Assembly: GCA_903822425.1 (NCBI GenBank)
Contig: CAIJOY010000007.1
Location: 1 to 64,000 of the forward strand
Reading direction: 5' to 3'
DNA length: 64,000 nucleotides
DNA from: an uncultured Actinomycetes bacterium
Lineage (GTDB): Bacteria; Actinomycetota; Actinomycetes; Nanopelagicales; Nanopelagicaceae
Part shown: piece by piece, positions 1 through 64,000 of the stretch
Position numbering within the stretch: the first letter of the stretch is position 1
Layout: each line of letters starts with the position of its first letter
Position numbers and translations under genes: made by a program
The notes under the pieces: generated by a model
The model's input: the letters and a program-made list of their open reading frames with translations, nothing else
Told to the model about the DNA's origin: nothing
Databases searched by the model: none

Positions 1-10
1 AGGACCAAAA

Positions 11-1204
<1,194 letters not shown>

Positions 1205-1231
1205 ATAACACAAGCACTGTGAAGGGTTGGG

Positions 1232-1255
1232 CCCGGCGGCGTAAAAACCGCCGGG
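1232..1255 (+). terminator. GC-rich hairpin between tuf and rpsJ (8 bp CCCGGCGG/CCGCCGGG stem)
   Basis: Perfect inverted repeat seen directly; weak U-tract (ACTAACAAAACTTTT) downstream. Confidence 0.6.
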
Positions 1256-1315
1256 ACTAACAAAACTTTTAGCTCGGCCTAGTAATAGGTACATAAAGAA
1301 GATGAGGAGATGCAC

Positions 1316-1624
1316 ATGGCGGGACAGAAGATCCGCATTCGGCTCAAGGCATATGACCATGAGGTGATTGACTCTTCGGCGAAGAAAATCGTCGAAACAG
1401 TTGAGCGCACTGGTGCAACTGTCGCTGGGCCCGTTCCGCTACCTACAGAGAAGAACACGTACTGCGTGATTCGCTCTCCTCACAAGTACAAGGACAGCCG
1501 CGAACATTTTGAAATGCGCACACATAAGCGCCTCATCGACATCATCGACCCAACTCCTAAAACAGTTGACTCTTTGATGCGCCTGGATCTTCCAGCAGGC
1601 GTCGACATTGAAATTAAGTTGTAG
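1316..1624 (+). CDS. rpsJ: 30S ribosomal protein S10
   Basis: [19 protein letters not shown]...; start moved from 1310 to 1316 to match the family N-terminus. Confidence 0.97.
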
Positions 1625-1637
1625 GGGGATCGGACAC

Positions 1638-2354
1638 ATGACTAGCACCGGTTCAAAGACCACACAATCACAAGGTTCATCTATCAAAGGAATCTTGGGC
1701 AAGAAGCTTGGCATGACTCAAGTATTTGATGCCAACAACAAGATGATTCCTGTCACTGTTGTTGAAGCAGGACCTTGCGTTGTCACGCAGATCCGCACAC
1801 TTGAAGTTGATGGCTATGCAGCTGTCCAGATCGCCTTCGGTGCGATTGATCCCAAGAAGATTTCTAAGCCACTTGCTGGCCACTATGCAAAAGCTGGCGT
1901 AACTCCACGTCGTAGCGTGGTAGAACTTCGCACACACAGTGCCTCTACCTACACAGTCGGACAAGAACTTGGCGCAGATGTTTTTGCAGCCGGAGAACTT
2001 GTTGATGCAACAGGTACAAGCACAGGTAAAGGAACAGCTGGCGTTATGAAGCGCCACGGTTTCGGTGGTATCGGCGCATCTCACGGTGTTGACCGCAAGC
2101 ACCGCATGCCAGGTTCCATTGGTGCATGTTCAACACCAGGTCGCGTATTTAGCGGTATGCGTATGGCTGGTCGCATGGGTAACGAGCGCGTCACAACACA
2201 GAACTTGCTCGTTCATTCTGTAGATGCTGAAAAGAACTTGCTCCTCATCAAGGGTTCAATTCCAGGTCCAGATGGCCAACTTGTCTTTATTCGCTCAGCT
2301 GCAAAGAAAGCAATCTTTGAAGTTATTAAGCACGCAGAGAAGGTTGGTGCATAA
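1638..2354 (+). CDS. rplC: 50S ribosomal protein L3
   Basis: [50 protein letters not shown]; start placed at ATG 1638. Confidence 0.97.
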
Positions 2355-2356
2355 CC

Positions 2357-3034
2357 ATGGCGCTTACTGTTGATATCAAGAACGCCGAAGGAAAGAAAGT
2401 TGGCAGTGTTGATCTGCCATCTGAAATCTTCGACGCTCAAACAAATATTCCTTTAATCCATCAAGTTGTGACAGCACAACTTGCTGCTGCTCGCCAAGGT
2501 ACTCAGAAGTCAAAGAACCGCGGTGAAGTAAGTGGTGGCGGAAAGAAGCCTTTCAAGCAGAAAGGAACCGGTCGCGCCCGTCAGGGTTCAAGCCGTTCCC
2601 CAAACCAGAAAGGTGGCGGTACTGCTCACGCAGTTCGCCCACGTCAATATGGACAACGCACACCCAAGAAGATGATCGCTGCAGCACTGTGCGGAGTTCT
2701 CTCTGACCGTCAACGTAACGATCGTATTCACGTTTTGGATTCTGTTTCAGCAGCTCCTTCAACTAAGGCAGCGCTGGCAGCAGTTCGCCAATTCAGCGAT
2801 CGCAAGAATTTGCTTGTAGTTGTTTCTCGTACCGAGGATGCCGCATGGCGTTCATTGCGTAACGCAGATGACCTACACCTATTAGTTCCAGATCAATTGA
2901 ATGCTTATGACATCCTCAAGAGTGATGACATGGTTTTCTCTGAGTCTGCAATTAAAGATTTCTTGGCTGGTCCTTCAAAGGGCAAGAGCGCAACATCCGT
3001 TGCACGTGAAAGCGAAGTTGAGGTCTCAGCATGA
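2357..3034 (+). CDS. rplD: 50S ribosomal protein L4
   Basis: [23 protein letters not shown] and operon position. Confidence 0.97.
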
Positions 3035-3321
3035 CACATCGCGATATTTTGCTAGCTCCAGTAGTTTCTGAAAAGTCCTACGGGTTGCTCGATGAGAATA
3101 AGTACACCTTCTTGGTGGCTCCTGACGCTAATAAGACCCAGATCAAGATCGCGGTCGAAGCAGTGTTCGGCGTAAAAGTTGTAAGCGTTAACACCATGAA
3201 CCGCCAAGGCAAGAACAAGCGCACTCGCTTTGGAGATGGAAAACGCAAAGACACTAAGCGAGCAATCGTTCAAGTGGCAGCTGGCGACCGTATCGACATC
3301 TTTGGAGGCCCAGTTTCCTAA
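3031..3321 (+). CDS. rplW: 50S ribosomal protein L23
   Basis: [24 protein letters not shown]; operon position. Confidence 0.97.
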
Positions 3322-3357
3322 CGGGAACCGGGACTACAGGAAAAGGATTAGAGAACC

Positions 3358-4191
3358 ATGGCACTTCGTAAGTTAAAGCCAACGACCCCGGGTCAACGTG
3401 GCGCGAGCGTTCCAGATTTTGCGGAACTCACACGCACAACTCCTGAGAAGTCGCTCATCCGTCCGATCCACTCCAAAGGTGGACGTAACGCATCAGGACG
3501 CATCACTGTTCGCCATCAAGGCGGCGGTCATAAGCGTGCTTATCGCCTCATTGACTTCACACGTAACGATAAAGATGGTGTGCCAGCAAAGGTCGCTCAC
3601 ATTGAGTACGACCCAAACCGCACAGCTCGTATCGCACTTTTGCACTACGCAGATGGCGAAAAGCGTTACATCATTGCTCCTAATAAGTTAGAACAAGGTG
3701 CAACTGTAGAAAATGGTCCCAAGGCAGATATCAAGCCTGGCAATAACTTGCCACTGCGTAACATTCCAGTAGGTACCGTTATTCACGCAATTGAACTTCG
3801 CCCAGGTGGAGGAGCAAAGATTGCTCGTTCAGCCGGAGCAAGTGTGCAGCTTGTGGCAAAAGAGGGTGCTTATGCGCAACTTCGTATGCCATCTGGTGAA
3901 ATTCGCAACGTAGATGTTCGTTGCCGTGCAACTGTTGGTGAAGTCGGCAACGCCGAACAATCCAACATTAACTACGGTAAAGCTGGACGTATGCGTTGGT
4001 TGGGTATTCGCCCATCTGTTCGTGGTGTTGTTATGAACCCGGTAGATCACCCACACGGTGGTGGTGAAGGTAAGACTTCTGGTGGACGTCACCCAGTTAC
4101 ACCTTGGGGTAAACCTGAAGGCCGTACTCGTAAGAAAAAAGCGAGTGATTCACTCATTGTCCGTCGTCGTAAATCGAATAAGAAGCGGTAG
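3358..4191 (+). CDS. rplB: 50S ribosomal protein L2
   Basis: [52 protein letters not shown]. Confidence 0.98.
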
Positions 4192-4200
4192 GGAGCCCTC

Positions 4201-4482
4201 ATGCCACGTAGTTTAAAAAAGGGTCCATTTGTGGACGGCCATCTCACCAAGAAGGTAGATGCGCAGAATGCAAATAACACCAAGAATGTTATTAAAACTT
4301 GGTCGCGTCGTTCGATGATCACACCTTCGATGATCGGTCACACCATTGCGGTGCACGATGGTCGCAAGCACATCCCAGTTTTCATTACTGACTCCATGAT
4401 CGGTCACAAGCTTGGTGAATTCTCACCAACTCGTACCTTCAAAGGTCACGTCAAGGACGATCGGAGAGCCACTCGTGCCTAA
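4201..4482 (+). CDS. rpsS: 30S ribosomal protein S19
   Basis: [29 protein letters not shown]. Confidence 0.98.
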
Positions 4483-4885
4483 TACAAAGCCTGCTACTAA
4501 AGAAACTAAAGACGTGGTTTCAGATGCAACTGTGGCCCGCGCGATCTTGCGCGATATTCGCCATACGCCTCAAAAAGCACGTCGCGTAGTTGATTTGATC
4601 CGTGGAGTTCGCGTTGATCAAGCACTTGCAACCTTGAAGTTCGCACCACAAGCTGCCGGACAAGATGTTTACAACTTGCTCGCATCTGCTGTTGCTAACG
4701 CCAAGCAGAAAAACCCTGCAATTCGCGATGAATCTGAACTATGGGTAGTTGAAGCTCTTGTTGATGAAGGTGTCACCATGAAGCGTTTTCGCCCACGTGC
4801 TCAAGGTCGCGGTTTCCGAATCCTGAAGCGAAGCAGTCACATCACTGTTGTTGTTTCAGATACCAAGAAGGGAGCGACCAAGTAA
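4475..4885 (+). CDS. rplV: 50S ribosomal protein L22
   Basis: [27 protein letters not shown] start at 4475 overlapping the end of rpsS. Confidence 0.95.
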
Positions 4886-5706
4886 TGGGTCAAAAAGTAA
4901 ACCCCTACGGCTTCCGCCTTGGCATCACTACTGAATTTAAATCACGTTGGTATGCCGACAAGTTGTACAAGGACTATGTAAAAGAAGATGTACTTATCCG
5001 TCGCATGATGGTTAAGGGCATGGAGCGCGCTGGCGTCTCTAAGATCGAAATCGAGCGCACACGCGATCGCGTTCGTATCGACCTTCATACTGCTCGTCCT
5101 GGCATCGTTATCGGTCGCCGCGGAATGGAAGCTGACAAGCTTCGCATTGAATTGGAAAAGCTCACTGGCAAGCAAGTTCAGCTCAACATCCTGGAAGTTA
5201 AAAACCCAGAAATTGATGCTCAACTTGTTGCACAAGGAATCGCTGAGCAGCTTGCTGCACGTGTGTCATTCCGTCGTGCAATGCGTAAAGCAATGCAAAC
5301 CGCTTTGAAGTCTGGCGCAAAGGGCATTCGTGTTCAGTGTGGTGGTCGTCTTGGTGGAGCCGAAATGTCTCGCTCTGAGTTCTATCGCGAAGGACGCGTT
5401 CCTTTGCACACTCTGCGCGCAGATATCGACTACGGGTTCTATGAAGCCCACACAACTTTTGGTCGTCTCGGCGTAAAAGTCTGGATCTACAAGGGTGAAG
5501 TAATTCATTCTCGTGCAGAACGCGAAGCCGCAGCACTTGCAGCCGCTCGCGCTCCTAAGAAAGATCAAGCTCGTCGCACACCACGTGCACCGCGCGGAGA
5601 AGTTACTAAGTCATCTGTTGATGCACGTGCCGCAGCAACTGCAGTTGTAGAAGCAGTTGTTGAAGCACCTGTGACAGAGACACCAGCCGAAGGGAGCGAG
5701 GCGTAA
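4885..5706 (+). CDS. rpsC: 30S ribosomal protein S3 with a C-terminal Ala/Val/Glu-rich extension
   Basis: [43 protein letters not shown]. Confidence 0.98.
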
Positions 5707-6120
5707 ATGTTAATTCCACGTCGCGTTAAGCACCGTAAGCAGCATCACCCATCTCGTAGTGGTGCATCTAAGGGTGGAACAGCAGTTTCCTTCGGAGACT
5801 TTGGTATCCAAGCTCTCGAGCCTGCATACGTCACTAACCGCCAGATTGAAGCAGCGCGTATTGCAATGACGCGTTACATCAAGCGTGGTGGAAAAGTTTG
5901 GATCAATATTTATCCAGACCGCCCACTTACTAAGAAGCCAGCCGAAACTCGCATGGGTTCGGGTAAAGGCTCACCTGAGTGGTGGATCGCCAACGTAAAG
6001 CCAGGCCGCGTAATGTTCGAAATTTCGGGTGTTACAGAAGCAATTGCTAATGAAGCAATGCGCCTTGCTATTCACAAGTTGCCGATGAAATGCCGAGTTG
6101 TGAAACGTGAGGAGGCGTAA
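5707..6120 (+). CDS. rplP: 50S ribosomal protein L16
   Basis: [49 protein letters not shown]. Confidence 0.98.
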
Positions 6121-6335
6121 TGGCTACTACTAATAACGAGGAACTTCGCGCACTATCTGCCGAAGAACTTACCGGAAAGCTTCGCGAATCAAAGGAAGAA
6201 CTCTTCAACCTGCGATTCCAGGCTGCAACCGGTCAGCTCGAAAGCCATGGCCGTCTCGGAGCAGTTCGTAAAGAGATCGCTCGTATTTATACCGTTATCC
6301 GCGAACGCGAATTAGGAATCGGAGGTGCTGCATGA
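6120..6335 (+). CDS. rpmC: 50S ribosomal protein L29
   Basis: [44 protein letters not shown]. Confidence 0.96.
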
Positions 6336-6616
6336 GCCCGAACATTCCTTCCACAACGAATGAAGAACGTGGTTTCCGCAAAACACGTGAAGGCATCGTT
6401 GTTAGCGACAAGATGGACAAGACAGTAACTGTTGCAGTTATGGACCGTGTGAAGCACGGGATGTACAGCAAAGTTCTCTCTCGCTCACGCAAATTGAAAG
6501 CCCACGACGAGCTCAATGCTGCAGGCGTCGGCGATCGCGTAATGATCATGGAGACTCGACCACTATCGGCAACCAAGCGTTGGCGTGTAGTCGAGATCCT
6601 CGAGAAAGCTAAGTAG
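6332..6616 (+). CDS. rpsQ: 30S ribosomal protein S17
   Basis: [27 protein letters not shown]. Confidence 0.96.
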
Positions 6617-6634
6617 AGGGTTGGTGGATAGAAG

Positions 6635-7003
6635 ATGATTCAACAAGAGTCGCGCCTTCGCGTAGCTGATAACACAGGAGCTAAAGAGCTTCTATGTATC
6701 CGTGTTCTCGGTGGCTCCAAGCGTCGCTATGCCGGCATTGGAGACGTCATTGTTTGTTCTGTTAAGGATGCAATTCCTGGCGGACAAGTAAAGAAAGGTG
6801 AAGTCGTTAAGGCTGTCATCGTTCGCACAGTTAAGGAACGTCGTCGTCCAGATGGTTCCTACATTAAATTTGATGAGAATGCTGCAGTCATCTTGAAGAC
6901 AGATGGCGAACCACGCGGCACACGTATCTTCGGACCGGTTGCTCGTGAACTTCGCGACAAGCGCTTCATGAAGATCATCTCGCTAGCCCCGGAGGTGCTC
7001 TAA
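6635..7003 (+). CDS. rplN: 50S ribosomal protein L14
   Basis: [37 protein letters not shown]. Confidence 0.98.
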
Positions 7004-7005
7004 TA

Positions 7006-7317
7006 ATGGCCAAGATTAAAAAGGGCGACACCGTTTTGGTAATCGCTGGAAAAGATAAAGGTGTCACTGGCAAAGTGCTCGACCTTGATGCACGTCGCAT
7101 ACTTGTTGAAGGTGTTAACCGCGTAAAGCGCCACACACAAGAAACAACTGGCGATCGTGGTGTCAAAGTTGGCGGCATCTTGACCGTTGAAGCATCAATC
7201 GCAATTTCCAATGTCATGCTCGTTGATGAGGATGGCAAGGCAACTCGTCTTGGCGCTCGCAAAGATGAAAACGGCAAGAACGTTCGCATCTCGCGTCGCA
7301 CCGGAAAGGACATCTAA
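7006..7317 (+). CDS. rplX: 50S ribosomal protein L24
   Basis: [25 protein letters not shown] motif. Confidence 0.97.
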
Positions 7318-7874
7318 TGTCAACTGCTCAATTAGTACGTCTGAAAGGACGTTACCGCAGCGAAATCGCACCTGCACTCAAAGCTGAATTTGGGTACAAG
7401 AACGTGATGCAGATTCCAACCCTGACCAAGATCGTGGTCAACATGGGTGTTGGTGAAGCAGCTCGTGATTCCAAGTTAATCGAAGGTGCAATCCGCGATC
7501 TAGCAACAATCACTGGGCAAAAGCCACAGGTCACCAAGTCACGCAAGTCCATCGCACAATTTAAGTTGCGCGAGAACATGCCAATTGGTGCACACGTAAC
7601 TTTGCGTGGGGATCGTATGTGGGAATTCGCAGATCGACTTCTTTCCATCTCCTTGCCACGTATTCGCGACTTCCGCGGCTTGTCACCTAAGCAATTTGAT
7701 GGCAAGGGCAACTACACCTTTGGTCTCACTGAACAAGTTGTGTTCCCTGAGATCGAACAAGACAAGATTGATCGTCCGCGCGGTATGGACATCACTTTTG
7801 TCACCACCGCCAAGAACGATGACGAAGGTCGCGCGCTTCTTAAAGCACTCGGCTTTCCATTCAGGGAGAACTAA
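7317..7874 (+). CDS. rplE: 50S ribosomal protein L5
   Basis: [35 protein letters not shown]. Confidence 0.98.
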
Positions 7875-8060
7875 ATGGCAAAAACATCGCTTAAAGTAAA
7901 AGCTGCCCGTAAGCCAAAGTTCAAGGTGCGCGGTTACACACGCTGTCAGCGTTGCGGTCGTCCGCATGCTGTCTACCAAAAATTCGGAATTTGCCGCATC
8001 TGCTTCCGCGAGATGGCGCATGCTGGCGAACTTCCTGGCATCACGAAAGCATCCTGGTAA
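7875..8060 (+). CDS. rpsN: 30S ribosomal protein S14, type Z (zinc-binding)
   Basis: 61 aa; CxxC...CxxC ([23 protein letters not shown]). Confidence 0.96.
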
Positions 8061-8133
8061 TTCACCCAACAACTACGAAAAAGGTCCAGGCAATGTGCTT
8101 GGAAACCAGTTCGAGAAAGGCCATAGGCCACGC

Positions 8134-8538
8134 ATGACAATGACAGATCCGATCGCAGACATGTTGACTCGTCTGCGTAACGCGAACTCTGCCTATCACG
8201 AGACGGTTTCCATGCCGTCCTCGTCGGTAAAGACGCGCATCGCAGTAATACTTCAACAGGAGGGCTTCATCGGCGGTTACCGCGTTGATGCCAATACAAA
8301 CGGCGTTGGTAAAACGCTGGTAATTGATCTTAAGTTTGGCGCGAACCGTGAACGTTCCATCGCCGGACTTCGTCGCGTTAGTAAGCCAGGACTTCGCGTT
8401 TACGCAAAGTCCACGGCGCTGCCAAAAGTTCTTGGCGGTTTGGGCGTTGCCATCATCTCAACTTCATCTGGATTGCTTACTGATAAGCAAGCCAACAAAC
8501 AGGGCGTAGGCGGAGAAGTTCTCGCCTATGTTTGGTAA
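8134..8538 (+). CDS. rpsH: 30S ribosomal protein S8
   Basis: [49 protein letters not shown]; start moved to ATG 8134. Confidence 0.96.
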
Positions 8539-8543
8539 TTGAT

Positions 8544-9083
8544 ATGTCACGTATCGGTCGCAGCCCAATCACACTTCCAGCGGGAGTAGAAGTTTCTATC
8601 ACTGGCCAACATGTTGCCGTAAAGGGACCTAAAGGTTCACTTTCACGCGACATCGCTGAGCCAATTCGTGTCTCACAAGCCGATGGTCTTGTCACAGTTG
8701 CTCGTCCTAACGATGAGCGTCTGAGTCGCGCACTGCACGGTTTGTCACGCACACTTGTTGCCAACATGGTTGAAGGTGTAACCACTGGCTATAGCAAGAC
8801 AATCGAAATTGTTGGTGTTGGTTATCGCGTAGCCGAAAAGGGCAAAGATCTTGAGTTTGCACTTGGTTACAGCCACCCAGTTCCATTCCTGGCCCCTGAA
8901 GGAATCTCTTTCAAAGTTGAGTCTCCAACTAAGTTCTCAATTTCAGGAATTGATAAGCAACTCGTAGGTGAAGTTGCTGCCAAGATCAAGAAGTTACGTA
9001 AGGCCGATCCATACAAGGGTAAGGGCTTGCGTTTGTCAGGCGAAGTTGTTCGCCGTAAGCAAGGAAAGACGGGTAAGAAGTAA
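8544..9083 (+). CDS. rplF: 50S ribosomal protein L6
   Basis: [42 protein letters not shown]. Confidence 0.97.
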
Positions 9084-9460
9084 TGGCTATCGGTGTAAAG
9101 GTCCGTAAAGGTTCGGCAACAAATGCCCGTGCCCGTCGTCATTTCCGCGTCCGCAAGAAGGTTTCAGGTACAGCTACTCGACCACGTCTAGTTGTCTCTC
9201 GCTCTTCTCGTCATCTCTTCGTTCAAGTAATTGATGACTCACAAGGCAAAACTTTGGTTTCTGCATCCACTATGGAAGCTGACCTTCGTGTTGCAACAGG
9301 AGACAAGAGTGCAAAGTCTCGTCAAGTAGGTGTCCTTATTGCACAACGTGCCAAAGCTGCCGGAGTTACATCCGTTGTCTTTGATCGCGCTGGTAACAAG
9401 TACCACGGTCGTATTGCAGCTCTTGCTGAGAGTGCACGAGAGAACGGATTGGAGTTCTAA
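9083..9460 (+). CDS. rplR: 50S ribosomal protein L18
   Basis: [48 protein letters not shown]. Confidence 0.97.
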
Positions 9461-10077
9461 TGGCTGTTAATCCAACTCAAAATCGCGAAGGCGCAGATGC
9501 CCCAAAGGGTAATGACCGTCGCGAACGTCGTGAACGCCGCGATGATCGTGGACAAGAGAAGAGCCCATTCATTGAGCGCGTGGTTTTCATCAACCGCGTA
9601 TCCAAAGTTGTTAAGGGTGGACGTCGTTTCTCATTTACAGCTCTTGTTGTTGTCGGCGACGGCAATGGCCAAGTGGGTATTGGTTATGGAAAATCTAAGG
9701 AAGTTCCACAAGCAATTGCCAAGGCTGTTGAAGAAGCGAAGAAATCATTCTTCAAAGTTCCTCGCATCCAAGGCACCATTCCTCACGCTTCACAAGGTGA
9801 AGCAGCAGCCGGCGTAGTTCTCTTGCGTCCAGCTAGCCCAGGTACTGGTGTGATTGCTGGTGGACCAGTCCGTGCAGTACTTGAGTGCGCCGGAATTTCT
9901 GATGTACTTACCAAGTCTTTAGGTTCTAACAATGCGATCAACATGGTTCACGCCACTGTTGCTGCGTTGAAGCAACTTGAAAGCCCAGAAGCAATTGCAG
10001 CTCGTCGCGGACGTCCGCTCGAGGATGTTGCACCTGCTGCACTTATCCGCGCTTCTCAAATGACAGTTGGTGCCTAA
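9460..10077 (+). CDS. rpsE: 30S ribosomal protein S5
   Basis: [37 protein letters not shown]. Confidence 0.98.
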
Positions 10078-10259
10078 TGCCTCGTTTAAAAGTTACTCAA
10101 ATTCGTTCGAAGGTCGGCAGCAAGCCTGAACTTCGTCACACTTTGCGTTCACTTGGTCTTAAGCGCATCAACGATGTAGTTGTCCAAGAAGATCGTCCAG
10201 AAATTCGTGGCATGGTTCATGCAGTTCGCCACTTGATCAAGGTAGAGGAGGTTGAATAA
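10077..10259 (+). CDS. rpmD: 50S ribosomal protein L30
   Basis: [36 protein letters not shown]. Confidence 0.96.
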
Positions 10260-10261
10260 CG

Positions 10262-10702
10262 ATGACACTCAAAGTTCATCATCTTCGTCCAGCCCCTGGT
10301 GCTAAGAAAGCCAAAACTCGTAAGGGTCGCGGTGAAGCATCAAAGGGTAAGACTGCCGGTCGCGGTGGCAAGGGAACTCGCGCCCGTAATCAGGTTCGCG
10401 CAGGATTTGAAGGCGGTCAGCTGCCTTTGGTGATGCGTTTGCCTAAGTTACGCGGCTTTAAAAACCCTGCACGCGTTGAATATCAGGCTGTAAACGTGGC
10501 AACAATTAACGCTCTTTATCCAAAGGGTGGCGATGTCAGCGTTGAGGATTTGGTCAAGAAGGGCGCAGCACGTAGCGACCTTCCGGTGAAGATCCTAGGA
10601 AACGGTGAGATCACGGTTAAAGTCAGCGTTGCAGCGCATAAGTTCTCAGGCTCAGCAATTGAAAAGATTGCTGCTGCAGGTGGATCAACAAAGACTTTGT
10701 AG
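10262..10702 (+). CDS. rplO: 50S ribosomal protein L15
   Basis: [37 protein letters not shown]. Confidence 0.97.
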
Positions 10703-10749
10703 TCTTTGAACTTTTGAATGAGTCGTGAAATGAAAGAGGGAGAAGATCA

Positions 10750-12045
10750 GTGCTAGCAGCATTTGGTAAGGCGTTTAAGACTCCAGACCTTCGCAAGAAG
10801 ATCTTCTTCACTCTTTCTATCATGGCCCTATTTCGCTTTGGTTCAGTTGTTCCAACTCCTGGCGTTTCCTACGGCAACGTTGCAGAGTGTCTGAAGACAG
10901 TTCAATCTGGTGGCCTATTCGGCTTAATTAACTTGTTCAGCGGCGGCGCACTATTGCACCTATCTGTTTTTGCCCTGGGCATTATGCCCTACATCACCAG
11001 CTCAATCATTATTCAACTCCTTACCGTTGTTATCCCTCGCTTTGAAACTCTCAAAGCAGAAGGACAATCCGGAACTGCCAAGTTGACCCAGTACACCCGC
11101 TACCTCACTATCGGATTAGCAATCTTGCAATCCACTGGTTTGATTGCGGTTGCTCGTACTCCTGGTCGCTTGATCTCAGGATGTTCTTTAGCAATCATTC
11201 CTGACACTTCATGGCAGCGCATCGTCACAATGATATTTGTTATGACAGCTGGTACATCGGTCATTATGTGGCTCGGTGAACTCATTACTGACCGCGGTGT
11301 TGGTAACGGTATGTCGATCTTGATCTTTACTTCTATCGCAGCAGGTTTTCCTGGCAACTTGTGGAGCATCAAACTTCAAAAGGGTCTCTTTGCTTTCTGC
11401 TTCGTTCTAGCAGTTGGAATCTTGGTTGTTGCCGCAGTTGTATTCGTTGAGCAGGCTCAACGACGTATTCCTGTTCAGTATGCCAAGCGTCAAGTAGGTC
11501 GTTCTAGCTACGGCGGAACAAGTACTTATATTCCTATCAAGGTGAACCAAGCTGGTGTTATCCCTGTAATTTTTGCCTCATCTTTGCTCTACATTCCTTC
11601 TTTGGTTGTGAACTTCACTAATAGCCAAGCAGGTTGGGCAATTTGGATTAACCGTAACTTCGTTAAGGGTGATCACCCGATTTACATTATTTCCTATGCT
11701 GCAATGATTATTTTCTTTACCTACTTCTATGTTGCGATTACATTCAACCCAGATGAGGTTGCAGATAATATGAAGAAGTACGGCGGATTTGTGCCTGGTA
11801 TCCGCGCCGGCCGTCCAACCTCTGAATATTTGCAGTACGTTCTTTCACGCATTACTGCGCCAGGATCGTTGTACTTGGCATTTGTTGCGATCATTCCAAT
11901 TCTTGCGCTGATTCTTTTTGGTGCAACTCAGAACTTCCCATTTGGCGGAACCGCGATTTTGATCGTCGTCGGCGTCGGTCTTGATACTGCAAAGCAAATC
12001 GAGAGCCAACTACAACAACGTTCATATGAGGGGTTCTTGCGCTAA
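10750..12045 (+). CDS. secY: Preprotein translocase subunit SecY
   Basis: 10-TM type protein; [37 protein letters not shown]. Confidence 0.98.
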
Positions 12046-12698
12046 TGCGCTTAGTCCTGGTTGGACCACCAGGTGCCGGTAAAGGAACGCAAGCACAATT
12101 CCTGGCTTCGCACTATTCAATTCCTCATATTTCTACGGGAGATATTTTTCGTGCAAACCTCAAGCAAGGAACCCCTTTAGGTGTTGAAGCTAAAGGTTTC
12201 ATGGACCGCGGTGAATTAGTTCCAGATTCTGTGACCAATGAGATGGTGCGCGATCGTCTCACACACGATGATCTAGGAAATGGATTCCTCCTCGATGGAT
12301 TTCCTCGCAACGTCGCCCAAGCACAAGTCTTGCGGGCTATTTTGTCCGAGAAAAATACTCCGCTAGATGCAGTTCTAGAATTAGCAGTTGAGAGCGCAGA
12401 AATTGTTTTGAGACTTTCTGGACGCAGAGTGTGTCGTGATTGTGGGAAAGGTGCGCACATTGAATTCGAGCGCCCCGCAAAAGACGGTATCTGTGATTCA
12501 TGCCAAGGCGAGCTCTACCAACGCGAAGATGACAAGGAAGAAGTCATTTCACGTCGCCTTGAGGTGTATCAGGAGCAGACCGCACCAATTGTGGATTTCT
12601 ATCGAATTGAAGGATTGTTGATCACGATAAGTGCAACAGGATCCGTTGCTGATATCACCGAGCGGGCAATTAAAGCCCTCAATCGCGCACACCAGTAA
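12045..12698 (+). CDS. adk: Adenylate kinase
   Basis: [37 protein letters not shown]; long form with a Cys-containing lid. Confidence 0.97.
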
Positions 12699-12703
12699 GC
12701 GCC

Positions 12704-13516
12704 ATGACAATTCAAATCAAGAGCCTTGATCAACTCAAAGTAATGCGCCGTGCTGGATTATTGGTGGGTGAAACTTTGGAGTTATTACGAAATTCCATCA
12801 AAGTTGGCATGCGCACAGATGCCCTTGATGCAATAGCTGCTGCAAATATTAAACGCGGCGGAGGAACTTCGAACTTCAAGGGATACCGCGGTTTTCCTGC
12901 AACTATCTGCATTTCAATCAATGATGAGATTGTTCATGGCATTCCAGGAGATAGAACAATTGAAGATGGTGATGTCGTCTCCATTGATTGCGGAGCAATC
13001 ATTGATGGTTGGCACGGTGATGCTGCGATTTCGATCGGTGTTGGCTCAGTTGACCCAGCAGATCAAAAGATGATGGATGTGTGCGATGAATCAATGTGGC
13101 GCGGCATTGCAGCTGGTTTCACGGGAGCCAAGCTGACCGATATCAGTCACGCCATTGAGGATTACATTAAATCTCAAGGCAAGTACGGAATTTTGCAAGA
13201 GTACGGTGGACATGGAATTGGTACAGAGATGCATCAAGAACCGCATGTTCTCAATTTTGGTAAACGTGGATATGGTCCTGAACTCATCGCGGGAATGGCA
13301 CTGGCCATTGAACCCATGATCACCCGCGGCACACATAAGACAAAAGTTCTTGGCGATGATTGGACCGTTGTCTCTACGGATGCATCTAGAGGCGCCCATT
13401 TTGAGAACTCTTATTGCCTTTTGCCCGATGGTAAGGCCTTTGTTTTAACTGCAATCGATGGCGGGAAAGCCCGATTAGCAGCGCTAGGTGTGGGGATTTC
13501 ACCCCTTTTGGCATAA
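12704..13516 (+). CDS. map: Methionine aminopeptidase type I
   Basis: ICISINDEIVHGIPGDR, VVSIDCGAIIDGWHGDAA, GGHGIGTEMHQEPHVLNF. Confidence 0.97.
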   Translation: MTIQIKSLDQLKVMRRAGLLVGETLELLRNSIKVGMRTDALDAIAAANIKRGGGTSNFKGYRGFPATICISINDEIVHGIPGDRTIEDGDVVSIDCGAIIDGWHGDAAISIGVGSVDPADQKMMDVCDESMWRGIAAGFTGAKLTDISHAIEDYIKSQGKYGILQEYGGHGIGTEMHQEPHVLNFGKRGYGPELIAGMALAIEPMITRGTHKTKVLGDDWTVVSTDASRGAHFENSYCLLPDGKAFVLTAIDGGKARLAALGVGISPLLA

Positions 13517-13586
13517 ATTAGGGGTGGTTACGAGCGCAAGGTAAGACTAGAATTCAAAATTCCACTGCACCAGGAACGGGAGAAAC

Positions 13587-14558
13587 ATGAGTATTGATAT
13601 CTCTGTTGCTGCCCCTGCCACAAGTGTAGAAGGTCGCTCACCTGCTCAATTGGCTTGGAGTCGCATCAAGAGCGATCGCACAGCTTGGGTCTCCGGCGTA
13701 GTCGTTCTCTTCTTTGTATTGCTGGGAGCAATTTCTCCTATTTTCCAAAGAATCATGCACTTGAGTCCAGATCAATTTAGTCCTGAAACTCTTGATGAAA
13801 ATATGGGCGCAATGCCCATTGGACCATTTGGCGGTATGTCCACTGCGCATTGGCTTGGTGTAGAACCGCGCACAGGTCGCGATGTGTTTTTGAGATTTGT
13901 TTTTGGTGCGCGCACTTCTTTATCAATTGCACTTATAGCTACCATTGTCGCCACAATAATCGGAGTACTCATCGGATTACTTTCTGGCTTTTTTGGTGGC
14001 AAAATCGATCAATTCTTTTCACGCCTCATGGAGATCGTCCTTGCATTTCCTTCAATTCTTTTTGCTCTAGCCATCACACCAGTGCTCGAGAGCGTTTTAC
14101 AAGATGCGGGATTGCCTATCGGCAATCCAACACGTATCCCCGTGATGATTTTTGTGATTGCAACTTTTGGCTGGCCATACATTGCTCGTATTGTGCGCGG
14201 TCAAGTCATTTCGATGCGGGAACGTGAATTTGTCGATGCAGCCAGAGCCCTTGGTGCTTCTCGTGCCCACCTAGTTTTCAAGCAAATCCTGCCCAACCTT
14301 TGGGCGCCGATTTTGGTAACAGTTGCGCTTAATATCCCTACATTTATCACTACCGAAGCTGCCCTGACATTTCTTGGCGCCGGCGTAATTGAACCCACCT
14401 CAGACTGGGGAGCGATGCTTTTGGCTTCTGTTCCTTTTTATAGCGTTGATCCGATGTATACGGCGATCCCTGGCTTTGCACTATTTTTTCTCGTACTTGC
14501 CTTTAATTTATTCGGAGATAGCGTGCGCGATGCACTCGACCCAAAGAGTTCCCGATGA
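13587..14558 (+). CDS. Dipeptide/oligopeptide-type ABC transporter permease (DppC/OppC-like)
   Basis: GVEPRTGRDVFLRFVFGARTSLSIALIAT; EREFVDAARALGASRAHLVFKQILPN permease EAA loop. Confidence 0.92.
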   Translation: MSIDISVAAPATSVEGRSPAQLAWSRIKSDRTAWVSGVVVLFFVLLGAISPIFQRIMHLSPDQFSPETLDENMGAMPIGPFGGMSTAHWLGVEPRTGRDVFLRFVFGARTSLSIALIATIVATIIGVLIGLLSGFFGGKIDQFFSRLMEIVLAFPSILFALAITPVLESVLQDAGLPIGNPTRIPVMIFVIATFGWPYIARIVRGQVISMREREFVDAARALGASRAHLVFKQILPNLWAPILVTVALNIPTFITTEAALTFLGAGVIEPTSDWGAMLLASVPFYSVDPMYTAIPGFALFFLVLAFNLFGDSVRDALDPKSSR

Positions 14559-14625
14559 TCAGAGATGGTTATCAGGAGTTTTACCCCCAATCCCGTGGAG
14601 CAATCCCTGCAAAGAAAGGTCTCTA

Positions 14626-16353
14626 ATGAGCCTAAGCAAAAAAGCTATTGCGCTAGTTGGAACACTCGCTCTGGGTGTTACAGCTTTCGTCATGGCACCA
14701 AGTACACAAGCGGCGTCAGCCGTTAATGGTCCTGCACCTGCAATTCCAGGGGCAACAAAGGGTGGAATTCTTACCATCCTCAATCAGTATGACTTTGAAC
14801 ATCTAGATCCAGCTCGTAACTACGTTGGTAGCGCGCTCGATTTCTATCGTTTCTTTGTTCGTACTCTTACTCAATACCGCACAGTTGATGGAAAGACCAC
14901 ACTGCAGCCAGATGTTGCTGCTGACCTTGGTACAACCCCAGATGGCGGAAAAACTTGGACATTCAAACTTCGCACTAACTTGAAGTATGAAGATGGTTCC
15001 AAGGTAACTTGCGCTGACCTGAAGTACGGCACAATGCGTTCTTTCAACGACGAAATTCTCGATGGCGGAACTACTTATGCTGAGCAGTGGTTATTAAACC
15101 CAACTAACTTCACTGGTCCTTACACACAGCCAACAGGTGACTTAACTTCAATCATTTGTTCACCAAGTGGGGATGCGATTACTTACAAGTTGTCACAGCC
15201 AATTCCTTACTTCCCATACGTAACTACATTTGGTTCTTTCTCGCCAGTTCCTAAGGCAAAAGACACTAAACTTAAATACGATGATCATCCTTTGGCTACA
15301 GGTCCATACAAGATTCAATCGTATGACCGCGGCAAGCAGATCACATTAGTTCGCAACCAATACTGGAATGCAGCGACAGATCCTGTCCGCTGGAACTACC
15401 CAGATAAGATTGTTGCGAAATTTGGATATGAGCAGAACGCTCTCGAGTCCCTTCTTCTATCTGACGCCGGTGCAGCACGTACCTCAATCTCATTGGATAC
15501 AAACGTTGTTACCAACCTTCCAAAGATTTTGGCAGCGCCAACAAAGTACAAGGATCGCTATTTGTCCTTTGCTTCTCCATACTCACGCCACCTCAACATC
15601 AACATGACTACGATCACAGATCTCAACGAGCGCAAAGCAATTCAGTGTGCAGTTGACCTCAAGACCGTAATTCTTGCTGCTGGTGGGTCAAGCGCTGGTA
15701 CATACAGCAACTCGCTGATTCCATCATCAATCTCCGATGGGTACCGTAACTTCGATGTTTGCGGTCGTGATGTGCATAAGAATCCTGAAGCACAGGTTGC
15801 TGCTGCAAAGGCGTTCTTAGCTAAGGCTGTAAATCCAAAGATGAACATCAACTTCTCATACCGTACAAAGGGCACTGAACCACAACGTGCTGCTGCGATT
15901 CAACAAGCACTTCAAGCTGTTGGATTTACGGTCACGATGAAGGCTTTGTCTAGCGCTACTTTCTATACAGAAATTGGCAAGACTGACAAGGGCGTCGTGC
16001 AGGCAGATTTGATGCAAACCTCTTGGGGTTACGACTGGGCCGCCTCTTCCGGAATTATTTTTGCGCTTCTTGACGGACGCACAATTACTCCGACAGATGC
16101 TCACAGTAATTACTCCCGTCTCAATGACCCTGCTCTGCAGGTGCTCTTTGAGAAGGCTGATTTGATCACCGACGGACCTGCCTCTGATAAGGCACTTGGC
16201 GATATTGATCAGAAAGCCATTCAAGATCTAGCAGCAGTTATTCCAATGTACTTTGAAAACACCAACGTAATTTGGGGATCAAAGCTCGGCGGAATACATG
16301 CAGACGGCGGTTGGGGAACCATCAGCCCAATCTCTGCCTATATCAAGAAGTAA
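14626..16353 (+). CDS. Extracellular solute-binding protein family 5 (peptide/oligosaccharide ABC importer), Sec signal without a lipobox
   Basis: MSLSKKAIALVGTLALGVTAFVMAPSTQAASA; LQPDVAADLGTTPDGGKTWTFKLRTNLKYEDG; ORF start moved to ATG 14626. Confidence 0.92.
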   Translation: MSLSKKAIALVGTLALGVTAFVMAPSTQAASAVNGPAPAIPGATKGGILTILNQYDFEHLDPARNYVGSALDFYRFFVRTLTQYRTVDGKTTLQPDVAADLGTTPDGGKTWTFKLRTNLKYEDGSKVTCADLKYGTMRSFNDEILDGGTTYAEQWLLNPTNFTGPYTQPTGDLTSIICSPSGDAITYKLSQPIPYFPYVTTFGSFSPVPKAKDTKLKYDDHPLATGPYKIQSYDRGKQITLVRNQYWNAATDPVRWNYPDKIVAKFGYEQNALESLLLSDAGAARTSISLDTNVVTNLPKILAAPTKYKDRYLSFASPYSRHLNINMTTITDLNERKAIQCAVDLKTVILAAGGSSAGTYSNSLIPSSISDGYRNFDVCGRDVHKNPEAQVAAAKAFLAKAVNPKMNINFSYRTKGTEPQRAAAIQQALQAVGFTVTMKALSSATFYTEIGKTDKGVVQADLMQTSWGYDWAASSGIIFALLDGRTITPTDAHSNYSRLNDPALQVLFEKADLITDGPASDKALGDIDQKAIQDLAAVIPMYFENTNVIWGSKLGGIHADGGWGTISPISAYIKK

Positions 16354-16364
16354 ATAGTCAGGCT

Positions 16365-16398
16365 GTATTTGGCGGCGGGGAAACCCGCCGCCAAATAC
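16365..16398 (+). promoter_or_regulatory. Perfect 15-bp intra-operon hairpin with GAAA loop after the solute-binding protein gene
   Basis: GTATTTGGCGGCGGG-GAAA-CCCGCCGCCAAATAC; no strong U-tract follows. Confidence 0.75.
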
Positions 16399-16433
16399 TT
16401 CTGTAATTTCCCAATTTATTGAAGAGGAGTTTC

Positions 16434-17426
16434 ATGTTCCGCTATCTGGTACGCCGCATAGTTGGTGGCGTTCTTGTGCTCGGAATTGTGAGCGCGGTAG
16501 TTTTTGGACTTTTCTTCGTATTGCCGGCAGATCCCGCCCGATTGGCTTGCGGAAAGTCCTGCACCCCAGAGTTGATGGCCCAAATTCGCCACTCACTTGA
16601 AATCGATCAACCAGTGCAAGTGCAATATGCACGTTTTATAAAAGGTATTTTCAAGGGCCGTACATACCTCAAAGGAACTGAAGCAGAAATTCAGTGTGCG
16701 GCTCCATGCTTAGGTTATTCCTTTAGAACAAATGAGCTTGTTACTGATCTCTTGAAAGATCGCGCTCCAGCCACATTATCGATAGCTTTTGGTGCCTCAA
16801 TTTTGTGGTTACTGATTGGTCTAGCTAGTGGAATTATTTCTGCTCTCAAACGGGGCACATGGATAGATAAAGCATCTCAAGGCGTCGCACTGGCAGGAGC
16901 GTCTTTACAAATTTACTTTGTTGGTTTGATTTTGCAATTCATTTTGGTAGATAAATTGCAATGGCTACATTCCCCAGGTTATGTCTCACCTTTTGATGAC
17001 CCCAAAGAATGGGCCATGGAAATGGCGCTGCCTTGGCTCACATTGGCTTTCCTATTATCTGCAATTTACGCTCGACTCACCCGTGCTGGCATGTTGGAAG
17101 TTATGAGTGAGGATTATATTCGAACAGCTCGAGCCAAAGGTCTTTCCTCCCGCCGAATAAATTTCAAACACGTTCTTCGTGGTGCGATTACACCGATTGT
17201 CACCGTGTTTGGGCTAGATCTTGGCTCACTTTTAGGTGGAGCAGTAATCACAGAATATGTTTTCAATATTCCCGGTCTTGGGCGTTTAGCAACGGATGCA
17301 GTTTCCACCGTTGACCTTCCTGTCATTATCGGAACAGTGCTATTAGCTGCGGTCTTTATTGTGGTCGCAAACCTCATAGTTGATTTTGTTTACATGTTCC
17401 TAGACCCAAAGGTGCGCCTCTCATGA
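16434..17426 (+). CDS. Dipeptide/oligopeptide-type ABC transporter permease (DppB/OppB-like)
   Basis: MFRYLVRRIVGGVLVLGIVS; SEDYIRTARAKGLSSRRINFKHVLRGAITPIVTV. Confidence 0.92.
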   Translation: MFRYLVRRIVGGVLVLGIVSAVVFGLFFVLPADPARLACGKSCTPELMAQIRHSLEIDQPVQVQYARFIKGIFKGRTYLKGTEAEIQCAAPCLGYSFRTNELVTDLLKDRAPATLSIAFGASILWLLIGLASGIISALKRGTWIDKASQGVALAGASLQIYFVGLILQFILVDKLQWLHSPGYVSPFDDPKEWAMEMALPWLTLAFLLSAIYARLTRAGMLEVMSEDYIRTARAKGLSSRRINFKHVLRGAITPIVTVFGLDLGSLLGGAVITEYVFNIPGLGRLATDAVSTVDLPVIIGTVLLAAVFIVVANLIVDFVYMFLDPKVRLS

Positions 17427-18448
17427 CCGCATTTTTAGAGGTTAAAGATCTTAAAGTTCACTTTCCCACCGAAGATGGTGTTGTTAAGGCAGTAGATGGT
17501 CTTTCATTCTCAGTTGAACGAGGAAAAACTCTAGGCATTGTGGGCGAATCTGGTTCAGGTAAATCTGTTACCAGTTTGTCGATCTTGGGATTACAAAAAG
17601 GAACACGAGCACAAGTATCAGGTGAAATCTGGGTTGATGGTAAAGATATCAATGCATCATCTGAGGCAGAAGTAAGAAAACTTCGCGGAAAATCGATGGC
17701 AATGATTTTTCAAGACGCCCTTGCTGCCTTGCACCCATATTTCACCGTTGGTAGTCAGATCGCTGAGGCATACCGAGTTCATAATAAAGTTTCTAAAAAA
17801 GTGGCGATGTCACGTGCGATCGAAATGTTGGATCGTGTTGGAATTCCAGATCCAGCAAAACGAGCAGGGGATTTCGCTCACCAATTCTCGGGAGGCATGC
17901 GCCAACGTGCAATGATTGCCATGGCACTCTCGTGCAACCCCTCACTTTTAATTGCTGATGAGCCAACCACAGCGCTAGATGTGACCGTGCAAGCACAAAT
18001 TCTTGATCTACTTCGTGATTTGCAAAAAGAATTTGGTTCAGCAATCATTTTGATTACTCACGATTTGGGAGTTGTTGCCGAGACTGCCGATGATGTTTTG
18101 ATTATGTATGCTGGGAAAGCGATTGAATTTGGATCAGTGCGTGAAATCTTGCAGCGTCCACAACACCCATACGCATGGGGCCTGCTTTCATCCATACCTC
18201 GTTTAACTGGGGCTGCAGATGCACCGCTTCTGGCAATTCCAGGGACTCCACCAAGTTTGATTTCGGTGCCAGGTGGTTGTGCTTTCCACCCGCGCTGCAG
18301 CTATGTATCAAGAGTTGGCGCGGCCTGTAACCAAGAAGTTCCACTCTTGCTATCAGTAGAAGCTGGCGCCACCCACCAAGTGCGCTGTCACCTAGATCGA
18401 TCAGCGCGCACTGAGATCTTCGCCAAAGAGATTGCCATTAACCTATGA
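17423..18448 (+). CDS. Dipeptide/oligopeptide-type ABC transporter ATPase (DppD/OppD-like)
   Basis: [63 protein letters not shown]. Confidence 0.94.
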
Positions 18449-19410
18449 CCGCCTTATTGAAAGTTGAAAATCTCACTAAACATTTCCCTGGCGGCAAAGA
18501 GGGTCTGTTTGCAAAGCGCGATGTTGTTCAAGCAGTTGATGGCGTCTCCTTTGAAGTTGAAGCCGGTGAAGCACTTGGTTTAGTCGGGGAATCCGGATGC
18601 GGAAAATCCACAACTGGACGATTAATTACTCGCTTGCTGGAACCTACAAGTGGCTCGGTCACTTTTAATGGCCAGGATATTTCGCATCTTTCACAAGCGC
18701 GCTTGCGTCCAATTCGCTCAGAGTTGCAGATGATTTTTCAAGATCCTTATGCTTCTTTGAATCCCCGGCACACTGTGGGAACAATCGTTGCCACGCCGTT
18801 GCAGATCAACAAGATCAACCCGCCTGGGGGAGTCAAGAAGACCGTGCAAGAACTTCTTGAAATTGTTGGGCTCAACCCAGAGCATTACAACCGCTACCCA
18901 CATGAGTTTTCTGGTGGACAGCGCCAACGAATTGGTATTGCACGAGCACTCGCACTTCGGCCAAAACTGATTGTTGCAGATGAGCCAGTTAGCGCCCTCG
19001 ATGTTTCGATCCAAGCCCAAGTTATTAATTTGCTGCAGGATCTTCAGAAAGATTTTGGCCTTTCATTCCTTTTTATTGCTCATGATTTAGCTGTTGTTCG
19101 CCATTTTGCCCAGCGAGTTGCAGTGATGTATCTAGGAAATCTTGTTGAGATTGCTGATCGCGATACTTTGTATGCAACTCCGCGCCATCCATATACAAAA
19201 GCGTTGCTTTCAGCTGTACCTGTCGCAGATCCTGATGCAGTGGGAGCGCGTGAAAGAATTCGTTTAAGTGGAGATGTTCCTAATCCGATCAACCCACCCT
19301 CTGGCTGCCGTTTCCGCACACGGTGTTGGAAAGCTCAAGAGATTTGTTCAACTGTGCCACCGTTGTTGCAGATCGGTAAGAGCTCAGTTGCCTGCCATTT
19401 CCCTGAGTAA
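18445..19410 (+). CDS. Dipeptide/oligopeptide-type ABC transporter ATPase (DppF/OppF-like)
   Basis: [58 protein letters not shown]. Confidence 0.94.
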
Positions 19411-19419
19411 GATCAGTTC

Positions 19420-20457
19420 ATGACGACATCCCTTGGCGTGATTATGCGTGCCGAAATTGAGGAAGTTCCAACAGTTTTTGAGCGAATAAAAACATCTGCC
19501 GAAAGCATGAAAGCACAAATTGCTACTTTGCCATTATCAACAATTGATTCGGTGATTTTGGTTGGCCGCGGAACTTCAGACAATGCAGCGCTGTATTTGA
19601 AATATTTGGTCGAAACCAAGATTGGGATTCCGTGTGGGCTGGCTTCACCATCTGTAGTCTCCATTTACGGGACTAAATTGCGATACAAAAATGTTCTTGT
19701 TATTGCGCTGAGCCAAAGTGGCCAATCGCCAGATTTAGTTGGATATTGCACTGCAGCTCGTGAAGGTGGCGCAACAGTTCTGGCCATGACAAATGATCCT
19801 GAAAGCCCTATGGCCAAATCTGCCCACTGTCATTTGTATTTACATGCGGGCCCTGAAAAGGCAGTTGCCGCAACCAAGAGTTATTCTGCTGAGCTATTGG
19901 TATCACGAATTTTTGTTGCAACATGGAGTGGTGAGCGCGTCGATATTGATTCCATCATTACCCAAACTAAATCCAACTTAGCCCAATCTGCTCAGATCGA
20001 AAAGATCGCACAATCCTTTGACTACAGCGGTGGTCTAACCACGATGGGACGCGGATATTCTTACGCAAATGCACACGAGGCTGCTCTTAAAATTCAAGAG
20101 ACAGTGAAGATTCCCGTTGCATCATTCTCATCTGCGGATTATTTGCATGGACCCATTTCTTCTCTACACGAACAATCGCGTGTGCTCTTTTTGGCACCAA
20201 TTGGAAGTTCTGAAAGTTCCATGGCTTCAACCGTTGAGCGTATTCGCCTCATTACCTCACATATTTATTGGATCGGTGCAGGGTTTTCTCGTGATTCCGA
20301 TGAGCAATATCTAGGTGGCGCCGTGGGACTTTCTGAGATAGACGCAGTCATCGCTGACAGTGCACTGTTGCAATTATTGGCATTATTTTTGGCAATTGCT
20401 GCGGGAAAAAATCCGGATGCCCCGATTGGCCTTGCAAAAGTTACCAAAACGATCTAA
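19420..20457 (+). CDS. SIS-domain sugar isomerase/deaminase; NagB-II-like glucosamine-6-phosphate deaminase candidate
   Basis: VGRGTSDNAALYLKYLVET...IALSQSGQSPDLVGYCTAAREGGATVLAMTNDPESPMAKSAHCHLYLHAGPEKAVAATKSY: two SIS domains, no glutaminase domain. Confidence 0.8.
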   Translation: MTTSLGVIMRAEIEEVPTVFERIKTSAESMKAQIATLPLSTIDSVILVGRGTSDNAALYLKYLVETKIGIPCGLASPSVVSIYGTKLRYKNVLVIALSQSGQSPDLVGYCTAAREGGATVLAMTNDPESPMAKSAHCHLYLHAGPEKAVAATKSYSAELLVSRIFVATWSGERVDIDSIITQTKSNLAQSAQIEKIAQSFDYSGGLTTMGRGYSYANAHEAALKIQETVKIPVASFSSADYLHGPISSLHEQSRVLFLAPIGSSESSMASTVERIRLITSHIYWIGAGFSRDSDEQYLGGAVGLSEIDAVIADSALLQLLALFLAIAAGKNPDAPIGLAKVTKTI

Positions 20458-20501
20458 CCGCGTTATAGGATTACTCACATCCAACTGGGATCGGAATCCT
20501 A

Positions 20502-21101
20502 TTGAGCCGCAAGAGTGAAGTTGAATTCTCCCTCTGGGTGCGAGAGCGCCAGAGCGCATTCTTACGCGCGGCCCGTGTGATCTGTTTTGATGCTCAAAAT
20601 GCAGAAGATGTCCTACAAGAGGCGCTAGCAGATGTTTTCCAGCGTTGGGATAAATTAAAAGATCATGAAAATCCTGAGGCTTATTTAATGCGCGTAATGG
20701 TGAGCAAACACGCCGACATGCGGCGTAAATGGTGGCGGCGCCAACAAGAAAATGAAACCTCTTGGGAGTTGGCTGAAAATATTCGCTCCATTGCCGATCA
20801 ATCCGATGATGTAGCCCAGCGCCTGCTTGTTCAATCTGCTCTCAAATCTCTGAGTGCTGCTCAGCGTGCAGTCTTAGTGTTGGTCTATGAACACGGCATG
20901 GTCTTGCGTGAAGTTGCACAAGTTTTAGAACTTCCCATTGGAACCGTGGCTTCCCACTTAGCCCGAGGCAAAGCCGCCGTTGCAGCGCATATAGATTTAG
21001 TACCAGAATTTGAAAAATCCATCAAGAAGTCTTTAGCCCCAAGCAAGGTCAGCCAGAATGATGAGATTGAATTAGCGGAAGTGGTTGAATCCAATGAGTG
21101 A
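20502..21101 (+). CDS. ECF RNA polymerase sigma factor, SigE family (TTG start)
   Basis: AEDVLQEALADVFQRWDKLKDHENPEAYLMRVMVSKHADMRRKWWRR; region 4: LSAAQRAVLVLVYEHGMVLREVAQVLELPIGTVASHLARGK. Confidence 0.9.
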   Translation: MSRKSEVEFSLWVRERQSAFLRAARVICFDAQNAEDVLQEALADVFQRWDKLKDHENPEAYLMRVMVSKHADMRRKWWRRQQENETSWELAENIRSIADQSDDVAQRLLVQSALKSLSAAQRAVLVLVYEHGMVLREVAQVLELPIGTVASHLARGKAAVAAHIDLVPEFEKSIKKSLAPSKVSQNDEIELAEVVESNE

Positions 21102-21759
21102 TGTCGAGCCATTAATCAAACGCGAACTTCAGTGGATGGCACTGGGTGTGTTAGAAAATCGTGACCTAGCTGAACTAGCTTTGTATCGAGTTCGCCGCCG
21201 CCGTATTAAACGTGCGGTGAAGTTAGTGGGCGCAGTCTTTGTTGCAGCATTCGCCGTTGTTGGTTTAGTTGCTGCAATTCATGGAACATCAGCCCTAATC
21301 GGTAACAAAAGTGGGCAAGTATCTCAAAGTTCAACTGATGCTCTCAGTTCGATGACATTGCAGTCACAAATCGAGGGCTTAACTTCTGACTATCCCATTA
21401 CATGGGAGCAAAGTGTTGGCGATACCGGGGCTATCAGCAAAGCTGGCGGACTTGGTGACACACTGGGAGGATTAACGGCGCAAGGATTGAAAGTTTCATG
21501 GGAACAATGCAATGGTGCACAATGTCCCATTACATGGACTCTCAGCGTTATCAACAACACAGGTGACATTGTTTCGGTCAACCCTGCACTGATGATCTTT
21601 GTTAATCACTCACCAGTTGTGAGCGCCTCGCGTCCCACAACTGTGACACCGGGTGGCAGTGCAGTGTTGGTCTATAACTTCCCTGAATTTCAGAGCTCCC
21701 TGAAGCCCTCGGCCGGTGCCTCCTGGCAGTGGAACTGGTTTTTGACCTCTCTCAACTGA
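21094..21759 (+). CDS. Single-pass membrane protein with extracytoplasmic domain; putative sigma-factor partner
   Basis: Start overlaps the sigma gene end; basic N-terminus, one TM (LVGAVFVAAFAVVGLVAAIHG), then an extracytoplasmic Ig-like region. Confidence 0.55.
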   Translation: MSDVEPLIKRELQWMALGVLENRDLAELALYRVRRRRIKRAVKLVGAVFVAAFAVVGLVAAIHGTSALIGNKSGQVSQSSTDALSSMTLQSQIEGLTSDYPITWEQSVGDTGAISKAGGLGDTLGGLTAQGLKVSWEQCNGAQCPITWTLSVINNTGDIVSVNPALMIFVNHSPVVSASRPTTVTPGGSAVLVYNFPEFQSSLKPSAGASWQWNWFLTSLN

Positions 21760-21884
21760 AATCAGCGGTAATTGCACGCTGAGATGAGTGTCAGCACTAT
21801 GCATAAATCCCTCTATAAAATACGGTGTACCTATTAATCGCTAGCACTGGGCTGGCAATCATAACCTTGTTTGAGGGAGTAAAA

Positions 21885-24116
21885 GTGAAAAAAACCGCAA
21901 TCGCGAGAGCAACTGCTTTAGCAGTTCTCGCAGGCCTCTTTGTTGGGCTAGCCCCCGCAAACGCTGTTGTGATCCGAGTTCCTAAAACTGCGATGCAGGC
22001 CTGTGCTGTTGCACCCGGAATTTATTGCGTTGAGTCTGTAACTGTTACAGATTCATCTGGCAAGAAGATTCCTTTGCTCTACGTACCAAGTGGTGCAGAT
22101 GTCCCACAGCAAAAGACTCCATCTGACTTTTTCGCACCTGTGGCCAGAATGGTTGGCGGCAAAGTTGTGCAAAATGACTGGTGGATGTCGCAATACCAGC
22201 GCGATCCATTGACATCAGGAAAGTTAGTTGTTCAAGATCAGTCGGCTCTCCTTGGAACTGCTAATTTTCCAGAACAAGGCGCGATCTATGATCCTGTCAC
22301 TAAGAAGTTTGATATCAATAAGCCAGAAGATACTTATGCCCAACCTGTAGATTGCTGGGATCCGGTAGCACAAAAGGGCACACAAAAGCCATTTAGTGAT
22401 TGCTTCAAGGGTGCAAACGTATTCTTGCTTGATAACACAGTCCAATACATTTATTACTACCCAACACCTGCTGCAGCTGCCTCAGAGAATAAGAACTTCA
22501 AAGCCGCAACCTTTATTGATCTGGCAGAACTCTCTGCCCTTCAGCAACGTCCTACATTCGGGGCAACTTACGATGCGGCTACAAAGACATTCTCTTCAAC
22601 CGAGTCAATAGTTATCCCTCTATGGGTTACCCAGAATGCACTCGTCAACGGTTGGGCAGTTGCCGGAACAGTTGCAACAGTTCCAACAGTTGCAGCAACA
22701 GGTGCTGGTCCATTTACCAATACACCGTGCTCTGCTGCTGAATTAGCTGGCACAACTGGCGTAGGTATTCCTGAGACTCCAAGCCATGTAAAACTCACCA
22801 TTGATGCAGTTGGCGTGAAAGTTTGGTGGGATGCTCCTACCGGACCAGCGCCAGCAAGCTACACAGTGACGGGCGTTAATACCGGCGCTGTTATAAACAA
22901 GTCCACCGATGTTGGAGCAGTCTCCTGCGTTATTTTGACATGGGATTCATTTGGCGCAACAGGTGACAAATTGCCTACAGCAGCCAACCGATACGATGGT
23001 TTTTGGTTCTGGGTTGGCGCAGTTGCGACCTCTGGAACTAACTCCGGTTTCAAAGCGTGGGTCAATGATGCCTATGCAGAGAATTACACGGATCCAACAG
23101 GTGCTTTAACGCCACCACTTTCACCAGATCCTGCAACAACAGTGGGGCAACCAGCTGAGGCAGGCCGTGTACTTCCTGGACGTTGGACAAGCCCTAACTG
23201 GCAAGGTCTTAACCTTGGATCACTGGGATATGACGGACTCTACGTTGAAGCGAAATCTGCAAACGAGTTCACAAACATCTTGATGATTGACGTATTGCCA
23301 ACACTTACTGGCGCTGACAAGAAAGTAAATCTTGCCGGTCAAGTAGGAAATAAGGCATATGCAACCAGCCTTGATCCAGATGTCGTCATCTCTGTAAAGG
23401 TTCGCACAGGTCAAATGACACCTGGTGTAACAGTTGCAATCGGCGCAGATGTTGTCATCAATGGACAAAATGAAGGTGAATACACCTCCATTACTATGAC
23501 TGGTACTGCAGTCACAGTTCCATTGGCTGCAAAAGCTGCAGACTGCACAGGTGAAGCTGGAATTTCTAAGGCGAATGTTCGCCAATTCCAAGCAATTGTC
23601 CTTCCTTCCAACGATGATATGTCCGGATTTGGTGTCGATGGCACCTCAGGTGACATGTACATTGGATCCAATGGTGTCTGCTCTTTGAGCACGCCAACAT
23701 GGGATAACGCGACAAAGAGCTTTAGCTGGCAAACATCAGCACCACACTTTGCTCCAGATGGAGTCACAGTTAACCGTGGCTTCTACAAAGCAATCATCCC
23801 AACAGGAGATGCTGCAATTCTCTGGGGAATGACAAATCCTAATGATGCAGCTACAGCGCTCTCCGTTTCTGTTTCAACAGAAGCCGGTGGAAGCACTGCA
23901 GCGATCAGCAAGATTTCTGTTAAGAACGGGAAGATCATTATCGATGTTTCCGGATTCCAGTTCTCTCGTCCAAAACTTCGCATCGGTTTGAAGCCTGGCT
24001 ATAAGGCATCTAAGCCAGTGGCCAAGGCTTCAACGGTCACATGCGTTATGGGCAAGACAACAAAGAAGGTCACTGCGGTTAGTCCAAAGTGCCCTGCTGG
24101 ATATAAGAAGAAGTAA
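21885..24116 (+). CDS. Large secreted protein, unknown function, C-terminus ...TVTCVMGKTTKKVTAVSPKCPAGYKKK
   Basis: GTG start at 21885 followed by a Sec signal (KKTAIARATALAVLAGLFVGLAPANA); shares a C-terminal region with the next gene. Confidence 0.8.
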   Translation: MKKTAIARATALAVLAGLFVGLAPANAVVIRVPKTAMQACAVAPGIYCVESVTVTDSSGKKIPLLYVPSGADVPQQKTPSDFFAPVARMVGGKVVQNDWWMSQYQRDPLTSGKLVVQDQSALLGTANFPEQGAIYDPVTKKFDINKPEDTYAQPVDCWDPVAQKGTQKPFSDCFKGANVFLLDNTVQYIYYYPTPAAAASENKNFKAATFIDLAELSALQQRPTFGATYDAATKTFSSTESIVIPLWVTQNALVNGWAVAGTVATVPTVAATGAGPFTNTPCSAAELAGTTGVGIPETPSHVKLTIDAVGVKVWWDAPTGPAPASYTVTGVNTGAVINKSTDVGAVSCVILTWDSFGATGDKLPTAANRYDGFWFWVGAVATSGTNSGFKAWVNDAYAENYTDPTGALTPPLSPDPATTVGQPAEAGRVLPGRWTSPNWQGLNLGSLGYDGLYVEAKSANEFTNILMIDVLPTLTGADKKVNLAGQVGNKAYATSLDPDVVISVKVRTGQMTPGVTVAIGADVVINGQNEGEYTSITMTGTAVTVPLAAKAADCTGEAGISKANVRQFQAIVLPSNDDMSGFGVDGTSGDMYIGSNGVCSLSTPTWDNATKSFSWQTSAPHFAPDGVTVNRGFYKAIIPTGDAAILWGMTNPNDAATALSVSVSTEAGGSTAAISKISVKNGKIIIDVSGFQFSRPKLRIGLKPGYKASKPVAKASTVTCVMGKTTKKVTAVSPKCPAGYKKK

Positions 24117-24149
24117 CTCAGCTCCACACATAACGGGGTAGAAAACAGG

Positions 24150-24195
24150 GATCGCCTCGCCACTTGAGAAATCAATGGCGAGGCGATCTTTTCTT
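24150..24195 (+). terminator. Intrinsic terminator after the first secreted-protein gene
   Basis: GATCGCCTCGCCA...TGGCGAGGCGATC 13-bp stem followed by TTTTCTTTC. Confidence 0.85.
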
Positions 24196-24214
24196 TCATC
24201 AGGAAGGCCATTAA

Positions 24215-25834
24215 ATGAAGTTGCGCAAGGCACTGCTTTTGTTGGCGCTATTTCCGATTCTTCTCACTGGTTTTTCTTCGGCATCGGCCACCGAAGTCCC
24301 ATCAAATAAGTATTTGTGGCCCCCTGTGTGGAATGGGAAAACTGATGTCAGCGCTCAACCAATCACACATTATGCCTTCGAAATTGTTGATACTTTTAAC
24401 TCGGGCAGTACTGACTGGAGCTTTATTCGCGTAGCAACTCCTGGACCCCAGCCACTGTGTTCTAGCTTAAATGATTCCTATTGTGTGCCACTTGCAGAGA
24501 AATATGGTTGGTGGATTATTCGTGTTCTCCCAGCCTGCAAGAGTGCAACGGATCTGAGTGATTGCATCGAGGGGTTGAGCATTGCATCGGCTGATGGACA
24601 GAAACGAGAACTTCGATTCCTCAAAACTTTGGAAAAATCTGGGATTACTGCTGACCCTGTGCGTGGACTAGGAGAAGGTTCTGGAAGTAGTTTGTGGGTA
24701 GAAAAAGGTTCTGACGATTCCACTGGTTACATGGTCACCGTTAGCGGTGATGCTGGCGGAAGTTTTTCTAGTAGTTCATTTCCACTCCAGAACTTTGCAG
24801 CTACCGTCGTGCCGTATAAGAAATATTTAGGTGACTTTAAAGCTCTCCATTGGAGTATCAATGACACTACTCACCAGGGACAGGGATCATCAACGAACGC
24901 TCCCTTGGATTGCATCTGGACTGATACGGGTGAGTGTGGAGTAACTTCTGAATTTCCAGAAGATTCGAGAATTAGTTTAAGAGTGCATCTTCCCGCTTCG
25001 ATGACGGGCTGGCTCATCGGGCGACTAAAAACACCCAACATTAATGTCGAAGAGATCTCTCCTTCAATGGGAGAGAAAATTGGTGTGAATCGTGTGACCG
25101 TAGATGCTCTGCCAGTTAATTTACCAATGGTAGCCGCTGCTGCTCCAGTCAATGAAGCAACCCCGTTAGTTCTTGGCCTCTGGAAAGACAATATTTGCCC
25201 TGAATGCGAGCATGGGATTTGGGGTGTTAACGTTGCAAGCAGTAATCCAAATGCCTTTGATATGTTAAAAATATTTGATAAATGGATTGGTAACAAGGCA
25301 CTCCTGTCGGTACCGACGTGGTCGGTTTCTAGCTTGATTGGATCAACTCAAGAGTTAGTAGGGTGCAACAAAGTTTCAAGAAAATTGCAAGGATTAGTGA
25401 CCACTAATGCCACCGCCTATGAAGGCAAACCTCCAACTTTTGATGGAACTTCTTTAAATTACAAACTGGCAGGAGTTCATTACGCAGCAGATGGCACCGT
25501 TTTCCAAGGTTCCTATGATTTACTGCTAAGTTCTGATGCAGCTCGTTGTTTATACAAATTTACAAACGCTCCTATTCAAGCGGTGGTTTCTGTGACTTCC
25601 TCCGATGGAGAAACCCGTGCCTCCACCTCGGTGTTGAGTGAAAAGGATGGTTGGCTCCATCTTGCTGCTTATGGTTTTACTTTCTCAACCCCCACGATCA
25701 AGATTCAATTGACTCAAAGTAAGGCAACGCCCGTAATCGCCAAGAGAACCACAATTACCTGCGTTAAAGGTAAAGTAAGCAAGTCGATTACGGCGATAAA
25801 GCCGACCTGTCCTTCTGGGTACAAGAAGAAGTAA
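24215..25834 (+). CDS. Secreted protein, unknown function, C-terminus ...TITCVKGKVSKSITAIKPTCPSGYKKK
   Basis: Signal peptide MKLRKALLLLALFPILLTGFSSASA; C-terminal region homologous to that of 21885..24116. Confidence 0.8.
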   Translation: MKLRKALLLLALFPILLTGFSSASATEVPSNKYLWPPVWNGKTDVSAQPITHYAFEIVDTFNSGSTDWSFIRVATPGPQPLCSSLNDSYCVPLAEKYGWWIIRVLPACKSATDLSDCIEGLSIASADGQKRELRFLKTLEKSGITADPVRGLGEGSGSSLWVEKGSDDSTGYMVTVSGDAGGSFSSSSFPLQNFAATVVPYKKYLGDFKALHWSINDTTHQGQGSSTNAPLDCIWTDTGECGVTSEFPEDSRISLRVHLPASMTGWLIGRLKTPNINVEEISPSMGEKIGVNRVTVDALPVNLPMVAAAAPVNEATPLVLGLWKDNICPECEHGIWGVNVASSNPNAFDMLKIFDKWIGNKALLSVPTWSVSSLIGSTQELVGCNKVSRKLQGLVTTNATAYEGKPPTFDGTSLNYKLAGVHYAADGTVFQGSYDLLLSSDAARCLYKFTNAPIQAVVSVTSSDGETRASTSVLSEKDGWLHLAAYGFTFSTPTIKIQLTQSKATPVIAKRTTITCVKGKVSKSITAIKPTCPSGYKKK

Positions 25835-25843
25835 GGAGTTGAG

Positions 25844-26824
25844 ATGATTCGAGCTTTTATTAGCCGGCGCAAATTCATTGTGAGCTTTGCTGCGATCTTT
25901 CTTGCTTACCTAGCAGTAGTTGTCTTGATTTCACAAACAAATACAGGCGCAGCAGATTCGATCGATACAGCGCTTCAAACTGCTGTCGGTGATGAACGTA
26001 TGGATGTCTTAATCCAAATCACCGAAGTTGATCCGCTCAAAGGGACGGCACTAGCGCGTATTTTGCCATGGCCAAATTCAGAAAATCTTGGGTATAAATA
26101 CAAGAGCGGTTGGCTTCCAAGAAAAGATATTACTTTCCATGTGGATTCCATTATTGGATCAAGTCCTACAGGCAACAACTTGTATCAATTTGCGAAGGGA
26201 GATCCAGTAGGCGGATTTGATGTTCAAATTGATGAGCAACCAGGAGATTCAAGCCATTCCAATGTTTCGTGGTATCCAATGGATGAATACGCATTTGAAG
26301 TTCCCGTCACTGGTACTTATGTTGATAATAAAGGCAAAGTTCAAGATATGGCAGTTTTGCCTTTGGATTACACAAAGGGAAGCGATACTTTTGATATCCA
26401 TATGACCCATGGATTCTGGAGTGATCCCAACAGAATTGTTTCCATGTCTGATGCGACTTCCGTTCACGATGCTGCAGATGAAATGAAACATGGATTTTCT
26501 TCTTCTGTCTTTACAGCGCATCGTTCAAATTCAACAAAGTTACTTGTAATTATCATTTTGCTATTAATGCTAACTGCCCTTGCTTCTGTGAGCATCATGG
26601 CTTATATGGTTGTTCATGGAATTCGACCACCTACGCTTTCAGCTCTTATTTGGAGTGCGGCACTAACTTTTTCTTTGATTTCTCTTCGTGATCTCTTACC
26701 GGGCAAACCACCCGTGGGGATCTTTATCGATAAACTTGTCTATTTCCCGGCGCTGATTACGACTCTTTCTTGCTCACTGTGGATCTTGCTTATTTGGTCA
26801 ACCCGCGAGGATTTCGAAAGCTAA
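25844..26824 (+). CDS. DUF4436-like membrane protein
   Basis: N-terminal TM, extracytoplasmic region with WYPMDEYAFEVPV, C-terminal TM helices with RDLLPGKPPVGIFIDKLVYFP. Confidence 0.6.
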   Translation: MIRAFISRRKFIVSFAAIFLAYLAVVVLISQTNTGAADSIDTALQTAVGDERMDVLIQITEVDPLKGTALARILPWPNSENLGYKYKSGWLPRKDITFHVDSIIGSSPTGNNLYQFAKGDPVGGFDVQIDEQPGDSSHSNVSWYPMDEYAFEVPVTGTYVDNKGKVQDMAVLPLDYTKGSDTFDIHMTHGFWSDPNRIVSMSDATSVHDAADEMKHGFSSSVFTAHRSNSTKLLVIIILLLMLTALASVSIMAYMVVHGIRPPTLSALIWSAALTFSLISLRDLLPGKPPVGIFIDKLVYFPALITTLSCSLWILLIWSTREDFES

Positions 26825-26845
26825 GGCTTCCGATAAGGTAGCGCT

Positions 26846-27778
26846 GTGAGCAAAACAGTTCCGGCATTTATCGATCTACAAGTCAATGGGCACGGCGGAA
26901 TCGATATTTTGTCGATCACTTCGACAGATGAACTGCGCTCTGTGGGCCGCTCTCTTTGGTCTCAAGGAGTGCAGGCCTACCTGCCTACATTGATCACTGG
27001 CCCATTGGATCGAAGCGTTGAAGTGATGAAATTAATTGAGCAGGTGCGTAGATCACCGCGCGAGGATGAAGCAGAAATTATTGGCATTCATCTAGAGGGA
27101 CCGTTTCTTTCACCAGAAAAACCAGGGACACATCCTCTGAATTTCCTACGGCTTCCAACGCGAGAGCTGATCGGTGCTTATTTGGCAGCTGGCACAGTCA
27201 CGATGGTCACGCTTGCACCAGAACTTCCTGGCGCTTTGGAAGCTATTGAATTTCTTACGCAGATGGGAGTGATTGTTTCATTGGGACATTCCAATGCAAC
27301 TGCAGCACAAGCACATGCTGGTTTTGATGCTGGCGCTCGGTGCGTGACACATATCTGGAATGCCATGAACAAAGATCGCCAAGCTGGCGTTGCAGCTGCA
27401 GCCCTTGAGCGAGAAGAGATTTACATCATGATGATCATTGATGGCCAACATCTTGATGATGATCTTGTGAAATACACGATCGATAAAGCACCGCAGCGCT
27501 TTATCGTCACTAATGATGCAATCGTTGCTGCAGGCCTTGGAGATGGAAGTTTCCCTTTTGGAACATTTGAAATAAACGTCAAAGATGGCCGGGCCACCAG
27601 AGCAGATGGAACCCTCTCGGGGGGAGTGGGATCCCTGAAGGATTCCTTGGCAAGGATGTTGGCCTTAGGGGTGGATTTTGATAGCGCCCTTGCCAGCATT
27701 ACTTCTCGTCCCGGCGAACTCATTGGCCGGCCAGAACTTGGCCAATTGAGCCTAGGTATCCGAACGACAGTGGTGTAA
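26846..27778 (+). CDS. nagA: N-acetylglucosamine-6-phosphate deacetylase, short form (GTG start)
   Basis: HLEGPFLSPEKPGTHP, LGHSNATAAQAHAGFDAGARCVTHIWNAMN, IIDGQHLDDDLV, VTNDAIVAAGLGDG; 310 aa. Confidence 0.85.
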   Translation: MSKTVPAFIDLQVNGHGGIDILSITSTDELRSVGRSLWSQGVQAYLPTLITGPLDRSVEVMKLIEQVRRSPREDEAEIIGIHLEGPFLSPEKPGTHPLNFLRLPTRELIGAYLAAGTVTMVTLAPELPGALEAIEFLTQMGVIVSLGHSNATAAQAHAGFDAGARCVTHIWNAMNKDRQAGVAAAALEREEIYIMMIIDGQHLDDDLVKYTIDKAPQRFIVTNDAIVAAGLGDGSFPFGTFEINVKDGRATRADGTLSGGVGSLKDSLARMLALGVDFDSALASITSRPGELIGRPELGQLSLGIRTTVV

Positions 27779-27882
27779 GTCTCAGCTGATTGAGGCGATT
27801 TCCCTTATACCCACGCTTGGCTTTAGAATCACCTTTCGCCTCGCAAGGGGCTATCCATTCGTCATAGAAAAGTAGGTATCGC

Positions 27883-28104
27883 TTGGCCAAGAAAGATGGT
27901 GCTATCGAAATCGAAGGCACTGTTGCCGAAGCTCTACCTAATGCGATGTTTCGCGTGGAGTTAACAAACGGACACAGAATTCTCGCGCACATTAGCGGGA
28001 AGATGCGGAAGAACTACATCCGTATCCTTCCAGCCGATCGCGTGATTGTAGAACTGAGTCCATATGATCTCACCCGAGGTCGGATTGTTTATCGTTACAA
28101 GTAA
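27883..28104 (+). CDS. infA: Translation initiation factor IF-1 (TTG start)
   Basis: [72 protein letters not shown]. Confidence 0.97.
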
Positions 28105-28154
28105 AACTTGTTGCAGTAAATAATTTTGATGTAGTGCATGAAGGAGGGCAGCTC

Positions 28155-28268
28155 ATGAAGGTCAAGCCAAGCGTGAAGAAGATTTGCGATAAGTGCAAAG
28201 TTATTCGTCGCAGAGGTCGCGTCATGGTGATCTGCGACAACCTCCGACACAAGCAACGTCAGGGATAA
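28155..28268 (+). CDS. rpmJ: 50S ribosomal protein L36 (below the ORF-track length cutoff)
   Basis: Translated by hand: [37 protein letters not shown], 37 aa, zinc-ribbon form; AGGAGGG upstream. Confidence 0.96.
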
Positions 28269-28285
28269 GTAGAACCTAGTAATAC

Positions 28286-28429
28286 CTTGAATTTCTGAAA
28301 AGAAATCCAAGTGAACGGTAAGCGCGTGGCGCGACTGTTTCTTTAGTTGAAAAACTAAAGGTGCAGACCCTTGGTCCGACAGGCTAAGGCCCATCATTAG
28401 ATGGGAAGCGTTGCGAAGGACCTGTCGGA
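28286..28429 (+). promoter_or_regulatory. Structured leader between rpmJ and rpsM (candidate r-protein leader RNA)
   Basis: Three hairpins read directly: 28286-28311, 28341-28360 (8 bp, GAAA loop), and 28375-28383/28421-28429 (9 bp) enclosing CCCAT/ATGGG. Confidence 0.5.
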
Positions 28430-28448
28430 TTAATGAATGGTTGAAAAC

Positions 28449-28826
28449 ATGGCACGTCTTGTTGGTGTCGATCTACCGCGCGAAAAGCGTGTAGAGGTCG
28501 CACTTACCTATATCTTCGGAATGGGTCTTACCCGTTCTCAAAAAACATTAGCGGCAACTGGCATTAGTCCAGACACGCGCGTCAAAGACCTTCAAGAGCC
28601 AGAACTCGCAAAACTTCGCGAGTTCATTGAAGCTAACTTCAAGATCGAAGGCGATTTGCGACGTGAAGTCGCCGCCGATATTCGACGCAAAGTCGAAATT
28701 CAAAGTTACCAAGGAATTCGTCACCGTAAGGGACTTCCTGTTCGCGGTCAACGCACACACACCAACGCGCGTACGCGTAAGGGTCCTCGTAAAGCAATTG
28801 CTGGTAAGAAGAAGGTGACTAAGTAA
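28449..28826 (+). CDS. rpsM: 30S ribosomal protein S13
   Basis: [46 protein letters not shown]-like C-terminus; start at ATG 28449. Confidence 0.97.
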
Positions 28827-29257
28827 TGGCCGCTCCTAAAGCAAAGACCGCAGCAACTACAAAGGCTGCTGGCAAAGGAAAAGTTAAACTCCGCAAGAAG
28901 GAGAAGAAGAATGTTGCTGTTGGACAGGCTCACATCAAGAGCACCTTCAACAACACCATTATTTCTATCACCGATCCTACGGGCGCCGTTATTTCGTGGT
29001 CATCTTCAGGCCAAGTTGGCTTTAAAGGTTCGCGTAAATCAACTCCATTTGCTGCCCAACTTGCTGCTGAATCTGCAGCACGTCGTGCGCAAGAGCACGG
29101 CTTGAAAAAAGTTGATGTTTTCGTCAAAGGTCCAGGATCTGGACGCGAGACTGCAATTCGTTCGCTACAAGCAGCCGGTTTGGAAGTTGGTGCCATCTCT
29201 GATGTCACACCAGCTCCCCACAACGGATGTCGTCCACCGAAACCACGTCGAGTTTAA
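28826..29257 (+). CDS. rpsK: 30S ribosomal protein S11
   Basis: [44 protein letters not shown]. Confidence 0.98.
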
Positions 29258-29273
29258 GGAAGGAAGAGAATAA

Positions 29274-29900
29274 ATGGCTCGTTATACCGGAGCAGATTGC
29301 AAGCGCTGCCGTCGCGAAAAAGTAAAGCTCTTTCTTAAGGGCTCTAAGTGCGATGGACCAAAATGTCCGATCGAATCTCGTCCATATCCACCAGGACAAC
29401 ACGGCCGTGGCCGTTCCAAGGAATCTGAGTACCTATTGCAGATGCGCGAAAAACAAAAGTGCGCTCGCATTTACGGTGTATTGGAAAAGCAATTCCGTGG
29501 ATACTACGAAGAAGCAAACCGTCGCCAAGGCAAGACCGGCGAAAACTTGCTCGTCATTTTGGAAACTCGCTTGGATAACGTCGTTTTCCGCGCAGGTTTC
29601 GCAAAGAGTCGCGACATGGCACGCCAACTGGTGCGTCACGGTCACTTCTTAGTTAATGGCAAGAAGGTAAACATTCCTTCTTTCCGTGTATCAGCTATGG
29701 ACATCATTGATGTCTTGCCTAAATCGCTAGATCTCACACCATTCATCGTGGCCAGCGCCGAACTTGGCGAGAAGTCAGTGCCAGCATGGATGGAAGTTGT
29801 TGGTGCACAAATGCGCATCATCATCCACGGGGTACCAGCGCGTGCGGTAATTGATACCCAAGTCCAAGAACAGCTAATCGTTGAGCTTTACTCCAAGTAA
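29274..29900 (+). CDS. rpsD: 30S ribosomal protein S4
   Basis: [61 protein letters not shown]. Confidence 0.98.
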
Positions 29901-30005
29901 TTACCTGCAGTACTTGGATTTGTTTTAAAGAACTTAATAACTTAATAAGAGGAATCAAAGTAGGAAATCAAATAGTGGATTTCCGTGACCTATGGAGGAT
30001 CAGCA

Positions 30006-31019
30006 GTGCTAATTGCACAACGTCCAACCCTCGTTGAAGAAGTAGTCAGTGAAAACCGTTCACGGTTCATAATCGAACCGTTGGAGCCAGGTTTTGGATA
30101 CACCCTCGGCAACAGCATGCGCCGTACCTTGCTCTCCTCAATTCCAGGAGCAGCAGTTACAAGCATTCGCGTGGCAGGGGCACTGCACGAATTCACCACG
30201 CTTGAAGGCGTGAAAGAAGATCTGACAGATATCGTTCTTAATATTAAGAACTTAGTTCTGTCTTCAGATAACGATGAACCAAGCGTTATCTACATCCGTA
30301 AGAGCGGTGCTGGCGCAGTTACTGGCGCTGACATTGCAGTCCCAACTGGCGTTGAAGTTCATAACCCAGCCCTTCACCTTGCAACTCTCAACGGAAAGGC
30401 CAATCTTGAGATTGAGCTCACCGTTGAACGTGGCCGTGGATATGTGACTGCAGTTCAGAACAAGGTAACCGGTGCTGAGATCGGCCGCATTCCTGTTGAC
30501 TCAATTTACTCACCTGTCTTGAAGGTCACCTACAAGGTTGAAGCCACTCGCGTTGAACAACGCACTGACTTTGATCGCCTTGTTGTTGATGTTGAGACAA
30601 AGCCATCAATGAAGCCACGCGATGCAGTTGCATCTGCCGGTAAGACACTTGTTGAGCTCTTTGGTCTTGCACGCGAACTCAATGTTGATGCAGAAGGTAT
30701 CGAAATGGGACCTTCTGTCATGGATGCAGCACTTGCTGCAGATCTTGCTCTTCCGATCGAAGATCTTGATCTAACTGTCCGTTCGTATAACTGCTTGAAG
30801 CGCGAAGGCATTCACACAGTTGGAGAACTAGTTGGACGCAGCGAAGCTGACCTTCTGGACATCCGTAACTTTGGTTCTAAATCAATCGATGAGGTCAAAG
30901 CTAAGTTGATCTCAATGGGTATGGCCCTTAAGGACAGCCCAGTCGGATTTGATCCAACACAGCACCAGAATTACGATATTAATCTTGACGATGAATTCGT
31001 TGAGACAGAGCAGGCCTAG
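30006..31019 (+). CDS. rpoA: DNA-directed RNA polymerase subunit alpha
   Basis: [35 protein letters not shown]-terminal [24 protein letters not shown] start at 30006. Confidence 0.97.
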
Positions 31020-31030
31020 GAGAATACATA

Positions 31031-31525
31031 ATGCCAAAACCAAGTAAAGGTCCTCGTCTGGGCAGTGGCCCATCACACGAGCGCTTACTCCTAGGAACTC
31101 TTGCTGAACAACTCTTCCAACACGGCAAGATCACAACGACTGAAGCCAAAGCCAAACGTCTGCGTCCACTTGCTGAAAAGTTGATCACTTTTGCAAAGAA
31201 GGGTGATCTTCAGGCACGTCGCGAAGTGATGACTCGTATTTCCAATAAGAGCGTTGTTCACACACTCTTTACAGAAATAGGTCCACGTTTTGCTGAACGC
31301 AATGGTGGATACACCCGCATTACAAAGATCAATCCACGTAAGGGCGATAACGCTCCTATGGCGGTCATTGAAGTTCTCAACGATGGCGTCACTGCAAAGA
31401 AGGCGACCGTTGATGAAGCAGAGAAAGTTACAAAAAAAGCTGCAGTAAAGAAAGCTCCAGCCAAGAAGGCCGTGGCCAAGAAAGCTCCAGCTAAGAAGGC
31501 AGCAGCAAAGAAAGCTACTGCGTAA
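31031..31525 (+). CDS. rplQ: 50S ribosomal protein L17 with Lys/Ala-rich C-terminal tail
   Basis: [46 protein letters not shown]; tail [25 protein letters not shown]. Confidence 0.97.
31433..31522 (+). repeat. In-frame KKAPAKKA-type repeat encoding the L17 tail
   Basis: Repeated aagaaagctcca/aagaaggc units. Confidence 0.8.
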
Positions 31526-31543
31526 CAACTCGCAATAATTACG

Positions 31544-32377
31544 ATGACAGAACCCACTCTCTTTGCCGAGAGTGGGTTTCTGCGTTTACGCCTGGATATT
31601 GCTTATGACGGAAGTAATTTTTCTGGCTGGGCTAAACAGCCACAATTGCGCACGGTGCAAGAAGTCGTTGAAGAGGCCATCAGCACCATTGCTCGGATAA
31701 AGGTAGAGACGATCGTGGCTGGGCGAACAGATGCCGGAGTTCATGCAACAGGTCAAGTAATTCATGTAGATATTCCCGAGAATTTGGATCTGGGCGACCT
31801 TGCTTATCGACTCAATCGCATCTTGGATGCAGACTTGCGCATATTGAAAGTAAGCGTTGCTCCACCTGGTTTTCATGCCAGGTTTTCAGCTCTGAGACGT
31901 CAATATTCTTACAAAATTCAAGATGCCAATCGCGTAGTTTTGCCTCTGAATCGTTTTGATATTGCCACCTGGTATCGCCCGCTTAATATGGATTTAATGA
32001 ACCAGGCCAGCGCTTTGTTGTTGGGCGAAAACAACTTTGTAGCTTTTTGTAAATTTCGAGAAGGCCAAACTACGATCCGCGATCTTCAGAAGTTTTCGTG
32101 GGTTCGTGACGAGAAAGGCTTACTCATTGCAGATATTGTGGCTGATGCTTTTTGTTATTCGATGGTAAGAAATCTAGTCGGGGCAGTTGCGTGTGTAGGT
32201 GAAGGAAAGTTTGAGCCAGGATGGGTCAAACAGGTTCTCGATAATGAGGTTCGTATCTCAGATAGCTTGGTATATCCAGCTCAAGGATTAACTCTTGAAT
32301 ACGTGGACTATCCAGCCGATAATCAATTGTTATTGCGAGCCAACGCGACCGTGCGGCGTAGGGATGATGAAAGCTGA
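31544..32377 (+). CDS. truA: tRNA pseudouridine synthase A
   Basis: LRLRLDIAYDGSNFSGWAKQP, AGRTDAGVHATGQVIH; exact start uncertain because of the overlapping hairpin. Confidence 0.93.
   Translation: MTEPTLFAESGFLRLRLDIAYDGSNFSGWAKQPQLRTVQEVVEEAISTIARIKVETIVAGRTDAGVHATGQVIHVDIPENLDLGDLAYRLNRILDADLRILKVSVAPPGFHARFSALRRQYSYKIQDANRVVLPLNRFDIATWYRPLNMDLMNQASALLLGENNFVAFCKFREGQTTIRDLQKFSWVRDEKGLLIADIVADAFCYSMVRNLVGAVACVGEGKFEPGWVKQVLDNEVRISDSLVYPAQGLTLEYVDYPADNQLLLRANATVRRRDDES
31548..31582 (+). terminator. Terminator-like hairpin overlapping the 5' end of the truA ORF
   Basis: CAGAACCCACTCTC-TTTGCC-GAGAGTGGGTTTCTG, 14 bp with a single bulge; weak U-tract. Confidence 0.65.
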
Positions 32378-33978
32378 TGGGACACATCGATGTCAGTGCA
32401 ATTGAATACTCGCTATCTGATGGTCGAGTACTGCTCAATGATGTGAATTTCCGCGTAGGAGATGGCGCCAAAGTTGCTCTCATTGGGGCAAACGGTTCTG
32501 GTAAAACAACTCTCATCCGAATGATTTGTGGTGATATCCAACCCGAATCTGGCACCGTCTCCATTTCTGGTGGCTTGGGTGTTATGCGCCAGTTCATTGG
32601 TTCAGTCAGGGATGAATCTACTGTGCGCGATCTTCTCATTTCAGTTGCGCCTAAAAAGATCCGTGATGCGGCACAAGCAGTTAAGACGAGCGAAGAATTG
32701 ATGAACAACCGCAATGAAGAGCGCGATCAAATGTCATATGCCCAAGCACTTGCCGATTGGGGCGATGCTGGAGGGTATGAGTTTGAAGTAATTTGGGATG
32801 TTTGTTGCACCGAGGCGCTAGGAAAATCTTTTGATTCTGTTTCACATCGGGCCGTTAATACTCTTTCTGGGGGAGAGCAAAAGAAATTAGTTTTGCGAGC
32901 ACTTTTGCAAGGACCTGAGGAAGTATTACTTCTAGATGAGCCCGATAACTATTTAGATGTTCCATCAAAGCGTTGGCTGGAAGAAGTTATTACTGAAACC
33001 AAGAAGACTGTTTTGTTTGTTAGCCACGACCGTGAGCTCTTAGACCGCACTGCAAATCGCATTATTACATTAGAGCAAGGTGTTGGCGGCAATACCGCTT
33101 GGGTCCATGGGGGCAAGTTCTCTACGTGGCACGATGCTCGCAAGGCGCGCAATGCTCGATTTGCGGAATTGCTTTTGCGTTGGGAGCAAGAGCGCGATCG
33201 CTTGAAAGAACTTGTACGCACTTTGCAATGGCAAGCCGCAAGCAGCCCTGATATGGCTTCAAAGTATCGTGCGATGCAAACTCGTTTGAGAAAGTTTGAA
33301 GAAGTGGGCGCACCTGAGGCGCCGCCGATTGAACAAGATGTTCGCGTGGCTTTACATGGAGGTCGCACCGGTTTACGGGCCCTTACTTTCAAAAATCTTG
33401 CGCTCACAGGGCTGACTGAACCATTTGATTTTGAAATATTCTTTGGCGATCGGGTTGCAGTTCTGGGGAAAAATGGCACGGGTAAGTCTCATTTTCTGCG
33501 CATGATTTCAGGTGATCAAAGCGTGAAGTACACGGGCGAATATAAACTTGGCGCACGCGTTTCCCCGGGCTACTTTGCACAGACGCATTCTCATCCAGAG
33601 TTTCAAGCCAAGACTTTGCTGGAATTATTGTGGGAAAATTATTCACTTCAGTTGGGTCCAGCAAAGAGCGTGCTGCGCAAATACGAAATTCATGGACAAG
33701 CTGAGCAAAAGTTCTCATCACTCTCTGGCGGCCAACAAGCGCGTTTCCAAGTGCTTTTGCTGGAGTTATCTGGATCGACCCTTCTCTTGCTGGATGAACC
33801 CACAGATAATTTAGATTTAGCTAGCGCCGAAAGTCTGGAAAATGCTTTGGGGCAATACGAGGGAACAGTCGTGGCAGTGACCCATGATCGATGGTTTACC
33901 CGAGGATTTAGCAGATATCTGATTTTTGGGGCCAACGGGCAGGTATATGAGAGTCCCGAGCCCGTTTTCGAGCACTAA
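32377..33978 (+). CDS. ABC-F family ATPase (duplicated ABC domains, no TM)
   Basis: Walker A GANGSGKTTLIRM and GKNGTGKSHFLRM; LSGGEQKKLVLRALLQGPEEVLLLDEPDNYLD; LSGGQQARFQVLLLELSGSTLLLLDEPTDNLD. Confidence 0.92.
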   Translation: MGHIDVSAIEYSLSDGRVLLNDVNFRVGDGAKVALIGANGSGKTTLIRMICGDIQPESGTVSISGGLGVMRQFIGSVRDESTVRDLLISVAPKKIRDAAQAVKTSEELMNNRNEERDQMSYAQALADWGDAGGYEFEVIWDVCCTEALGKSFDSVSHRAVNTLSGGEQKKLVLRALLQGPEEVLLLDEPDNYLDVPSKRWLEEVITETKKTVLFVSHDRELLDRTANRIITLEQGVGGNTAWVHGGKFSTWHDARKARNARFAELLLRWEQERDRLKELVRTLQWQAASSPDMASKYRAMQTRLRKFEEVGAPEAPPIEQDVRVALHGGRTGLRALTFKNLALTGLTEPFDFEIFFGDRVAVLGKNGTGKSHFLRMISGDQSVKYTGEYKLGARVSPGYFAQTHSHPEFQAKTLLELLWENYSLQLGPAKSVLRKYEIHGQAEQKFSSLSGGQQARFQVLLLELSGSTLLLLDEPTDNLDLASAESLENALGQYEGTVVAVTHDRWFTRGFSRYLIFGANGQVYESPEPVFEH

Positions 33979-34084
33979 TCCAGGACGTTTTGACCCATGG
34001 CCCGCTGCGAAGGTACCCTTACGCTCCTGCGCCAGTTGGTGCGATGCAAGGCAATAGTAATTAAGTAGAAGCGAGGGTAAGAGC

Positions 34085-34537
34085 GTGCGTACATATAGTC
34101 CGAAGCCTGGAGATGTAGTGCGAAAGTGGCATGTCATCGACGCGCAAGACGTTGTATTGGGTCGCCTTGCAACTCATGCTGCTGTTTTGTTACGCGGCAA
34201 GCACAAAGCAACATTTGCTCCACACATGGACATGGGTGACTTCGTTGTCATCATCAATGCTGAAAAGGTTGCACTCTCTGGATCCAAGTCGACTCAGAAG
34301 TACGCACACCAACACTCAGGTTTCCCAGGCGGTTTAACTTCCACCGTGTACGGGGATTTAATGGTCAAGCACCCAACACGCGCTGTTGAAAAAGTGATTA
34401 AGGGCATGTTGCCAAAGAACACACTTGGACGCGCAATTGCCACCAAGCTCAAAGTTTATGCAGGTCCAGAACATCCACATGCAGCACAAGCACCAGTTCC
34501 ATATGTGTTCGAGCAAGTTTCCCAGATCGTTAAGTAG
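34085..34537 (+). CDS. rplM: 50S ribosomal protein L13 (GTG start)
   Basis: [54 protein letters not shown]. Confidence 0.98.
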
Positions 34538-34550
34538 AGGATAAGAATAA

Positions 34551-35042
34551 ATGATGTCTGAAAACACCCTAGTCGGCGATCTCGATGAGACTGAAGTTCC
34601 AACTTCTTACTCATCTTCAACTCCAGCTGCAGCAACGAATCGTCCAGCAATTAAGGCTCCTGGTGGCGGAACTGGTCGTCGTAAAGAGGCAGTTGCTCGT
34701 GTTCGTTTAGTGCCTGGTACAGGTCGTTGGGTTGTTAACGGCAAAACTCTTCCAGATTATTTCCCAAACAAAGTTCACCAACAACTAGTTTCTGAGCCAT
34801 TTCGCACGGTAGGTGCTGAAAATGGTTATGACGTTTTTGCACGCATCGATGGTGGCGGAGTTTCTGGTCAAGCCGGTGCACTTCGCTTAGGTGTTGCTCG
34901 CGCACTCAATCAAATTGATGAAGAAGCACATCGTCCAGCGTTGAAGAAGGCTGGATTCCTTACTCGTGATGCTCGCGTCATTGAGCGCAAGAAGTACGGT
35001 CTGAAGAAAGCCCGTAAGCGCTCGCAATACAGCAAGCGTTAA
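34551..35042 (+). CDS. rpsI: 30S ribosomal protein S9
   Basis: [37 protein letters not shown]. Confidence 0.97.
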
Positions 35043-35070
35043 TTCACATCCGCGATATTTAACCGCGATC

Positions 35071-36411
35071 ATGGCGCTCTTTGGCACCGATGGTATTCGT
35101 GGAGTAGCAAATAGCGATCTCACTGCAGAACTTGCATTGGATGTTGCTGTTGCCGCCGCTCACGTCCTTGTTGAATCATCTAGCAATAAAGATCATCGCC
35201 CGACTGCAATCGTTGGCCAAGATTCACGTGCATCTGGAGAATTCTTAGAAGCAGCGATAGTTGCAGGTTTAACCAGTGCCGGAATCAATGTGTACCGTGT
35301 TGGAATTTTGCCAACCCCAGCAATTGCCTTTTTAGTTGCCGAAAGCAAAGCAGATCTCGGCGTCATGATTAGCGCATCTCACAACCCCATGCCCGATAAC
35401 GGAATCAAATTGTTCTCACGCGGTGGCGGGAAATTAGCCGACGTCATTGAAGCGCGCATAGAAGCGCGAATTGGTGAACCATGGGAACGACCAACTGGAC
35501 TCAATGTTGGCCGAGCTATCGATGATGCAAATGCAAGGGAACGATACCTCGCACATTTGCTTGCATCGGTCACTACAAAACTTGATGGGCTCACCGTTGT
35601 AGTGGATTGCGCCAATGGCGCCTCATCCAAAGTGGCACCTGAAGCACTGCGACGAGCGGGAGCAAAAGTAATTTCTCTATCAGATCATCCAGATGGCTGG
35701 AATATTAATGAAAATTGTGGCTCTACTCATCTGGAATCTTTGCGTGCCAAAGTTTTAGAAACTGGCGCTGATATTGGCATTGCACATGATGGGGATGCTG
35801 ATCGCTGTTTAGCTGTAGATGCAGATGGCAATGACATCGACGGTGATCAGATACTTGCAGTCCTCGCAGTTGGTCTGAAATCTCGCGGTCTCCTTCGCAG
35901 CAATAGCGTCGTTGGGACCGTTATGAGCAATTTAGGATTTATGAAAGCAATGCACGAGGCAAAGATCGATGTCATCACCACTGCGGTCGGGGACCGATAC
36001 GTACTAGAAGCAATGATTGATTCAGATTTTGTAATCGGTGGAGAGCAATCCGGACATGTCATTTTGCGCGATCACGCAAGTACGGGAGATGGGATCTTGA
36101 CAGCCCTAGCTTTTCTTCAAGAAATGAAAATAAGCGGCAAAAATGCGGCAGAGCTCACCAGCGTCATGAAGCGCTTTCCTCAAATTCTTATTAATGTAAA
36201 AAACGTTGCTAAAGATAAACTTGCTGAGTCAACGGTGATAGCGCAAGCGGCCTCCGAAGCTGAAGCAGAACTGGGAGATTCCGGAAGAATCTTGCTACGC
36301 GCATCTGGCACAGAACCGCTGGTTCGAGTGATGGTGGAAGCGGCAAGTTCTGAAATTGCAACTAAGATTGCAGAGAAATTAGCGGCAATTATTCAAAAAG
36401 AACTTGGATAG
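35071..36411 (+). CDS. glmM: Phosphoglucosamine mutase
   Basis: LFGTDGIRGVAN, MISASHNPMPDNGIKLF, GDADRCLAVDADG. Confidence 0.97.
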   Translation: MALFGTDGIRGVANSDLTAELALDVAVAAAHVLVESSSNKDHRPTAIVGQDSRASGEFLEAAIVAGLTSAGINVYRVGILPTPAIAFLVAESKADLGVMISASHNPMPDNGIKLFSRGGGKLADVIEARIEARIGEPWERPTGLNVGRAIDDANARERYLAHLLASVTTKLDGLTVVVDCANGASSKVAPEALRRAGAKVISLSDHPDGWNINENCGSTHLESLRAKVLETGADIGIAHDGDADRCLAVDADGNDIDGDQILAVLAVGLKSRGLLRSNSVVGTVMSNLGFMKAMHEAKIDVITTAVGDRYVLEAMIDSDFVIGGEQSGHVILRDHASTGDGILTALAFLQEMKISGKNAAELTSVMKRFPQILINVKNVAKDKLAESTVIAQAASEAEAELGDSGRILLRASGTEPLVRVMVEAASSEIATKIAEKLAAIIQKELG

Positions 36412-36414
36412 ACC

Positions 36415-38253
36415 ATGTGCGGAATTGTCGGATACACAGGTAAACAATCAGCAATAACTCCACTCATCGAAGGTTTGCGTCGACTTGAGTATCGCGGATA
36501 TGACTCAGCAGGTATTGCACTAGGAACACCAAATAAACTTTTTATCGAAAAACGTGCTGGCAAATTAGCAAACCTCGAAGCTGAACTCGGTGTAAAGATT
36601 CCCACTGCCCAAAGCGGCATTGGCCATACTCGCTGGGCAACTCATGGTGGCCCCACTGATCGCAATGCCCATCCGCATGTGGATAATGAAGGCAAGTTGG
36701 CTGTTATACATAATGGAATAATTGAAAACTACACACAGCTTCGCACTGAACTTGAATCGCGCGGGCATAAATTTGAATCAGAAACAGACACTGAATCTGT
36801 TGCTCACCTCCTTAGTGATTTACGCAAATCTCACAAAGGAGACCTCTCCGCTGCCATGCGCGAAGCAGCTAAGTATTTAAGAGGCTCATTCACTTTGCTC
36901 GCCATTCATTCGGATGCGCCAACAATCATTGTCGGCGTTCGTCGTAATTCCCCACTAGTTGTGGGCTTAGGCGATGGCGAAAACTTTATGGCCTCAGATG
37001 TCGCTGCATTTATTGATTACACCAAGCGAGCCGTTGAGTTAGGGCAAGACCATGTTGTCACTATGACCCCTTCGGCAATCTCTATAACAGATTTAGAAGG
37101 TAATGCGGTTGTGCCAAAAGAATATGAGATCACATGGGATGCCAGTGCTGCTCAAAAAGGCGGTTTCAGCCACTTCATGTTGAAGGAGATCTTTGAGCAA
37201 CCTAAGGCGGTGGCAGACACGCTAGTTGGACGGCTGGATGAGAACAACCACATTGTTTTAGATGAACTTCATTTGAGTAAGCAAGAGATCCAAAATCTTA
37301 AGAAGATAGTCGTACTCGCATGCGGTACCGCCTATCACGCTGGGATGCTAGCAAAGTATGCAATTGAGAAATGGGCAAAAATTACCGTTGAAGTTGAGTT
37401 GGCAAGCGAATTCCGTTATCGCGATCCGCTGATTGATTCTCAAACTTTAGTAATTGCGATTTCCCAAAGTGGTGAAACGATGGACACTCTCATGGCGCTA
37501 CGTCATGCTAAATCGGCAGGTGCCAGAATTTTGGCAGTGTGTAATACTAATAGCTCAACTATTCCGCGAGAATCCGATGCTGTTCTATATACCCACGCTG
37601 GACCAGAAATTGCAGTTGCCTCCACAAAAGCTTTCTTAACCCAAGTGATTGCTGTTTACCTCATTGGGCTGCACTTGGCACAAGAGCGTGTTGTTCTCAC
37701 TGGCGTACAAGTGAAAGAAATATTTAATGAACTTCTGGAATTGCCAAGCAAAATTGAGCAGATTCTTGAAACTGTCGAACCACTTCGTGAATTAACTCGC
37801 GGTTTTGCGCAATCTACTTCTGTCCTCTTTCTTGGAAGGAATGTTGGATTTCCAGTAGCTCTTGAAGGTGCACTCAAACTTAAAGAATTGGCATACATGC
37901 ATGCCGAAGGTTTTGCTGGAGGCGAACTCAAACATGGGCCTATTGCTCTCATCGAAGAAGGAACTCCTGTTATAGCGATCTTGCCAGCAAGTCATGAACA
38001 TGGGCTTGATGAGAAAATGTTGAGCAATATTCAAGAAGTTAAAGCCCGTGGCGCACTTGTCATTGTGATCGCTCAAGAAAGTGCCGTAGTTACTGGCGCT
38101 ACTCACATAATTCGCATCCCAGATGCTCCATCACTCTTACAACCAGTCTTGGCAACGGTTCCTCTTCAAGTTTTTGCCTATGAAATGGCAGTTGCGCGGG
38201 GAAATGATGTAGATCAACCGCGTAATTTGGCTAAATCTGTCACTGTGGAATAG
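36415..38253 (+). CDS. glmS: Glutamine-fructose-6-phosphate aminotransferase (isomerizing)
   Basis: MCGIVGYTGKQSAITPLIEGLRRLEYRGYDSAGIA; C-terminal SIS domains; DQPRNLAKSVTVE. Confidence 0.98.
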   Translation: MCGIVGYTGKQSAITPLIEGLRRLEYRGYDSAGIALGTPNKLFIEKRAGKLANLEAELGVKIPTAQSGIGHTRWATHGGPTDRNAHPHVDNEGKLAVIHNGIIENYTQLRTELESRGHKFESETDTESVAHLLSDLRKSHKGDLSAAMREAAKYLRGSFTLLAIHSDAPTIIVGVRRNSPLVVGLGDGENFMASDVAAFIDYTKRAVELGQDHVVTMTPSAISITDLEGNAVVPKEYEITWDASAAQKGGFSHFMLKEIFEQPKAVADTLVGRLDENNHIVLDELHLSKQEIQNLKKIVVLACGTAYHAGMLAKYAIEKWAKITVEVELASEFRYRDPLIDSQTLVIAISQSGETMDTLMALRHAKSAGARILAVCNTNSSTIPRESDAVLYTHAGPEIAVASTKAFLTQVIAVYLIGLHLAQERVVLTGVQVKEIFNELLELPSKIEQILETVEPLRELTRGFAQSTSVLFLGRNVGFPVALEGALKLKELAYMHAEGFAGGELKHGPIALIEEGTPVIAILPASHEHGLDEKMLSNIQEVKARGALVIVIAQESAVVTGATHIIRIPDAPSLLQPVLATVPLQVFAYEMAVARGNDVDQPRNLAKSVTVE

Positions 38254-38278
38254 CCGACTTAAGACTTAGGATAAGCCC

Positions 38279-38623
38279 ATGATTGAGGGCATCGGAATCG
38301 ACGTTGTAGACATCGAACGCTTCGCGCAATCCTTGGAACGTACACCGACTCTTGCCGATCGCCTTTTCACCGAAAATGAAAAGTTATTGCCGATTTCATC
38401 TCAAGCTGCGCGCTTTGCAGCAAAGGAAGCGCTGGCCAAAGCACTCAATGCCGGCAAAGGACTTGCCTGGCTTGAAGCTGAAGTCGTGAATCTTGAATCG
38501 GGGAAACCGGTATTTCTCTTTCGCGGACAGATCGCTGATTTAGTAGATGGAGCCCTTGTTCATCTTTCGCTTTCCCATGATGCTGGAATTGCATCTGCCA
38601 TGGTGATTGTTGAGCGAGATTGA
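38279..38623 (+). CDS. acpS: Holo-[acyl-carrier-protein] synthase
   Basis: [45 protein letters not shown]. Confidence 0.94.
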
Positions 38624-39747
38624 TGCAAAACCGCGCAGAAGTACACGTTGACCTTGGCGCTATCGCACACAATGTGGCGCAATTAAAGAAAATTTCTGGA
38701 GTGCCTATTTTGGCTGTCCTCAAGGCTGATGCTTATGGACACGGGCTTATCCCGGTGGCTCGATGTGTTCTTGATGCGGGTGCGCAATGGTTAGGCGTTG
38801 CTTTGCTCGATGAAGCATCTGCTATTCGTAGCGCTGGAATTGATGCACCCATCATTGCTTGGTTAGTCCCACCAGGTTCAGATTTCACAAGCGCCATCTC
38901 CCAGAACATTGATTTAGGAGTCGCTTCCATACTCTCTTACAAGCAAATTAGTGCCGCTGCTCGCACTCTGGGCAAGAAAGCCAGAATTCATATTGAAGTC
39001 GATACTGGAATGACTCGCGGAGGCTTTCTTGATGAATGGGATTCTTTCCTCAACATACTTGAGGTAGACCATGATGATGTTGAAGTAATTGGCATTTTTT
39101 CGCACTTTGCTCGGGCTGATGAACCTGGAGAGAAACAAAATGCTGCCCAGCTAAAGAGCTTTGTTGAAGCATCTGATGACCTCAACCGGATTGGAATAGA
39201 GCCCCAGATTCACCACCTTTCGAATTCTGCAGCAACTCTCATTGATGCCTCGGCACACTTTGATTTAGTTCGAACTGGTATCGCAATGTATGGGCTTTCA
39301 CCTGATCCGCAAACTTTAGGATCATCAGAAAAACTGAGCCTAAAACCTGCAATGAGTGTGCGAGCAAAATTGCATCTGGTCAAATCAGTTTTGGCCAATA
39401 CCCCGGTTGGGTATGGAGCAACAGAGATGACATCTTGCGATACAAAACTTGGTGTTGTCGCAATGGGATATGCAGATGGAATTCCGCGCATCGCTCGAAA
39501 GGCAGGAGTATTTGTTGACGGCAAACGTGCACCAATTATTGGGCGAATTTCTATGGATCAATTTGTAGTCGACTTGGGCCCAAATTCCGCTGCACAATCT
39601 GGGGATTGGGTCTTAGTTTTTGGCCCTGGCGAGCAAGGCGAATACACCGCCGATGATTGGGGTGCGGCAAGTTCGAGCATTAATTATGAAATAGTCACGC
39701 GAATTGCTCAACGAGTCCCTAGGATTTACACCAGTCATGAAAAATAA
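38623..39747 (+). CDS. alr: Alanine racemase
   Basis: VHVDLGAIAHNVAQLK, VLKADAYGHGLIPVA, MYGLSPDP, GRISMDQFVVDLG. Confidence 0.95.
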   Translation: MQNRAEVHVDLGAIAHNVAQLKKISGVPILAVLKADAYGHGLIPVARCVLDAGAQWLGVALLDEASAIRSAGIDAPIIAWLVPPGSDFTSAISQNIDLGVASILSYKQISAAARTLGKKARIHIEVDTGMTRGGFLDEWDSFLNILEVDHDDVEVIGIFSHFARADEPGEKQNAAQLKSFVEASDDLNRIGIEPQIHHLSNSAATLIDASAHFDLVRTGIAMYGLSPDPQTLGSSEKLSLKPAMSVRAKLHLVKSVLANTPVGYGATEMTSCDTKLGVVAMGYADGIPRIARKAGVFVDGKRAPIIGRISMDQFVVDLGPNSAAQSGDWVLVFGPGEQGEYTADDWGAASSSINYEIVTRIAQRVPRIYTSHEK

Positions 39748-40504
39748 TGCGGCACTCCTTTCGGTCAACGGGCTTTCAATTTCATTTGGAGGATTGCAAG
39801 CCCTAAAAGATGTTTATCTGGAAATTCAACCACATGAAGTTGTCGGGCTGATTGGCCCAAATGGTGCCGGCAAGACGACTGCTTTTAATGCAATCTGTGG
39901 AATTATCAAACCGGATAAAGGCACACTCGAATTACGTGGGAAAAATCAGAATTGGCCACGAACAAGTGACTTATCAAAACTAGGAATTGCGCGCACATTA
40001 CAAGGTGTAGGACTTTTCCCTGACCTAACTGTTTTGGAAAATGTCATGATCGGTGCGCAAAAGTTCTCTCGTACGGGAATAATTTCCGCTGGATTTGGCA
40101 CCAATACGCGCGATGAAAAAGAATTAAAAGATCGTTCTATGAGTGTTCTTGAACGGGTATACGCTGCAGGATTAGCTCATCGCCGCGCAGATACTCTTTC
40201 TTATCCTGATACTAAGCGAGTTGCGATCGCTCGAGCACTCGTGGCAGAACCAACAATTCTGATGCTGGATGAACCGGCGGGTGGGCTTGGACCCCAAGAT
40301 ATTGAATGGATGAATTCACTGATTCGTAATTTAACATCGCAAATGTCAGTGCTGATCGTCGAACATCATATGGATGTGATCATGTCCGTGTGTGATCGTT
40401 TGTATGTCCTTAATTTTGGTGAAGTTATCGCTAGCGGAGCAGCAGATGTAGTGCGCCGAGATCCAGCTGTGATTGCTGCCTACCTCGGGACAGGTGCCGC
40501 ATGA
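39737..40504 (+). CDS. Branched-chain-amino-acid-type ABC transporter ATPase (LivG-like)
   Basis: GLIGPNGAGKTTAFNAICGIIKPDKG; ARALVAEPTILMLDEPAGGLGPQD; ATG 39737 overlaps the end of alr. Confidence 0.92.
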   Translation: MKNNAALLSVNGLSISFGGLQALKDVYLEIQPHEVVGLIGPNGAGKTTAFNAICGIIKPDKGTLELRGKNQNWPRTSDLSKLGIARTLQGVGLFPDLTVLENVMIGAQKFSRTGIISAGFGTNTRDEKELKDRSMSVLERVYAAGLAHRRADTLSYPDTKRVAIARALVAEPTILMLDEPAGGLGPQDIEWMNSLIRNLTSQMSVLIVEHHMDVIMSVCDRLYVLNFGEVIASGAADVVRRDPAVIAAYLGTGAA

Positions 40505-41211
40505 GTTTGGTCATTACAGATTTGTGCGTTGATCACGGCGCAATCCGTGCAATTAATGGTGTTTCCTTCTCGGTATCGACAGGACAACTTGCTGCTGTGG
40601 TTGGATCAAATGGTGCGGGTAAAACAACTTTGCTCAGGACTTTATCGGGCCTGAATAAAGCAACAGCCGGTAACGCGCATTGGAAGAGTACAAATCTTTT
40701 GCAAGCGAAACCAGAAAAACTAGTTCGCAAAGGTTTGTCCCATGTTTCAGAAGGAAAGTCTGTTATCCCAGAATTATCTGTTGCTGAAAATCTCGATTTG
40801 GGTGCTCTCTGGCGCCGAAATAAGAAAGAATCTGCTCAAAGCAAGGAAGCAATACTTTCTAATTTTCCTAGATTGGGTGAGCGCTTAGGGCAACGAGCAG
40901 ATACTTTATCTGGAGGCGAAAGGCAGATGTTGGCGATCGGGCGTTCGCTAATGTCTAAACCAGAGCTTCTTTTACTTGATGAGCCTTCACTAGGTTTAGC
41001 ACCATTAGTGATTGAGCAAATCTTTCAATCGATACGAGATCTCACAACCTCGATGGGACTGACAGTTTTGTTAGTCGAACAAAATGCTATAGGAGCGTTA
41101 AAAATCGCAGACATCGGGATTGTCTTAAATCTCGGGAAAGTGGCCATTGCGGGCCCAGCCCAGACTCTCATCGCAGACCCAGCTGTGCGCGCTGCGTATT
41201 TGGGGTATTAA
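40501..41211 (+). CDS. Branched-chain-amino-acid-type ABC transporter ATPase (LivF-like)
   Basis: VVGSNGAGKTTLLRTLSGL; LSGGERQMLAIGRSLMSKPELLLLDEPSLGLAPLVIEQIF. Confidence 0.93.
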   Translation: MSLVITDLCVDHGAIRAINGVSFSVSTGQLAAVVGSNGAGKTTLLRTLSGLNKATAGNAHWKSTNLLQAKPEKLVRKGLSHVSEGKSVIPELSVAENLDLGALWRRNKKESAQSKEAILSNFPRLGERLGQRADTLSGGERQMLAIGRSLMSKPELLLLDEPSLGLAPLVIEQIFQSIRDLTTSMGLTVLLVEQNAIGALKIADIGIVLNLGKVAIAGPAQTLIADPAVRAAYLGY

Positions 41212-41213
41212 TA

Positions 41214-42122
41214 ATGATGAAATTATTCAATACCATTTTGATAGGGATCACTTCGGGCTCAATTTATTCTCTGATGGCGATTGCAATTGTCTTGGTGTGG
41301 AGAAGTACTCGAGTCATTAATTTTGCTCAAGCCGGCTTAGCTCTGGCTTCATCTTTTGTGGGTTTTGAGGTTTTAACTCGAACTGGATCATTTTGGATCG
41401 CACTTCCAGTTGCACTCCTTGCCGGGGCGGGGATGTCAGCTTTTATTGAATACTTCTTCCTCAGACCGTTGTTGAAACGCTCGGGGGATGAGAGCCAGGA
41501 AATCTTCCTGCCAATTATTGCGACCCTTGGTTTGCTGGGAGTTATAAAAGCCATCCTGAGTTTTATTTATGGAGATCAGAATGGAACCATCTCTCCACCA
41601 GTTTCGGATAAAGATTTCATTGTGGGAGCAAACTCAATTTCCATGTCTCCCATGCGCGTCCTTATCCTGATAGTCGTAATTGTTTTGGTCTCTTCCATCA
41701 CGTGGCTTTTCCAAAAAACAAGCATTGGATTAGCTCTTCGAGCATCTTCATATTCACCAGAGATCTCGCGTCTAGCAGGAGTCCGAGTGGATTTGATTCG
41801 AACCTGCGGTTGGGCAATCTCAGGTGCAGCAGGATCTGCAGCGGGTATGTTGCAAACTGCAAATGGATCAGGATCACTTTCACCCGATTCTTTAGAGTTC
41901 AGCCTCTTGCTAGTTTTTGGTTTTGTAGCCGCTGTGATCGGTGGACTAGAAAGTTTGCTTGGCGCCGTACTCGGTGGCATTACTCTAGGAATTTTCATCT
42001 CATTCGTACTGATGTATGTGAGCGGGTCTCTTGTCTTTATTTCAGCTTTCTTAATTTTACTCCTTGTCTTGTATGTAAGGCCGCAAGGAATTATTGGTAA
42101 GAAGGTAGGCCGACGTGCATAA
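41214..42122 (+). CDS. Branched-chain-amino-acid-type ABC transporter permease (LivH-like)
   Basis: GITSGSIYSLMAIAIVLVWRSTRVINFAQ; LVFGFVAAVIGGLESLLGAVLGGITLG. Confidence 0.92.
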   Translation: MMKLFNTILIGITSGSIYSLMAIAIVLVWRSTRVINFAQAGLALASSFVGFEVLTRTGSFWIALPVALLAGAGMSAFIEYFFLRPLLKRSGDESQEIFLPIIATLGLLGVIKAILSFIYGDQNGTISPPVSDKDFIVGANSISMSPMRVLILIVVIVLVSSITWLFQKTSIGLALRASSYSPEISRLAGVRVDLIRTCGWAISGAAGSAAGMLQTANGSGSLSPDSLEFSLLLVFGFVAAVIGGLESLLGAVLGGITLGIFISFVLMYVSGSLVFISAFLILLLVLYVRPQGIIGKKVGRRA

Positions 42123-43131
42123 ATTGAAAGCAAATAACATCACTAGGATCTTCGCGTTTCTCTTTCTCGCCCTATTGGTGTACTTGCTCTCTAATCACAT
42201 TGACGAATGGCGATCTTTTCAAGGTGCGACCGTGATGTTTTACGTAGTAGCAATTGCTTCGATCATTTTGCTGACGGGATATTCTGGGCAAATATCTTTA
42301 GGACATGGCGCACTCGTTGCAATTGGAAGCTATACCGCGGCTTTAACGCAGATCTATCTTCATCAGCCAATCTGGATGTGCTTTGTCGCATCGGTGTTGG
42401 TCACTGCTTTATTTGGCGCATTCCTTGGTTTCGCAGCGGCGCGATTATCTGGACCTTATCTTGCTGGTACTACATTGGCGCTGGCAGTAGGACTTCCATC
42501 TATTGCAAATCAATTCAGAATACTCGGGGGCGAGCAAGGAATTAATTTTGATGTTGGATGGCCACCAAAATCTTTAGGTGCCGATTTCACCCAATACAAG
42601 TGGTTTTTTTGGATTTCGGCACTAGCAACGTTGATTGCTATGTGGTGGTTGCACAATATATTGCGCTCTCGTTACGGACGTGCTTGGCGGGCAGTTCACA
42701 AAAATGAGGTGGCTGCAGAATTGGCTGGGATCCACGTGGGCCGGGCTAAAGTCTTGGCTTTTACTCTGAGTGCTGGCCTTGCCGGCCTTGCTGGAGCCCT
42801 CTTGGCTATGACCATGAATAACGTTTCACCCAGTGTTTTCCCCCTATATCTTTCATTATCTTTGCTGACTGGCGCGGTTCTATCTGGCGTAACTACCCTT
42901 GGAGGGGTAATGATTGGCGCAGTGACGCTGGTCGCGATTCCCGAGATCGCAACATCGGTCTCCAGCCGGTGGGGTGATTCGGGGAATCTGGCTACGTACC
43001 TGCCGAACTTAGTTGTCAGCGTGTTACTTCTCTTGACGGTTTTCCTCGCTCCACGAGGGCCGATAGAAAAGTTCCGTGCACATCGTTCTACCCCAGAACG
43101 AATTTCTCAGACGAAAAGCAAGGCACAGTAA
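42115..43131 (+). CDS. Branched-chain-amino-acid-type ABC transporter permease (LivM-like)
   Basis: LLTGYSGQISLGHGALVAIGSYTAA; GRAWRAVHKNEVAAELAGIHVGRAKVLAFTLSAGLAGLAGALL. Confidence 0.93.
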   Translation: MHKLKANNITRIFAFLFLALLVYLLSNHIDEWRSFQGATVMFYVVAIASIILLTGYSGQISLGHGALVAIGSYTAALTQIYLHQPIWMCFVASVLVTALFGAFLGFAAARLSGPYLAGTTLALAVGLPSIANQFRILGGEQGINFDVGWPPKSLGADFTQYKWFFWISALATLIAMWWLHNILRSRYGRAWRAVHKNEVAAELAGIHVGRAKVLAFTLSAGLAGLAGALLAMTMNNVSPSVFPLYLSLSLLTGAVLSGVTTLGGVMIGAVTLVAIPEIATSVSSRWGDSGNLATYLPNLVVSVLLLLTVFLAPRGPIEKFRAHRSTPERISQTKSKAQ

Positions 43132-43165
43132 ATCCCCTGAAGGGGCCAACGAAAGAAGGAAACCT

Positions 43166-44467
43166 ATGATCAGCAAGAATCGCCGGAAGCTGCACTTGGC
43201 TTCAGCCGGCATTGCGGTAGTGGCTCTCTCACTGTCATCGATGCCAGCACAAGCAACTCCTCGCCTGCACTCCGAGGTTGGTGTCACATCGACATCGATT
43301 AAGTTGGGCATGACATTGCCAATGACTGAGTCTGCTAAGTATGGCTACAACCAGATTCCCGGTGCGATGAAGGCGTATTTTGCCTACGTCAATGCAAACG
43401 GTGGAGTCAACGGTCGGAAAATTGATTTGATCGTGAAAGATGATAAATATCTACCTAACTTGGCAATTAAGAACACACAAGAGTTAATTCAAGCCAAAGT
43501 AATGGCGATGGTGGCCCCACTTGGTACCGCCAACAACAAAGCCGTTGCTGCTTCAGTCAACTTAGGCAATCGCGGAATCCCAAGCCTTTTCATCAACACT
43601 GGCTACAGCGGTTTCACTAAGAAGGCTTACCCAACCACTTATTCGATCCTGCCTTCCTACATTATGGAAGCCAAGATCATGTCTCAGTACATTAAAGACA
43701 CCTACCCAGATAAGAAGATTGGCTTGCTCTACCAAGATGATGATTTCGGAGCCGATGCACTTGTTGGTTTTGATAAGACTCACGGAAATACAACATTTGC
43801 TGTAACAGTGCCTTACGCATCAGGATCTCAAGCACTTCCAGGTGTGCCAGATTCATGGATTACTAAGTTCAAGGGCAAAGTTGATGTTGTAGTTATTTTC
43901 GGTGTTTCCAGTGCCACTCTCTATACGGTCATGGCAGCTGCAAAAGCTAGCTTTGCTCCGAAGTGGATCCTTGGTTCAGTGGGTGCAGATATTGCTTCCA
44001 TCAACCCAGCAACTCTTCCATACATTATCGGTGCAACGTCGATGTCATTCTTGCCATCAACTGCTGACCCAACTGATGAGTATGTAAAGTTGTTCAAGAA
44101 AGTCAATACTGATTACAACGTTGGGGCAAGCTTTAATAGCTGGGCACTGATCGGAATGAATACTGCATTCCTAACAGTCCAAGCATTGAAAGCAGCTGGA
44201 AAGAATCCAACTCGCAACTCGCTGATGGCTGCAATTGATTCGAAGGGCTCCACTTTTGCAAGTGCTGGCCTCGTTCCACTGAATTATTCAGCTTCAAGCA
44301 ACGTTGGATACAACGGGTATTGGTTTGGAACATTCAATGCGACGGGTGAACTTGTGCCTAATTCAACGTTTACTTATACGACGTGGACAACTGATTCCTC
44401 AACCGGCGCAGTTGTGAAGTCGACATACAAACGACCAGCAATGCCAACGAACGGATTACCACAATAA
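43166..44467 (+). CDS. Periplasmic-binding-protein-like substrate-binding protein (LivK-like), Sec signal without a lipobox
   Basis: MISKNRRKLHLASAGIAVVALSLSSMPAQATP; KLGMTLPMTESAKYGYNQIPGAMKAYFAYVNANGGVNGRKIDLIVKDDKY. Confidence 0.9.
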   Translation: MISKNRRKLHLASAGIAVVALSLSSMPAQATPRLHSEVGVTSTSIKLGMTLPMTESAKYGYNQIPGAMKAYFAYVNANGGVNGRKIDLIVKDDKYLPNLAIKNTQELIQAKVMAMVAPLGTANNKAVAASVNLGNRGIPSLFINTGYSGFTKKAYPTTYSILPSYIMEAKIMSQYIKDTYPDKKIGLLYQDDDFGADALVGFDKTHGNTTFAVTVPYASGSQALPGVPDSWITKFKGKVDVVVIFGVSSATLYTVMAAAKASFAPKWILGSVGADIASINPATLPYIIGATSMSFLPSTADPTDEYVKLFKKVNTDYNVGASFNSWALIGMNTAFLTVQALKAAGKNPTRNSLMAAIDSKGSTFASAGLVPLNYSASSNVGYNGYWFGTFNATGELVPNSTFTYTTWTTDSSTGAVVKSTYKRPAMPTNGLPQ

Positions 44468-46119
44468 TGAAAATCACTTCAGTTAAATCACGCGCTTTTG
44501 CGCTAGTTACAGCATCAGCACTTATTGCTGCACTTGTAGGTATTGCACCTGCACATGCTGCTGCAAGTGGTCCAACATGTGATGGAAAAACTCCAGTGCA
44601 AACTTGCTCAGGGACTACATCAGATGGTGCGCCATATGTCATGGAAGTACCTGCAAACTTTGGTGGAACAGTCACTATTTGGTCACACGGTTTGGGTACT
44701 AACTTCCCAGTCCCAGCCGGTGTGATTCCAATCTGGCCAACGGGTGTTCCAGTTGATCCTCGTCCATTCGTTGCACCATCGGCTTTCCAAACCGAATTGG
44801 CGACGTACATCCTCAATAAGGGTGTGGCAGTTATGGGCTCAGGATTTTCCACACAAGCCTGGAACCTTGATGAAGCCCTAAAAACAAATGCTGAATTGGT
44901 AGGGGTTTTCAAGACTAAATTCCCAACCACGTCAAAAGTTGTTGCATGGGGTTACTCAATGGGTGGCGGCATCACTCAAGCATTTGCTGAGAAGTATCCA
45001 GAACTCGTGGACGCGGCAGCGGTAATGAACCCAGTTGATGGCCCAAATGCAGAATTAAAGATGTTGGGAGACACATTGTGGCTCTTTAAAACATTCTTTG
45101 ATCCAACAATCAAGGGTGGTAATTACAAAGCTGGAGTTCCAGGAGATTATGAAGCAATTGCAGATATCGGAAAGATTCTGACCGTTCTTCAAGCTCTGCA
45201 AGCTGGTGTGGCAAGTGGTGCATGGCCAGCTACATCGAGTGCAACTGGAAAAGCGCTAGAAGCAGCTGGAATCCCATCAAGATCTGCGATCTTGTTAATT
45301 GGTTTGCTCACAGGCCAGTCAACACAGAGCAATAGTTTCGATGGTATTTCAGGCCCTGACGGTGCTTTGAAGTTGACCTTCCCATTAGCCATCAGCCCCG
45401 CACTTGGCGTCTTAGAAAATACTGCCACTGCACTTGCTTACGGAATTTTCATGCTTCGTGATGCAGATGCAAAATATGGTGGAGCAGTCTTTGATAACAC
45501 CAAGACAAATTATGCAGCTTTGCTGAGTGAGAACGATCGCGCTGTTTACAACGCAGCACTCAGCGGAACCACTGCTATAAATGGAATGCTTCAAGGTCTC
45601 AGTGTTTACAATCCAGGCGCCCCACGTACTGTCGGTACACCGGCAGCAATGGCGAAATACGCTGCTCTATACAACATCACTGGAAAGATCAATGTTCCAA
45701 CGGTGATGATGGTAGGCGAGCACGATCCAGTTGAACCAACCGGAATCGTACAAAGGATCGCAGACACAAATAACGCGGCAATTGCAGCAGCGCGTGCAGC
45801 AGCGCGTGCAGCAGCAAAGCCAAGTACTTCCTATACGGCCCCAACAAATAATCTACGAGTTCTTTGGAGTACAACTCCAGACACGTGGACGAAGTTTGAT
45901 GCAACCGGAACTCCGGTAGCGCAGTCCAATACTCCAGGTACTGGGCACACAAACTTCACCCTTCCTCAGTACAAGTTGATGATCGATACAGCTCTCAATG
46001 CTGCGCAGACCGGAAAACTTCCTACTGGTGGTGCCTGGATGTATTCAGTTGCTAAGGCAGGTGGATTAAAGATCGACAACCAAACTTCATACCCTTGGTT
46101 GAAGTACTACGGTAAGTAA
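44467..46119 (+). CDS. Secreted alpha/beta hydrolase
   Basis: Signal peptide MKITSVKSRAFALVTASALIAALVGIAPAHAA; WSHGLGTNFP; nucleophile elbow WGYSMGGGITQ; VPTVMMVGEHDPVEP...GTGHTNF. Confidence 0.82.
   Translation: MKITSVKSRAFALVTASALIAALVGIAPAHAAASGPTCDGKTPVQTCSGTTSDGAPYVMEVPANFGGTVTIWSHGLGTNFPVPAGVIPIWPTGVPVDPRPFVAPSAFQTELATYILNKGVAVMGSGFSTQAWNLDEALKTNAELVGVFKTKFPTTSKVVAWGYSMGGGITQAFAEKYPELVDAAAVMNPVDGPNAELKMLGDTLWLFKTFFDPTIKGGNYKAGVPGDYEAIADIGKILTVLQALQAGVASGAWPATSSATGKALEAAGIPSRSAILLIGLLTGQSTQSNSFDGISGPDGALKLTFPLAISPALGVLENTATALAYGIFMLRDADAKYGGAVFDNTKTNYAALLSENDRAVYNAALSGTTAINGMLQGLSVYNPGAPRTVGTPAAMAKYAALYNITGKINVPTVMMVGEHDPVEPTGIVQRIADTNNAAIAAARAAARAAAKPSTSYTAPTNNLRVLWSTTPDTWTKFDATGTPVAQSNTPGTGHTNFTLPQYKLMIDTALNAAQTGKLPTGGAWMYSVAKAGGLKIDNQTSYPWLKYYGK
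45784..45819 (+). repeat. 12-bp in-frame tandem repeat (gcagcagcgcgt), about 3 copies with the third diverged, encoding AARAAARAAAK
   Basis: Seen directly inside the hydrolase gene. Confidence 0.8.
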
Positions 46120-46134
46120 ATAAGTTAATAAGAC

Positions 46135-46175
46135 AGCGAGGGCCTTGGGAGACCGAGGCCCTCGCTTTCTTTTCA
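46135..46175 (+). terminator. Intrinsic terminator of the liv/hydrolase operon
   Basis: AGCGAGGGCCTTGG-GAGA-CCGAGGCCCTCGCT followed by TTCTTTTC. Confidence 0.9.
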
Positions 46176-46201
46176 TCCCTATCAACTACTCTTAAGCCAT
46201 C

Positions 46202-46642
46202 ATGATTGAGATTGCCACGCCAGAGGAGATGTCTGCTCTGGGAAAAAGAATTGGCGCAGTTGTGCGCGCTGGCGACCTTGTATTAATCAATGGCCCCCTT
46301 GGCGCTGGAAAAACATTGCTCACCCAAGGCATCGGATCAGCGCTGGGAATCACCGGAATAACATCGCCAACTTTTGTCATATCGCGCGTGCACAAAGCCG
46401 CCCTCCCACTCATTCACGTAGATGCTTATCGATTGGTAGGCACAGAAAAGGCCAACCTTTATCTAGATGATTTGGATTTAGATACGCAACGCGAAAATGC
46501 AGTCACTGTCATCGAATGGGGCGGGGCAGAATCGGCAAGACTTTCTGATGAGCGATTAGAAATTACCATCGATCGCACACAAGAAGTTCGGCTTGTGTCC
46601 TCAATTTCGCATGGTGAGCGTTGGAATGGATTTTCATTGTGA
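46202..46642 (+). CDS. tsaE: tRNA threonylcarbamoyladenosine biosynthesis ATPase TsaE
   Basis: LINGPLGAGKTLLTQGIGSALGITGITSPTFVISRVH; HVDAYRL; EWGG. Confidence 0.95.
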   Translation: MIEIATPEEMSALGKRIGAVVRAGDLVLINGPLGAGKTLLTQGIGSALGITGITSPTFVISRVHKAALPLIHVDAYRLVGTEKANLYLDDLDLDTQRENAVTVIEWGGAESARLSDERLEITIDRTQEVRLVSSISHGERWNGFSL

Positions 46643-47241
46643 CGATTTCTCTTGCAATTGATACTTCCACTTCTCGGACAAGTGTTGCAATTATTGATGA
46701 AGGCGCCATTGTGTGGCATGGCCATCATGATGGTGCAACATCACATGGCTCAGCTCTTCCTACTATGGTTGCGCAAGCACTGGCATTTCAAAACAGAGTT
46801 GACCAAGTTGTTGTAGGAATGGGGCCAGGTCCTTTTACAGGGCTTCGAGTGGGAATAGCTTTTGCCCTTACATTTGCACAAGCCCGTGGCATCGCAGTTA
46901 TTGGAGTGTGTTCCCTTGATGCTATTGCTGCTGTAGTGCAAGTGCACAGTGGTTTTATCGTTGCAACCGATGCCCGCCGCAAGGAGCTTTATTGGGCACG
47001 TTATGAGAATGCAATTCGCGTTGAAGGGCCTTACGTAAGTATTCCCAAAGAAGTTGTTGAGCTGAACCTGCCAATTTTTGGTGAAGGCGCATTGAAATAT
47101 CAATTAACGACCAACGATGAGATTGTGTATCCAGATATGGCAGCACTAGTTGGCTTAAGCCATGATCAGGGTTCTCATGTAACTGAGGCGATGTACTTGC
47201 GTCGCCCGGATGCAGTGCCGACTAGTGAGCGCAAGCCATGA
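46639..47241 (+). CDS. tsaB: tRNA threonylcarbamoyladenosine biosynthesis protein TsaB
   Basis: LAIDTSTSRTSVAIID; VVGMGPGPFTGLRVGIAFA; GTG start at 46639. Confidence 0.94.
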   Translation: MTISLAIDTSTSRTSVAIIDEGAIVWHGHHDGATSHGSALPTMVAQALAFQNRVDQVVVGMGPGPFTGLRVGIAFALTFAQARGIAVIGVCSLDAIAAVVQVHSGFIVATDARRKELYWARYENAIRVEGPYVSIPKEVVELNLPIFGEGALKYQLTTNDEIVYPDMAALVGLSHDQGSHVTEAMYLRRPDAVPTSERKP

Positions 47242-47696
47242 AGATCACTTATCGCGAAATGAAAACACTTGACCTTCCTGAAGTGGTGAGCATGGAGCGT
47301 GCGTGTTATCCACACGATGCTTGGTCAGTTGGGCAGTTTAAAGAAGAGCTTGCAGGGGTTGCAACCAACCGTTTCTATATTGTGGCAGTAAGTCAAAGCG
47401 GAGAAGTACTTGGTTACGCAGGAGTTTTCAGCCCTGCTGTTGGATTAGATGCGGATATACATACATTGACCGTTACACCTGCAGCACGCAAGCAGGGGAT
47501 CGGACGCTCACTTTTAGATTCGCTTATTGCATGGGCACAAGAGCGCAAAGCACCTGCAATTTTTCTGGAAATGCGTGAAGACAATGTTGAAGCCCATCCG
47601 CTTTACGTATCTACTGGATTTGCAGCGATCTCTCGACGCGATAACTATTACAGCACTGGCGTACATGCAGTTGTGATGAAAAAGGAGCTGTCATGA
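47238..47696 (+). CDS. rimI: Ribosomal protein bS18 N-acetyltransferase RimI (GNAT)
   Basis: [55 protein letters not shown]. Confidence 0.93.
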
Positions 47697-48727
47697 GCCA
47701 GCCACTTGTTTTAGGAATTGAAACCTCCTGTGATGAAACTGCAATTGGAATTGTGCGCGGACGTACTCTCTTGGCAAATGTGATTGCATCCAGTGTTCAA
47801 GAGCATGCTCGATTTGGAGGTGTTGTGCCAGAAATTGCAAGCCGCGCTCATCTTGAAGCAATGCTTCCATCGTTGGAGCAAGCTCTCAAAGACGCACGAG
47901 TTAATTTAGGAGATATTGATGCTGTTGCGGTGACCGCTGGCCCTGGATTAGTCGGCGCACTTTTAGTGGGTGTTGCCTCCGCTAGTGGGTTGGCTTTAGG
48001 TTTAGGCAAGCCTCTGTATGGCATCAATCATCTAGCCGCACATGTTTCAGTGGATTTACTCTCGCATTCAGACCCCATCGAACCAACAATTGCACTATTG
48101 GTGAGCGGTGGGCATTCATCTTTATTGCAGGTAGATGACATCACATCACGTGTCATAAAGTTGGGTGAAACAATGGATGATGCCGCCGGTGAAGCTTTTG
48201 ACAAAATCGCTCGCATCATGGGATTAGGTTTTCCAGGTGGACCTGCAATCGATAAAATTGCTCGTGGTGCAAACGCTCAAGCCATTGATTTTCCGCGCGG
48301 GTTAACGCAATCTAGTGATTGGCAAACTCGTCCTTTTGATTTTTCTTTCTCGGGTGTGAAAACGGCAGTTGCTCGCTACCTAGAAGCCACTCCCGATTAT
48401 GCACAAGGCGATGTTGCCGCTTGTTTTCAAGAAGCGATCGTGGATGTCTTGATGCAAAAGGCATTGGCCGCCTGCAAAAAGACAGGGATCGATTCACTCG
48501 TAATCGCAGGAGGCGTCGCAGCTAATTCCCGTCTTCGGGCAGTGGCGCAGCTTCGCTGCGAGGCGGCGCAGGTTCGCCTACGCATCCCAGAGCCGGGTTT
48601 ATGTACCGATAATGGGGCCATGGTGGCCGCTCTGGGCTCACTTATGGTCTCTGCAGGTCGATCGCCTAGCCCCGTGGGCATCGATGCTGACTCCTCTATG
48701 AGCGTGGAAAGCCTGCTCGTCAGCTAG
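47693..48727 (+). CDS. tsaD: tRNA threonylcarbamoyladenosine synthase subunit TsaD
   Basis: [61 protein letters not shown]. Confidence 0.97.
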
Positions 48728-48777
48728 CTCGCCCCTTTTCAAATTGACCCGCGCCTGCCTGCCTTCTACCCTTGGCA

Positions 48778-48804
48778 TTAGCACTCAAGGCCTTAGTCTG
48801 CTAA
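48778..48804 (+). promoter_or_regulatory. CIRCE-like element (HrcA operator) upstream of groES
   Basis: TTAGCACTC-AAGGCCTTA-GTCTGCTAA; consensus TTAGCACTC-N9-GAGTGCTAA with two changes in the right arm. Confidence 0.8.
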
Positions 48805-48889
48805 TTCTTTACTTTCACGAGTTAGCTCATCTGGGCACATGAGGAGAAGGTACAACCAAGAGTTCGATCACTTACGAAGGAGTCCGCAC

Positions 48890-49186
48890 ATGGCCGTAGC
48901 CATTAAGCCACTAGAAGATCGCATCGTTGTTAAAGCAAATGAAGCTGAAACAACAACAGCATCAGGTCTTGTTATCCCAGATACTGCGAAAGAGAAGCCA
49001 CAAGAAGGCACCGTCATTGCAGTTGGCCCAGGTCGCTTTGATGATGGCGTTCGCGTTCCTATGGATGTCAAAGTTGGCGACGTAGTTCTCTACAGCAAGT
49101 ACGGCGGAACTGAAGTTAAATACAACAACGAGGAATACCTAGTTCTTTCAGCACGCGACATTCTCGCTGTGATTGAGAAGAAGTAA
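48890..49186 (+). CDS. groES: Co-chaperonin GroES
   Basis: [48 protein letters not shown]; start moved to ATG 48890. Confidence 0.97.
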
Positions 49187-50821
<1,635 letters not shown>

Positions 50822-50834
50822 TCTGATCTACAAG

Positions 50835-50876
50835 AAACGGGTCCTGCGCATTGTTGCGTTGGGCCCGTTTTTCTTA
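50835..50876 (+). terminator. Intrinsic terminator after groEL
   Basis: AAACGGGTCC...GGGCCCGTTT TTCTT. Confidence 0.85.
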
Positions 50877-50929
50877 TCTGGTGAGCCTGCGAATGGTGTC
50901 TGAACCCTCGAGAGGGTAACTTTGTCCTC

Positions 50930-51685
50930 ATGGAACAACTCACGCTCTCAGTGGACTGTGGTGGCTTAGGTATCAAGGCATCGGTCCTAGATAGCGCCGG
51001 AACGATGCGCACACCAGCGGTGCGTATCCCAACCCCCTACCCACTCTCACCTCAGCGCCTGGTTGAGACGATTGCCGATTTGAGTAAGACCTTGCCTCAT
51101 GCCGACCGAGCAACTGTGGGCGTTCCGGGAATGATTCGCCACGGTGTTGTCGTGGCTACTCCGCATTACATCAACGTGGCTGGACCTCACACTCGGATGG
51201 ATCCAGAGCTTAAGGCCGCTTGGGGCGGTTTTGATATGCGCCAAGGATTAACCGATGCACTCAAGATTCCCACGTTAGTTTTGAATGATGCTGAAGTCCA
51301 TGGGGCCGGTGTCGTGGCAGGTTCTGGTTTTGAAATTGTCATTACTTTAGGAACTGGCTTGGGATGCGCGGTATTTGATGGAGGAGTACTAGCGCCCCAC
51401 ATCGAACTCTCTCACGCACCAGTTCGCCGCTTGACCACCTATGACACGTGGATCGGCGATAACGAACGACGCAGGTTGGGCGATAGTTTCTGGTCACGCC
51501 GCATTCGTGCCATGGTCGATGAATTGCGCCCAGTATTTCTTTGGGACCGCCTCTATCTCGGCGGAGGCAATGCGCGCCGGATAAAAGACACTGTCATCCA
51601 CCGCCTCGGTGATGATGTAGTGATTGTGCCTAATGAGGCAGGAATTATCGGAGGAGTTCGTGCGTGGAGTTTGATTCCACGGTAG
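50930..51685 (+). CDS. ROK-family sugar kinase, polyphosphate glucokinase-like
   Basis: SVDCGGLGIKASVLDSAG, TVGVPGMI, LNDAEVHGAGVV, ITLGTGLGCAVFDGGVLAPHIELSH, DRLYLGGGNARRI. Confidence 0.8.
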   Translation: MEQLTLSVDCGGLGIKASVLDSAGTMRTPAVRIPTPYPLSPQRLVETIADLSKTLPHADRATVGVPGMIRHGVVVATPHYINVAGPHTRMDPELKAAWGGFDMRQGLTDALKIPTLVLNDAEVHGAGVVAGSGFEIVITLGTGLGCAVFDGGVLAPHIELSHAPVRRLTTYDTWIGDNERRRLGDSFWSRRIRAMVDELRPVFLWDRLYLGGGNARRIKDTVIHRLGDDVVIVPNEAGIIGGVRAWSLIPR

Positions 51686-51721
51686 AGGTTTTAGTTGGTA
51701 AGAAGTTTTCGTTACGAGATT

Positions 51722-52030
51722 TTATGATGCGTGTGAAATACTCGCGGAAATTTTCTGATCGATAATTAATAATCTTTCATCTTCACTCATGCCGCCCCAA
51801 ATTCCGTAAGGTTCCTGTACTGCTAGAGCATGCTCGCGACATTGTTGAATGACTGGGCACGATGCACAGATTGCTTTTGCGGCATTCTCGCGATTTCGCC
51901 TGCGAGGTCCTCGTTCGCCATCAGGATGAAAAAACATTTCGGTGGGAAGTTGCTGGCAGGCGCCCGAATACTGCCACTGCCAAAGATCGGCCAGAGGCTT
52001 GGGTAGTCGAGACATTTCAGCCATGGCCAC
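51722..52030 (-). CDS. WhiB-family [4Fe-4S] transcriptional regulator
   Basis: SGACQQLPTEMFFHPDGERG, AKAICASCPVIQQCREHAL (CxxCx5C), EPYGIWGGMSEDER. Confidence 0.95.
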   Translation of the reverse strand: MAMAEMSRLPKPLADLWQWQYSGACQQLPTEMFFHPDGERGPRRRNRENAAKAICASCPVIQQCREHALAVQEPYGIWGGMSEDERLLIIDQKISASISHAS

Positions 52031-52134
52031 ACCCTACAATCGCTTCATAGGTTGTTCAACTTGCCTCGCCCTGAATCTCATATCCTGACCCTTTTCAGGT
52101 GGTCAGATCGGAGCAAAGCCGTAAGGATTAACCC

Positions 52135-53028
52135 ATGGATGAGTTTCTCAGCGTTGCTGCTGTGGCCCGAAGGCTAGGAATAGCCCCGGCCACGCTTCGC
52201 ACATGGGATCGCCGATATGGAGTGGGCCCCAGCGTTCATGAGGCAGGACACCATCGCCGTTATTCAGAGACCGATCTTGCCACGTTAATGTTCATGAAGC
52301 ATCTGGTTGTTTCCGGATCTACCCCAGCAGATGCTGCAAAGAGAGCGCTTTCCCATGATGGCCAAACTGTGGTGAGTACTCCTGCGCGCCGGAGGAAATC
52401 AGCGACCAACGCACACCAAGAATTAGTGAGAGCAGTACTTCGCGCAGCTCAAAGTTTGGATGGCTCCTATATTGAGGCTGCCTTGAGTGCTCATATCAAA
52501 AAGCATGGAGCACTCGATACCTGGAAAGAAGTAGTAGTCCCGCTGCTAAATAAAATCGGAGAAAACTGGGAACGTACCGAAAAAGGGGTAGAAGAAGAAC
52601 ATCTAGTTTCAGAAATTTTGAAACGCATTTTCCATGTATCAGAAGTAAAGAAACCTAAGAACTCGCGACCAGTAGTACTTGCAGCCATTGCAGAAGAGCA
52701 GCATTCCTTAGTGCTCTATGCACTCAAGGCAGCGCTGGGTGAACGTGGAATCTCTGTCCAATTCTTAGGCGCTCGCACACCCCTTGATGCAGTTGCTGGC
52801 TGCGTCAGACGGCTTGGCCCGCCCGCTGTCTTTCTCTGGGCGTGCATGTCAGAAAATGCTGACCAACGATTTATTCGAGATCTACCCAAAGTGCGTCCAG
52901 CCCCACGCATCATCGTCGGAGGCCCCGGATGGGACCCTTCTCAGTGCGAGGGAGCAGTATTTGTGCCTGATCTTGAAGCTGCATGCCATGAAATTACGCA
53001 GGCAGTAGGAGTCCATTTCCCCCGATAG
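52135..53028 (+). CDS. MerR-family regulator with C-terminal B12-binding-like domain (CarH/LitR-like)
   Basis: VAAVARRLGIAPATLRTWDRRYGVGPS...HRRYSETDLATL; W-x9-EH (NWERTEKGVEEEHLVSE); AEEQHSLVLYALKAALGERGISVQFLGARTPLDAV. Confidence 0.88.
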   Translation: MDEFLSVAAVARRLGIAPATLRTWDRRYGVGPSVHEAGHHRRYSETDLATLMFMKHLVVSGSTPADAAKRALSHDGQTVVSTPARRRKSATNAHQELVRAVLRAAQSLDGSYIEAALSAHIKKHGALDTWKEVVVPLLNKIGENWERTEKGVEEEHLVSEILKRIFHVSEVKKPKNSRPVVLAAIAEEQHSLVLYALKAALGERGISVQFLGARTPLDAVAGCVRRLGPPAVFLWACMSENADQRFIRDLPKVRPAPRIIVGGPGWDPSQCEGAVFVPDLEAACHEITQAVGVHFPR

Positions 53029-53055
53029 ACTTCACGCTTTCCACATGTGGATTGA

Positions 53056-54182
<1,127 letters not shown>

Positions 54183-54183
<1 letters not shown>

Positions 54184-55295
54184 TGAGTTTCATTGAAATA
54201 GCCCCAGGAAAACGCGCTCGGCAGGCTTATTCCTTTGACGACATTGCCATCGTGCCAAGCAGACGTACTCGTGACCCAGAAGATGTCTCTACCAATTGGC
54301 AAATTGATGCTTATAAATTTGGACTTCCGATGCTGGCAGCGCCTATGGATTCTGTCGTATCGCCAGAGACTGCAATTGCAATCGGCAAATTAGGCGGCTT
54401 GGCTGTTTTAAATCTAGAAGGACTTTGGACTAGATACGAAGATCCACGCATCCAGTTGGGCGAGATCGCCTCGATGCCTGATGTACATGCCACAAAGCGT
54501 ATGCAAGAACTTTATGCTGCGCCGATTCAGCCAACACTGATTAAAGAGCGTCTCAAGCAAATTCGTGACGCTGGAGTCACCGTTGCCGGTTCGCTCTCTC
54601 CTCAACGCACATTCGAATTACATAAAACTGTTGTTGATGCTGGCGTCGATATTTTCGTAATTCGCGGCACAACAGTCAGCGCTGAGCATGTTGGACATAA
54701 TGATGCTGCCTTGAACTTAAAGAAATTTATTTACGAACTCGATGTACCAGTAATTGTTGGAGGATGTGCAACAGCATCTGCGGCACTTCACTTAATGCGC
54801 GCTGGCGCAGCTGGAGTCCTCGTCGGATTTGGTGGAGGTTCAGCCCACACAACACGTAAGGTATTAGGAATTGAAGTTCCAATGGCATCAGCCGTTGCTG
54901 AAGTGGCATCAGCTCGTCGTGATTATTTAGATGAATCAGGTGGACGCTATGTTCACGTGATTGCTGATGGTTCTGTCGGGCGTAGCGGTGATATTGCAAA
55001 AGCAATCGCATGTGGCGCAGATGCAGTCATGATGGGTTCGCCATTAGCAAAAGCTGTTGAAGCACCGGGTCTTGGTTGGCACTGGGGCAGCGAAGCCCAT
55101 CACCCAGAATTGCCTCGCGGAGAAAGAGTTGCAGTTGGAACAGTAGGAACGCTGGAAGAGATTTTGCTTGGACCATCCCACGCTGCAGATGGCTCTATGA
55201 ACCTCTTTGGATCACTTCGCAGAGCAATGGCCACATGTGGTTATTCAGATGTTAAAGAGTTCCAGCGCGTTGAGGTCCTTATCCATCGTGTCTAA
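54183..55295 (+). CDS. guaB3: GuaB3-family IMP dehydrogenase-related protein
   Basis: [88 protein letters not shown]. Confidence 0.9.
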
Positions 55296-56835
55296 TAAAA
55301 ACGGCGTACTAGTTGTCGATTTCGGAGCGCAGTACGCCCAGTTAATTGCTCGTCGTGTTCGGGAAGCTCATGTCTATAGCGAAATCGTTTCTTCATCAGT
55401 CAGCGCTGCAGATGTGCGCGCGCTAAACCCAGAGGCGATCATTCTCTCCGGTGGACCATCGAGTGTGTATTCACCAGGGGCTCCAACATTTGATTCAGAA
55501 ATATTCTCATTAGGAATCCCTGTTTTTGGAATCTGTTATGGATTTCAAGTTATGGCCGCAGCGCTGGGCGGGGTTGTCACCCAGACAGGTAAATCAGAGT
55601 TTGGCCGCACGCAAGTGACTGCGCAAAAATCAAAGATCTTTAATGCACTCCCACTTTCTCAAAACGTGTGGATGAGCCATGGCGATGCAGTTACCCAGAC
55701 ACCTACCGGATTTAGTGTCTGCGCCTCAACTTCAGACACTGCTATCGCAGCATTTGAAAATGAAGATGCAACTTTGGCTGGAGTTCAATTTCACCCAGAA
55801 GTTTTGCATACAGAACATGGCCAGGCCCTTCTCCAGCATTGGTTGGTCGAAGTTGCCAAGTGCTCTGCAACCTGGACTGCTTCTAATATTGCTGAAAATG
55901 AAATATCAAAAGTGAAAGTCCTCGTTGGTAGTAAGAGAGTGATTTGCGGATTATCAGGTGGAGTGGATTCTGCTGTGGCGGCAGCAATTGTTCAAAAAGC
56001 AATTGGATCCCAGCTGACATGTGTTTTTGTGGATCATGGATTATTGCGCGATGGTGAAGCCGAACAAGTTGAGAAAGATTTTGTTGCTGCAACTGGAGTA
56101 GCGCTAAAGGTTGTCAATGTTCGCGATCAGTTCATGTCAGCCCTCACTGGGGTTTCAGATCCAGAAAGTAAAAGAAAGATTATTGGACGTGAGTTCATTC
56201 GAGCATTTGAAGTTGCAGCCCGTGATATCGCATCGGGGGGAGATGTTGAATTCTTAGTGCAAGGAACTCTGTATCCTGATGTAGTTGAATCAGGAGGAGG
56301 CAGCGGCACTGCCAACATCAAATCCCATCACAACGTGGGTGGGTTGCCAGATGATTTGCAGTTCACTCTCATTGAACCCCTCCGCACTCTTTTTAAAGAC
56401 GAAGTGCGTCAAGTTGGACTCGAATTGGGCTTGCCTGCAGAGATTGTTATGCGTCAACCATTTCCTGGACCAGGTTTAGCGATCCGAGTTATTGGTGCAA
56501 TTACAGAAGATCGTTTATCTATTTTGCGCCATGCCGATCGCATTGTGCGTCAGGAATTACATGCTGCTGGGCAAGATCGCCAAATCTGGCAATGCCCCGT
56601 CGTTCTATTGGCCGATGTTCGAAGCGTTGGAGTTCAGGGCGATGGGCGCACTTACGGGCATCCGATAGTTTTACGCCCGGTCTCGAGTGAAGATGCGATG
56701 ACTGCTGACTGGTCTCGACTACCCTATGAACTCTTAGAGAAGATTTCGACCCGTATTACCAATGAAGTGCGCGATGTGAATCGAGTAGTTCTAGATATAA
56801 CCAGCAAACCACCCGGAACGATTGAATGGGAATAA
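55288..56835 (+). CDS. guaA: GMP synthase (glutamine-hydrolysing), GTG start overlapping guaB3
   Basis: [62 protein letters not shown]. Confidence 0.97.
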
Positions 56836-56837
56836 AA

Positions 56838-57473
56838 ATGAAACGTGGAATCTACTGTGCAGTGTTTGTTCTACTTGTTGGCAGCCTGTCTGCCTGTTCG
56901 AGCAAAGCAACAACAGCCGAAGGCTGTGCTTCAACAACTGCAGTGGGTCATAGTCCAAAAAGTGTTACTCCGCCTGCAACAGTTCTTGCTGAAAAGGTCT
57001 CCAAACTTACATTGGTTACTAACTGCGGAAACATTGAAATTTCGCTTTTGCAAGATAAAGCGCCTTTGACAGTTACTGCGATCACAACTTTAGCTAGAGC
57101 TGGTTTTTATGATGCGACTTTGTGTCACCGATTAACCACTCTAGGGATCTACGTTTTGCAATGCGGAGACCCAACTGCTACAGGCAGTGGAGGGCCAACT
57201 TTCCACTTCCCTGACGAGAATTTGCCACCAGCAATTAACAACAACTATCCAGCAGGTACGGTGGCTATGGCTAACTCTGGACCCAATACCAACGGTTCCC
57301 AATTCTTCTTGGTGTATGACGACACATCACTCAGAGCCGCTTACACGATTTGGGGCACGATCACTTCAGGTTTGGATATTGTGAAAAAGATCGCGGCAGC
57401 CGGTGTTGATGGTGGCTCAAATGATGGCAAGCCAAAGATGACGATCGCGATTGAAAGTGTGAGCGTTAAGTAA
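56838..57473 (+). CDS. Lipoprotein cyclophilin-type peptidyl-prolyl cis-trans isomerase
   Basis: Lipobox LVGSLSAC; CHRLTTLGIYVLQCGDPTATGSGGPTFHFPDE, GTVAMANSGPNTNGSQFFLVY. Confidence 0.9.
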   Translation: MKRGIYCAVFVLLVGSLSACSSKATTAEGCASTTAVGHSPKSVTPPATVLAEKVSKLTLVTNCGNIEISLLQDKAPLTVTAITTLARAGFYDATLCHRLTTLGIYVLQCGDPTATGSGGPTFHFPDENLPPAINNNYPAGTVAMANSGPNTNGSQFFLVYDDTSLRAAYTIWGTITSGLDIVKKIAAAGVDGGSNDGKPKMTIAIESVSVK

Positions 57474-57474
57474 T

Positions 57475-58197
57475 TTAGTTTGTATTGACGATCTTAAAAG
57501 CTTCAGCAATTCTGCCTTCTGCGAAACCGCCGAGGGCAGCATTGCGTTCTCCCCATGAACGAACCATATTTTCGAGTTCAGGATTGTGTGCTGTTTGGGA
57601 AACATGTTGATGCAACGCCGCCATCTTCAATGGAAAAGTGTCAGTGATATCTACGAAGTGATCAGGAGTTGAGTGCGCAGTAACCCACACTTCCTTGACT
57701 CGCCAAGGCTTATGTCCTTCTTCGAGTAAGTCAGTAAATGCAAATGGATTTCTGGCGTCTGGATACACCGCTTGAATTGCACTTTCTCCAGCAGCAAGGT
57801 GATCAGGGTGGCTAGCACCAATGCGATCCCAATTGCGTTCAGGACTTTGACAGACCATGCGATCAGGCTGTGCGATACGAATTGCACGCACAATGTCTTT
57901 GCGTAATCCAAGTGTTGGTTCTAGTGAGCCGTCACGATAATTGAGAAAAGTAATATCGGTTACGCCGATCGCCGCACCCGCTGCGCGTTGCTCACGCTGG
58001 CGCACTGCAGGCATTTGCTCAAGTGGAATTCCAGATTCTTCCCCACCTTGATCGCCATTGGTGCAGATGCAATAAGAAACATGAATGCCTGCTTTTATCC
58101 ACGCCGCAATTGTCCCGGATGCACCGAAATCGGAATCATCTGGATGTGCACTAACAACTAATACTCGTTTGATCTCGCTATCGGCAATCGGTTCCAT
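57475..58197 (-). CDS. PIG-L/LmbE-family N-acetyl-sugar deacetylase
   Basis: VLVVSAHPDDSDFGASGTIAAWIKAGIHVSYCICTNGDQGGEE; SHPDHLAAGESAIQAVYPDARNPFAF. Confidence 0.9.
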   Translation of the reverse strand: MEPIADSEIKRVLVVSAHPDDSDFGASGTIAAWIKAGIHVSYCICTNGDQGGEESGIPLEQMPAVRQREQRAAGAAIGVTDITFLNYRDGSLEPTLGLRKDIVRAIRIAQPDRMVCQSPERNWDRIGASHPDHLAAGESAIQAVYPDARNPFAFTDLLEEGHKPWRVKEVWVTAHSTPDHFVDITDTFPLKMAALHQHVSQTAHNPELENMVRSWGERNAALGGFAEGRIAEAFKIVNTN

Positions 58198-58257
58198 TTT
58201 TTCCCTTAACTTCTCCGCGATTCATCTGTGCTGTGCTTGTCGCCGAAGCCTAATAGA

Positions 58258-60504
58258 ATGAGCGCTATGACGAGCGCTGATTCCTTACTTGAGGGGCTCA
58301 ATCCGCAGCAGCAGGCGGCTGTTACCCATTCAGGTGGCCCACTTCTCGTGGTTGCAGGTGCCGGTTCAGGGAAAACTCGAGTTCTAACACGTCGCATTGC
58401 TTATTTGATGGCAAGGCGTGGAGCAGCACCTTATGAAATTCTTGCAATCACTTTTACAAATAAGGCTGCGGGGGAGATGAAAGAACGTGTGGCTGAACTT
58501 GTGGGCCCTGTTGCACGTTCAATGTGGGTTTCAACATTTCACTCCGCGTGTGTTCGCATGCTGCGTCAAGAAGCTGCCCGATTGGGCTATAGCAATTCTT
58601 TTAGCATCTACGATCAAGCTGATAGCTTGAGGCTGATTTCAATCGTCTCTAAGGATCTCAATCTAGATTCCAAGCGCTACCCACCCCGGCAATTTCAAGC
58701 GATGATTTCCAATGCAAAAAACGAACTTCTTGGCCCAGTTGATTATCAGGGGGCTACTCAGAATCAATTCGAACAGGTTGTCGCAGAGGTCTATGCGCTC
58801 TATCAGCGACGTTTACAACAAGCCAATGCTATGGATTTTGATGACCTCATCCTAAAAACTGTTGAAGTTTTTCAGAGATTTCCTGAAACAAAATCCCGTT
58901 TTAGATCCAGGTTCCGTCACGTACTTGTGGATGAATATCAAGATACAAATCATGCTCAGTATCAACTTATTCGCGAACTTGTTGGCACAGATGAAGATGG
59001 AATACCAGCTGCAGAATTGTGTGTAGTGGGAGATGCCGATCAATCCATTTACGGATTTCGAGGAGCAACGATTCGCAACATCATGCAATTTGAGTTGGAT
59101 TATCCAAAAGCAAAGACTGTATTGCTTGAACAAAACTACAGATCAACGCAGAACATCCTTAATGCTGCTAATGCTGTAATCACACAAAATGAAAGTCGCA
59201 AAGAGAAAAACCTTTGGTCAGATGCTGGCTCCGGTGCTCCGTTGGTGGGCTATGTCGCTGAATCAGAGCACGATGAAGCAGAGTTCATCAAAGATGAGAT
59301 TCGTACTTTGCAAAATGCTGGAACATCTCAACCAGGGGATACTGCAATTTTTTATCGCACAAACGCACAATCGCGCGTTTTTGAAGAAGTCTTTATGAGG
59401 GCTGGATTGCCTTATAAAGTCGTGGGCGGTGTTCGATTCTATGAACGCAAAGAAGTTAAAGACCTATTGGCGTATTTACGAGTCATTGCAAACCACAGTG
59501 ATGAAGTCTCACTTCGGAGAATTATCAATGTACCCAAGCGCGGTGTCGGTGATCGGGCGTTGGATTATGTTGATGAATTCTGCAATACAAATTTTATTCC
59601 ATTCTGGCAAGGACTCCTGCGGTGTAACGAGATTTCAGATGTACCAGCGCGTGCTGCTTCAGCCATTCACGAATTTGTCACGATGATTACCGCCTTAGAA
59701 GTTCTTGTTGAAGCCAAGGTGCGACCTTCGGTAATCATCGAAGCCGCACTTGAGCAATCTGGATTATTGGCTGAGCTCTCTGGAAGTACTGACCCTCAAG
59801 ACGAAGTCCGTGTTGAGAACTTACAAGAACTTGTCGCCGTTTCACTTGAATATGAAGAACGTCCTTTTGATGCGCTGGGCGAAGACGAAGAGATATCTTT
59901 GCAAGGTTTTCTCGAACAAGTATCACTGGTGGCTGATGCTGATGAAATTCCAGATGGGCAAGATCATGGTGGCGTCGTAACGTTGATGACTTTGCATACC
60001 GCTAAAGGCCTTGAATTCCCAACAGTCTTTCTCACCGGATTAGAAGATGGAATATTTCCGCATTCTCGAACACTGGGTGAGGCCAAAGATATTGAAGAAG
60101 AACGACGTCTGGCATATGTCGGCCTCACGCGTGCAGAACAACGCTTGTATTTAACTCGCGCCGAATCACGTTCTTCCTGGGGTGCACCAAGTTTTAATCC
60201 GGCATCACGTTTTCTCGATGAGATTCCAGAAGATGTAATCGAGTGGCGCAATCAAAGTGCGAGTGGTTTTAAAATTTCTACGAGGCGAAATTTCTCAGCA
60301 CCTGCGCCTTTGCCTCGAGCCACGGGTAAGAAAAGTGCTGCAATGGATTTGGCGCTCGGTGAGCGTGTGTCACATGACACATTCGGGCTTGGAACGGTAG
60401 TTGCACTCTCTGGTGAAGGTGATCGCGCTGAAGCCACCGTCAATTTCGGCACCTACGGAGAGAAGCGATTGCTGCTGCGTTATGCGCCCGTGGAGAAGCT
60501 CTAG
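58258..60504 (+). CDS. pcrA: UvrD/PcrA-type ATP-dependent DNA helicase
   Basis: LNPQQQAAVTHSGGPLLVVAGAGSGKTRVLTRRIAYL, VDEYQDTNHAQYQLI, GDADQSIYGFRGA, TLHTAKGLEFPTVFLTGLEDGIFPH; start 58258 or 58267. Confidence 0.95.
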   Translation: MSAMTSADSLLEGLNPQQQAAVTHSGGPLLVVAGAGSGKTRVLTRRIAYLMARRGAAPYEILAITFTNKAAGEMKERVAELVGPVARSMWVSTFHSACVRMLRQEAARLGYSNSFSIYDQADSLRLISIVSKDLNLDSKRYPPRQFQAMISNAKNELLGPVDYQGATQNQFEQVVAEVYALYQRRLQQANAMDFDDLILKTVEVFQRFPETKSRFRSRFRHVLVDEYQDTNHAQYQLIRELVGTDEDGIPAAELCVVGDADQSIYGFRGATIRNIMQFELDYPKAKTVLLEQNYRSTQNILNAANAVITQNESRKEKNLWSDAGSGAPLVGYVAESEHDEAEFIKDEIRTLQNAGTSQPGDTAIFYRTNAQSRVFEEVFMRAGLPYKVVGGVRFYERKEVKDLLAYLRVIANHSDEVSLRRIINVPKRGVGDRALDYVDEFCNTNFIPFWQGLLRCNEISDVPARAASAIHEFVTMITALEVLVEAKVRPSVIIEAALEQSGLLAELSGSTDPQDEVRVENLQELVAVSLEYEERPFDALGEDEEISLQGFLEQVSLVADADEIPDGQDHGGVVTLMTLHTAKGLEFPTVFLTGLEDGIFPHSRTLGEAKDIEEERRLAYVGLTRAEQRLYLTRAESRSSWGAPSFNPASRFLDEIPEDVIEWRNQSASGFKISTRRNFSAPAPLPRATGKKSAAMDLALGERVSHDTFGLGTVVALSGEGDRAEATVNFGTYGEKRLLLRYAPVEKL

Positions 60505-60556
60505 GATTACACCCGTTCTGGTTTAAAACCGCCTTATGTCATGAATGGAGTCCTGC

Positions 60557-61720
60557 GTGGATCTCTTTGAATATCAAGCAAGAGATCTTTTTGAAAAGCA
60601 TGGAGTTCCCGTACTAGCAGGCGCAGTTGCAACTACACCAGATGAAGCACACGCAGCAGCACTAGCTATCGGTGGCAAAGTTGTTGTTAAAGCCCAAGTG
60701 AAAGTAGGCGGCCGCGGTAAAGCCGGTGGTGTGAAGTTGGCAATTGATGCCGCAGATGCGCGTGAAAAAGCCGCAGCAATTTTAGGTATGGATATCAAGG
60801 GCCACGTTGTTGGGAAAGTCATGATCGCCCAAGCTGCACCCATTGAAGCCGAATATTATTTAGCAATCTTGCTTGATCGATCAAATAGAACCTTTCTCGT
60901 TATGGCATCTGTTGCAGGTGGAATGGATATCGAGCAAGTGGCTCGTGAAACTCCTGAAAAGTTGGCAAAAGTTCCGGTTAACTCCAATCATGGGATTTCC
61001 AAGCTTGAAGCTCTCAAAATTATTCAAGGAGCACAATTTCCAGCAGATATTGCCGAGCAAGTAGCTGACACTTTGGTCTTAATTTGGAAAGTTTTTGTAG
61101 ATGAAGATGCGACGTTAGTAGAAATTAACCCATTAGTTAAAACATCCGATGGACGCATTATTGCCCTTGATGGAAAAGTTACTCTCGATGACAATGCGGG
61201 TTTTCGCCATCTTGATCATGAAGCGTTAGTGGATCAATCAGCCACTAATCCTCTTGAGGCTTTAGCCAAAGCAAAAGATCTCAACTATGTAAAACTTGAT
61301 GGCGAAGTTGGAATTATAGGAAATGGCGCAGGTTTAGTAATGAGCACTCTTGATGTCGTGGCATACGCCGGTGAAAAATTTGGTGGCGTTAAGCCCGCTA
61401 ACTTCTTAGATATTGGCGGAGGAGCATCTGCCCAAGTAATGGCCGATGGCCTATCAATTATCCTTGGAGATAAAGATGTAAAAAGCGTCTTCGTTAACGT
61501 CTTTGGTGGAATTACCTCCTGTGATGCAGTTGCAAACGGAATCGTTCAAGCCCTTGAAATGCTGGGAGAAAAAGCGACTAAACCCATTGTTGTCAGACTT
61601 GATGGTAACAACGTCATTGAAGGACGCGCGATTCTCAATCGTGCCGCCCATCCACTCATTCAACAATTAGACACAATGGATGGCGCTGCTGCTCGCGCTG
61701 CAGAATTGGCGGCCAAGTAA
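60557..61720 (+). CDS. sucC: Succinyl-CoA synthetase subunit beta (GTG start)
   Basis: [72 protein letters not shown]. Confidence 0.97.
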
Positions 61721-62601
61721 TGTCAATCTTCATAAGTAAATCCTCACGAGTCATAGTTCAAGGCATGACCGGTTCTGAAGGTACAAAGCACACTCGACGA
61801 ATGCTGGCATCTGGAACCGTGATAGTTGGTGGCGTGACGCCAGGTAAAGGTGGCCAAGTAATTGATATCGATGGTCATAAACTTCCCGTTTTTAACACTG
61901 TGGCCGAAGCGATTGCAGCAACCAAGGCCGATGTATCGGTTGTATTTGTACCGCCAAAGTTTGCAAAAGCGGCAGTTGTTGATGCAATTGATGCAGCGCT
62001 TCCATTAGTTGTCGTCATCACTGAAGGTATTCCCGTGCATGACACAGCAGCATTTTTTGCATACGCACAAAGCAAGGGCACTACTCGCATTGTTGGCCCC
62101 AACTGTCCTGGCTTAATTACTCCCGGTCAATGCAATGTTGGAATCATTCCTGCAGACATCACAGGACCTGGACCTATTGGATTAGTTTCAAAATCAGGAA
62201 CCTTGACCTACCAAATGATGTATGAACTTCGAGATATTGGCTTTAGCACGGCCGTTGGAATCGGTGGAGATCCGATCATCGGCACGACACATATCGATTG
62301 TTTGCGTGCATTCCAAGATGATCCTGATACCACAGCAATTGTGATGATCGGTGAAATTGGTGGTGACGCAGAAGAACGTGCTGCAGCCTTTATCAGCGAA
62401 TACGTAACAAAACCTGTTGTCGGTTATGTTGCTGGTTTCACTGCTCCTGAAGGTAAAACTATGGGGCATGCCGGCGCAATCGTTTCTGGTTCATCTGGAA
62501 CAGCACAAGGAAAGAAAGATGCACTTGAAGCTGCCGGTGTTCAAGTGGGTAAGACACCTAGTGAGACCGCCGCTTTGATGCGCGCGCTTTTGAATCGATA
62601 A
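61720..62601 (+). CDS. sucD: Succinyl-CoA synthetase subunit alpha
   Basis: [64 protein letters not shown]. Confidence 0.97.
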
Positions 62602-62606
62602 CTTTG

Positions 62607-63710
62607 ATGTTCCAACGCGTCCTCTGGGTCTCGTTGACACAAGTTTTTCGCAGCATCGCACTTGTACTCCTGCCTACAGCGTTCATCGCTCTTCTTGCAT
62701 GGGCAAGTGCCGGAAGCAGCAACGCAAACACAGCTGATCCAATTCGTGCGGCTTTGTGGATTTGGTTGGCTGCCCACCACATTCCTTTTCACGTACTTTT
62801 ACCACCGGGGGGAGAAAGTGGATTACTTTCCTACCTTCCGTTAGGCGCTCTGTTACTTCCATTTTTTGCTATAAGAAATAGTTTTGCTCGGGTGAGTGAT
62901 CGTATTGATATCGGAGCGCGTGCTATCTCACTTGCTCGGACTTTATTTGCGGCTCTATATGCAATAGCCTCGATTCTCATCGCGTTAATTTCTCATACCT
63001 CATCGGTTAGTGCCATTCTTTATTGGATTCCCTTGATTATTCTGCCGAGTGTTTGGCTCGTCACTGCCACAGTGCGACCACAAAGCCGGCGGAGGGGCAG
63101 TGAGGTGTTAATCATTACTAAGAAAATTTTGGCCACTACCCTTGGAATTTCATCTCTGATCCTTGGTATCGCACTTTTTTGCCAAATCTCTACCGTCAAA
63201 AACTTAACAGTGATTTTACAACCTGGAATTTTGGGTGGGTTTTTGTTGCTTCTGCTTAACCTTCTCTATGTGCCAAATGCGATTCTTGGAACTTTTGCGT
63301 ATTTAGCAGGGCCAGGATTTGCCGTAGGCGCACACACTTTAATTTCACCATGGCATCGCAGCATTGCTGAAATTCCGGCACTGCCTTTCTTGGGAGCCTT
63401 GCCTACTGGACGCCATCCACTCTGGCTATTTTCACTATTGATCTTTGTTGCTGCCGGAGCAGTCATATACAACTGGACAATTTCACAAGATGCTCGCGTA
63501 CTCCAACGGAGTTATGTAGCTATTGTTCTGGCAACTGCTGGGCTCTCATTTTTAGGAAGTGGCGCTTTGTTAACAAATGCGCTGCGCTCGGTAGGGCTTT
63601 CTACATGGCAAGTCACGCTAGCGGTTGCTGTGGAAATGGGTTTAGGTATTGCACTTGCAGCATTTGTACCCGTTGGGATTGACGCGGTCAGGTTGAAATT
63701 ACGTCGATGA
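62607..63710 (+). CDS. DUF6350-like polytopic membrane protein
   Basis: Many hydrophobic segments; conserved position between sucCD and purN in actinobacteria (established context). Confidence 0.65.
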   Translation: MFQRVLWVSLTQVFRSIALVLLPTAFIALLAWASAGSSNANTADPIRAALWIWLAAHHIPFHVLLPPGGESGLLSYLPLGALLLPFFAIRNSFARVSDRIDIGARAISLARTLFAALYAIASILIALISHTSSVSAILYWIPLIILPSVWLVTATVRPQSRRRGSEVLIITKKILATTLGISSLILGIALFCQISTVKNLTVILQPGILGGFLLLLLNLLYVPNAILGTFAYLAGPGFAVGAHTLISPWHRSIAEIPALPFLGALPTGRHPLWLFSLLIFVAAGAVIYNWTISQDARVLQRSYVAIVLATAGLSFLGSGALLTNALRSVGLSTWQVTLAVAVEMGLGIALAAFVPVGIDAVRLKLRR

Positions 63711-64000
63711 AAAAAAGTATCGTGATTCTGGCTTCTGGGGATGGTTCCTTAGCGCAAAGCATCATGAATGCAGTGCAAAGCGGAGAGCTTGACGCAAAAG
63801 TTGCGGCAGTTGTATGCGATCAACCAAAAGCTAAGGTACTTGAACGAGCGAGTGCAGGACAGATTACGGCGAAAATTGTGCCGATGCTCAATGATCGCCG
63901 AGAATGGGATGCACTTATTTTTTCTACCGTTGCATCTTTGGCTCCTGATTTAGTTGTCAGTGCTGGTTTTATGCGAATACTCTCACCAGAGTTTGTCTCG
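63707..64000 (+). CDS. purN: Phosphoribosylglycinamide formyltransferase, truncated by the window end
   Basis: Hand translation: MKKSIVILASGDGSLAQSIMNAVQSGELDAKVAAVVCDQPKAKVLERA...DLVVSAGFMRILSPEFVS, open to the window edge; not in the ORF track. Confidence 0.9.
   Translation, partial: MKKSIVILASGDGSLAQSIMNAVQSGELDAKVAAVVCDQPKAKVLERASAGQITAKIVPMLNDRREWDALIFSTVASLAPDLVVSAGFMRILSPEFVS

Follow-up and report, generated by a model that had tools for sequence, protein, structure and literature searches.

We describe a run of five genes from a member of the Nanopelagicaceae that is likely to form a combined regulatory and structural module, in which a membrane-gated ECF sigma switch would control exported proteins carrying a common C-terminal tail. 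The genes lie consecutively at 20502-26824 of the window (the whole 64,000-nt stretch of DNA that was analyzed), all on the + strand, as a sequence-only reading had described, and are referred to here as SIG, PART, SEC1, SEC2 and DUF4436 (Table 1). The same reading proposed a sigma/anti-sigma switch over surface proteins. Our sequence comparisons support this proposal and would extend it to a regulon of several loci, with the qualification that a putative promoter was found upstream of SEC1 and of unlinked genes, but not of SEC2 or DUF4436. The TTG start of SIG is backed by an orthologue alignment. For PART we place the start at the ATG at 21094 rather than at 21085, because the former is conserved in orthologues; the gene overlap noted earlier is thus one of 8 nt. 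SEC1 is assigned a GTG start (21885; 21825 in the list of open reading frames), as indicated by its orthologues and by a ribosome-binding site. The proposed terminator was recovered as a hairpin (24150-24188) followed by a T-run, with a folding energy of -35.3 kcal/mol for a 66-nt stretch; a hairpin scan missed it because of its loop limit of 8. Three related loci (L050, L051, and L054) contain hairpins of different sequence at the equivalent place.

Table 1. Features of the five-gene locus, in window coordinates
Feature	Position	Strand	Basis
SIG, ECF-type sigma factor, 199 aa	20502..21101	+	Pfam Sigma70_r2, Sigma70_r4_2
PART, single-pass membrane protein, 221 aa, probable anti-sigma factor	21094..21759	+	Conserved start, TM 44-62
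Promoter-like motif GCATAAA-N15-CGGT, 5' of SEC1	21801..21826	+	Kept in module loci
SEC1, exported protein, 743 aa, signal peptide, GYKKK tail end	21885..24116	+	Orthologue alignment, hydropathy
SEC1 tail mini-domain C-x15-CPxGYKKK	24024..24113	+	Tail collection
Intrinsic terminator, SEC1/SEC2 gap	24150..24195	+	Folding
SEC2, exported protein, 539 aa, GYKKK tail end, paralogues genome-wide	24215..25834	+	Paralogues, structure model
SEC2 tail mini-domain, predicted beta hairpin	25742..25831	+	Tail collection, structure model
DUF4436 membrane protein, 326 aa	25844..26824	+	PF14494, hydropathy

Judged by its sequence, SIG is an ECF sigma factor, a sigma-70 family protein in which no regions other than 2 and 4 are present (above cut-off in Pfam: Sigma70_r2 with 32.4 bits, Sigma70_r4_2 with 44.4 bits), and it matches NCBIfam TIGR02937 with 64.5 bits (cut-off 42.9). 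The SigE label given earlier stands insofar as TIGR02983 is the best NCBIfam match, yet the score of 111.4 bits is under the curated cut-off of 141.55. The Nanopelagicaceae genomes checked encode no more than three or four sigma factors each. Five closed module genomes of one genus (g2) encode four sigma region-2 proteins, compared with three in eight module-free genomes of the same genus, and the additional protein is SIG.

PART has the single-pass topology that had been predicted for it. A hydropathy analysis locates one trans-membrane helix at residues 44-62, preceded by ∼43 cytoplasmic residues and followed by an external domain. The PART orthologues share a start sequence (MSD[VI]DPLI), and their ectodomains are conserved as well. 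Three divergent SIG homologues have partners whose N-terminal 40 residues are 35-38% identical to PART from the window, whereas their ectodomains align at 13-20% only, a pattern that would fit a sigma-binding segment mounted on exchangeable sensors. A relationship between the PART ectodomain and SEC1 was considered and rejected, as the two showed no similarity. Class I anti-sigma factors have a cytoplasmic domain of more than about 50 residues; PART is shorter and matches no known anti-sigma family in Pfam or NCBIfam, and its length and topology are instead consistent with the short segment of class II (CnrY-like) proteins, with no sequence match in the PDB. We take PART to be most likely the membrane-bound inhibitor of SIG. 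It could alternatively act as a positive co-factor or as a plain membrane sensor, with SIG being controlled by its own synthesis, and the missing family match and small cytoplasmic part are compatible with such a role. We consider this rather improbable, given that the SIG and PART genes overlap and that the N-terminal segment is kept with the sigma factor while the ectodomains change; moreover, binding through a short segment is known from class II anti-sigma factors, CnrY among them (PMC7406223).

Among the closest known designs is CnrH-CnrY from Cupriavidus metallidurans, in which an ECF sigma factor is likewise encoded beside a single-helix partner with a very short cytoplasmic segment, and a comparison of SIG with PDB sequences gave CnrH (4cxf) as one of its weak matches. 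PART differs in lacking a PDB sequence match and in its ectodomain, the target genes are others, and no CnrX-like gene was seen. In Streptomyces, BldN-RsbN pairs an actinobacterial ECF sigma factor with a membrane partner and controls surface proteins, the chaplins and rodlins. SIG-PART may similarly control surface proteins, but SEC1 and SEC2 were not chaplins or rodlins in any search, the promoter sequence is another one, and there is no sporulation context.

SEC1 and SEC2 had been noted to have a common C-terminal region. The tail is indeed common to both, but their likeness is wider: their profiles align over ∼250 columns with 99.85% probability, and by this comparison the two proteins are homologous well beyond the tail. 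Apart from the signal peptide, neither contains a trans-membrane helix by hydropathy. SEC1 has no Pfam match above cut-off, and SEC1, SEC2 and PART returned nothing usable from Pfam, NCBIfam, PHROGs, PADLOC or PDB sequences. Structure prediction, suggested earlier as a check on the secreted proteins, gave a β-rich SEC2 model of good confidence (mean pLDDT 84.9) and a SEC1 model with a long low-confidence insert; Foldseek searches found no match at E ≤ 0.001 for SEC2 (PDB and viral structures) or SEC1 (PDB), and weak matches to glycan enzymes were left unused. We attribute to chance a 'Phloem protein 2' match in seven SEC2 members (best E 6e-4) and myelin P2 matches to SEC1. The last gene encodes a DUF4436 protein, as had been suspected (PF14494, 71.0 bits versus a cut-off of 23.2), with one N-terminal trans-membrane helix, an external domain and at least two C-terminal helices by hydropathy.

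We searched 151 genomes of the order, all from the family Nanopelagicaceae, with PART. Matches were obtained in 26 genomes, 23 of which contain orthologues, while in three (G023, G044, and G136) the N-terminal part only is matched. The SIG-PART pair is present in these 23 of 151 genomes and SEC1 in 22 of the 23; in the remaining genome (G094) the locus breaks off at a contig end. DUF4436 was found in 16 of the 23 module genomes (in some outside the module) versus 4 of 125 other genomes. The genes thus co-occur in relatives; a failure to do so had been named as one outcome that would refute the module. Another such outcome, a sigma regulon without these genes, was addressed computationally through the motif described below. 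In the fetched neighborhoods SIG, PART and SEC1 follow each other in this order, as a rule with one to four SEC2-type genes behind them. DUF4436 often completes the module but can also lie 5' of SIG or be absent; it is a frequent but optional member. The chromosomal site of the module varies: the window and most g2 genomes have it between what we take to be secY-adk-map and rpsM, and other genomes elsewhere, for example after a presumably WecA-like gene. No phage, plasmid or viral-contig homologue was found that would make it a mobile element. A scan of 84,980 species returned 38 loci; where the names are informative they point to actinobacteria of fresh water, among them Ca. Planktophila lacus MMS-21-148 and IMCC26103. 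A few titles of metagenome-assembled genomes among them (Bifidobacterium breve, Streptomycetaceae) look mislabelled.

The tail is a C-terminal mini-domain, C-x15-CPxGYKKK, which in the genome of the window is found on 15 proteins, among them unrelated ones (a trypsin-like protease, a coiled-coil protein and small exported proteins). An AT3-SGNH acyltransferase of another genome, a membrane protein (L102 5187-7253), likewise ends in it. The two cysteines are separated by 15 residues in 74 of 74 distinct tails, although our filters permitted spacings of 8-26. The tail is present in 116 of the 151 genomes, with up to 23 tail proteins in one small genome, and outside the family in one genome from a sample of 395 of the class; it is nearly confined to Nanopelagicaceae. 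In the SEC2 model the tail forms a well ordered β-hairpin, and it looks like one closed by a disulfide. The tail-bearing trypsin-like protease (L238 372-1304; L080 4151-5158) also occurs in a genome with one tail protein only, and may therefore represent an older use of the tail.

Several unrelated exported proteins bear this tail at their C terminus, often behind a Pro/Thr-rich linker and with a basic end, as would be expected from a sorting signal cleaved by a dedicated enzyme of the LPXTG or MYXO-CTERM type. With MYXO-CTERM (PMC11980579), too, a short C-terminal sequence that contains Cys marks dozens of mutually unrelated exported proteins in a genome. The GYKKK tail, however, has two cysteines and no trans-membrane helix ahead of the basic end; the missing helix is also at odds with PEP-CTERM-type signals, and no matching protease was found. 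A search with positive controls, which matched, detected no sortase in ten genomes, and the absence of a membrane helix beyond the signal peptide likewise separates the tail from LPXTG substrates. In addition, tandem and internal tail copies are found in an exported family of ∼740-770 residues (L105 9385-11610, L231 998-3298, L232 797-3082, and L233 253-2490), some with a C-x16-C variant. A cleaved signal is thus unlikely, and the modularity of the tail, its tandem and internal copies and its fixed Cys spacing, together with the predicted ordered hairpin, favor a small retention or binding domain. Such a domain probably keeps the exported proteins on the cell surface, a location to which their signal peptides and the tail point.

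In most module loci the PART-SEC1 gap contains a promoter-like motif, YGCATAAAW-N13-RCGGTR (GCATAAA-N15-CGGT); where a short SEC1 directly follows PART, the motif precedes the long SEC1. There is one match in the window (0.05 expected), and none 5' of SEC2, DUF4436 or SIG. Bases flanking the queried motif are also constrained in 53 distinct sites, with A/T at +7 in 53 of 53. AAC at -35 and CGT at -10 are a common hallmark of ECF promoters, which is no longer part of the defining ECF features (PMC8103513); the boxes GCATAAA and CGGT lack the AAC core at -35.

We judged the putative regulon from whole-genome pattern searches and from fetched stretches. A weight matrix trained on the SEC1 sites scored ≥12 at 28 of 104 tail genes versus 8 of 505 others. 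Because training sites and a few sequences fetched twice are counted among the 28, the whole-genome pattern search serves as the independent evidence. The eight matches at other genes are confined to the three loci that encode divergent SIG homologues, and two of them precede SIG. The search of 11 module genomes gave 31 exact intergenic matches at spacing 15, of which 28 precede canonical tail genes; 10 of these 28 genes are SEC1, and many others are far from the module. One further intergenic match precedes a variant tail (CPEGWVKK), and seven exact matches inside genes were set aside. Spacings of 14, 16 and 17 gave mostly intragenic matches, taken as chance, and in one genome (G098) a spacing-16 site precedes a tail gene. 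The mean motif count is 3.43 in the 23 module genomes, 0.73 in 11 tail-rich, module-free genomes and 0.70 in the rest, with a reversed pattern giving 0.73-0.96 in all groups; the genomes are related and some sites are common to close relatives, so that P-values overstate independence and are indicative only.

The motif is enriched in genomes that contain the SIG-PART pair or divergent relatives of it, and tail-rich genomes without the pair remain at the background count; its distribution thus tracks that of the sigma factor rather than that of the tail. A different regulator or sigma factor could read the motif, with SIG-PART travelling with the genes but not controlling them. This finds some support in that module genomes do not have the motif 5' of SIG, and that in a module-free genome (G057) it still precedes a tail gene (L105). 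It appears improbable to us in view of the background counts in tail-rich genomes, of the divergent SIG homologues, which have the motif beside tail-less genes and twice before SIG itself, and of the closed g2 genomes compared, in which SIG is the one sigma factor that the module-bearing ones have in addition. We thus favor recognition of the motif by SIG. In the genome of the window, exact copies of the motif lie in front of two tail genes, SEC1 and the unlinked L072, and a near match was found at a further one, L071; the genes for most of the 15 tail proteins lack it, so the candidate regulon would cover a minority of them. Four genomes (G025, G034, G118, and G124) encode many tail proteins and no SIG pair, and the tail family can therefore do without this switch.

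Three divergent SIG-PART pairs (L082, L083, and L084) are located beside other large exported proteins without the tail and have the same motif, which in L083 and L084 precedes SIG. L082 (9001-9855) and L084 (4857-5711) have in common a 284-aa exported protein, with the motif upstream of each and with a C terminus that we read as fibronectin-like. A module-free genome encodes a 505-aa protein near two tail genes (L104 10807-12324), whose sigma-like part is 27.9% identical to SIG.

Taken together, our analyses suggest a regulated, previously undescribed cell-surface coat. In the proposed mechanism, the short cytoplasmic segment of PART would hold SIG, and its ectodomain would read a cue from the envelope or the outside. 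Once released, SIG would direct transcription from YGCATAAAW-N13-RCGGTR promoters, both at SEC1 and at unlinked tail genes, while SEC2 and DUF4436 could be transcribed from other promoters or by polymerase that reads through the terminator. The tail proteins would leave by the Sec route, in line with their signal peptides and the lack of a trans-membrane anchor, and be retained on the surface by the C-x15-CPxGYKKK tail; DUF4436 may help in retention or assembly. Instead of binding nutrients or mediating adhesion, the SEC proteins might form a variable coat or decoy that reduces phage attack or grazing. The many divergent paralogues, the large tail complement of a small genome and the patchy distribution speak for this, but with no phage, defense or adhesin match we regard it as somewhat unlikely.

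Control of envelope genes by ECF sigma factors and their membrane partners is well established. What appears new from our comparisons is the family of exported proteins, its tail and the sequence of the putative promoter, together with the connection to a lineage that dominates in fresh water; searches of the open-access literature, which leaves out most subscription papers, returned no description of module, tail or motif. We tentatively propose, as a possibility somewhat short of even, that the tail is a new surface-retention mini-domain and that SIG-PART defines a new ECF subgroup whose promoter is non-canonical and which switches a lineage-specific surface coat in these abundant bacteria of fresh water. 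The Nanopelagicaceae (acI) rank among the most numerous bacteria of lakes. The large number of tail genes and, in some lineages, a dedicated sigma factor point to an important, unstudied interface with the outside, for which nutrients, particles, phage or grazers are candidates, and the motif provides a ready-made candidate regulon for cultured strains.

In the window (18445-27778) the module splits a group of amino-sugar genes: genes for a NagB-II-like SIS protein and dipeptide-type ABC genes precede it, and NagA follows. Module loci of other species do not have these genes at the corresponding site. One locus (L052 9282-11222) contains an MFS-type transporter reading frame of 646 aa with an internal near-exact repeat, which is 387 aa long in L053 and L055 and is thus possibly a duplication or an assembly artefact.

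Follow-up and report, generated by a model that had tools for sequence, protein, structure and literature searches.

A two-cysteine tail of about 27 residues on unrelated exported proteins of the Ca. Planktophila family and on viral contigs

Two neighbouring genes in the window (the whole stretch of 64,000 nucleotides that was analysed) encode exported proteins, here called P1 and P2, whose C-terminal parts resemble each other. What is this common end, and what could it do for the proteins that carry it? Both open reading frames are present on the forward strand (P1, 21825-24116; P2, 24215-25834), and P1 probably starts at the GTG at 21885 rather than at 21825, because its homologues have a signal peptide at the same point. 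When one protein was compared with the other by BLASTP, the sole strong match covered the last 140 residues (P1 residues 624-763 against P2 residues 407-539; 39% identity, 59% positives, E=1e-21). This likeness, which the first-pass annotation had already claimed for the last ~140 residues of the two proteins, is far beyond chance, because a profile made from the two tails matches 15 places at E<1e-5, all in open frames, in the bacterium's own genome (1.43 Mb, 98% complete). Neither protein is named by any Pfam or NCBIfam family, and when the fold of P2 was searched, nothing matched at fold level (best TM 0.16).

The common region had been taken for one module of ~140 residues. The similarity is real, but the region consists of two units, a beta domain specific to one family and, distinct from it, a mobile tail of ~27 residues, because several carriers in the own genome have the tail without the beta domain. 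Indeed, at four loci (L018, L020, L024 and L029) the tail is found without the P1/P2 beta domain on unrelated proteins, the carriers of this kind being a trypsin-like protease, a coiled-coil protein, and two small proteins. The consensus of the unit is [TS]I[TS]C.KGK..KKVTA..PKCP.GYKKK-COOH, and wherever the open frame of an own-genome tail was read, the tail lies at its very end and is followed by the stop. A second profile, built from all 15 tails (alignment A2), returned the same 15 places and nothing else at E<=1 in this genome. Both cysteines are present in 15 of 15 of these tails, which were found by profile with no cysteine condition. One further candidate, a PknB/PASTA match (L017, E=0.135), was rejected: it is internal, does not have the CP.GY end, and disappeared with the better profile. 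Table 1 gives the features of the locus.

Table 1. Features of the P1/P2 locus, in window coordinates.
Feature	Position	Strand	Evidence or remark
ECF sigma factor (SigE-like), first cassette gene	20502..21101	+	Sigma70_r4_2 E=1e-11
224-aa protein, one apparent TM segment, outer C-terminal part	21085..21759	+	adjoins the sigma gene in relatives
Promoter-like element GCATAA-N16-CGGT, upstream of P1	21801..21826	+	expected 0.09 in window
P1, exported protein, tail carrier	21885..24116	+	~743 aa from GTG 21885
P1 C-terminal beta domain, common to P2	23694..24002 (limits approximate)	+	BLASTP
P1 tail TVTCVMGKTTKKVTAVSPKCPAGYKKK	24033..24113	+	profile matches E=9.9e-20 and 2.2e-15
13-bp perfect inverted repeat then TTTTC, between P1 and P2, terminator-like	24150..24188	+	read from sequence
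P2, exported protein, 539 aa, signal peptide, tail carrier	24215..25834	+	1-5 tandem copies in relatives
P2 C-terminal beta domain	25433..25729	+	BLASTP; strands 388-476 of AlphaFold model
P2 tail TITCVKGKVSKSITAIKPTCPSGYKKK	25751..25831	+	profile matches E=1.6e-21 and 6.5e-16; AlphaFold hairpin
DUF4436 membrane protein, conserved downstream neighbour	25844..26824	+	PF14494 E=1.3e-19; synteny

Over all the loci fetched, we counted 245 tail copies in 239 distinct carrier ORFs. Clustered by sequence, the bodies of these ORFs gave 31 groups, between which no similarity was detectable. Pfam names among them trypsin, subtilase, Kelch, RCC1, BspA-type LRR, InlB-type repeats, fn3, bacterial Ig, AIR9-type Ig, neocarzinostatin-like, periplasmic binding protein (PBP_6), DUF1501, DUF3472, an AT3 acyltransferase fused to SGNH and, below the cut-off, a GH43-like body. 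The theme common to these bodies is the outside of the cell. A signal peptide was found in 201 of 211 complete carriers versus 168 of 442 control ORFs, by a crude and lax rule and with controls that include membrane proteins and false ORFs. The ten carriers that fail the rule comprise five with an evident signal peptide on inspection, four apparently truncated frames, and the AT3/SGNH membrane protein. Carriers are exported by Sec, and the DUF1501 carrier, which starts with the twin-arginine signal FTRRQFLRG, apparently by Tat. The tail is thus found behind both kinds of signal, hence it acts after export by more than one route and does not serve as the export signal itself.

Within these proteins, the tail lies at most 12 residues from the end in 232 of 239 carriers (97%), and long Pro/Ala/Lys-rich linkers often precede it. 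The expectation that a profile of the two tails would find the C-terminal ends of signal-peptide proteins was borne out for most carriers, except for a few internal or N-terminal copies. The same copies contradict the idea of an invariant protein terminus, since 7 of the 239 carriers have the unit at the mature N-terminus or as internal tandem copies. In two proteins of ~230 aa (L063, L071), the tail directly follows the signal peptide, and a family of ~750 aa (L200, L201, L204, L207, L122) has three or four tandem copies separated by Pro/Gln-rich spacers. Since it works at either end of a protein as well as in tandem, the unit is a domain and not a terminal signal, and these copies argue for a folded binding mini-domain over a signal that a sorting machine would read at the C-terminus. 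The first-pass view that the end of P1 and P2 is not an enzyme core holds: the tail is a tag on exported proteins, and mostly a C-terminal one.

The two cysteines of this unit are 16 positions apart in 244 of 245 copies, where the search pattern allowed 14-20; this pattern, used for the large set, required two cysteines and CP, so that the invariance of these residues there is partly by construction. Acidic residues are absent from 228 of 235 cores, and the mean net charge is +7.7. Counting from the first cysteine, lysines are conserved at +2, +4, +7, and +8, and an aromatic residue at +20 (Y in 196 copies, F in 38, W in 1). In the AlphaFold model of P2 (mean pLDDT 86), the tail forms two strands and a short third one, with block means of pLDDT 93-96. 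Modelled alone (AlphaFold, with 73 tails), it gives the same hairpin, with pLDDT of at least 90 in 28 of 42 residues. The tail has no Pfam, NCBIfam, or PDB match by sequence, and a PDB fold search with the tail alone returned nothing below E=8 and no resemblance to a ligand-binding structure. Hence, the unit has the properties of a mini-domain: it is predicted to fold alone, it has a fixed length, it can be repeated, and it is fused to unrelated bodies. The two cysteines are probably joined by a disulfide. VKOR, considered as the partner for this putative bond, found no support, since the own genome lacks it.

The taxonomic range of the tail is narrow. Within the same order, 116 of 151 genomes have it, and these all belong to one family; the number of copies per genome is 0-23, and some complete genomes of this family have none. 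In a class-wide sample, 33 of 396 genomes have it, all but one of them in the same family; in a phylum-wide sample, the three positive genomes out of 399 are the own genome and two from another family. The named records in which it was found are Ca. Planktophila lacus MMS-21-148, IMCC26103, IMCC19121, and Nanopelagicaceae MAGs; some of the MAGs that matched bear odd taxon labels. The tail is almost wholly limited to this family of freshwater Actinobacteria, the Ca. Planktophila family, a group among the most abundant freshwater bacteria. In the other family of the phylum, the tail lies on contigs of 69 kb and 291 kb (L087 in genome G847, L088 in genome G868), and one tail carrier there has a neocarzinostatin-like body; these occurrences may have arisen by horizontal transfer.

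P1 and P2 themselves belong to a cassette, made of the ECF sigma factor, the TM protein, P1, P2 (one to five copies), and the DUF4436 gene, which is conserved in relatives beside the rpsM operon, either whole or in part where the loci are cut. The sigma factor scores above the cut-off of TIGR02937 and, with 3.7e-32, below that of TIGR02983. The 224-aa product of the following gene has no family match in Pfam or NCBIfam, and its position and topology suggest a putative anti-sigma factor or sensor. The element GCATAA-N16-CGGT lies upstream of P1 and of its orthologues with fixed spacing. Of 208 tail carriers, 17 have it before them at this exact spacing, versus 0-1 for scrambled motifs; at other spacings it precedes no carrier, except two at 17 nt. 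One of the 17 (element at C39:48504-48529) is a carrier of the own genome that is not linked to the cassette and whose body is unrelated; with one mismatch, the element is also found upstream of a carrier on C14. We infer that this element is probably a promoter used by the cassette sigma factor, with some unlinked carriers in its regulon. P2 may be uncoupled from P1 by the terminator-like repeat between them.

Other features of the region were noted in passing. By reading, genes of the SIS-domain sugar isomerase-like and NagA-like kinds lie on either side of the cassette (19420-20457 and 26846-27778) and oligopeptide-type ABC ATPases lie upstream of it, a link to amino sugars being possible. 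A tandem array (L205:4973-15572) has one P1-type and five P2-type tail carriers. The P2-type family is an expanded one, with ~10 well-conserved cysteines and no PDB fold match.

The tail is also carried by 31 viral contigs, part of which were checked for viral hallmark genes. On two that were read, the tail gene (L177:3405-5096, L184:3408-5096) comes after the large terminase (TerL) gene, and on L177 a CHAP-type endolysin is encoded near it. The body of this protein has host homologues in two complete genomes, at 39-40% identity over ~180 residues (the best of two segments). These homologues (L220:364-2061, L221:1510-3369) end in ...ADVLKAIVSLIASINKQIAALQK.LLKK or similar, without a tail, whereas the phage version runs on into the tail. 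By its sequence, the phage gene appears to encode a mimic of an S-layer-like protein on the surface of the host, extended by the tail. In ~11 other viral contigs the carrier is, by reading, a trypsin-like protease, an assignment confirmed by Pfam in L171, L192, L194, and L195. Exported carriers of this type were noted in L192 (3864-6658), L194, L195-L199, L171, and L173, and in L192 the tail-bearing protease lies two genes before a CHAP-type endolysin. These viral proteases could have a role in breaching the host surface.

How does this tail compare with known ways of keeping or sorting exported proteins? Like the LPXTG anchors processed by sortase, it is a short C-terminal tag common to unrelated exported proteins of Gram-positives. 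Unlike them, it has no LPXTG and no TM helix, and it is folded, repeatable, and sometimes N-terminal or internal. The tail sequences contain neither LPXTG nor a hydrophobic stretch, as the first-pass annotation had observed for P1 and P2, and its finding of no obvious known anchor stands for the tail, which is without match in Pfam, NCBIfam, and PDB, in a genome without sortase. No sortase (PF04203) is encoded in the own genome (G000) or in 30 of the 32 genomes with at least 8 tails, hence sortase is not the partner of the tail, and we rejected the reading of carriers as sortase substrates on the three counts of LPXTG, TM helix, and missing enzyme. The comparison of tail-rich genomes with others (sortase in 2 of 32 versus 23 of 119; Fisher p=0.11) is suggestive only. 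The non-covalent wall-binding repeats LysM, SLH, CWB2, choline-binding, and GW are comparable as small folded repeats that are found on many exported proteins, occur in tandem, and are used by phages. The tail differs from them in being unusually small (~27 residues), with one Cys pair and usually in single copy, and no carrier scanned had a Pfam match to LysM, SLH, CWB2, choline-binding, GW, or SH3.

The tail is an undescribed, lineage-restricted mini-domain that tags exported proteins after export. The analysis shows its modularity, the export of its carriers, its taxonomic range, the prediction that it folds independently, its use by phages, and the lack of sortase. As to its function, we propose, with belief and doubt about evenly balanced, that it retains these proteins non-covalently at the cell surface, and we infer both the surface binding and a ligand for it. 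A hairpin of ~27 residues with a short third strand, its cysteines 16 apart and probably disulfide-bonded, would act after export on the many unrelated proteins to which it is fused. Its lysine-rich, acid-free surface and the conserved Y/F would bind an anionic wall polymer or a surface coat, and the tail would hold proteins on the cell exterior, taking the role that LPXTG anchors have elsewhere, with no need of sortase. Phages appear to have taken it over so as to put proteins of their own, the surface-protein mimic and the trypsins, on the host surface. Four observations count against retention: the absence of VKOR, the tail-less complete genomes of the same family, the lack of any ligand-binding likeness in PDB, and the AT3/SGNH carrier, a multipass membrane protein that is already anchored, so that retention is not the sole conceivable use of the tail.

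The main rivals to retention are the binding of external polyanions and a processed sorting signal. According to the former, the tail would be a module for substrates or polyanions, such as algal polysaccharide, extracellular DNA, or humics, that docks proteins on external material. The strong positive charge and the conserved aromatic residue would suit it, as would the several carriers that are proteases or glycosidase-like; we nevertheless consider it unlikely, since the tail is also found on solute-binding proteins and on the multipass acyltransferase, which act at the cell, and phages add it to a protein that mimics one of the host surface. That the tail is a C-terminal sorting signal which a dedicated machine recognises and processes, as in the PEP-CTERM/exosortase or type IX systems, appears quite improbable to us. 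The tail does resemble PEP-CTERM and related CTERM tags, and the type IX secretion CTD, in being a lineage-restricted end domain on many exported proteins, and 232 of the 239 carriers end with it; its copy number, as with PEP-CTERM and the type IX CTD, varies strongly between genomes, and 0-23 copies among related ones is what a signal tied to a machine that is either present or absent would give. However, the tail has no TM segment plus basic end and no hydrophobic stretch in its core, it is not strictly terminal, and no CTERM-type curated model in the Pfam or NCBIfam libraries matches it. Tandem internal and mature N-terminal copies, a predicted folded hairpin of fixed length, the absence of sortase, and the presence of the tail after signals of both the Sec and the Tat type, as well as on a multipass protein, all speak against processing. 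The remaining reading, a stabilising end-cap against proteolysis with no binding partner, would account for a compact predicted fold at the very end of proteins, often after long Pro/Ala/Lys-rich linkers. We give it very little credence: a cap would sit against the body, from which flexible linkers part the tail here, the conservation of the aromatic residue and of the lysines on the surface exceeds what the fold needs, and the unit occurs in tandem.

We found no description of the tail in the literature searched, and the motif strings searched for occur in no paper there. The description of the secreted proteome of Ca. Planktophila (PMC11039613) deals with the same bacteria and exported proteins, and the words C-terminal, S-layer, anchor, and motif do not occur in its text.

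That literature gives no account of how these bacteria hold proteins outside the cell, and the genomes richest in the tail are mostly without sortase. A wider picture can be drawn tentatively, and we regard it as possible rather than probable: a sortase-independent surface display built on a disulfide hairpin of 27 residues and partly under ECF-sigma control, whose tag phages fuse to a host-surface-protein mimic and to proteases so that the surface of the host is remodelled or breached. One short tag on up to ~20 exported proteins per genome opens a route to predicting the surface proteome of this group. The tail could moreover serve as a tool for protein display and, since phages carry the tag too, as a handle on phage-host contact.
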